From contig NZIO01000059.1 in assembly GCA_002689925.1 (NCBI GenBank), forward strand, positions 7,448-42,443: a stretch of DNA of 34,996 nt, given 5' to 3'. Under the pieces are notes generated by a model. That model saw nothing but the letters and a program-made list of their open reading frames with translations, did not search any database and was not told the DNA's origin. Positions within the stretch are counted from its first letter, which is position 1. Every line of letters begins with the position of its first letter. Shown in pieces: positions 1 through 34,996 of the stretch. The stretch is from Candidatus Pelagibacter sp. (GTDB taxonomy: Bacteria > Pseudomonadota > Alphaproteobacteria > Pelagibacterales > Pelagibacteraceae). The position numbers were made by a program, and so were the translations under genes.

Positions 1-750
1 AAAATTAAAAATTACAGATTGTCATCAGAAAATCAAAAAATTAAACTTTTAGAAAAATATAAAAGTAATTTTATGATTAAATTAAAATTTAATAAATCTC
101 TTTCAAATATGTCTGCAGAAAATTTTTTAAGAAATATAATATTTAAAAGGATTAATCCTAAATATATTTTTGTCAGTAATAATTTTAAATTTGGAAAAAA
201 TAGAATAGGCAACATTGGCATGCTTAAGAGACTTAGCAAAAAATATGATTATAACTTAGTTAATACTAATCCAGTAAAATATGACAAGAAAATAGTTTCA
301 TCTACAAGAATTAGGAAATGTTTAGAAACAGGTAATTTATTTTTAGCTAATAAATTGCTAACTAGAACTTGGGTGATTGAAGAAAGAGTTCGAAAAGGAA
401 AAAGAATTGGAAAAAAATTAGGTTACCCAACTTGCAATATAGATATTGGTAGTTATGCTACTCCTAAAATTGGTGTTTATGCTGTTAAAATAATTATAGA
501 AAATAACAAAAAAGTTTTGAAAGGAATTGCAAATTTTGGCAATCAGCCAACTTTTGGAGGAACAAAACTTTTACTAGAGGTCAATTTATTTAAATTTAAA
601 AAAAATTTATATAATAAGAAATTGAAAATTTATTTTATTAAGTACATTAGGAATGAAAAAAAGTTTAGAAATTCAAGAGAATTAATTCAACAAATAAAAA
701 AAGATGTTATTTTAGCAAAAAAACATTTAAAAACAAAAATAGTTTTATGA
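1..750 (+). CDS. ribF: Bifunctional riboflavin kinase / FAD synthetase RibF (5' partial)
   Basis: RibF phosphorylates riboflavin to FMN and adenylates FMN to FAD in the cytoplasm. The reading frame is open to the first base of the window, so the N-terminal nucleotidyltransferase start lies upstream; the TTG at 19 is internal, not the true start. About 250 residues of a family of roughly 310 remain. The end of the FAD synthetase domain is marked by the SSTRIR motif (near 298-315). The riboflavin kinase domain follows, with its PTCN motif at 427-438 and the NFGNQPTFGG segment near 532-561. The stop overlaps the ileS start by four bases (ATGA), and ribF-ileS-lspA is a common bacterial order. The assignment is secure; only the missing 5' end is uncertain. 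Confidence 0.93.
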   Translation, partial: KIKNYRLSSENQKIKLLEKYKSNFMIKLKFNKSLSNMSAENFLRNIIFKRINPKYIFVSNNFKFGKNRIGNIGMLKRLSKKYDYNLVNTNPVKYDKKIVSSTRIRKCLETGNLFLANKLLTRTWVIEERVRKGKRIGKKLGYPTCNIDIGSYATPKIGVYAVKIIIENNKKVLKGIANFGNQPTFGGTKLLLEVNLFKFKKNLYNKKLKIYFIKYIRNEKKFRNSRELIQQIKKDVILAKKHLKTKIVL

Positions 751-3506
751 CCAAGGAAAATATTAATTTACCTAAAACTTCATTTTCAATGAAGGCAAAC
801 TTGCCTAAAAAAGAACCTGAAATTTTAAAAATTTGGGAGAAATTAAGTTTATATAAAAAACTAAGAGAATCAGGCAAAGGAAAAGAGAAGTTTGTTTTAC
901 ATGATGGACCACCTTATGCAAATGGTCATATTCATATGGGAACAGCTCTAAATAAAATTCTTAAAGATATAATTACAAAATTTCATCAAATGGATGGTAA
1001 AGATTCTGTTTACGTGCCAGGTTGGGATTGCCATGGGCTGCCTATAGAATGGAAAATTGAAGAACAATACAAAAAGAATAAAAAGAACAAAGATCAAGTT
1101 CCAATTAAAGATTTTAGATTAGAATGCAGAGAGTTTGCACAAAAATGGATAAAAATTCATATTGAAGAGTTTAAGAGACTTGGAGTTGAAGGAGATTGGG
1201 AAAATTATTATTCTACTATGAGCTATAATGCTGAAGCACAGATAGTTAGAGAATTAGGTAAATTTATTATAGATGAAACTTTATATCAAGGTTACAAGCC
1301 TGTGTTATGGTCAACTGTTGAAAAGACAGCTCTAGCTGATGCCGAGGTAGAATATAAAGATCACACTTCTAATACTATTTATACTTCTTTTGAAGTTAAT
1401 AAAACTCAAAATGATTTTTTAAAAGGTGCTTATATTATAATATGGACTACTACTCCATGGACAATTCCAGTTAATAGAGCGTTAGTTTATAACAAAAAAA
1501 TTAAATATTCAGTTTTAGAAATTGGTCAAGATACAGAACATTTTAAAAACAAAAAAATAGTTGTAGCTAGCAATCTTATTAACAAAGTTTCAGAGGAATG
1601 TAATTTTAAAGATTTTAAAATTTTAAAAGAGTTCAACGGAAGTGAATTTAAAGATACAATTTGTTCGCACCCATTAAAAGATATAGGTAATGATTATGAT
1701 GTCCCAATGTTAGAAGGTAGCTTTGTTACTTTGGAACAAGGAACAGGAATAGTTCATGCTGCACCTAGTCATGGTCCTGATGATTTTAATTTATGTTTAA
1801 AGCATGGCATCAAGGCAACAAACACAATAAATGATGGAGGTTTATATTCAGATGAAGTACCTTTTTTTTCAGGAACACATATTTTTAAAGCTGATGAAAA
1901 GGTAATAGAAAAATTATCAGAATATAAAAGTTTATTAAGCAATAGTAAGCTTCAACACAGTTTTCCTCACTCATGGAGATCCAAAGCACCTTTAATATAT
2001 CGAGCTACTTCTCAATGGTTTATTTCTATGGAAAAAAAAGATTTAAGAAAAAAAGCTCTTAAAGCAATTGATGAAACTATTTTTTATCCTGATAAAGGAA
2101 GGGATAGAATTAGGTCAATGGTGGAGACAAGACCAGATTGGTGTATTTCAAGACAAAGAATATGGGGTGTTCCTTTGCCTTTGTTTGTTTCAAAAAAAAC
2201 AAAAGAGGTATTAAAAGATCCTGAGGTGATAGAAAATATTGCAAAAATTTATGAAAAAGAGGGTTCTGATTGCTGGTTTACAGATGATGCGCAGAAGTTT
2301 TTAGGTAAAAAATATAATAAAGACGATTATATAAAATCCACTGATATTGTTGAAGTATGGTTTGATAGTGGGTCTACACATAGTTACGTTTTAGAAAAAA
2401 GAAAAGATTTAATGTGGCCAGCATCAATGTATCTAGAGGGCTCTGATCAACATAGAGGTTGGTTTCATTCATCATTATTAGAATCTTGTGGAACTAGAGG
2501 CAAAGCTCCCTTTAAAAGTATTCTCACACATGGATTTGTAGTAGATGGAAAGGGATTAAAAATGTCTAAATCCACAGGAAATGTAATTGCTCCTGAAGAA
2601 GTATTAAAAAAATATGGAGCAGATATATTAAGAACTTGGGTTGCAGCATCTGACTATTCTGAAGATTTAAAATTAGATCATTCTATTTTGGAACAACACG
2701 CAGAGTCATATAGAAAAATTAGAAATACATTCAGGTTTTTATTAGGAAATCTAAATGATAAAAAAAATAATCTTACTTTAGACTCAAAAGAAATCAATGA
2801 ATGGCCAGAACTAGAAAAATTTATGTTACATAAAGTTTTTTTATTAAATAAAAACTATGAAATGTATTTTAAGGAATACAATTTTCATAAATTATACAAG
2901 GAATTAGTAAATTTTTGCTCTTTAGAATTGTCAGCATTTTATTTTGATATTAGAAAAGATACTCTTTATTGTGATAGTATCTCTTCAACCAAAAGAAAAG
3001 CATGCATAAATTTATTAGGATTAATTTTGGATATGTTATTAAAATGGTTTGCACCAATACTATCTTTTACTACTGAAGAAATTTTTCAAATAATTAATAC
3101 AGATAAAAAATCAAGTATACATTTACAAACATTTCCAAAAATTCCAAAAAATTGGAAAAATGATAAATTGAATGAAAAATGGGAGAGTTTTAAAAAGATT
3201 AAAAAGGTTGTTAATGCTGCTATTGAAGTAAAAAGAACAAATAAAGAGATAGGATCAAGCCTAGAAACAGATGTGCAGGTTTACCTAGATGACAATTATT
3301 TAAAAATAGTTAAAGATTTAAATTTATCTGAAAATTTTATAACTTCCAAGGCAGAAGTTAAAAAATTGAATAATAAAGATGATTTCTTTAAATTGGATGA
3401 TATAGAAAATGTAAAAGTTTTCGTAAAAAAAGCAGATGGAGAAAAATGCCCCAGATGCTGGAAAATTTTTCTAGGCCCATGTCAAAGATGTGAATCAGCT
3501 AATTAA
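747..3506 (+). CDS. ileS: Isoleucyl-tRNA synthetase
   Basis: Class I aminoacyl-tRNA synthetase that charges tRNA-Ile with isoleucine. The 919 residues match the usual bacterial length. The HIGH signature is HIHMG at residues 61-65 after a GPPYANG segment, and the KMSKS loop is at 605-609 followed by TGN. The inserted editing domain contains the WTTTPWT and GTGIVHAAPSHG segments. The C-terminus ends in a zinc-binding Cys set (Cys901, 904, 912, 915), so the protein is full length. The ATG overlaps the ribF stop (ATGA), indicating translational coupling; lspA begins 5 bases downstream. No key residue appears to be missing. Confidence 0.98.
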   Translation: MTKENINLPKTSFSMKANLPKKEPEILKIWEKLSLYKKLRESGKGKEKFVLHDGPPYANGHIHMGTALNKILKDIITKFHQMDGKDSVYVPGWDCHGLPIEWKIEEQYKKNKKNKDQVPIKDFRLECREFAQKWIKIHIEEFKRLGVEGDWENYYSTMSYNAEAQIVRELGKFIIDETLYQGYKPVLWSTVEKTALADAEVEYKDHTSNTIYTSFEVNKTQNDFLKGAYIIIWTTTPWTIPVNRALVYNKKIKYSVLEIGQDTEHFKNKKIVVASNLINKVSEECNFKDFKILKEFNGSEFKDTICSHPLKDIGNDYDVPMLEGSFVTLEQGTGIVHAAPSHGPDDFNLCLKHGIKATNTINDGGLYSDEVPFFSGTHIFKADEKVIEKLSEYKSLLSNSKLQHSFPHSWRSKAPLIYRATSQWFISMEKKDLRKKALKAIDETIFYPDKGRDRIRSMVETRPDWCISRQRIWGVPLPLFVSKKTKEVLKDPEVIENIAKIYEKEGSDCWFTDDAQKFLGKKYNKDDYIKSTDIVEVWFDSGSTHSYVLEKRKDLMWPASMYLEGSDQHRGWFHSSLLESCGTRGKAPFKSILTHGFVVDGKGLKMSKSTGNVIAPEEVLKKYGADILRTWVAASDYSEDLKLDHSILEQHAESYRKIRNTFRFLLGNLNDKKNNLTLDSKEINEWPELEKFMLHKVFLLNKNYEMYFKEYNFHKLYKELVNFCSLELSAFYFDIRKDTLYCDSISSTKRKACINLLGLILDMLLKWFAPILSFTTEEIFQIINTDKKSSIHLQTFPKIPKNWKNDKLNEKWESFKKIKKVVNAAIEVKRTNKEIGSSLETDVQVYLDDNYLKIVKDLNLSENFITSKAEVKKLNNKDDFFKLDDIENVKVFVKKADGEKCPRCWKIFLGPCQRCESAN

Positions 3507-3511
3507 TATTT

Positions 3512-3964
3512 ATGAAAAAATTTGCATTAATTATTTTTTTATTTTTGATAGATAGAGCTGTTAAATATCATTTTGTACAACTGCAAGAAGCTGGAACAGA
3601 AATAAACTTTTTTATATATCCATTTTTAAATTTTATTTTAGTTTGGAATACAGGGATAGGTTTTGGGTTGGCATCATTAGATGCAAACATTTGGTATCAT
3701 TGTTTTACCGCATTTATTGCTATTATTAATATAATTTTAATTTACATAATGTTAAAATTAAATGGGGTTTATTCAATAATGTTTGCTATTGTAATAGGTG
3801 GTTCTTTAGGAAATTTATTTGATAGAGTTTATTATTATGCGGTTCCTGATTTTATTGACCTTCATTATGGTGGTTTTCATTGGTTTATTTTTAATATAGC
3901 AGACATTTTTATTACAATTGGTATATTAGGGCTGGTAATACTAGAAATGAAAAAAAAAGATTAG
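3512..3964 (+). CDS. lspA: Lipoprotein signal peptidase (signal peptidase II)
   Basis: Inner-membrane aspartyl protease that removes the signal peptide from diacylglyceryl-modified prolipoproteins. The 150-residue protein has about four hydrophobic segments and the family blocks: NTGIGFG at 46-52, GNLFDR at 100-105, PDF at 112-114 and FNIAD at 127-131. By alignment with the family the catalytic aspartates are Asp113 and Asp131. It lies 5 bases after ileS and 3 bases before a gene for a small lipoprotein that is a plausible substrate. The ribF-ileS-lspA order supports the call. Confidence 0.96.
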   Translation: MKKFALIIFLFLIDRAVKYHFVQLQEAGTEINFFIYPFLNFILVWNTGIGFGLASLDANIWYHCFTAFIAIINIILIYIMLKLNGVYSIMFAIVIGGSLGNLFDRVYYYAVPDFIDLHYGGFHWFIFNIADIFITIGILGLVILEMKKKD

Positions 3965-3967
3965 AAT

Positions 3968-4285
3968 ATGTTTAAAAAAATATTATTTATTTTGATTTTT
4001 GTTTCTATAACAGCATGTGGAGCAAATATAGGAGAGTCAATAAAAGGGGGATTAACTGGTAAAAAAAAAAGTAATACAGATGAATTTTTAGTAAGAAAGA
4101 AAGCACCCCTAATTTTACCACCTAATTTTGATGAATTGCCTCTTCCTAAAGACCAACAAGTGAAGGAGGAAGATGATACAACTCTTAAAGATGAAATACT
4201 TTCTATCGAAAAAATAGGTAAAAAAACTCAGAGCGATGGTATTTCTAGTACCCTAGAAAATAGTATTTTAAAGAAAATTAAATGA
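3968..4285 (+). CDS. Small outer-membrane-type lipoprotein, DUF3035/BamF-like
   Basis: A 105-residue predicted lipoprotein. A short charged start and hydrophobic stretch lead to a lipobox ending at Cys17 (ITAC). After it comes a KAPLILPPNFDELP segment (about residues 44-57), which resembles the RxAPLxxPPdF signature of alphaproteobacterial DUF3035 proteins, described as BamF, an accessory lipoprotein of the outer-membrane beta-barrel assembly complex. The rest is charged and low complexity, with no recognisable catalytic motif. It sits between lspA, which would process it, and pgi, whose start overlaps its stop (ATGA). The lipoprotein call is firm; the BamF link rests on the short motif and is recalled, not searched. 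Confidence 0.8.
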   Translation: MFKKILFILIFVSITACGANIGESIKGGLTGKKKSNTDEFLVRKKAPLILPPNFDELPLPKDQQVKEEDDTTLKDEILSIEKIGKKTQSDGISSTLENSILKKIK

Positions 4286-5463
4286 TTCATAGAACCTTTC
4301 TTCATAATACACAAAAAAATATTAATAAAAGAGTAATATATGAATTTAATAAATTAAAAAAAAAAATTAAAAACAAACAAAGTCCTTTATTGGAAGTTTA
4401 TTCCAAGAATTATGATCTAAACATCCCCTACAAAAAAATAAAAAAATTTAGAAAATATGAAAATATTATAATTATTGGAATGGGGGGCTCAATTTTAGGA
4501 ATTAAATCTATTTATAGTTTTTTATCTTCAAAAATAAAAAAGAATGTTATTTTTTTTGACAATTTGAATGAACACTTTATTGATCAATTTAATAATATTA
4601 AAAATAAAAAGAAAACATGTTTTATTATAATTTCAAAATCAGGAAATACTCTAGAGACAATAATTAATTTTAATTTAGTATATAAAGATATTTTAAAAAA
4701 AAACTTTATAATTATAACTGAAAATAGCAATAGCATTCTTAGAAATTTTGCTAAAGAAAAAAATTTGATTTATATTGAACATAGGGAATATATAGGTGGA
4801 CGATTTTCAGTTTTATCAGAAGTTGGAATGACTCCAGCTTATTTGATGGGTGTAGATATTAAAAAATTTAGAAATTTGTTTACTCTTTTAGAGGGTAAAA
4901 AAATTCAAAATAAGTTGATAAAAGATGTTTCAAATATTTATCATTTTTTTAAAAAAAAACAAAGGATTAACGTAAATTTAGTTTATGACTCAGATTTAAA
5001 AGATCTGGTTTATTGGTATCAGCAATTAATTTCTGAGAGCTTAGGTAAAAGCAAAAAAGGAATATACCCTACCATTTCTACAAATCCAAAAGATCATCAT
5101 AGTTTGTACCAACTGTATTTAGATGGTCCGCGAGATAAATTTTATACTTTTTTTGCATCAAATGTAAAATCTGGCAATGGAATAAAAAGAAAAATAACAA
5201 AAAATTTTAATTTAATAAAAAATATAGATTTAAATAAAATAATAAAATCCCAATCTGAAGCATCTCAATCAGTCTTTAAGAGAAATAAAATACCTTTTAG
5301 AGCTTTTGAATTTAAAAAGAAAAATTCTGAAAATCTTGGATTAATTTTTAAATATTTTATTTTAGAAGTAATACTTTTATCTAAAATTCTTAAAGTAAAT
5401 GCTTTCAACCAACCAGCTGTTGAAAGTATCAAAGCAGAGACTAAAAAAATTTTATTAAGGTAA
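4282..5463 (+). CDS. pgi: Glucose-6-phosphate isomerase (short form)
   Basis: Interconverts glucose-6-phosphate and fructose-6-phosphate in the cytoplasm. At 393 residues it is far shorter than the roughly 550-residue E. coli enzyme but keeps the core: a GMGGS turn at 66-70, the phosphate-binding SKSGNTLET loop at 118-126, GGRFSVLS at 172-179, the putative catalytic Glu252 in SESLGK, DHHSL at 271-275, and the C-terminal NQPAVE segment. The start overlaps the upstream lipoprotein gene by four bases. The 3' end overlaps the convergent rsmD by 9 bases. The reduced length seems to come from trimmed peripheral regions rather than truncation, since both ends of the fold are present. Confidence 0.93.
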   Translation: MIHRTFLHNTQKNINKRVIYEFNKLKKKIKNKQSPLLEVYSKNYDLNIPYKKIKKFRKYENIIIIGMGGSILGIKSIYSFLSSKIKKNVIFFDNLNEHFIDQFNNIKNKKKTCFIIISKSGNTLETIINFNLVYKDILKKNFIIITENSNSILRNFAKEKNLIYIEHREYIGGRFSVLSEVGMTPAYLMGVDIKKFRNLFTLLEGKKIQNKLIKDVSNIYHFFKKKQRINVNLVYDSDLKDLVYWYQQLISESLGKSKKGIYPTISTNPKDHHSLYQLYLDGPRDKFYTFFASNVKSGNGIKRKITKNFNLIKNIDLNKIIKSQSEASQSVFKRNKIPFRAFEFKKKNSENLGLIFKYFILEVILLSKILKVNAFNQPAVESIKAETKKILLR

Positions 5464-6024
5464 AGCTTTAATAAAAAGAATTCTAGATAGTCCATAAATT
5501 CTTTCTTCGATTATATTCAGGTGTTTGTCAAAACTTTCAATTGTATTCTTATTTCTATGAATAATAATTATTCCATCATTTTCTATAATTTGATTTTTAT
5601 AAATTGTATCTAAAATATTATTTATTTTGTTTTCTTTAAATGGAGGGTCACAAAATATTAAGTTAAATTTATTATTAAATTCTTTTTTTATATTATCTAA
5701 ATTTTTAACATCTTTTAAAAAAATTTTTATCTTGTTTTGTAATTTCAAAATTTCAATATTTTTTTTTAATATTTTTGTAGCTTCATACCCATTTTCAATA
5801 AAAGTTACATGGCTAGCTTTTCTAGATAAACACTCTAAACCAAACGAACCAGTCCCTGAATATAAGTCTAAGATTTTAGATTTTTCAATTTTAAAACAAA
5901 TTTTCTTAGAGTGATCTAAGAGGTTAAAAATACTTTCTCTTACTTTATCTTTTAATGGTCTTGTTGATTTATTTAGTGTTCTTAAAATATTTCTTCCTTT
6001 TAAATCCCCAGATATTATTCTCAT
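5455..6024 (-). CDS. rsmD: 16S rRNA (guanine966-N2)-methyltransferase RsmD
   Basis: SAM-dependent methyltransferase that modifies G966 of 16S rRNA during 30S assembly. The 189-residue protein begins MRIISGDLKGR, typical of the family. It has the SAM-binding DLYSGTGSFG at residues 53-62 and the catalytic DPPF at 126-129. Its ATG overlaps the purD stop (ATGA), so the two are co-transcribed, and it runs convergently into the end of pgi with a 9-base overlap. Length and motifs are complete. Confidence 0.95.
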   Translation of the reverse strand: MRIISGDLKGRNILRTLNKSTRPLKDKVRESIFNLLDHSKKICFKIEKSKILDLYSGTGSFGLECLSRKASHVTFIENGYEATKILKKNIEILKLQNKIKIFLKDVKNLDNIKKEFNNKFNLIFCDPPFKENKINNILDTIYKNQIIENDGIIIIHRNKNTIESFDKHLNIIEERIYGLSRILFIKALP

Positions 6025-7295
6025 AAATTATTTTTTTTGATAATCTTCCAACCAATATCTTTTCTAAAAAAACCATCTTTCCAATTAATTTTTCTTATAA
6101 TCTTTATTGTACTTATTCTAGCATTATACAAGTCTTCATCAATTGATGTAATATTTAAGACTCTTCCTCCATTAGAAATAAAATCATTGCCTTTTTTATA
6201 TGTCCCAGCATGAAAAATTTGATTTTTGCTATTTAATTTAATTTTAGGTAAATTCATAATCTTACTATTTTTAATATATTTTGCTGGATAACCTTTGGAG
6301 CATAAAACTATTGTTATACACTTTCTTTTATCCCATTGTATCTTTAATTTTTTTAAATTATTTTTTGTTGCCAGATCTATAATTTTAAATAAATCAGTTT
6401 TTAATCTCATCATAAGAACTTGACATTCAGGATCACCCATTCTGATATTATATTCTATAAGTTTTGGTTCTCCTTTATAGATCATTAGTCCAGCATATAA
6501 AAACCCTGTGTATGGATTTTTTAATTTTTTTAAAGCGTTAATTGTAGGTTCTATAATTTTTTTTTTTATTTTTTTTTCAAGTTCTGGCGTTAACAATGGG
6601 GCAGGTGAGTATGCTCCCATACCACCAGTATTTTTTCCAGTATCTCCCTCTCCAACTCTTTTATGGTCTTGGGCTTCACCAAAAAAACGATAAGAATTTT
6701 TATCAACAATAACAAAATAACTTAATTCATCTCCTTTTAAAAATTCTTCCAAAACAACTTTATTGGAAGACTTAAATTTTCCAGCTAAAATTTCTTTAGT
6801 AATCTTTTTAGCTTCATTTTTTGAATTACATATAAAGACTCCTTTTCCAGAAGCCAATCCATCAGCTTTAACTACCAATGGAGTTTTATTTTTTTTGATA
6901 AAATTTTTAGCTTGATTAAAATTATTAAAAACGCCAAAGCTTGCAGTTGGTATATTATTTTTTTTACATAAATTTTTCATAAAAGCTTTAGACCCTTCTA
7001 ATTGAGAAGCAAATTTATTTGGACCAAAAACTTTAATTTTTTTCTTACTTAAGTAATCCACAATTCCATCAACAAGGGGTTGTTCAGGACCAACTATGAC
7101 AATATTTATATTATGATTTTTAAGGGTTTTGTAGATTAAATTAAAATTTGTAATATCAGCTTTTATATTCTTTGCAATTAAGGCGGTACCTGCATTCCCA
7201 GGAATACATATTAATTTTTTAACCTTATCAGACTGTTTTAATTTGTAACAAATAGCGTGTTCTCTTCCACCACTTCCTATAACTGCTAAATTCAT
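6021..7295 (-). CDS. purD: Phosphoribosylamine-glycine ligase
   Basis: ATP-grasp ligase joining phosphoribosylamine and glycine to form GAR, the second step of purine synthesis. It has 424 residues, the normal length. The N-terminal NLAVIGSGGREHA (2-14) is the family signature, KADGLASGKGV at 143-153 is the ATP-grasp substrate loop, and EYNIRMGDPECQ at 281-292 carries the metal-binding residues. It is the first gene of a two-gene minus-strand unit with rsmD. It diverges from the DUF2093 gene across a 31-base AT-rich gap that must hold both promoters. Confidence 0.97.
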   Translation of the reverse strand: MNLAVIGSGGREHAICYKLKQSDKVKKLICIPGNAGTALIAKNIKADITNFNLIYKTLKNHNINIVIVGPEQPLVDGIVDYLSKKKIKVFGPNKFASQLEGSKAFMKNLCKKNNIPTASFGVFNNFNQAKNFIKKNKTPLVVKADGLASGKGVFICNSKNEAKKITKEILAGKFKSSNKVVLEEFLKGDELSYFVIVDKNSYRFFGEAQDHKRVGEGDTGKNTGGMGAYSPAPLLTPELEKKIKKKIIEPTINALKKLKNPYTGFLYAGLMIYKGEPKLIEYNIRMGDPECQVLMMRLKTDLFKIIDLATKNNLKKLKIQWDKRKCITIVLCSKGYPAKYIKNSKIMNLPKIKLNSKNQIFHAGTYKKGNDFISNGGRVLNITSIDEDLYNARISTIKIIRKINWKDGFFRKDIGWKIIKKNNL

Positions 7296-7296
7296 A

Positions 7297-7312
7297 TAAT
7301 ATAGTTATATTA
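7297..7312. promoter_or_regulatory. Inverted repeat in the purD / DUF2093 divergent gap
   Basis: The 31-base gap between the divergent purD and DUF2093 genes contains a perfect 7-base inverted repeat, TAATATA-GT-TATATTA. Both arms look like -10 boxes, so it may be overlapping divergent promoters or an operator. The region is so AT-rich that chance is a real alternative. Confidence 0.3.
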
Positions 7313-7326
7313 ATAATTAAATAAAC

Positions 7327-7524
7327 ATGAATAGAAATAAAGCAAAACTTAAATTTAATCCAAACAATTTTGAAGTTATTGAGGAAGGAGATTATGTTCC
7401 TTGTGCAGTTTCAGGAAAAAGTATTCCATTAAATCAATTAATTTATTGGAATGTTGAGTTGCAAGAAGCTTATTTTTCTCCAAAAGAAGCTCAACAACGA
7501 TACGAAGAATTAAAAAAAAAATGA
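7327..7524 (+). CDS. DUF2093 family protein
   Basis: A 65-residue soluble protein of unknown function. The pattern EVIEEGDYVPCAVSGK, IPL, YWNVELQEAY matches the alphaproteobacterial DUF2093 family, in which a single Cys in a C-A-V-[ST]-G-K segment is conserved. No signal peptide or membrane segment is visible. It begins 31 bases from the divergent purD, and its stop overlaps the start of the M23 peptidase gene by four bases, so the two are probably translationally coupled. Confidence 0.88.
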   Translation: MNRNKAKLKFNPNNFEVIEEGDYVPCAVSGKSIPLNQLIYWNVELQEAYFSPKEAQQRYEELKKK

Positions 7525-8309
7525 GAATCTTTATAATTGTTTTTTTATTATTAATTACAACCTCAAGTTTTGCTGTTACATTTGAGGGTAAATTTATTCA
7601 AGGTTCATTTATTCTTGGAAAAACAAAACCAAACTATGAGGTTTTTATTGATAAAAGAAAGGTAAGAGTTTCGCCAGAAGGATATTTTGCTTTTGGATTA
7701 AGCAGAGATAGAAAAAGTGATGTTGTAATTCAAATAAATAAAGAAAGGATAATTAAAAAGGTTTTTAAAAGAGAGTATAAAATTCAAAGAATAGACGGGC
7801 TTGAAGAAAAAAAAGTAAACCCACCAGAAGAAGTTTATGAAAGAATTAAAAGAGAAAATAAATGGATAGGTGAGGCCAGATCACTTAATAGTGACTTAAA
7901 TTTTTTTAAAAATAAATTTATATATCCATTAGAAAATGCAATAGTCACTGGTGTTTATGGCAGCCAAAGAATTTTAAATGGAAAACCAAAATGGCCTCAT
8001 TACGGTATAGATTTTGCTGCTGAAGAAGGTACAAATATTAAAGCAATGTTGGATGGGGTTGTTACTTTAGTTGAACCTGATTTATTTTATACTGGAGGAA
8101 CTTTAATTTTTGACCATGGTCATGGTATTTCAACACTATACATGCATATGAAAAAAATTTTAGTAAAAAAAGGTCAAAAAGTTAATCAAGGAGATATAAT
8201 TGGAACAGTAGGTTCTACTGGAAGGTCAACAGGAGCCCATTTAGATATAAGACTTAATTGGTTTAATGTTCGATTAGATCCAGAAACTGCTCTTAATCTT
8301 AAAAAATAA
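7521..8309 (+). CDS. Exported M23-family metallopeptidase
   Basis: Predicted periplasmic zinc peptidase of the LytM/peptidase M23 type, probably acting on peptidoglycan cross-links. A signal peptide covers roughly residues 1-18 (cleavage after SSFA). A beta-rich N-terminal region of about 100 residues precedes the M23 domain. That domain has HYGID (His160 and Asp164, zinc ligands), YMHM with His209, and GAHLDIRLNW with His240. In classical LytM the last motif is HxH, the second His being a zinc ligand; here that position is Asp242. I recall the HLD variant in a subfamily of M23 proteins. The gene ends 2 bases from the convergent nuclease gene. Confidence 0.92.
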   Translation: MRIFIIVFLLLITTSSFAVTFEGKFIQGSFILGKTKPNYEVFIDKRKVRVSPEGYFAFGLSRDRKSDVVIQINKERIIKKVFKREYKIQRIDGLEEKKVNPPEEVYERIKRENKWIGEARSLNSDLNFFKNKFIYPLENAIVTGVYGSQRILNGKPKWPHYGIDFAAEEGTNIKAMLDGVVTLVEPDLFYTGGTLIFDHGHGISTLYMHMKKILVKKGQKVNQGDIIGTVGSTGRSTGAHLDIRLNWFNVRLDPETALNLKK

Positions 8310-8311
8310 TT

Positions 8312-9091
8312 TTATATTAAATCTTTACCAGCTGATAAATACATACAGCTTTCACAATGATTATTTATTTTAGGTACAATTGGAGATTCTAAAGTTTTTT
8401 TCATTTCAAGAATTTTACCATCTACCCATGTAGTATTAGTTTCATATGGTACTAATGTTGTTGTAAAATTCAATTTACCATTGAAGTTTTCATAATTTTT
8501 TTCACCATTACAAACATAAAAGTAAGCAGTATTAGATACTTTAAAATTCATTTTTCTTAAAATATGCACGTAAATATCCATCTGAATTTTGTATGCCTGA
8601 TGATAAGGGTTGTTTAAATATTTGTTAATTTCGACAGGAGCGTTATTAGATTGAGCCTTATAATCTACAACTACTAGCTCTTCTTTTTTAGGATCAAACC
8701 ATATATCATCAACTCCACCATGGATTTCTAAATTAGTATTTGTGTCTAAAAAAGAAATACCACCTCTCAGCGCGTCCCTCCAATAATTTATTTGATCATG
8801 TTGAAATGGAATAAGATTTAAATTATTTTGCTTAATAAAAGGATGGATTTTTTGTTTTTTTCTAAATTCATCAAATTCTTTTTTTAATAAAGAGTCAACG
8901 GCTGAGTTCAGAGCCCATCCTGGCATGCTTGGGTCTTTTAATCCTTTAACCCTATCTAGATAAAAACATCTTTTACATTCTAAAAAATTACTAAATTTTG
9001 ATCTACTAATTCTGAATACAGAGCTAGTCCCCCTTTCATAAATACTATTTTTTCGAGTTCTAAGTGGGTTTACCACCTTAGGATCTCTCAT
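8312..9091 (-). CDS. PD-(D/E)XK nuclease-fold protein with Fe-S type cysteines
   Basis: A 259-residue RecB/Cas4-like nuclease-superfamily protein. The fold signature is visible: Asp128 in GGVDDIWF, then DYK at 143-145, and a QxxxY pair (Gln170, Tyr174). Two cysteines near the N-terminus (Cys39 and Cys42, ECKRC) and two near the C-terminus (Cys246 and Cys249, CESC) are placed as in Fe-S nucleases of the Cas4/AddB type, so a 4Fe-4S cluster is likely. No helicase domain is attached. It is the last gene of the lipid A operon, one base after the acyltransferase stop; no other DNA-processing gene is nearby. The biological substrate is unknown. Confidence 0.83.
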   Translation of the reverse strand: MRDPKVVNPLRTRKNSIYERGTSSVFRISRSKFSNFLECKRCFYLDRVKGLKDPSMPGWALNSAVDSLLKKEFDEFRKKQKIHPFIKQNNLNLIPFQHDQINYWRDALRGGISFLDTNTNLEIHGGVDDIWFDPKKEELVVVDYKAQSNNAPVEINKYLNNPYHQAYKIQMDIYVHILRKMNFKVSNTAYFYVCNGEKNYENFNGKLNFTTTLVPYETNTTWVDGKILEMKKTLESPIVPKINNHCESCMYLSAGKDLI

Positions 9092-9092
9092 A

Positions 9093-9971
9093 TTACTTCC
9101 ATCTATTGTGTGACCAAATCCATTGATTTGGATTCTTTTTAATCATTTCTTCTAGGATAAGATTAACTTTATGAGTAGTGCTTTTTATATCGTTTTGATA
9201 GTTTTCAGTTTTATTAGCATCAAAGGGAGCTTGAATTGTCATTTCAAAATTGAGTTGAGAAATTCTTTCAAAAAAGATTGGTACAATTTTACATCCGAAT
9301 TTTCTAGCTATTTGTGCAGGAATAGTTGTTGTGCTAGCTAATTTATTAAAAAATAAAACTTTCTCTCCCTCAGTAACGCTTTGATCGACCATTAAAGCAA
9401 TACTGTGTCCATTCTTAAATTTTTTTAAAATTTCTCTAGTTCCAGATCTTCCTTTTGGAATTTGGTTAGCACAAATATATTTGATTCTTAAATATTCCAT
9501 TAATGGGTTTAAAAAAATGTTATTTAATGGACGGTATAAAGCGGCTAAGTTAATATTAAATTTATCTAGTTCCATAGCCATAAGTTCGAAATTAGAGAAG
9601 TGACCAGAAAAAAAAACAACTGGTTTTTTAGATTCTTTTATCTCTTGCAAATATCTAGAACCAATAATTTTAACATAACTGTTATTTCCTAGACTTTTTC
9701 TAAACTTTTTTAAATGTATATATTCTCCCAAAATTTTACCATAATTAATCCACATATTTTCAATAATTGTTTTTTCTTGATTTGCAGAAAGATTATTATT
9801 AAATGCAATATTCAAATTTTTTTGTATTATTGATTTAGGCCTAAATATTGGACCAATAACTTTCCCAATTAACCCACCACAAATAGAAGCTAGTTTTAAT
9901 CCAATTATTTTAAAAAAAGAAAGTAAAGAAACAACAACTAAAAATTCAAAAAAATATCTTATTATTTTCAT
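9093..9971 (-). CDS. Lipid A biosynthesis lauroyl/myristoyl-type acyltransferase (LpxL/HtrB family)
   Basis: Inner-membrane acyltransferase adding a secondary fatty acid to the lipid A precursor. The 292 residues include an N-terminal membrane anchor (about 5-35) and the H-x4-E catalytic motif GHFSNFE (His124, Glu129). A second family block, DQSVTEGEKVLFF, lies near residue 196. The start overlaps the lpxK stop by four bases (ATGA). Within the Kdo2-lipid A operon this is most likely the LpxL-type late acyltransferase, although LpxM-type or a more general BatA-like role cannot be excluded from sequence. Confidence 0.9.
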   Translation of the reverse strand: MKIIRYFFEFLVVVSLLSFFKIIGLKLASICGGLIGKVIGPIFRPKSIIQKNLNIAFNNNLSANQEKTIIENMWINYGKILGEYIHLKKFRKSLGNNSYVKIIGSRYLQEIKESKKPVVFFSGHFSNFELMAMELDKFNINLAALYRPLNNIFLNPLMEYLRIKYICANQIPKGRSGTREILKKFKNGHSIALMVDQSVTEGEKVLFFNKLASTTTIPAQIARKFGCKIVPIFFERISQLNFEMTIQAPFDANKTENYQNDIKSTTHKVNLILEEMIKKNPNQWIWSHNRWK

Positions 9972-10894
9972 ATTAATAGTTTTATTTGATCTAAAAGGTT
10001 ATCTTTATTTTTAATTTCAACTTTAACTTTTAAAAAATTTATATCATTTTTTTCATTTATTCCCAATCTCATGTAATCTTTTTCTGTAGTTAGAAGAATT
10101 GCTTCATTTTTTTGAGCCATTTCAGATAAATTTTTTAAATCATTAGATTTATATTTATAATGATCAGAGAACTCCAAACAATTAATAATATTTAAATTTT
10201 TTTCTTTTAACAGTTTGAAGAAATTCTGTGGATTTCCAATACCAGCAAATGCAATAATTTTTTTATTTTTAAAATTATTTAAATTTATTGGTTCATAACT
10301 TGAATAATAAATATTTATATTTTCATTAATTTTTTTTATTTGATTCTCAAAAAAAATATTTTCTTTTCCATTAATAATAACACACTGGGCTCTTTGGAGT
10401 GATTTTAAACTTTCTCTTAATGGGCCAGATGGAATAATCATACTATTTCCAACAAGCTGATTTTCATTAAAACATACTATTGAAAAATCTTTATTGATGG
10501 AAAAATCTTGAAACCCATCATCTAGAACTACAACATCATGACCATTCTTTGTCGCATCCTCAATAGCAAAATACCTTTTTTTGTTTTCAAAAACTTTTCC
10601 AATTTGACTTAGTAAATTTTTTTCATCATCAAATTGAGTATATTTTTTTTTTATAAATGCTGGATTTTTATTGATTTTTTTTAAAAGTGAGAAAATTTCT
10701 ATACAAGTTGGTGTTTTCCCTGTTCCACCTAAATAAATATTTCCAACACAAATTATTTTAATAGAAAGTTTTTTTTTAAAAGTAAGGTTTTTTTTAATTA
10801 AAAATATTATTTGATAAATTAATGAAATTGGTAATAGTAAAATTGATAAAATTGAAAGTTTTTTATCCCAAAATTTAGGTTTGATTAATTGCAT
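9968..10894 (-). CDS. lpxK: Tetraacyldisaccharide 4'-kinase
   Basis: Phosphorylates the 4' position of the tetraacyldisaccharide-1-phosphate to give lipid IVA at the inner membrane. The 308-residue protein has an N-terminal membrane-associated helix. Its unusual P-loop GGTGKTP is at residues 56-62, preceded by VGNIYLG, and a LDDGFQD segment and a TTEKD segment follow, all family features. It lies 8 bases downstream of waaA and overlaps the acyltransferase gene, so substrate order and gene order agree. Confidence 0.95.
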   Translation of the reverse strand: MQLIKPKFWDKKLSILSILLLPISLIYQIIFLIKKNLTFKKKLSIKIICVGNIYLGGTGKTPTCIEIFSLLKKINKNPAFIKKKYTQFDDEKNLLSQIGKVFENKKRYFAIEDATKNGHDVVVLDDGFQDFSINKDFSIVCFNENQLVGNSMIIPSGPLRESLKSLQRAQCVIINGKENIFFENQIKKINENINIYYSSYEPINLNNFKNKKIIAFAGIGNPQNFFKLLKEKNLNIINCLEFSDHYKYKSNDLKNLSEMAQKNEAILLTTEKDYMRLGINEKNDINFLKVKVEIKNKDNLLDQIKLLI

Positions 10895-10902
10895 CTTTAT
10901 AT

Positions 10903-12156
10903 TTAAAAATATCTTTTAATTTCACTTAATATCTCATTAGAAATTTTATCTCCAAAGGCTATAATTTTACTAGAATATTCTATCATATCATTTTTTTGTT
11001 TTTCTAAATCTTGAGTTAAACAATCTTTTAAATCATTTACTTTTTCAATTTCTTTAGCACAACCTAAACTTTTAAGATGTTCATAAATTTCTTTAAAGTT
11101 ATTAATATAGGGACCATGATAAATCATGCAATTATTTCTTGATGGCTCTAAGGGATTTTGTCCTCCGTGGGGAATAATTGATCCGCCTAAAAAGACAGAA
11201 TTTGATAACTGAAAGTATTTATTAGTTTCACCATAAGTATTAACTAAAATAATATCTAAATTTTCATTAGTATTTGTTAATTGATTTACAACTTTAACTT
11301 TAAGATTAAGTTTTTTTATTTCATTATATATTTTTTCAATCCTATCAACATGTCTTGGAATTATAATAACTAAAATATTATTAAATCTTTTTTTAAGCTC
11401 TAAATGTACTTTTGCACAAAATATTTCTTCTTTTTCATGGGTGCTACTAGCACACCACATTATTTTATTTTTTGTGTTAATTGTTAGTCTTTCATCAAAA
11501 GTGTTTTCTGGTTTATCCTTTAAATTACAAAATTTTATATTCCCAAAATTTTTAATATTTTTTGCACCTAATTTTTTAAGATAGTTAGAAGTTTCAGAAT
11601 TTTGAGATAAACAAAGATCAAAACAGTTAAATATATTTTTAGAAGCATTTTTAAAAAAATTCCATCTATTAAAAGTTTTTAAAGTTATTCTTGCGTTTAA
11701 TAATATTATAGGAATATTTCTTTTTTTTATATTTAAGATAGTGTTTGGCCAAATTTCAGATTCAACAAAAATTGATAAATTGGGCTTCCAATTATCTAAA
11801 AATTTATTAATTATTATAGGTATATCTAAAGGAAAAAATTGGTGTATAATTTTTTTTTGATTTCCCATTTTATTCAAAAATACTTTTGAAGAACTTAATG
11901 TAACAGTTGTAACTAAAATTTTTGTTACTTTTTCACTATTAATTAAATTTTCTATTATTGGTAAAATGCTTTGAACTTCACCAACACTTGATGCATGAAA
12001 CCAAATTAACAAGCCTTCATCTCTTTTTAAATTAATTATGGATAATTTTTCCTTATATCTTATTGGATCTTCTTTGTTTGTTAAACTTCTATATTTAAGA
12101 AAAATGGGAGCTAATGGTAAAAAAAAAAATGATAATAATTTATAAAAATATAACAT
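10903..12156 (-). CDS. waaA: 3-deoxy-D-manno-octulosonic acid (Kdo) transferase
   Basis: Membrane-anchored glycosyltransferase (GT30) that attaches Kdo from CMP-Kdo to lipid IVA. It is 417 residues long with an N-terminal hydrophobic anchor (about 1-20). The catalytic-base motif HASSVGE is at 54-60 (Glu60), and the nucleotide-sugar binding stretch GGSIIPHGGQNPLEP is in the C-terminal half. The start overlaps the stop of the msbA-like gene (ATGA). Whether it adds one or two Kdo residues cannot be read from the sequence. Confidence 0.95.
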   Translation of the reverse strand: MLYFYKLLSFFFLPLAPIFLKYRSLTNKEDPIRYKEKLSIINLKRDEGLLIWFHASSVGEVQSILPIIENLINSEKVTKILVTTVTLSSSKVFLNKMGNQKKIIHQFFPLDIPIIINKFLDNWKPNLSIFVESEIWPNTILNIKKRNIPIILLNARITLKTFNRWNFFKNASKNIFNCFDLCLSQNSETSNYLKKLGAKNIKNFGNIKFCNLKDKPENTFDERLTINTKNKIMWCASSTHEKEEIFCAKVHLELKKRFNNILVIIIPRHVDRIEKIYNEIKKLNLKVKVVNQLTNTNENLDIILVNTYGETNKYFQLSNSVFLGGSIIPHGGQNPLEPSRNNCMIYHGPYINNFKEIYEHLKSLGCAKEIEKVNDLKDCLTQDLEKQKNDMIEYSSKIIAFGDKISNEILSEIKRYF

Positions 12157-13895
12157 CAGGCCATTTCAATTTGTTTTTCATAAAGATTTTTATATATATC
12201 TGATTTTTTTAATAACTCATTATGTTCACCTGAATCAATAATTTCACCATTATTTAACACAAATATCTTTTTTGCTTTTTTTATTGTGGAAAGGCGGTGA
12301 GCTATAACTATTGTTGTCCTATCTCTTGTTAAATTTACTATTGCGCTTTGAACTTGGCTTTCTGACTCGGCGTCAAGCGAAGACGTTGCTTCGTCTAAAA
12401 GAATTATAGGACAATCTTTTAATAGTGCTCTAGCAATTGAAATTCTTTGTTTTTGACCACCTGATAATTTGAAGCCGTTTTCACCAACTAATGTTTCATA
12501 TTTTTCAGGTAATTTTTCAATAAATTCATTTGCAGCAGCAAATTTTGCTGCTTTCATAATTTCTTCTTTTGAGGCCTTTAAATTCCCATAAGCAATATTA
12601 GAATAAATTGTATCATCAAAAATCACTACATCTTGACTGACTATTGATATGTTTTTTCTTAATGAGTAAATAGAAACATCATTTATAGCTTGATCATCTA
12701 TTAAAATATTTCCTTTTTCTGCATCATAAAATCTAGGTATCAAGTTAAATATTGTGCTTTTTCCAGAACCACTATGACCAACTAACGCAACAAAAGAGCC
12801 ACCATCAATTTCCATATTGATATTTTTAATAGCCCTATCACTACTTTCAGGGTAAGAAAAATAAACTTTATTTAATTTAACAGAAGCTTTTTTGATTTCT
12901 AATTCTTTACAATCTTTTTTATCTTTTACAAAAATTTCGTTATCAATTACCTGAAAAATTCTTTTTACACCTGCTAATCCTTGGCTGATACCTATATGAA
13001 TCTGTCCTAATGATTTTACTGGCTGATAAGCTAACATCATTGCAGCTAAAAATGAAAAAAATTTATTTATATCTAACTGTTCGTTTATAACCATATATCC
13101 TGAAAGAAAAATAAAACCTCCAACTATAAAACCTGTAATAACCTCCATTATTGGAGTTGATCTCATGGCTGCTAGATGCATCTTTTTCATCTTTTCAATA
13201 AAAGTTGTGCTACTTTTTTTTGCTCTTTCTAACTCAAATTTTTCTTGTTGATATATCTTTGTTAATCTTGAGCCTTTAATTAACTCAGAAATAAAAGTTG
13301 ATAAATCTGCTGTGCTTACTTGAACACCATGGGTTGCTTTAGACACTCTTTTGCCAATTGATCTAGCAACAAATATTGCAAAAGGCATTATTAGTAAAGC
13401 ATATATCGCTAATAACGCATTTTGATAAAACATCAAACCAACCAAACATAACAAAGTTAAAGAGTCTTTCATTATTCTAAGAAGTGACTCACTTACTAGG
13501 TTTGTTATTAAACCTGCGTCTGCCAAAAAATTTGATATAAATCTTCCACTATGTTTACTTTCTAAATGATAAACATCTGCTTTTAAGATGCTATTACTCA
13601 TTTCTTGTTGTAAATCATTTCTGACATCTAGACCTACTTTTATTGTTATAGAGCGAGCAAAATATAAAGATAAGCCTTTTGCTGTAAACGCACAAATTAC
13701 ACCAACTGGAATAATCATCAACATTTCTAAATTTTTATCTAAAAATATTTTTTTTATCGCTGGGTCAAGTATCCATGCTGTTGCTGAAGTACTCACTGCA
13801 ACAACCACTGAAAATATAGCAGCTAAAACAAGTTTCCTAAAATATTTTTTAACGTTATCTTTTAATAATCTTTTAAAAGCTTCTTTATTTGTCAT
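12156..13895 (-). CDS. msbA: MsbA-type lipid A exporter ABC transporter (fused permease-ATPase)
   Basis: Half-transporter that flips lipid A or another lipid across the inner membrane, acting as a homodimer. It is 579 residues long: a transmembrane domain of about six helices (roughly 20-310), then an ATPase domain. The ATPase domain has Walker A GHSGSGKST (373-381), Q-loop near 421, signature LSGGQ (477-481), Walker B IILLDEA (497-503, catalytic Glu502) and an H-loop in IAHRLST. Its place between ubiA and waaA-lpxK makes lipid A the likely cargo. General lipid or peptide export is an alternative because the family is broad. Confidence 0.92.
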   Translation of the reverse strand: MTNKEAFKRLLKDNVKKYFRKLVLAAIFSVVVAVSTSATAWILDPAIKKIFLDKNLEMLMIIPVGVICAFTAKGLSLYFARSITIKVGLDVRNDLQQEMSNSILKADVYHLESKHSGRFISNFLADAGLITNLVSESLLRIMKDSLTLLCLVGLMFYQNALLAIYALLIMPFAIFVARSIGKRVSKATHGVQVSTADLSTFISELIKGSRLTKIYQQEKFELERAKKSSTTFIEKMKKMHLAAMRSTPIMEVITGFIVGGFIFLSGYMVINEQLDINKFFSFLAAMMLAYQPVKSLGQIHIGISQGLAGVKRIFQVIDNEIFVKDKKDCKELEIKKASVKLNKVYFSYPESSDRAIKNINMEIDGGSFVALVGHSGSGKSTIFNLIPRFYDAEKGNILIDDQAINDVSIYSLRKNISIVSQDVVIFDDTIYSNIAYGNLKASKEEIMKAAKFAAANEFIEKLPEKYETLVGENGFKLSGGQKQRISIARALLKDCPIILLDEATSSLDAESESQVQSAIVNLTRDRTTIVIAHRLSTIKKAKKIFVLNNGEIIDSGEHNELLKKSDIYKNLYEKQIEMA

Positions 13896-13896
13896 T

Positions 13897-14766
13897 TTAT
13901 AATTTAGAAAAATTTAATGTTAAAATATTTAAAAAAATTAAAAAGCCCATATAATTGTTACTTTTAAAGGCTCTTAAACAGGATTGAGGATTTTTATCGT
14001 TGAATATTTTAATTTGATAAAAAAATTGAATTACAATAATTGACATAGTTAAAATAAATAAATAATTAAAGTTCATTTTAATACCAAGAGTTAATAATAA
14101 TAAAAAACAAATTATGTAACATATACTTACAAACATTTTTATTTTTTTCTTAAATTTAATAGATGTGGATTTGACACCAATAATTTCATCATCCTTTATA
14201 TCTTGTAATCCATATATAGTGTCGTAGCCTAGTGTCCAAAATATGGCTGATGCATAGAGAATAAAAGGCTTAATATCAAATGAATTAGTTACAGAAATCC
14301 ATGCCATTATAATTCCCCAGTTAAAAGTTAAACCTAGAAACATTTGAGGCCAATATGTAATTCTTTTCATAAAAGGATATGAAAAAGCAAAAAACATTGA
14401 AAATATTCCTAAACAAATTGTTAGATAGTTAAATTGTATTAAAATTATAAAAGCTAAAATACATAAAACCACGGTATAAATCACCGCTTCAGAAATTGAA
14501 ATCTTCCCTGATGGTATTGGCCTTGATTGTGTTCTAAAAACTTTTTTATCGAAGTTTTTATCCACAATATCATTTACAATACAACCTGCACTTCTCATTA
14601 AAACTGATCCAAGAAAAAAGAGAATACAAAAATATAAGTATGATAGAAGATCTTCTTCTAAATTTGATGCTAAAGTTAGACCCCATAAGCAAGGCCAAAA
14701 TAAAAGCATATAACCAATAGGTTTATTTAATCTTGTGAGTTGAATAAATATTTTAATTTTTTCCAT
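13897..14766 (-). CDS. ubiA: 4-hydroxybenzoate polyprenyltransferase
   Basis: Inner-membrane prenyltransferase that attaches the polyprenyl tail to 4-hydroxybenzoate in ubiquinone synthesis. From the chosen ATG it has 289 residues, with about eight or nine hydrophobic segments. The first Asp-rich motif is NDIVDKNFD (65-73) and a second is DTIYGLQDIKDD. An ATG 14 codons further upstream is possible, but the family normally begins close to the chosen Met. The chosen start has a weak purine-rich AAGAAT upstream, and it leaves 53 bases for divergent promoters facing the DUF2721 gene. The stop lies 1 base before the msbA-like start. Confidence 0.94.
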   Translation of the reverse strand: MEKIKIFIQLTRLNKPIGYMLLFWPCLWGLTLASNLEEDLLSYLYFCILFFLGSVLMRSAGCIVNDIVDKNFDKKVFRTQSRPIPSGKISISEAVIYTVVLCILAFIILIQFNYLTICLGIFSMFFAFSYPFMKRITYWPQMFLGLTFNWGIIMAWISVTNSFDIKPFILYASAIFWTLGYDTIYGLQDIKDDEIIGVKSTSIKFKKKIKMFVSICYIICFLLLLTLGIKMNFNYLFILTMSIIVIQFFYQIKIFNDKNPQSCLRAFKSNNYMGFLIFLNILTLNFSKL

Positions 14767-14819
14767 CGAATTATTCTTGTAAATATCAAACAGTATCCTC
14801 ATAATCAAATCGATTCGTT

Positions 14820-15221
14820 ATGAATATAGATTATACAGTTACAGCTTTAATGTTTCCTGCAATTCCACTTTTAATGAGCGTTTATAGTAATCGATTTCAT
14901 ACTCTTAGCAGTCTTATAAGAAAGCTTCACGATGAGCATATTTTCGAAAAACATATTCCACCTGAATGGAAGAATCAGTTATTGAATCTTCATGGTAGAG
15001 TCGAATTACTTAAATACACTATTGGGTTTGCTAGTTTTGGGTTTTTATTCAATATGTTAACAGTTTTCACACTTTATTTTAATAGAATTTTTGAGGCCAG
15101 ATTATTGTTTGGTACATGTTGTTTATTAATGATTGTTTCAATAATATTTTTTATCAGAGAAATACAACTATCAACAAAAGCTTTAAAGTTTCATTTATCT
15201 GATATGGAAATAGACTTATAA
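14820..15221 (+). CDS. DUF2721 family membrane protein
   Basis: A 133-residue membrane protein of unknown function. An N-terminal hydrophobic stretch (TALMFPAIPLLMSVYSNRF) is followed by a conserved SLIRKLHDEH segment. Two membrane helices (about 65-90 and 95-112) come after a loop with WKNQLLNLHGRVELLK, giving the overall pattern of DUF2721. It stands alone between divergent ubiA and the convergent quinone oxidoreductase gene, 8 bases from the latter. The context gives no functional hint. Confidence 0.85.
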   Translation: MNIDYTVTALMFPAIPLLMSVYSNRFHTLSSLIRKLHDEHIFEKHIPPEWKNQLLNLHGRVELLKYTIGFASFGFLFNMLTVFTLYFNRIFEARLLFGTCCLLMIVSIIFFIREIQLSTKALKFHLSDMEIDL

Positions 15222-15229
15222 GCCACCAA

Positions 15230-16204
15230 CTAAGGAATAAGAATTGCTGGACCAATTATTTTTCTAGACTCTAGATCTTTATGTGCTTGAATAACATTTT
15301 CTAAATCGTATTTTTTAAATATTTCTATTTTTACTTTTCCATAATTTAATTGGTTAAATAGTTCACTTGAAGCTTCAAGTAATTCTGCATCAGTTGACAA
15401 ATAATGACCCATGGACGGTCTAGTAAAAAATAATCCTTTTGGCTGAATTTGTTTTGTAACGTTAATTTCTTTTAAAGGACCTGATGCATTTCCAAAAGAA
15501 ACCATAGTTCCTCTTATTTTTAAACAATCCAAAGAACCTTCAAATGTTTTCTCTCCAACACCATCATAAACTACTGGAACGCCTTCTCCATTAGTATACT
15601 CCAAAACTTTTTCTTTAAAATTATCTTTAGAGTAATTAATTACTAAATCACAACCATTTTTTTTTGCTATACTTACTTTTTCTTCAGACCCAACTGTTCC
15701 TATTACTTTGCACCCAATACTTTTTGCCCATTGACAAAAAATTTGTCCAACCCCACCTGCTGCAGCATGAAATAATATTACTTCATTAGCACTAACTTTA
15801 TATGTTTTATTTAGTAAATAAAATGCAGTTAACCCTTTAGTCATAATGGTTGCTGCAACTTCTAAATTAATTTCTGGAGGAAGTTTTATAACTTTATTGC
15901 AAGGCAATAGTCTTTCTTTTGCATATGCTCCAATTGGTAGTGAAGCGTAAGCAACATTGTCACCAATTGATAAGTTTGATACTTTTGATCCTATCTCTTT
16001 TATTACACCTGACGCTTCTAAACCTATTCCCGAAGGTAGTTTAAGAGGATACAAGCCAGATCTATGATAGGTGTCAATAAAATTAAGGCCAATTGCTTTG
16101 TTTTCAACTAAAACTTCATTAGGCGCTGGTTTTCCAATTTCAATATTTTTCAATTGTAAAACTTCAGGACCGCCATGTTTTTCAATCATTATAATTTTTG
16201 TCAT
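15230..16204 (-). CDS. NADPH:quinone oxidoreductase, zeta-crystallin type (MDR family)
   Basis: Zinc-free medium-chain dehydrogenase/reductase that reduces quinones or similar electrophiles with NADPH. It has 324 residues, close to E. coli Qor. The Rossmann fingerprint AAAGGVG is at 147-153 after a catalytic domain beginning GGPEVLQ. Conserved NFIDTYHRSGLYP and GLEASGV segments match QorA-like proteins, and the structural zinc cysteines of alcohol dehydrogenases are absent. Its ATG overlaps the pirin stop (ATGA), making it the last gene of the CDGSH-DoxX-pirin-qor unit, which suggests a role in redox or electrophile stress. Confidence 0.92.
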   Translation of the reverse strand: MTKIIMIEKHGGPEVLQLKNIEIGKPAPNEVLVENKAIGLNFIDTYHRSGLYPLKLPSGIGLEASGVIKEIGSKVSNLSIGDNVAYASLPIGAYAKERLLPCNKVIKLPPEINLEVAATIMTKGLTAFYLLNKTYKVSANEVILFHAAAGGVGQIFCQWAKSIGCKVIGTVGSEEKVSIAKKNGCDLVINYSKDNFKEKVLEYTNGEGVPVVYDGVGEKTFEGSLDCLKIRGTMVSFGNASGPLKEINVTKQIQPKGLFFTRPSMGHYLSTDAELLEASSELFNQLNYGKVKIEIFKKYDLENVIQAHKDLESRKIIGPAILIP

Positions 16205-17043
16205 TTTTTTACAAAATTCCCACTATGATAATCTTCAACTGCTTTTAATATTTCTTCTTTAGTGTTCATAACAAAAGGACCACCCCTAGCTATTATTTCA
16301 CCAATTGGTTTTCCAGATATTAGTAGAAATTTTGCTTTAGTCAAACCAGAAACTTCAAGTTTTCTACCCTTAGTTAATATTATTAATTTTGAATTTTTGG
16401 CCTGTTTGTGATTTTCTTCTCCTACTTTAATTTCTCCTTCAATCAAATAAATTAAAGAATTATGTGTTGGAGAAAGTTCAAAATTAAATTTTTTACCTTT
16501 TTCAATTTCAACATCAAAATATACAGGACTAATATTGTGATTTTTTACTGGGCCTTCTTTACCTTTAAATTTTCCTGCAATTATATTTATTTTTTTTTCA
16601 TCATCTTTGTAAACTTGCATTTTTTTTGCATCAATGTAGATGTATTCTGGTTGATTCATCTTTAATTTAGCAGGCATGTTTATCCATAATTGAAACCCAT
16701 GAAGTTTCCCTTCTGTCATTGCGGGCATTTCAGAGTGAATTATTCCACTGCCAGTCTTCATCCACTGAACATCTCCTGCGGACATCTTTCCTTTAGCACC
16801 TGTGCTATCCTCATGCTCGAATTCACCACTCAGCATATATGTAACTGTTTCAATTCCTCTATGTGGATGAGGAGGAAAACCTCCTATATAATCATCTTTA
16901 TTTTCAGAGCCAAACTCATCAAGCATTAAAAAAGGGTCATGATAATCTATAAGATGTGTTCCGATGCTTCTTTTTAATTTAACACCAGCACCATCTGATG
17001 CTGCTATTGGTTCTATAATTTTACTTACTTCAATGTTTTCCAT
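16201..17043 (-). CDS. Pirin family protein
   Basis: Bicupin, 280 residues. The metal site known from pirins is intact: His59 and His61 (HPHRGIETV), His103 and Glu105 (HSEMP). Bacterial pirins of this type can act as quercetin dioxygenases or redox-responsive partners of other enzymes, but the substrate here is not evident. A C-terminal cupin half runs from about 150 to 250. It is 5 bases downstream of the DoxX gene and overlaps qor, with a purine-rich ribosome site (AAAGGAAA) about 13 bases upstream of the start. Grouping with quinone reductase and Fe-S genes supports a redox-stress function. Confidence 0.92.
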   Translation of the reverse strand: MENIEVSKIIEPIAASDGAGVKLKRSIGTHLIDYHDPFLMLDEFGSENKDDYIGGFPPHPHRGIETVTYMLSGEFEHEDSTGAKGKMSAGDVQWMKTGSGIIHSEMPAMTEGKLHGFQLWINMPAKLKMNQPEYIYIDAKKMQVYKDDEKKINIIAGKFKGKEGPVKNHNISPVYFDVEIEKGKKFNFELSPTHNSLIYLIEGEIKVGEENHKQAKNSKLIILTKGRKLEVSGLTKAKFLLISGKPIGEIIARGGPFVMNTKEEILKAVEDYHSGNFVKK

Positions 17044-17048
17044 TATAT

Positions 17049-17456
17049 TTATTTGTTTCCTTTAATCAAAAAATATAATCCAATAATAAAAAGAAATATT
17101 TGCTCACTAGTAAATAATTTAGTTGTGATAAACCAATCCCTATGAGCTAAGGCAAATGCACTTGTCATAACAATCACAATTGTAAGTGAGCTTACTCTTG
17201 TTATTAGATTGCCCATAGGACCTTTTATAAAACCACCAATAATCAAAAATAAACCAGCACCTAGTTCTGATAAAGCTATCAAAGAAGAAAGAAAAGGAGA
17301 AAAGCCAAAGTATTTTATTAAAGCTTCTGGGGGTAATGGAAATTTGCTAAAGCCATGAATGCTAAAAGCAACACCTAACCCAATTCTTATTAACCATGAT
17401 GATAGAAAATGTATATTTAAGAAAATTTTATTAATTTGACTATCTAATTTTTTCAT
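17049..17456 (-). CDS. DoxX family membrane protein
   Basis: A 135-residue membrane protein with about four hydrophobic segments, starting near residues 17-37 (LIRIGLGVAFSIHGFSKF). The segments RIGLGVAFSIHG, ELGAGLFLIIGG and AFALAHRDW match the DoxX family. DoxX proteins are poorly characterised and have been linked to thiosulfate-quinone reduction and to oxidative-stress membrane complexes. The gene sits between the CDGSH and pirin genes with gaps of 11 and 5 bases, and has a good ribosome site (AAAGGG) just upstream. Confidence 0.88.
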   Translation of the reverse strand: MKKLDSQINKIFLNIHFLSSWLIRIGLGVAFSIHGFSKFPLPPEALIKYFGFSPFLSSLIALSELGAGLFLIIGGFIKGPMGNLITRVSSLTIVIVMTSAFALAHRDWFITTKLFTSEQIFLFIIGLYFLIKGNK

Positions 17457-17467
17457 ATTTCCCTTTT

Positions 17468-17704
17468 TTATTTGTTATGCGAACCATCACAAAATGGCTG
17501 ATTGTTAGTTTGCTTGCAAGCGCAAAAAAACATTTTTTTTGTTTCTTCAGCTTTATATATAATAGGATTAAACTCTGAATCTTTGTGAGATCCATCACAA
17601 AAAGGTTGTTTTTTGCTTAAACCACATGAACACCATGCATAATTTTTTCCTTTTACTACTTCTATTGCAATTGCTCCATTTCCTGCTTTTTGTCCTCTAA
17701 TCAT
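17468..17704 (-). CDS. Double CDGSH iron-sulfur domain protein
   Basis: A 78-residue soluble protein with two complete 2Fe-2S CDGSH sites, each with three Cys and one His: Cys25, Cys27, Cys36, His40, and Cys61, Cys63, Cys72, His76. This is the usual tandem architecture of bacterial mitoNEET-related proteins, which are thought to transfer clusters or electrons. The start is supported by a strong GGAG five bases upstream of the ATG. It is the first gene of the minus-strand redox unit. The exact partner is unknown. Confidence 0.92.
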   Translation of the reverse strand: MIRGQKAGNGAIAIEVVKGKNYAWCSCGLSKKQPFCDGSHKDSEFNPIIYKAEETKKMFFCACKQTNNQPFCDGSHNK

Positions 17705-17709
17705 TTTTA

Positions 17710-17713
17710 CTCC
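17710..17713 (-). promoter_or_regulatory. Shine-Dalgarno site for the CDGSH gene
   Basis: GGAG on the minus strand, with a 5-base spacer to the ATG at 17704. It supports that start and contrasts with many genes here that lack a clear ribosome site. Confidence 0.6.
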
Positions 17714-17767
17714 ATTTATTTTATTAACTTTATTGACTTCTATATAAGAATTTTGAAGAAGATAGAA

Positions 17768-18436
17768 TTAGATAATTTTAAGCAGTTCTTCTAAATTGTT
17801 AATAACATATTTTGGTTTATAACTTAATTTATCAAACACTTTATTAAAGCGATTCACCCAAACAGCATTATAACCAAAAACTCCTCCACCAGAAACATCC
17901 CAAGTATTTGAACTCATAAAACAAATATTTTCAGATTTACAGTTGTATTTTTTTATTGGAATTTCGTACACTTTTGAATCAGGTTTATAAACACCAACTG
18001 ATTCAATAGAAAAAATATCATCAAAATAATTTTGAATATTATTGCTTTCTACCAATCCTTTTAGAAGATCAGGAGTTCCATTGGACAGAATTGATATTTT
18101 AATTTTTTTTTCTTTAAGTCCATTTAAGCATTTTTTAACCTCGGGGTAGGGACTAAGTTTTTTATATAAATCTAAAAGTTCACTTCTCATTTCCTTTTTA
18201 ATTTTGAAACTTTCCATAGTGTGATCTAAAGAGTCTTCGGTAATTTCCCAGAAGTTTTTATGTTTTTTCATAATACTTCTTAACCATGTATATTCAAGTT
18301 GAGTAGTTCTCCAAGCATTTGCAAAACCCTCCCATTTACTTCCAAGTTTTTCTTTACATTTTGCTGCTGCTGAATTTACATCAAATAGAGTGCCATATGC
18401 ATCGAACACACAAGCTTTAACATTTTCTATTTTCAT
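17768..18436 (-). CDS. Haloacid dehalogenase, type II (HAD superfamily)
   Basis: A 222-residue HAD hydrolase of the L-2-haloacid dehalogenase group, which hydrolyses 2-haloalkanoic acids through an aspartyl ester. All of the family's active-site positions can be seen: nucleophile Asp12 (FDAYGTLFD), Thr16, Arg43, Ser118-Asn119, Lys151, Tyr157 and the SSNTWD motif (Ser175, Asn177, Asp180). The cap domain lies between about 20 and 95. The start overlaps the stop of the upstream hydrolase gene (ATGA). The conserved set makes real dehalogenase activity plausible, although the natural substrate is not shown. Confidence 0.9.
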   Translation of the reverse strand: MKIENVKACVFDAYGTLFDVNSAAAKCKEKLGSKWEGFANAWRTTQLEYTWLRSIMKKHKNFWEITEDSLDHTMESFKIKKEMRSELLDLYKKLSPYPEVKKCLNGLKEKKIKISILSNGTPDLLKGLVESNNIQNYFDDIFSIESVGVYKPDSKVYEIPIKKYNCKSENICFMSSNTWDVSGGGVFGYNAVWVNRFNKVFDKLSYKPKYVINNLEELLKII

Positions 18437-19497
18437 AATAAGTCTTCTATTTTTTTAACTTCACCAATTTTAAATATAACGGCATCTTCTTTTTTAAACC
18501 CATATTTTTCTGCACTTGCTTTAAACCGAACAGGTGGTTCCATTATCGGTTCAAGAGATAATACAACTGTTCCCCAGTGCATGCCAATCACTTTCTTACT
18601 TTTTAAATCCTGTCCAATATTTAATGCTTCCTCAGGATTTGTATGGTAAATAGATTTATCTTTTTTGGGCGCCATAGGATAAAAATTATAGGCTCCAATA
18701 TTAATAAAAGTTAAATCAATAGGGCCGTACTTTTCTCCAAGTTCTTTATAAATATTTCCATAACCCGTATCACTAGCAAATAATATTTTTTTATTTTTAT
18801 ATTCTATTATGAAATTGCCCCATAATGTTTTATTAGTGTCCCATAAACTTCTTTTTGACCAGTGAACCGCAGGAACAAAAGTAATTTTTAAATCATTTAC
18901 TTTTATTTTATCATACCAATCCATTTCATTTACATTTTTAAAACCATTTTTTGTAAAATATTTTCCAAGCTTAAGTGGAGCTAAAACTTTTGCTTCTTTG
19001 AAAGGAAATCTTTGTATTGTTCTGGTACTTAAGTGGTCATAGTGATTGTGTGTTAGTAAAAATAAATTTACCTTAGGTATTTCTTTAAGACTTATTGCAG
19101 GATCTACAAATCTTTTAGGACCAAAGATTAAAGGTCCCATATTTTTTTCAAAAACAGGATCAGTAATTATAGTAGTATTTCCTAGTTTGATTAAAAATGT
19201 AGCATGCCCTATCCAAGCAACATAATCTTCATCCTTATATTTTTTAAGATTCTCCAAAACTTCTTTTTTGTTAATAATATGATCAGCAGGGATACTCATA
19301 TTAAGTTTCTTTTTTTCTTCTTTAAAAACTTTAAAGCTCCAATTAAAAGAAGAGTCTCGTACTGGAGAGCCCTCAGGATTTCTAAAGGTACCGTCAGGCA
19401 AATGATGATAAGGTAAATCTTTCATAGTTTTTGCAAAAGTATTATAGTTTAATGAAAATATAATAATCAATAAGGATATTAATAATTTTATTTTCAT
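18433..19497 (-). CDS. Exported metallo-beta-lactamase-fold hydrolase (NAPE-PLD / UlaG-like)
   Basis: A zinc hydrolase of the Lactamase_B_2 type with a signal peptide (MKIKLLISLLIIIFSLNYNTFA), 354 residues from the ATG. The metal motif HNHYDH (His150, His152, Asp154, His155 from this start) and the GHATFLIKLGNTTIITDP strand are typical of NAPE-PLD-like proteins. Later ligands lie in FASDTGYG and GMHWGT. A GTG two codons upstream is possible, but the ATG gives the better signal peptide. The ATG shares bases with the divergent rsmE start (CATG). It overlaps the downstream dehalogenase gene. A periplasmic phosphodiesterase or lipid hydrolase is possible; the substrate is unknown. Confidence 0.9.
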   Translation of the reverse strand: MKIKLLISLLIIIFSLNYNTFAKTMKDLPYHHLPDGTFRNPEGSPVRDSSFNWSFKVFKEEKKKLNMSIPADHIINKKEVLENLKKYKDEDYVAWIGHATFLIKLGNTTIITDPVFEKNMGPLIFGPKRFVDPAISLKEIPKVNLFLLTHNHYDHLSTRTIQRFPFKEAKVLAPLKLGKYFTKNGFKNVNEMDWYDKIKVNDLKITFVPAVHWSKRSLWDTNKTLWGNFIIEYKNKKILFASDTGYGNIYKELGEKYGPIDLTFINIGAYNFYPMAPKKDKSIYHTNPEEALNIGQDLKSKKVIGMHWGTVVLSLEPIMEPPVRFKASAEKYGFKKEDAVIFKIGEVKKIEDLL

Positions 19498-20209
19498 GGA
19501 CACAAAAATAAGACTATATTTTTATGATAAGATTAAAAGTGATTTAGTGGCACAGCTAAATAAGGAGCAATCTCACTATATAAAGAATGTAATGAGATTA
19601 AAAGTTGGTGATAGTTTTTTAATTTTTAATATTCAGGGAGAGTGGCAAGTAGTTATTAAAAATTTTGAAAGTAAAAAAGTTTTTATAAAAGTTCTAGACA
19701 AACTTAGAAACGAAGCAGTCAGTAAAAATTTATGGTTAGCATTTTCTCCAATTAGACAAAATTTACTTAATTTTATGATTCAAAAAACAACTGAGTTGGG
19801 TGTAGAAAACTTTATACCAATAATTTCCGAAAGATCTATTACCAAAGAATTAAATACAGAAAGAATGAAAAAAATTTTCATAGAATCTAGCGAACAATCA
19901 AATAGATTGAATGTTCCAAAAATTATAAGTCCAATTAAATTAAAAAATTTTTTATTAGAATTTCCAAAAAATGGCACATTAATATTTTGTGATTTAAATT
20001 CATCAAAAAATGATTTGAATAAAATTTTATTAAGAAAAAAACAAGGTCCTATTTGCGTATTAATTGGTCCAGAAGGAGACTTTACTGAAAAAGAAAGAAA
20101 ATATATTCTCTCATTTGATCAATCTCACTCAATATCACTAGGTCAAAATATTTTGAGAACTGAAACTGCGGCTATTGCTGCAGTCAGTATTGTTAGCTTT
20201 CAACTATAA
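19496..20209 (+). CDS. rsmE: 16S rRNA (uracil1498-N3)-methyltransferase RsmE
   Basis: SPOUT-fold methyltransferase acting on U1498 of 16S rRNA. It is 237 residues long. The N-terminal PUA-like part contains HYIKNVMRLKVGD (27-39). The knot domain has KTTELGV (97-103), GPEGDFTEKE (191-200) and LGQNILRTETAAIAA (215-229), which bind SAM. No in-frame ATG or other strong start exists immediately upstream, so the start at 19496 overlaps the divergent hydrolase start. It is followed by a 118-base gap and then the oxidase cluster. Confidence 0.95.
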   Translation: MDTKIRLYFYDKIKSDLVAQLNKEQSHYIKNVMRLKVGDSFLIFNIQGEWQVVIKNFESKKVFIKVLDKLRNEAVSKNLWLAFSPIRQNLLNFMIQKTTELGVENFIPIISERSITKELNTERMKKIFIESSEQSNRLNVPKIISPIKLKNFLLEFPKNGTLIFCDLNSSKNDLNKILLRKKQGPICVLIGPEGDFTEKERKYILSFDQSHSISLGQNILRTETAAIAAVSIVSFQL

Positions 20210-20327
20210 ATTTAAAAATAGTAACAGTTTTAGCATGCTAAAATGTCGCAAAATTATATTATTATATGCATTATTACATATTTATTGTAAAAAGCTGTTA
20301 ATAAATTAATTAAAAAAAATTTTAAAT
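20210..20327. promoter_or_regulatory. Intergenic region upstream of the oxidase cluster
   Basis: The longest gap in the window, 118 bases. It holds a perfect 16-base palindrome near its rsmE side and otherwise AT-rich sequence. A TTGTAA at 20285-20290 followed by AT-rich sequence could be part of a promoter for the downstream cluster, but no -35/-10 pair stands out. I see no RNA gene and no hairpin followed by a U-run. Confidence 0.4.
20228..20243. repeat. Perfect 16-base palindrome TTTTAGCATGCTAAAA
   Basis: A self-complementary 16-mer lying 19 bases after the rsmE stop and 84 bases before the first gene of the oxidase cluster. It could be an operator for a dimeric regulator or part of an rsmE transcript end. 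The lack of a loop and of a following T-run argues against a classical terminator. Confidence 0.5.
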
Positions 20328-20588
20328 ATGAATACTTCTTACGTACTATTATCAGGAATAATTATTTTTTTGGTGTTGTTTATTTATTTTTCTATATTTT
20401 CTGTTTCTTTAAGAATGGAAAAACAACAAGAGGATAGAGAAATTTCTATTAAGCGTAAGACTAAAGCTTGGAGCTGGAGAAATTTAATTGATGGAAAAAA
20501 TCCGAATGTAAGTTTAATGGATTTAGGGAATCATCTTTTAATAATTGGCATAGTTTTATTAGCAATCTTAATAATAAAAAATGCTTAA
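20328..20588 (+). CDS. Small membrane protein of unknown function at the head of the oxidase cluster
   Basis: An 86-residue protein I do not recognise. It has a hydrophobic N-terminal segment (about 5-28) and a hydrophobic C-terminal segment (about 68-84). They flank a charged loop (KQQEDREISIKRKTKAWSWR, around 33-52). This gives two predicted membrane spans with a roughly 40-residue loop. It starts 84 bases after the palindrome and ends 27 bases before coxB on the same strand, so it is probably co-transcribed with the oxidase. A role as an accessory subunit or assembly factor is inference from position only. No clear ribosome site is seen. Confidence 0.62.
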   Translation: MNTSYVLLSGIIIFLVLFIYFSIFSVSLRMEKQQEDREISIKRKTKAWSWRNLIDGKNPNVSLMDLGNHLLIIGIVLLAILIIKNA

Positions 20589-20615
20589 AATAATAATGAT
20601 TAGAAAAAAATTAAA

Positions 20616-21452
20616 ATGTTTGTAGCAATAATTCTTATTTTGATAACTGTTGGCTCAGTAGTGTTTCATTTTTGGTCGCCTTGGTGGTGGACACCTATTG
20701 CATCCAATTGGGGTGGAATGGATGATACAATTATTTTGACATTCTGGATCACAGGAGCAGTGTTTGTTGCTATATGTTTATTTTTAGCATATTGCGTTTG
20801 GCGATATAGATATAGAGAAGATAGAGTAGCAGAATATAAGCCAGAAGATAAAAAAATAGAATTTAGATTAACTGCTTTAACAACACTAGGAATTATAGCG
20901 CTATTAGCACCAGGACTTTTAGTTTGGAAAAACTACGTAAGTGTTCCTGAAAATGCATTAAAAATTGAAGTAGTTGCCTACCAATGGGGATGGAAATACA
21001 GACTACCAGGTGAAGATGGGGTTTTAGGCAAAACAAGTATAAAATTTATAAATGACGATAATCCATATGGATTAATTTTAGATGATCCAAATGGAAAAGA
21101 TGATCTTATCGTAGATAGTGATGAACTTCATTTACAGATAGATGTACCTGTAAAATTTGAATTAAGAGCGCTAGATGTGCTTCACAATTTTTATGTTCCA
21201 CAGTTTAGAGGAAAAATGGACATGGTTCCTGGTACGGTGACTTTTTATTGGTTAACCCCTACTAGAGAAGGGGATTTTGAAGTGCTATGTGCTGAGTTTT
21301 GTGGAACAGGGCATTATGCTATGAGGGGGAGAGTTATTGTAGATGATGAGGAAAAATATAATATTTGGTTAGCTGAGCAAGTTACATTTGAGAATATGCT
21401 TGCTAAAAACCAAGAACAAAAAACAGAAATAAAATTAGTAAAAAAAAATTAA
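20616..21452 (+). CDS. coxB: Cytochrome c oxidase subunit II (CuA subunit)
   Basis: Carries the CuA centre that accepts electrons from cytochrome c in the periplasm. It is 278 residues long: two membrane helices (about 36-60 and 85-104), then the cupredoxin domain. The CuA ligands are complete: His190, Cys225, Glu227 (backbone), Cys229, His233 and Met236 (CAEFCGTGHYAM). The aromatic YQWGW patch at 122-126 marks the electron entry site. The protein stops shortly after the CuA domain, so no cytochrome c domain is fused. The N-terminal SPWWWTPIASNWG stretch resembles CoxM-type subunit II proteins. Short gaps link it to the small membrane protein upstream and coxA downstream. Confidence 0.95.
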   Translation: MFVAIILILITVGSVVFHFWSPWWWTPIASNWGGMDDTIILTFWITGAVFVAICLFLAYCVWRYRYREDRVAEYKPEDKKIEFRLTALTTLGIIALLAPGLLVWKNYVSVPENALKIEVVAYQWGWKYRLPGEDGVLGKTSIKFINDDNPYGLILDDPNGKDDLIVDSDELHLQIDVPVKFELRALDVLHNFYVPQFRGKMDMVPGTVTFYWLTPTREGDFEVLCAEFCGTGHYAMRGRVIVDDEEKYNIWLAEQVTFENMLAKNQEQKTEIKLVKKN

Positions 21453-21455
21453 TAT

Positions 21456-21460
21456 AGGAG
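21456..21460 (+). promoter_or_regulatory. Shine-Dalgarno site for coxA
   Basis: AGGAG with a 6-base A-rich spacer to the ATG at 21467. It is one of the strongest ribosome sites in the window and fits high expression of the catalytic subunit. Confidence 0.7.
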
Positions 21461-21466
21461 AAAAAA

Positions 21467-23305
21467 ATGTCGGATGATAATGATTATAAAATAGAAACAA
21501 AGTCAGATACAGTAGCAGATAGTTCAAATGATGGATATACATCAACAGCAGAAGTTGACCAACTTCCTCCAGCAGAATTACCAGATCAAGAACTCTACCA
21601 TTCTCATAGTTGGTGGACTACTTATGTGTTTTCACAAGATGCCAAATATATTGGTGTTCAATATGCTTTGACAGCAGTAGGAACAGGTTTATTAGGTTTG
21701 GTTCTTTCATGGTTAATGAGAATTCAGCTAGCTTTTCCAGGCTTGGGTCTTTTAGATCCTGCCTCTTATTATCAGTTTGTAACAATGCATGGAATGATAA
21801 TGGTAGTTTATCTTTTAACAGCTTTATTTTTAGGGGGTTTTGGAAATTACTTAATACCATTAATGTGTGGATCAAGAGATATGGCATTCCCTTATGTAAA
21901 CATGCTCAGTTATTGGATGTTTGTTGTTGCTGTACTCGTATTACTTTCAAGTTTTTTTGTACCAGGAGGTCCAACTGGAGCAGGATGGACGTTATATCCT
22001 CCTCAAGCAATTACATCTGGAACACCAGGAAGCAACCTAGGAATTGTACTAATGTTAATATCTTTAATATTGTTCGTGGCAGGCTTTACGATGGGAGGCT
22101 TAAATTACATAATTACTGTCTTGCAGCTTCGTGCACGTGGAATGACTTTAATGAGATTACCTTTAACAATCTGGGGAATTTTTACTGCAACTGTTTTAGC
22201 GCTATTAGCTTTCCCAGCGCTTTTAGTTGGCTGCTTAATGATGACTTTAGATAATATGTTGGGAACAAGTTTCTTTATGCCTGCAATGATTTCGATGGGA
22301 GAAACGCTGTCTTATGATGGAGGAAGCCCAATTTTATTTCAACATCTTTTTTGGTTTTTTGGTCATCCAGAAGTTTATATTGTAGCATTACCTGCTTTTG
22401 GAATAGTTTCAGATTTAATATCTATTCACTCACGAAAAAATATTTTTGGTTATAGAATGATGGTATGGGCTATAGTTGGTATAGGAGCTTTAAGCTTTTT
22501 TGTTTGGGCCCACCACATGTATGTCAGTGGAATGAACCCTTGGTTTGGATTCTTTTTTGCTACCACAACTTTAATTATTGCCGTACCTACAGCAATTAAA
22601 GTTTATAATTGGGTTTTAACAATTTGGAGAGGAAATGTTCATTTAACTTTACCAATGTTATTTTCTTTAGCTTTTATAGTAACTTTTTTAAACGGAGGAT
22701 TGACTGGTCTATTTTTAGGAAATGTAACAGTTGATGTTCCTCTGTCAGATACTTATTTCGTTGTAGCTCATTTTCATATGGTAATGGGAATTGCACCACT
22801 TCTAGTAGTATTTGGAGCAATATACCACTGGTATCCTTTGATAACTGGAAGAATGTTAGATGAAACTATGGGTAAAATACATTTTTGGATAACTTTTGTT
22901 GGATCTTATGCAATTTATTTTCCAATGCATTACCAAGGATTTATTGGTGTTCCAAGAAGATATTTTGAAATATATGATAGTCCATATATAGAGACGTCTA
23001 CAGTAAGTTTAAATATTTTTATAACTATTGCAGCTTTAGTTGTTGGTGCTGCACAGTTATTATTTTTATATAATCTTATCACCAGCACAAAATTGGGTAA
23101 AAAGTCAGAAAGAAATCCTTGGAAAGCAAACTCTTTGGAGTGGCTTACTCCAAAGATGCCACCTGAGCATGGTAATTGGGGAGAAGAGCTTCCAAAAGTA
23201 TATCGTTGGCCTTATGATTACAGTGTGCCTGGTGCAGACAAAGATTATATTACCCAAACCACACCTCCAAGCCAGGTAATGACAGCAAAAGTTGAAAAAA
23301 CATGA
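21467..23305 (+). CDS. coxA: Cytochrome c oxidase subunit I
   Basis: Catalytic heme-copper subunit that reduces oxygen and pumps protons, with about twelve membrane helices in 612 residues. Ligands: low-spin heme His108 and His437, CuB His300, His349 and His350, high-spin heme His435. The His300-Tyr304 pair in GHPEVY would form the cross-link. Glu302, the D-channel entry Asp138, Asn127 and Asn145, and the K-channel Thr375 and Lys378 are all present, so it is an A1-type pumping enzyme. An acidic N-terminal extension of about 45 residues precedes the first helix. As I remember the families, it is closest to the CoxN type, not the usual alphaproteobacterial CtaD. It overlaps the next gene by four bases. 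Confidence 0.96.
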   Translation: MSDDNDYKIETKSDTVADSSNDGYTSTAEVDQLPPAELPDQELYHSHSWWTTYVFSQDAKYIGVQYALTAVGTGLLGLVLSWLMRIQLAFPGLGLLDPASYYQFVTMHGMIMVVYLLTALFLGGFGNYLIPLMCGSRDMAFPYVNMLSYWMFVVAVLVLLSSFFVPGGPTGAGWTLYPPQAITSGTPGSNLGIVLMLISLILFVAGFTMGGLNYIITVLQLRARGMTLMRLPLTIWGIFTATVLALLAFPALLVGCLMMTLDNMLGTSFFMPAMISMGETLSYDGGSPILFQHLFWFFGHPEVYIVALPAFGIVSDLISIHSRKNIFGYRMMVWAIVGIGALSFFVWAHHMYVSGMNPWFGFFFATTTLIIAVPTAIKVYNWVLTIWRGNVHLTLPMLFSLAFIVTFLNGGLTGLFLGNVTVDVPLSDTYFVVAHFHMVMGIAPLLVVFGAIYHWYPLITGRMLDETMGKIHFWITFVGSYAIYFPMHYQGFIGVPRRYFEIYDSPYIETSTVSLNIFITIAALVVGAAQLLFLYNLITSTKLGKKSERNPWKANSLEWLTPKMPPEHGNWGEELPKVYRWPYDYSVPGADKDYITQTTPPSQVMTAKVEKT

Positions 23306-23934
23306 AAAAAAAAGAAAGTATATTTCAACTACTAACACAAAAACCTTGGGAAAATGATCAGTCTCAAAAAGATAATGTTCACGAGGGTAAAACTTTAGAT
23401 CTAACAAAATACAAATTAGGTTTGAGAACATTAATGGTAGTAAGTTCTGTTATCTTTTCTTTATTCATTGTCACTTATTCTGACAGAATGTTAGTGCACG
23501 ATTGGAGAAATATGCCAGAGCCTCTACTTCTTTGGGTTAATACATTTATTTTAATTTTTAGTAGTATAGCTTTTTATTTTACTCAAAAATCATTCAAAAA
23601 AAATGAAAATGAAAAAACAAAGAATGGTTTATATTTAATAGGTTTTTTGGCATATTCTTTTTTAATAGGTCAATTGTTGGTTTGGTATCAACTTATGAAT
23701 TCAGGGTATTATGCTACCACAAATGTAGCTAACGCCTTTTTTTATCTTTTCACTACCCTCCATGGCCTCCATTTAATTGGCGGTCTGTATTTTTGGGGCA
23801 ACACAACATCTAAATTTTTAAAAGGAAATTATAGAATTTCTAAGATGCAACATATGTTAGAACTTTGTGGAATTTACTGGCACTTTCTTCTTTTTGTTTG
23901 GCTTGTATTATTTGGTTTAATGTTGTTTACATAA
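23302..23934 (+). CDS. Cytochrome c oxidase subunit III-like protein, first copy
   Basis: A 210-residue membrane protein with about five hydrophobic segments after a charged N-terminal tail of some 38 residues. Subunit III signatures are TTLHGLHLIGG (around 151-161) and YWHFLLFVWLVLF near the C-terminus. The Asp usual in WHFVDxVW is replaced here by Leu. A GQLLVWYQLMNSG stretch matches the helix that normally carries the GQ-x3-W motif. The start overlaps coxA (ATGA). It differs strongly from the second subunit III that follows, so the two are paralogues and not a split gene. The pair resembles CoxO/CoxP. Confidence 0.87.
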   Translation: MKKKESIFQLLTQKPWENDQSQKDNVHEGKTLDLTKYKLGLRTLMVVSSVIFSLFIVTYSDRMLVHDWRNMPEPLLLWVNTFILIFSSIAFYFTQKSFKKNENEKTKNGLYLIGFLAYSFLIGQLLVWYQLMNSGYYATTNVANAFFYLFTTLHGLHLIGGLYFWGNTTSKFLKGNYRISKMQHMLELCGIYWHFLLFVWLVLFGLMLFT

Positions 23935-23939
23935 TAAAT

Positions 23940-23944
23940 AAGGA
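23940..23944 (+). promoter_or_regulatory. Shine-Dalgarno site for the second subunit III gene
   Basis: AAGGA with a 5-base spacer to the ATG at 23950. It supports independent initiation at this gene and the chosen start. Confidence 0.55.
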
Positions 23945-23949
23945 AAAAT

Positions 23950-24654
23950 ATGGAAAAATTAGCTTTAGATAAACTACCAAAAGGTTGGAAAAGTGTTTCT
24001 AGTGATTTAGGGTCTGATCAAACTGCATTCAAAGGTGTTCAATGGGGGAAAGGCATGATGTGGCTCTTTCTTTTAAGTGATACATTTATTTTTAGTTGTT
24101 TCCTGATTTCCTATATGAAAGGTAGAGGGTCTACGGTTATTGATTGGCCAAATCCAAGTGAGGTTTTTGCTCTTCATGTAGGACATGTGCCTGTGCCTTT
24201 ATTATTAATAGCGATCATGACATTTGTTCTTATAACAAGCAGTGGAACTATGGCGTTAGCTGTAAAGTATGGATACGAAAAAAATAGAAAATTGTGTGGA
24301 TACCTTATATTAGCTACTGCTATAGGTGGCCTTACATTTGTTGGTATGCAAGCATTTGAGTGGACTAAATTAATTTCTGAAGGTGTTAGACCCTGGGAAA
24401 ACCCTTTTGGAGCACCACAATTTGGATCTTACTTTTTTATGATTACTGGCTTTCATGGCACACACGTTTCTATTGGGGTTATTTTTTTATTTATTTATGC
24501 AAGAAAAGTTTTAAAAGGAGACTTTGACACTGGAAAAAAAGGCTTTTTTACTTCTATGAAATCAGATTATGTTGCAATAGAGATTCTAGGTCTTTATTGG
24601 CATTTTGTAGACTTAGTATGGGTTTTTATTTTTGCATTTTTTTATTTATGGTAA
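23950..24654 (+). CDS. Cytochrome c oxidase subunit III, second copy
   Basis: A 234-residue membrane protein with about five spans. It has the canonical subunit III blocks: FEWTKLISEG (around 146-155), TGFHGTHVSIG (about 168-178) and LYWHFVDLVWVFIFAFFYLW at the C-terminus, where the conserved Asp is kept. This makes it the more typical of the two subunit III proteins here. Subunit III stabilises the catalytic subunit and supports proton uptake. It is followed after 8 bases by subunit IV. Confidence 0.92.
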   Translation: MEKLALDKLPKGWKSVSSDLGSDQTAFKGVQWGKGMMWLFLLSDTFIFSCFLISYMKGRGSTVIDWPNPSEVFALHVGHVPVPLLLIAIMTFVLITSSGTMALAVKYGYEKNRKLCGYLILATAIGGLTFVGMQAFEWTKLISEGVRPWENPFGAPQFGSYFFMITGFHGTHVSIGVIFLFIYARKVLKGDFDTGKKGFFTSMKSDYVAIEILGLYWHFVDLVWVFIFAFFYLW

Positions 24655-24662
24655 ACTAAATT

Positions 24663-24995
24663 ATGGATGAAATTAAAAAAGAAAATAACGAAACACATAA
24701 AATAGGAATTTATCTTTGGATTTGGGGTTTATTATTCGTCCTTAGTTTTTTTTCTTATATGGTCGACTGGTATCAATTTCAGGGAATGCTTAGATGGTCA
24801 TTAATATTATTTTTTATGTTTTTAAAAGCAGGATTAATAATGGCTTTTTTTATGCATTTGTTTTGGGAGCGCTATACTTTAGTTAATGTACTTTTGTGGC
24901 CAATGACGGCTATCGCTTGTTTTGTTATATTAATGGTTGCAGAGGCTGAATATACAGTATTTACGAGATTTGTTTTTTTTGTATTAGGCAGCTAA
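24663..24995 (+). CDS. Cytochrome c oxidase subunit IV, prokaryotic type
   Basis: A 110-residue protein with three predicted membrane helices (about 15-35, 43-68 and 75-95). The middle span carries the LKAGLIMAFFMHL segment typical of bacterial subunit IV, a small structural subunit. Its position directly after subunit III fits. It is the last structural subunit before the assembly genes, 25 bases ahead of ctaB. Confidence 0.87.
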   Translation: MDEIKKENNETHKIGIYLWIWGLLFVLSFFSYMVDWYQFQGMLRWSLILFFMFLKAGLIMAFFMHLFWERYTLVNVLLWPMTAIACFVILMVAEAEYTVFTRFVFFVLGS

Positions 24996-25020
24996 AATAT
25001 TTACATATAAATTATATAAA

Positions 25021-25932
25021 ATGCATTCTTCAGAGAATAAATTAACTTCTATCAAGATAAATTATATCAATTTTATAAAAGCTTTATTCAATTTAATGAA
25101 GCCAAGAGTAATGTCTTTGGTAATTTTTACTTGTGTCGTGGGTTTGGTGATTGCTCCAAAACAAATTGATCTAATTCCTTCATTAATTGCAATATTTTTT
25201 GTAGCTTTAGGCTCTGGAGCTGCAGGAGCTTTAAATATGTGGTACGAGGCTGATCTAGACTCTCTAATGACCAGAACATGTCTTAGACCTATTCCAACTG
25301 GGAAAGTAACAAGAAATCAAGCTTTGCTTTTTGGAGTTTCATGTTCAATTATTTCAGTAGTAGCTTTATATTTTTTTTCTAATTTAGTAGCAGCGAGTGT
25401 ACTAGCACTTACTATTCTTTTTTATGTTTTTATATATACAATTTGGTTAAAAAGAAAAACACCACAAAATATTGTTATTGGCGGTGCGGCTGGTGCGCTA
25501 CCACCAATAATAGGGTGGGCGATTGCAATGAATAATATTAGTTTAGAGCCAATAATATTATTTCTTATTATATTTATTTGGACTCCTTCTCATTTTTGGG
25601 CACTAAGTCTGTATAAAAGTGACGATTATCGTAAAGCAAATATACCGATGCTACCAATAGTTTCTGGTGTATTAAAAACGAAATATAATATTTTTATATA
25701 CGCGCTTCTTTTATATCCGATTTCTTTAGCACCCTATTTTTTAAATTATTCAGGTACTGTATATTTTTTAGTTTCATTGATATCGAGTTCTTATTATTTG
25801 TTTATATGCTTTAAGTTAATGAGAGAAAAAAATTCATCTAAAGAAAAAAAATTGTCACAGCATATTTTTGGATATTCAATATTTTACTTGTTTATAATAT
25901 TTACAGCTATTTTAGTGGACGCCTTAATATAA
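25021..25932 (+). CDS. ctaB: Protoheme IX farnesyltransferase (heme O synthase)
   Basis: UbiA-family membrane enzyme that farnesylates protoheme to heme O, the precursor of heme A for the oxidase. It is 303 residues long with about eight or nine spans. The first Asp-rich motif is NMWYEADLD (72-80), followed by MTRTCLRPIPTGK. The second conserved region is WTPSHFWALSLYKSDDYRKA. Its place between oxidase structural genes and ctaG is typical. No heme A synthase gene (ctaA) is in the window. Confidence 0.96.
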   Translation: MHSSENKLTSIKINYINFIKALFNLMKPRVMSLVIFTCVVGLVIAPKQIDLIPSLIAIFFVALGSGAAGALNMWYEADLDSLMTRTCLRPIPTGKVTRNQALLFGVSCSIISVVALYFFSNLVAASVLALTILFYVFIYTIWLKRKTPQNIVIGGAAGALPPIIGWAIAMNNISLEPIILFLIIFIWTPSHFWALSLYKSDDYRKANIPMLPIVSGVLKTKYNIFIYALLLYPISLAPYFLNYSGTVYFLVSLISSSYYLFICFKLMREKNSSKEKKLSQHIFGYSIFYLFIIFTAILVDALI

Positions 25933-25952
25933 AACAAATTTATTGTTTAAAA

Positions 25953-26441
25953 ATGAAAAAAAAAATTAAACCAGCTATTTTTTATATAGTATGTTTTATT
26001 TTCCTTCTTTTAATTTGCTATCTATTTTTTTTTAATAATAATTTAAAAGAAACATCAAAAAAACAATTTATAGAACTAGATTTAATTACTAGTGTTCACC
26101 CTGAATTACCTTGGAAATTTGATGCTGAGAAAAGCAAAATTAACCTAGAAATAGGAAAAGTAACAACAATAAATTATAATGTTAGGAACCTTTCTGGCAA
26201 AACTAACAGTGGAGCTGCTGTGTTTAACTATTATCCCAAGTATTTAGGTAAATATTTTAATAAAATAAACTGTTTTTGTTATGATTTACAAACTTTAAAG
26301 CCTGGAGAAGAAAAGCAGTATTCTCTCGTTTTATTTATTGATCCAAAAGCGACAAAAGAGATCATAGCAAAAAAACCAAAAAAAGTTATACTTCAATTTA
26401 CTTTTTTCGGCAAAAAAGAATTTAAAAAAATAAAGAATTAA
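25953..26441 (+). CDS. ctaG: Cytochrome c oxidase assembly protein CtaG/Cox11 (shortened)
   Basis: Periplasmic copper chaperone that delivers copper to the CuB site of subunit I. It is 162 residues long, with one N-terminal membrane anchor (about 8-27) and a beta-sandwich domain. The copper-binding CFC motif is intact (Cys107 and Cys109 in NCFCYDLQTLKPGE), as are the HPELPWKFDAE and FNYYPKYLGKYFNKI segments. The usual stretch after the anchor with a further conserved Cys (the PLYxLFC-TGFGG region of typical Cox11) is missing. The gene is therefore a shortened variant, not truncated at either end. Confidence 0.92.
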   Translation: MKKKIKPAIFYIVCFIFLLLICYLFFFNNNLKETSKKQFIELDLITSVHPELPWKFDAEKSKINLEIGKVTTINYNVRNLSGKTNSGAAVFNYYPKYLGKYFNKINCFCYDLQTLKPGEEKQYSLVLFIDPKATKEIIAKKPKKVILQFTFFGKKEFKKIKN

Positions 26442-26627
26442 ATGGAAATTTTAACACCAGAAATAAATAATTTTATCACTATGTGCGCTGTATGCGTATC
26501 TGATAGAGGTGGAGCACAAATAGCAATTTTAGTAATTGTGGGATCTCTTTCAGTTCTTGGTCTTGCTAATTGGGCGTGGAACAAATATTTAAAAAAAAAT
26601 AATCAAGAGTTTACAATAAAAAAATAG
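26442..26627 (+). CDS. Small CxxC membrane protein of the oxidase cluster
   Basis: A 61-residue protein of unknown function. It has a CAVC motif (Cys15 and Cys18), then one hydrophobic span (about 26-45) and a basic tail (KYLKKNN). The ATG follows the ctaG stop with no gap (TAAATG), so translation is probably coupled. I recall similar small CxxC-plus-one-helix proteins beside oxidase operons in other phyla, but could not search. A role in copper handling or oxidase assembly is inference from the motif and position. Confidence 0.62.
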   Translation: MEILTPEINNFITMCAVCVSDRGGAQIAILVIVGSLSVLGLANWAWNKYLKKNNQEFTIKK

Positions 26628-26690
26628 CTCATAATTAAAAAAATAGTTTTAAGGGTAGCTAATAATGAGATTCTATACTAAAAAAAAAGA

Positions 26691-28076
26691 ATGAAATATA
26701 TTAGTACTAGAAATAACTATAAAAAATATAATTTTAGAGAAGTTTTTATAAGAGGGTTAGCACCAGATGGAGGATTGTATATTCCTTTAAATATACCAAA
26801 GTATTCTTCTACAAAACTTAAAAAAATGAGCAATTTTTCTTACAAAGAGATCGCAGAAGAAATATTGTCAAAATATTGTAATTCAGCCTTTAATAAACAA
26901 GAAATTAAAGAAATAGTTAAAAAGGCATACTCAAAGTTTAGAGTAAAAAATGTTGTGCGTATTAATAAATTTAAAGATGTAGAGCTACTTGAATTGTATC
27001 ATGGACCTACTTTAGCTTTTAAAGATATAGCGATGCAGATAATAGGAAATATGTATGATAAAATTTTAAAAAGGACGGATGAACAAATCAATATAATAGT
27101 GGCAACTTCAGGAGATACAGGTTCAGCAGCAATTAATGCAATAAAAGGAAAAAAGAAATTAAATATTTTTGTATTACATCCTTATAAACGAATTTCTGAA
27201 GTTCAAAGAAAATTTATGACAACAACAAAAAATAAAAATGTTTTTAATTTAGCAATTAAAGGTAACTTTGATAATTGTCAAACATTAGTTAAAAATCTTT
27301 TTCTTGATAAATCTTTTAATAAAAAAATAAATATGTCTGGAGTGAATTCAATTAATTGGGCAAGAATAGTAGCTCAGGTAGTTTATTATTTTTTTTGTTA
27401 TTTTAAGAAAAGTAAAAAAGAAAAAAAAATTAACTTTTCAGTACCGACAGGAAATTTTGGTGATATTTTTGCAGGGTTTATTGCTAAAAAAATGGGCTTG
27501 CCAATAAATAAACTTATAATTGCTACAAACAAAAATGATATATTAAAAAGAGTTATGAGGTCAGGAATTTATAAACCAAAAAAAACTCATAAAACTATTT
27601 CACCCAGTATGGATATCCAAGTGGCAAGTAATTTTGAACGATTATTGTTTTATTTAAATTCTGGTGATTCAAAAAGAACACTGCAATTGATGCTTGATCT
27701 TAAAAATAAAAAACAATTTAAATTAAATAAAAAACAAATGAAAGCTATAGATAAAGATTTTCTTTCTGAAAGTTTGTCAGAAGCAGATACAAAAAAAGTT
27801 ATAAAAAACTTTTATAAAAAATTTAAGGTATTTATAGATCCACATACAGCTATTGGAATAGGTGTTAAAGATAAATTAAATATTTCAGGAAAAAATATTG
27901 TTCTAGCCACTGCCCATGCTAGTAAATTTCCTTTGTCGGTAAAAAAAGCAACTGGAAAAAAACCCCACCTTCCTAAAAATATTAATAGTATTATGAGGTT
28001 AAAAGAAAACTATAAAATTTTTCCTAATAACATTAATAAAGTAAAAAAATATATTTTAAATATTGTTGAAAGTTAG
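26691..28076 (+). CDS. threonine synthase thrC: Threonine synthase
   Basis: PLP enzyme converting O-phosphohomoserine to threonine. It is 461 residues long, matching the long class of bacterial enzymes. The PLP lysine is Lys111 (GPTLAFKD), and the phosphate-binding ATSGDTGSAA block is about 25 residues further on. SVPTGNFGDIFAG and TAHASKFP are also family segments. It lies 63 bases after the small CxxC gene and may have its own promoter. Its end overlaps the convergent rnhA by 4 bases. Homoserine kinase (thrB) is encoded on the opposite strand nearby. Confidence 0.96.
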   Translation: MKYISTRNNYKKYNFREVFIRGLAPDGGLYIPLNIPKYSSTKLKKMSNFSYKEIAEEILSKYCNSAFNKQEIKEIVKKAYSKFRVKNVVRINKFKDVELLELYHGPTLAFKDIAMQIIGNMYDKILKRTDEQINIIVATSGDTGSAAINAIKGKKKLNIFVLHPYKRISEVQRKFMTTTKNKNVFNLAIKGNFDNCQTLVKNLFLDKSFNKKINMSGVNSINWARIVAQVVYYFFCYFKKSKKEKKINFSVPTGNFGDIFAGFIAKKMGLPINKLIIATNKNDILKRVMRSGIYKPKKTHKTISPSMDIQVASNFERLLFYLNSGDSKRTLQLMLDLKNKKQFKLNKKQMKAIDKDFLSESLSEADTKKVIKNFYKKFKVFIDPHTAIGIGVKDKLNISGKNIVLATAHASKFPLSVKKATGKKPHLPKNINSIMRLKENYKIFPNNINKVKKYILNIVES

Positions 28077-28495
28077 GATTTAATAGCTTCTTTTGCAAAT
28101 TTATCAGCTAAATTATTAAAAGAGTTTGTTGAATGAGCTTTAACCCAACTCCAACTAACCTCATGAAGTTTAATTAGAATCTTTAATTTTTCCCAAAGAT
28201 CTTTGTTTTTAACATCTTGTTTTTTTGAATTTTTCCAATTATTTTTTTCCCATTTGATGATCCATTTAGTAATTCCATCTTTTAAATATTTAGAGTCTGT
28301 ATATATGCAAATTTTTTTTTTTGATTTAAAATATTCAAGTGATTTTATCGATGCTGTTAATTCCATTCGGTTATTTGTTGTTTTTACTGATTGTCCAGAA
28401 ATTACTTTTTGATTACCATTAATTAAAATAATTGCTGCCCAGCCTCCTGGACCTGGATTTCCTAAACACGCTCCATCAGTATATATTTCAATCAT
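28073..28495 (-). CDS. rnhA: Ribonuclease HI
   Basis: Cleaves the RNA strand of RNA-DNA hybrids. It is 140 residues long with the four carboxylates Asp7 (YTDGAC), Glu45 (NNRMEL), Asp67 (YTDSKY) and Asp131, plus the conserved His121 in VKAHS. The basic handle region (WIIKWEKNNWKNSKK) is present. It is the last gene of the minus-strand ispH-thrB-rnhA series, an order conserved in many alphaproteobacteria. The gap to thrB is 5 bases. Confidence 0.95.
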   Translation of the reverse strand: MIEIYTDGACLGNPGPGGWAAIILINGNQKVISGQSVKTTNNRMELTASIKSLEYFKSKKKICIYTDSKYLKDGITKWIIKWEKNNWKNSKKQDVKNKDLWEKLKILIKLHEVSWSWVKAHSTNSFNNLADKFAKEAIKS

Positions 28496-28500
28496 ATCTT

Positions 28501-29469
28501 TTATATATAGTAGTCATTAAAATCTTTTACCTGTGAATGAAATTCTAATCTTTTCAAATATTCAATTGGATCTTTAATAGTAACAATAGCTCCGGAGCTA
28601 GAATTGATAAAATCAAACACTCTAGTTAGTAAAAATCTCATTGCAGCCCCTTGAGATAGTATTTTGAGATTATTTTTTTCATTTAAAGTAATTTTTCTAA
28701 TGCTAGAGTATCCATCTAAAAATTTTTTTGATTTTGTAATATTAAAACTTAAATTTTCTTTTCTTCCATCAAAGCATAAAGCATTAATGCATACTGCTAT
28801 CTCAAAGCAGTAAAAATCATTACATGAAAAATAAAAATCTATAATTCCACTAATTTTTTCATCTTTAAAAAAAATATTATCAGGAAATAAATCTGCATGT
28901 ATTATTCCTGATGGTAAGTTTTTAGGCCAATTTTTTTCTATTTCTTTTAATGATAACTCAATTATATCTGACATATTGTTATGTATTTTTAAGCAATCAT
29001 TTTTTATTCTATCAAATAATTTAGGCCAAGATTTAATTGAGAGACTATTATCTCTATTTATTTTCATATTTTTGGTAATGAGGTGTAGCTTTGCAGTTTC
29101 AACACCAACTTCATAGCAGTTTTGTGGACTTAAAGTTTTTTTAGAGGAACCGTTAATAAAAGTTACTACAGCAGCATTTTTGCCGTGAATATGTGTAATA
29201 TAATTTTGGTCATTATTTTTAATTGGTCTTGGACATTTAAAATCAAATTTGTATAAATTGCGCATTAAATTTATAAAAAATGGAAGATCTTTTTCATTAA
29301 CTCTTTTTTCGTATATAGTAAGTATATATTTACCTTTTTCCGTTTTAATAAAATAATTTGTATTTTCAATTCCTTCCTGTATTCCCTTGTACTCTAAAAC
29401 TTTTCCTAAATCATATTTTAAGAAAAAATTATTCACATCTTCTTCTTTAAGTTTAGTATAAATTGCCAT
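28501..29469 (-). CDS. thrB: Homoserine kinase (ThrB, aminoglycoside phosphotransferase-like type)
   Basis: Phosphorylates homoserine for threonine synthesis. This is the kinase-fold (type II) version typical of alphaproteobacteria, not the GHMP-kinase ThrB of E. coli. It is 322 residues long. Key sites are the N-lobe GIENTNYFIKT strand, the catalytic HADLFPDN loop at 191-198 and the metal-binding Asp211 in GIIDFYF. The flanking ispH and rnhA support the call. Confidence 0.95.
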   Translation of the reverse strand: MAIYTKLKEEDVNNFFLKYDLGKVLEYKGIQEGIENTNYFIKTEKGKYILTIYEKRVNEKDLPFFINLMRNLYKFDFKCPRPIKNNDQNYITHIHGKNAAVVTFINGSSKKTLSPQNCYEVGVETAKLHLITKNMKINRDNSLSIKSWPKLFDRIKNDCLKIHNNMSDIIELSLKEIEKNWPKNLPSGIIHADLFPDNIFFKDEKISGIIDFYFSCNDFYCFEIAVCINALCFDGRKENLSFNITKSKKFLDGYSSIRKITLNEKNNLKILSQGAAMRFLLTRVFDFINSSSGAIVTIKDPIEYLKRLEFHSQVKDFNDYYI

Positions 29470-29474
29470 TTAGT

Positions 29475-30419
29475 TTATTGTAATTTATTTGGTATTTTAA
29501 AAAAAACTTTTTCTTTAACAACTTCAACTTCATTTACAGTTACAGTAGATATTTCTTTAATTGATTCTATTAATTTATTAACAAGTATTTCTGGAGCAGA
29601 GGCTCCCGAAGAAATTCCAATATTTAAAGAGCTTTTAATTTTTTTAATTGGTATATCTTCCTGTGAAGAAATTAAAAAAGATTCTTGGCAGCCAGATTTT
29701 TTTGCTACCTCAACTAATCTAACTGAATTAGAAGAATTTTTACTCCCAACAACAAAGAATATGTCACATTTTGGTGCTATTTTTTTTACTGCAGTTTGTC
29801 TGTTTGTTGTGGCATAACATATATCATTTTTTATCGGCTCTCTTATAGATGGAAATTTTTCTTTAAGTATTTTTATGATTTTTTTAGCATCATCAACAGA
29901 AAGTGTTGTTTGAGTAATATAAGCATAGTTTTTATTAATATTTGAGCGCTTATATTTTAATGCTTCTTCATCATTTTGAATTAAATCAATTGCCCCAGGA
30001 GGTAACTGACCCATAGTTCCAACGACTTCAGGGTGGTTTGCATGTCCTATTAGTAAAATTTTAAAGCCCTGTTCATATAAATTTTCAGCTTCACGATGAA
30101 CCTTAGTAACTAGTGGACAAGTAGCATCTATAAATTCTATTTGTTTCTTATTTGCATTATATGGAACAGATTTAGGAACTCCATGTGCAGAAAATATAAC
30201 AGGTCTGCTTTTATCTTTTATTTCATCCAATTCTTCAACAAACTTAGCTCCTAACTTTTTTAAATTTTCAACCACATATTTGTTATGAACTATTTCATGA
30301 CGAACATAAACGGGAGCTCCATATTTCTTAAGACTTTTTTTTACTATTTCAATTGCGCGTTCAACACCAGCACAAAAACCTCTTGGAGCAGCTAAATAAA
30401 TATTAATTTTATTTTTCAT
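29475..30419 (-). CDS. ispH: 4-hydroxy-3-methylbut-2-enyl diphosphate reductase
   Basis: Fe-S enzyme for the last step of the MEP pathway, making IPP and DMAPP. From the chosen ATG it has 314 residues. The three cluster cysteines lie in PRGFCAG, DATCPLV and CYATTNRQ (Cys16, 101 and 201 from this start). A TTG three codons upstream also opens the frame, but the ATG is preferred. The start lies inside the 3' end of blh (11-base overlap), which links precursor supply to the retinal genes. Confidence 0.96.
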   Translation of the reverse strand: MKNKINIYLAAPRGFCAGVERAIEIVKKSLKKYGAPVYVRHEIVHNKYVVENLKKLGAKFVEELDEIKDKSRPVIFSAHGVPKSVPYNANKKQIEFIDATCPLVTKVHREAENLYEQGFKILLIGHANHPEVVGTMGQLPPGAIDLIQNDEEALKYKRSNINKNYAYITQTTLSVDDAKKIIKILKEKFPSIREPIKNDICYATTNRQTAVKKIAPKCDIFFVVGSKNSSNSVRLVEVAKKSGCQESFLISSQEDIPIKKIKSSLNIGISSGASAPEILVNKLIESIKEISTVTVNEVEVVKEKVFFKIPNKLQ

Positions 30420-31311
30420 TTTTTTCAATTAAATATTCAAGCAATATATGCGGAAATGTTAGTGACGCCAATCCAATAAATATAACTTTGTATATGGATT
30501 CATTTAATTCGTAGTAATTATTTAAAAAATATAAAGAAATAAGATAAAGCAACGCAGTAATTACTGATAAAGGAAGAGCTTTTTTAAGAAATAAAAGAAA
30601 ACCTTTTTGGATATTTTTGTTTAGTTGAAAGACTAATGATAAAGAGTGTCTTATTGAATGTAAAAAGCAAAAATATATTGTAAATGCCACAAGTGGGTTT
30701 AAAAAATAATTTAAAATTAGTATTGAAAAAAAATCCATTAGTAAAATGAACTTTATTGCTATTTTTTTTTTAAAAAATAAAAATAAACAAGAAAAAAAAC
30801 TTAAGAATAATAAAATATATAAAATTATATTTTCAATAAAAATGATTCCTGAAATATTAAAGTTTAAAGATTGAAATATTAATATAGTTTCAATTTTATG
30901 AAAAAGTAATGGAGAGACTATCACCACCGAACCTTTTAAAAAATATAAAATTTCATCATAAATTTTTTTTTCTTTTTTTATAAAACTCATATCTTCTTTT
31001 CCAAAATGATACGAAGAAACTATTATAAAGATGAATAAAAGTGTTTTTGGGAATAAAATCCAAACTAGTATTATAAATAAGCTAATTAGTGAATATCCAA
31101 TGTAAAATATGGACATAGATTTTATATCTAGAATTTTCAAAAGTTTTTTACCTTTAATGTTATCTAAAGACCCATGAGAAATACCTAGAGTTAATATTAA
31201 AAATAAACATAGTATTATAAAATTGTTGTTTCTTACAAAAGCAAAAGCAGAAGAAAAAATACAAATATTAAAAAAAATTAACGAATGATAGAAATTTATT
31301 TTTTTTATCAT
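30409..31311 (-). CDS. blh: Beta-carotene 15,15'-dioxygenase, Brp/Blh family
   Basis: Membrane dioxygenase that cleaves beta-carotene into two retinal molecules for a rhodopsin. It is 300 residues long and very hydrophobic. The likely iron-binding histidines lie in GISHGSLD (His46), SSYHFGKED (His102) and LHSIRHSL (His218 and His222), as in the characterised marine Blh. A FPHILLE segment closes the family pattern. It lies one base after crtY and overlaps ispH. No rhodopsin gene is in the window. Confidence 0.93.
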   Translation of the reverse strand: MIKKINFYHSLIFFNICIFSSAFAFVRNNNFIILCLFLILTLGISHGSLDNIKGKKLLKILDIKSMSIFYIGYSLISLFIILVWILFPKTLLFIFIIVSSYHFGKEDMSFIKKEKKIYDEILYFLKGSVVIVSPLLFHKIETILIFQSLNFNISGIIFIENIILYILLFLSFFSCLFLFFKKKIAIKFILLMDFFSILILNYFLNPLVAFTIYFCFLHSIRHSLSLVFQLNKNIQKGFLLFLKKALPLSVITALLYLISLYFLNNYYELNESIYKVIFIGLASLTFPHILLEYLIEKNEK

Positions 31312-31312
31312 C

Positions 31313-32383
31313 TTATTTTTTCCAGATTGCTTTTATAAAAATTAATTTGGGCATTTTTAAAATTATTGTTAAATCTTCTAAAATATTACTTTTATTAGAT
31401 AAAAATTTTATAATATTGTGTGCTGAACCAGAAAACATTTTAAAGAATATAGCAGGCATTTTTTGCGGATAGTTTCTTAACACTTTTAAAAATAATTTAT
31501 CCAGTATTTGATATTTTTTACCAATTTTAAAAATTTTTAAATTTCTAATATTTTCAATATTTTCTCTTATGTATTTACTTTGGTCCTGAATATTTAAAAA
31601 AGTATAACCCGTACTTAATCGTGTCATACCACCAGCAGTTCCTATATTTATTATATTTTTTTCTCTAATATTTAAAGGATAGAATAATGGTATGGATCCT
31701 TCTTCACTATAGTTTATTTTATAGTTTTTTAGTCTTAGTCGATTATTAATATAATTTTTAATTTGAATATCATAATCTTTTAAAGAGTTATCATCATTTT
31801 TAGATATCCAGGTAGTTTCAACTAACGCTTTATTTTTTGTGCTAGGTAGAAAGTAAAAGAAATGAACATTATTTTTTTGATCACAATCAAAATCCATTAA
31901 ACAAATAACATTTTCATTAAAAAAATTATCTTGTGTTTCAATTTCAACGCCATAAAAATGTTGCCAAAGGTTATTTCTATTTTCTTTAATAGATGGAACA
32001 CTATTAAAAATAAATGAGTTACTTGAGTCTAAGTTTTTTGTGTCTTTATAAAAAAAAATATTTTTATTTTTTTTTAATCTATTAATTATTTTTTTATAAA
32101 ATAGCCCACTATCTATACTTTGATAGGGAAAATTATCACATTTAATAATTTTAGAATCAGAAGGTATTTTTATAGAAAATTCTTTCCAATTTTTTTTAAC
32201 ACAATCTTCGAAATTATGAGGGCTAACTTTCCAAAAAGACCATGTTTTATCTCGTTTGTATTCTATTCTTGGTTCTACTATGGCTAATGTTTTATTATCT
32301 AGTTTTTTATGAATCTCTAACTCATATGCTAATGATAGGCCAGAACAGCCACCACCTATAATTATATAGTCAAATTCTTTCAT
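31313..32383 (-). CDS. crtY: Lycopene beta-cyclase
   Basis: FAD-dependent enzyme converting lycopene to beta-carotene. It is 356 residues long. The dinucleotide-binding GGGCSG is at 10-15, and a WSFW segment and the GTAGGMTRLSTGYTF segment match CrtY of proteobacteria. Its start overlaps the end of crtB by 14 bases, and blh begins 1 base after its stop, so all are one transcript. Confidence 0.94.
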   Translation of the reverse strand: MKEFDYIIIGGGCSGLSLAYELEIHKKLDNKTLAIVEPRIEYKRDKTWSFWKVSPHNFEDCVKKNWKEFSIKIPSDSKIIKCDNFPYQSIDSGLFYKKIINRLKKNKNIFFYKDTKNLDSSNSFIFNSVPSIKENRNNLWQHFYGVEIETQDNFFNENVICLMDFDCDQKNNVHFFYFLPSTKNKALVETTWISKNDDNSLKDYDIQIKNYINNRLRLKNYKINYSEEGSIPLFYPLNIREKNIINIGTAGGMTRLSTGYTFLNIQDQSKYIRENIENIRNLKIFKIGKKYQILDKLFLKVLRNYPQKMPAIFFKMFSGSAHNIIKFLSNKSNILEDLTIILKMPKLIFIKAIWKK

Positions 32384-33218
32384 GCAAATTTATTACCTCA
32401 TTAATTATTTGATGATCAGCCTTTTTATTATGTACACTTGATTTCATAACTAAAAGTATGAAAAAATCAAAAATAGATAGTATTGTTTGAAAAAATTTTC
32501 CCAAATTAGATACATATATCTTTCCAGATTTATTATAATTTTCAATATTTCTTTTTTTTAAAATATTATTTCCAATTTCTCGATAAACTCTTCTCGCAAC
32601 TAAAATGGCAAACCTATAATTAATTGGAATATCACCAATTGATGAAAATGAGCTTTTATAGAAGTCATCAGCAATTATTAAAGTATTTTTTATAGATTCA
32701 AAATTAGATTCTATATATTTTCTATTTTTCATCTCATCTTCAACCACATCCCTAGCAATATTTGTTAATTGCATAGCAATTCCTAAATCTATTGCTGCTT
32801 TAAGGGAAGTCTCTTTTTTCACATTTAGTATTTTTGCCATCATTAATCCCACTGTACCTGCAACTCTATATGAATAAATTAACAACTCTTTTTTTGAGTT
32901 AATTTTTACCTCTTTTTTTAAATCAGATTCAATTCCATCAAATAAATCGTAAATAATTTTTTTTGATATCTTAAAATCATCTATTAATTTATATATATTT
33001 TTAATAATTTGATTAGTAAAATTTTTATTTGTAAAATTATCTTTGAACTCTTTAAATTGTTTTATTCTTATAATTAATTCTAATTCTTGGTCAGCAATAT
33101 TATCCATTGTTCTACAAAAATCATAAAGGATAGAACAACTCTGATATGTTTTTTTTGGTAAAAAAAACCCTGCCCATTTAAAAGATTTTGCATATTTCGA
33201 TAAATAGTCTTTAGACAT
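32370..33218 (-). CDS. crtB: Phytoene synthase
   Basis: Condenses two GGPP molecules to phytoene. It is 282 residues long. The two Asp-rich motifs that bind the diphosphates through magnesium are DNIAD (39-43) and DVVED (157-161), the latter in LTNIARDVVED. The ATG shares one base with the crtI stop (TAATG), which implies coupled translation. The GGPP synthase (crtE) that supplies its substrate is not in the window. Confidence 0.95.
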   Translation of the reverse strand: MSKDYLSKYAKSFKWAGFFLPKKTYQSCSILYDFCRTMDNIADQELELIIRIKQFKEFKDNFTNKNFTNQIIKNIYKLIDDFKISKKIIYDLFDGIESDLKKEVKINSKKELLIYSYRVAGTVGLMMAKILNVKKETSLKAAIDLGIAMQLTNIARDVVEDEMKNRKYIESNFESIKNTLIIADDFYKSSFSSIGDIPINYRFAILVARRVYREIGNNILKKRNIENYNKSGKIYVSNLGKFFQTILSIFDFFILLVMKSSVHNKKADHQIINEVINLHERI

Positions 33219-34678
33219 TATAAAATTTTATCTAGAACCTTTGCTGAAGATAATACTCCAGGTACACCTGCCCCTGGGTGAGTTCCTGCACCAACAAAAT
33301 AAAGCCCATCACATATTTCTGATTTATTGTGAAATCTAAAATAAGCTGATTGACTAAATTTAGGTTGAATAGAAAATCCTGATCCATATTTAGTATTTAA
33401 TTCTTTTTCAAAATAATCTGGTGTTAAGTAAAAATCTTCAATAATATTATTTCGAAGATTAGGTAAAAGATTTTGTTCCATTTTATCTATCACTAGATTT
33501 TTTATTTTTTCTCCTTCTATAGACCAATCAATTTTGGATTGGTTATTTGGCACTGGAACTAAAACATAAAAACAATCATGTTTTTCTGGAGCCATAGCTT
33601 TGTCTGTAGCAGTAGGTCGGTGGAGGTAATAACTAATATCATTATTTAATTTTTTATTATTAAAAATATCATTTAAGTGTTCTTTATATTTTTTACCAAA
33701 TTTAATAGTATGGTGTTCTACACCTTCATATACTTTTTTAGTTCCAAAATAATAAACAAATAAACCCATTGAATATTCCATACGTTTTTTTTTCCATTTA
33801 AACAGATAGTTAAACTTAGGATTATTTAATAGTTTTTCATAAACAGATGGTGGATCAGCATTACAAATAACATTATCAGCATAAATCTCTTTTTTATTGT
33901 TAGTCCTAACTCCTTGAATTTTATTATTATTTAAAATTATTTTTGTTACTTCTGTGCCTTTAATTATTTCAATTTTTTCTTCTATCATTAATCTTTCGAG
34001 TCCTTCAATAATTTTTCCAGTACCTCCCATTGAATAGTGAATACCCCATTTTTTCTCTAAATATAAAATAAGTCCATAAATAGAAGTGGTTGTAAAAGGG
34101 TTGCCACCAACCAGCAGTGGATGCATACTTAAAATACGTCTTAATTTTTCATTTTTCACATATGAAGAAACAAATGAATAAAGAGATTTATAGCTTTTAA
34201 GATTTAATAATGAGGGTAACTGTTTTAGCATAAAGAAAGGTTTATTAAATGGAACAGAAGAAAGCTCTGTAAAACCTTTGTCGAAAATTTTTTTTGTAAA
34301 TTTTACAAGATTTTCATAGCCTTTAACGTCATTTTTATTAATTTTTTCAATTTGATTTTTCATCAAATTTTCATCACCAGAATAATTAAAGTACATTCCA
34401 TCTTCAAAAATAAATCTGTACCAAATTTTAAGTGGAGTCATTTCTATATAATCTTTAGGATTTTTATTAAATAGTTCAAAAAGTTCATTAATTAAGTAGG
34501 GTGCTGTAATTACTGTTGGACCTCCATCGAAAGTAAAACCATTTTTTTTAAATACTCTAGCTCTTCCACCAAGATCTTGATGTTTTTCAATTAATGTTAC
34601 ATTGTGATTTTTTGCTCGGAGTCTTAATGCTGCAGCCAAACCTCCAAATCCAGAACCAATTACTATAGATTTTTTCAT
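33218..34678 (-). CDS. crtI: Phytoene desaturase (lycopene-forming)
   Basis: FAD-dependent CrtI-type desaturase that converts phytoene to lycopene. It is 486 residues long. The N-terminal dinucleotide motif is GSGFGG (8-13) with the LIEKHQDLGGRA segment, then FDGGPTVIT. The C-terminus carries the flavin-contacting GLYFVGAGTHPGAGVPGV segment. It is the first gene of the minus-strand carotenoid unit, so the promoter should lie in the 109-base AT-rich gap before atpF. Confidence 0.96.
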   Translation of the reverse strand: MKKSIVIGSGFGGLAAALRLRAKNHNVTLIEKHQDLGGRARVFKKNGFTFDGGPTVITAPYLINELFELFNKNPKDYIEMTPLKIWYRFIFEDGMYFNYSGDENLMKNQIEKINKNDVKGYENLVKFTKKIFDKGFTELSSVPFNKPFFMLKQLPSLLNLKSYKSLYSFVSSYVKNEKLRRILSMHPLLVGGNPFTTTSIYGLILYLEKKWGIHYSMGGTGKIIEGLERLMIEEKIEIIKGTEVTKIILNNNKIQGVRTNNKKEIYADNVICNADPPSVYEKLLNNPKFNYLFKWKKKRMEYSMGLFVYYFGTKKVYEGVEHHTIKFGKKYKEHLNDIFNNKKLNNDISYYLHRPTATDKAMAPEKHDCFYVLVPVPNNQSKIDWSIEGEKIKNLVIDKMEQNLLPNLRNNIIEDFYLTPDYFEKELNTKYGSGFSIQPKFSQSAYFRFHNKSEICDGLYFVGAGTHPGAGVPGVLSSAKVLDKIL

Positions 34679-34787
34679 ATTAAATATAATTAAATTAAAA
34701 TTATTTACTCAATATATAGATATTTGTTGGATAAAGAAAAATTTTTTATTAAAAAAAGGTTTTGTTTATGTATTTTTTATAAATATT
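34679..34787. promoter_or_regulatory. Gap between atpF and crtI, likely carotenoid promoter region
   Basis: These 109 AT-rich bases separate the atpF stop from the crtI start, both on the minus strand. Several TATAAT-like sequences occur, but none is convincingly paired with a -35 box. No hairpin plus U-run terminator for atpF is visible, so read-through from the ATP synthase genes into crtI is possible. Confidence 0.35.
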
Positions 34788-34996
34788 TTAGGTTTTTATT
34801 TTGTATAAAGCAGTTTTTGCTTTATCTAAATTTTCTTTATAAATTAAATCAAGTTTTTCTTTATCTATTGAGTTTTTTAAAATATTTTTTACCGACTCAA
34901 TTGTAATTTTTATAGAAGCATTCTTTACATCTTTAAGAGCTTGATTTTTTAGTTGCTTAATTTTTTCTTCTGCTGATTTTTTTCTAATTTCAGTTA
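34788..34996 (-). CDS. atpF: ATP synthase F0 subunit b, C-terminal end (5' partial)
   Basis: The last 68 codons plus stop of a minus-strand gene that runs out of the window. The translated piece is a charged, helical, Lys/Glu/Ala-rich tail (IRKKSAEEKIKQLKNQ, then ALKDVKNASI, SVKNILKN, LDLIYKENLDKAKTALYK). This matches the C-terminal stalk end of alphaproteobacterial b or b' subunits, which contacts the delta subunit. The membrane-anchoring N-terminus is not visible, so b versus b' cannot be fully resolved. Confidence 0.78.
   Translation of the reverse strand, partial: TEIRKKSAEEKIKQLKNQALKDVKNASIKITIESVKNILKNSIDKEKLDLIYKENLDKAKTALYKIKT

Follow-up and report, generated by a model that had tools for sequence, protein, structure and literature searches.

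The DNA analysed here, hereafter the window, is a stretch of 34,996 nucleotides from a Candidatus Pelagibacter sp. assembly of 1.6 Mb in 73 contigs. Its + strand carries, in order, RsmE, TM86, COX2, COX1, COX3a, COX3b, COX4, CtaB, Cox11, a small protein that we call CXXC61, and ThrC, followed on the - strand by RnhA, ThrB and IspH. The features of the oxidase operon are as follows.

20328..20588, + strand: TM86, an 86-aa two-span protein with no family above cut-off, recurrent in these operons
20616..21452, + strand: COX2 with CuA motif CAEFC (PF00116, motif count)
21467..23305, + strand: COX1, the catalytic subunit (motifs HPEVY, HHM and HFHM; trees)
23302..23934, + strand: COX3a, the second COX3-like subunit and marker of the oxidase type (PF00510)
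23950..24654, + strand: COX3b (PF00510)
24663..24995, + strand: COX4, prokaryotic subunit IV (PF03626)
25021..25932, + strand: ctaB, UbiA family (PF01040), heme O synthase by context
25953..26441, + strand: ctaG/cox11, short form keeping CFC (PF04442, E 1.5e-32, from profile position 28)
26442..26627, + strand: CXXC61, a 61-aa CxxC single-span protein (translated ORF with ATG start, stop within the coordinates)
26484..26495, + strand: CxxC codons of CXXC61, C15-A16-V17-C18 (from the translation; intact in 49/52 genomes)
26520..26579, + strand: predicted membrane span of CXXC61, covering approximately residues 27-46, with a Lys-rich tail behind it (from charge bias and visual inspection of hydrophobicity)
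26691..28076, + strand: thrC, the downstream neighbour and end of a shared chromosomal slot (PF14821/PF00291)

Pfam was used to verify example genes of RsmE, RnhA, SURF1, Sco and PCuAC, which served as BLAST references for labelling the other loci; ThrB, IspH, CrtY, CrtB, CrtI, Brp/Blh and CoxF are presumptive labels given by reading or recall. TM86 recurs in a-III operons of both types defined below, in varying position (in the COX4/CtaB interval in type B), and may be an undescribed subunit. A Brp/Blh-CrtY-CrtB-CrtI cluster follows IspH in several but not all genomes (L054, L055, L049 and positions 30409-34678 of the window), and genes that read as ATP synthase-like stand in its place where it is missing.

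The ATG of CXXC61 directly abuts the TAA stop of Cox11 (TAAATG; junction ...AATTAAATGG...). An earlier note on this DNA had described a 61-residue single-span frame starting on the Cox11 stop, with CAVC before one helix, and this description holds. C18 lies about 8 residues from the hydrophobic stretch. Mean charge is -1.0 on the N side of the span and +4.3 on the C side, the C side being the more positive in 50/51 sequences, and this bias suggests an N-out topology. Structure prediction of CXXC61 alone returned one helix at residues 6-60 (mean pLDDT 78.5, pTM 0.40), an uninformative model. Membership of a known family was ruled out, as Pfam and NCBIfam yielded sub-threshold hits only. Nothing below E 1 was found among PDB sequences; aa3 subunit IV is among the weakest matches, with a non-significant E of 2.3-2.4. 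A c-type cytochrome was dismissed because CXXCH is missing (the motif reads CAVCV, and residue 19 is I, V, A or F in 51/51), as was a lipoprotein, lipobox and signal peptide being absent by eye. A non-exhaustive search of open-licence papers returned none on a small CxxC protein of this operon.

CXXC61 was found in 12/41 genomes of a first set (its own and 11 of 40 relatives). Both Cys were invariant across the first 13 sequences, and Cox11 adjoined the homologues in the loci read from these first relatives. A match in G026 was discarded as chance (E 0.257, within another 280-codon frame), and a search of genome contigs with CXXC61 gave one locus, L014. The family search returned 57/397 genomes at E <= 0.01, of which 52 were kept; the five weakest (E 0.003-0.009) were dropped as short partial matches to the helix region. 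CXXC61 is thus present in 52/397 family genomes, mostly incomplete MAGs whose absences weigh only as counts. SAR11 copies range from 50 to 64 residues. The sequences of all 52 were read. The earlier note had asked whether the two Cys are invariant, and they nearly are: the CxxC is intact in 49/52, both Cys are replaced in G141 and G145 (LHIG), and the copy of G076 (L217, about 4236-4417) has an in-frame TAA right after the CxxC codons plus one. This stop codon is either a true nonsense mutation or an artefact of assembly. Aligned rows (n = 51) show invariant G24, A28 and K48, with N43 kept in 49, and the Cys codons show synonymous TGT/TGC use. Median dN/dS was 0.35 over the 637/1275 pairs with pS between 0.05 and 0.65. 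CXXC61 is a real gene under purifying selection. Neither outcome that would have refuted the earlier note, a lack of homologues in related genomes or orthologues without either Cys, was seen, apart from the Cys-less pair G141 and G145.

Outside the family, a class sample of 385 genomes and a phylum sample of 299 genomes gave no convincing homologue. In the class sample 23 other genomes had matches at E 0.0025-0.1, and ten of these loci, from nine genomes, looked like chance when read (the G523 locus, antisense to CtaB, among them); in the phylum sample four other genomes matched at E 0.0014-0.0067, of which the G518 locus alone was read and appeared chance-like. Viral contigs, searched with a single CXXC61 sequence and with the alignment, gave nothing.

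The host oxidase has the gene order, the two COX3-like subunits, the COX4, and the CuA and CuB ligands of the coxMNOP or subtype a-III oxidases, and was named from the gene content that we take coxMNOP to have (COX2-COX1-COX3-COX3-COX4). The CuA motif was counted in 25/26 COX2 sequences, the exception (L198) reading CVEYCG, outside an overly strict pattern, and the COX1 motifs in 42/43, the exception being from G044. Subtype a-III is placed in Pelagibacterales near oxygen minimum zones in a passage of PMC8879329, citing Ruiz-Perez et al. 2021. No small CxxC single-span ORF like CXXC61 was seen at 16 a-III-like loci of other alphaproteobacterial genomes, some of them cut by contig ends.

COX3a of this oxidase type was found in 91/397 genomes. 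Type A accounts for 53, of which 52 score E <= 1e-80 and the other, G097, is truncated by a contig end; type B accounts for 38, from genera g4 and g5, at E values of about 1e-42 to 1e-60; G044, with a further B-type operon on its contig C15, was counted as A. CXXC61 occurs in 51/53 type-A genomes, and in the two misses, G111 and G151, the contig breaks off no more than about 1.4 kb beyond COX3a. The co-occurrence with this CoxA type, which the earlier note had proposed to test, is supported. The sole carrier without COX3a is G010, whose contig ends at CtaB, and CXXC61 is in none of the 343 other genomes, all 38 of type B included. Its association is with the a-III oxidase and not with ctaG. 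In the dual-oxidase genomes G055 and G043, CXXC61 lies directly upstream of the a-III COX2, apart from Cox11, and in four carriers Cox11 is undetectable; the coupling to ctaG proposed in the earlier note is not supported, and a CtaG-bound factor was rejected on the G055/G043 arrangement.

The next gene after CXXC61 is thrC in 46/51. Relatives without CXXC61 whose loci were read have a classical aa3 operon in the same slot (COX2-COX1-CtaB-full Cox11-COX3-SURF1), beside ThrC and RnhA and mostly with RsmE nearby. Type-A and type-B oxidases replace this operon, or stand beside it in G055, G043 and G309. The a-III and aa3 COX1 are about 40% identical, and in the loci read the COX1 of type B is 73-76% identical to that of the window. 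In COX1 trees, each of which samples the 52 carriers in part, every SAR11 a-III copy included falls into a single clade that is separate from 11-12 a-III copies drawn from other alphaproteobacterial genomes (99/97); the a-III assignment is by gene order and by these alphaproteobacterial loci, with which the SAR11 copies share a wider COX1 clade. G055 and G043 group with type B (94/93). A single clade of all carriers was borderline rejected only (p-AU 0.051, in a tree that excluded the long or partial rows A_G044, o_G439, A_G107 and A_G065 and the aa3 copies), so one gain with loss in type B, or other histories, are possible. G141 and G145 have close CXXC61 copies and positions in the COX1 tree that are not neighbouring; the COX1 of both retains the CuB ligands.

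Several loci of this family deserve mention in their own right. Tandem or multiple a-III operons occur at L180 (G044:C5) and at L179, L201 and L202 (G057), and G044, probably also G057, look like mixed or multi-copy assemblies with several a-III operons. One COX1 copy of G044 has a long branch and is without HFHM, which suggests a decaying or altered oxidase. On a short contig of G010 (L056, G010:C69), a-III COX1 and COX2 point away from a cupredoxin gene and a Cox11 without the membrane-proximal Cys, with a ThrC-like frame next and CXXC61 absent; this is probably a foreign contig within the assembly. Type-B operons L195-L200 share a conserved 63-aa two-span - strand ORF in the COX3a/COX2 interval, with no family above cut-off.

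The Cox11 of the window is shortened, as had been noted: PF04442 aligns to it from profile position 28 onward, and it has lost the membrane-proximal LFC[RKQ]VTG (FCxVTG) segment. In human COX11 the Cu centre is described, in a section of PMC9232578, as oriented near C121, a membrane-proximal Cys. Among the 52 carriers, Cox11 lacks this segment in 46, is full length in two (G055, G043) and escapes detection in four (G044, G057, G141, G145). CFC is kept in 45/46 of the short forms, the exception (G077) being a fragment. In the first 41 genomes Cox11 is short in 12/12 carriers and full length in 28/28 others with Cox11; in G019 neither CXXC61 nor Cox11 was found. Cox11 was found in 3/38 type-B genomes: it is short in G237 and G169, and full length in the dual-oxidase genome G309. 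SURF1 was not found in the window operon. A PF02104 match confirms SURF1 in G055 and in the aa3 operon of G016; in G043 the SURF1 label comes from BLAST.

Sco was sought in 35 genomes, comprising 21 of the 52 carriers, 8 of the 38 type-B genomes and 6 aa3-only genomes. It was found in 2/21 carriers (G044, G057), in 8/8 of type B and in 1/6 aa3-only genomes, a contrast between types A and B that reflects few independent events. Sco adjoins COX3a in the eight type-B loci read (L195-L200, G309, G142), and that of G057 and one of the two of G044 lie away from the operon, after a PCuAC gene. None was found in G141 and G145 (74% and 73% complete). In the tested genomes, the a-III oxidase is accompanied by either Sco or CXXC61, and seldom by both.

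These comparisons argue that CXXC61 belongs to the oxidase's own equipment, with thiols tied to a copper or thiol handling that Sco can also provide; judged from gene content and sequence, a dedicated role in one oxidase type, as helper or small subunit, is probable. The metal or thiol chemistry suggested in the earlier note is plausible, and the near-exclusion of Sco lends it indirect support. Our preferred reading, to which we give a probability of roughly 45%, is that of a dedicated accessory of the coxMNOP/subtype a-III-like oxidase, most likely an assembly factor that carries a dithiol on a membrane anchor. What we infer here is its topology, its chemistry (copper or thiol), its partner and the order of events. 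The single helix would hold CXXC61 next to the oxidase or to the complex that assembles it, exposing the N-terminus and the CxxC on the periplasmic surface. An N-out orientation, as the charges suggest, would place the CxxC in the compartment in which Cox11 and CuA receive their metal, and Cox11 and Sco are described as membrane-anchored there in parts of two reviews (PMC9145763, PMC6696091). The thiols might serve as Cu(I) carriers, or might maintain the Cys pair of Cox11 (CFC) or COX2 (CuA) in a reduced state for metallation. In most Sco-less carriers CXXC61 would share the metallation work with Cox11; once Sco had been acquired, Cox11, and sometimes the CxxC too, could become dispensable. 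In favour of an assembly factor are the oxidase linkage, the upstream position in G055 and G043, the purifying selection, the near-exclusion of Sco, the loss of both Cys only in G141 and G145, where Cox11 is also undetected, and the lack of the membrane-proximal Cys segment in all short Cox11s beside CXXC61 (n = 46). Against it, 5/6 of the aa3-only relatives tested are Sco-less and manage without CXXC61.

The main rival is a small structural subunit, similar in size to bacterial subunit IV, with its helix packed on COX1 or COX3 and its CxxC stabilising the periplasmic side through a disulfide or a small metal site; a CxxC at the membrane surface could indeed be structural. We consider this a real possibility, at less than even chances. 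The strict linkage and upstream placement fit it too, the insignificant match to aa3 subunit IV points the same way, and helix and Lys-rich tail are kept despite loss of the Cys (G141, G145) or of Cox11 (G044, G057). In G141 and G145 the remainder of CXXC61 persists after loss of its Cys; the helix must therefore do something independent of them, which weighs against the assembly-factor reading and keeps the structural rival strong. This rival sits poorly with the type-B oxidases, which are without CXXC61 although their COX1 is 73-76% identical to that of the window in the loci read, and the near-exclusion of Sco has no obvious structural reason. G044 and G057 also weigh against the assembly-factor reading: they have Sco, no detected Cox11 and an intact CxxC, so the need for the thiols is confined neither to Cox11 nor to genomes lacking Sco. 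The same two genomes count against CXXC61 standing in functionally for Sco at the CuA site of COX2 alone, an improbable reading despite the distribution of Sco between type B and carriers and the like architecture of one span with a predicted periplasmic Cys pair. CXXC61 is without the thioredoxin fold and has CxxC, not CxxxC, and the Sco-less aa3-only genomes have no CXXC61 either.

The earlier note had suggested an oxidase assembly factor that possibly compensates for the shortened Cox11 or a missing SURF1; for Cox11 this would mean replacing in trans the membrane-proximal Cys that it has lost. Compensation for Cox11 agrees with the missing segment in 46/46 short Cox11s and with the clean split in the first 41 genomes. 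CXXC61 coexists with full Cox11 and SURF1 in G055 and G043, and short Cox11 occurs without CXXC61 in G237 and G169, so compensation fails as the origin; the four carriers without detectable Cox11 also speak against it. As an origin it is largely refuted, and as a function we hold it very improbable. Compensation may still explain why Cox11 lost its membrane-proximal Cys after the cassette arrived, an order of events that we infer. A SURF1 substitute is ruled out by the joint presence of SURF1 and CXXC61 in G055 and G043. A bolder form of the assembly-factor reading, tentative and on balance unlikely, is that the same oxidase in the same SAR11 slot comes in two versions, one with Sco and one in which a 50-64 residue single-helix dithiol protein, a previously undescribed minimal metallochaperone, would take over part of the copper and thiol handling, the arrival of Sco being followed by decay of Cox11 and then of the CxxC.

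SAR11 is among the most abundant marine bacterial groups. If CXXC61 metallates or reduces the oxidase, the enzyme would have an assembly factor of very small size, and the natural set of genomes with Sco, with Cox11, and with an intact or lost CxxC would make the division of labour among copper chaperones testable.

Among known systems, CXXC61 resembles Sco/SenC (PF02630) in its single-span anchor, its Cys pair (predicted to be periplasmic in CXXC61) and its linkage to oxidase genes. Sco differs in its thioredoxin fold, CxxxC and distal His, as described in a section of PMC9145763, whereas CXXC61 has 61 residues, a CxxC and no Pfam hit; with PF02630 unmatched and CxxC in place of CxxxC, it does not belong to Sco/SenC. 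With Cox11/CtaG (PF04442) it shares a single span, membrane-facing Cys and neighbouring genes, but it has no Ig-like domain, no CFC and no sequence match, PF04442 included, and is therefore not a member; Cox11 is anchored by an N-terminal span, whereas CXXC61 is predicted to be N-out. The HMA copper-binding domain has MxCxxC in a ferredoxin-like fold, and was set aside because CXXC61 reads M-C-x-x-C and has no domain match. CtaM of Bacillota is a small membrane protein, like CXXC61 by description alone. It is needed for heme A oxidases and lacks metal-domain homology to Sco or Cox11, according to the relevant part of a review. The host oxidase itself shares COX2-COX1-COX3-COX3-COX4 with the coxMNOP oxidase of Bradyrhizobium, or subtype a-III.
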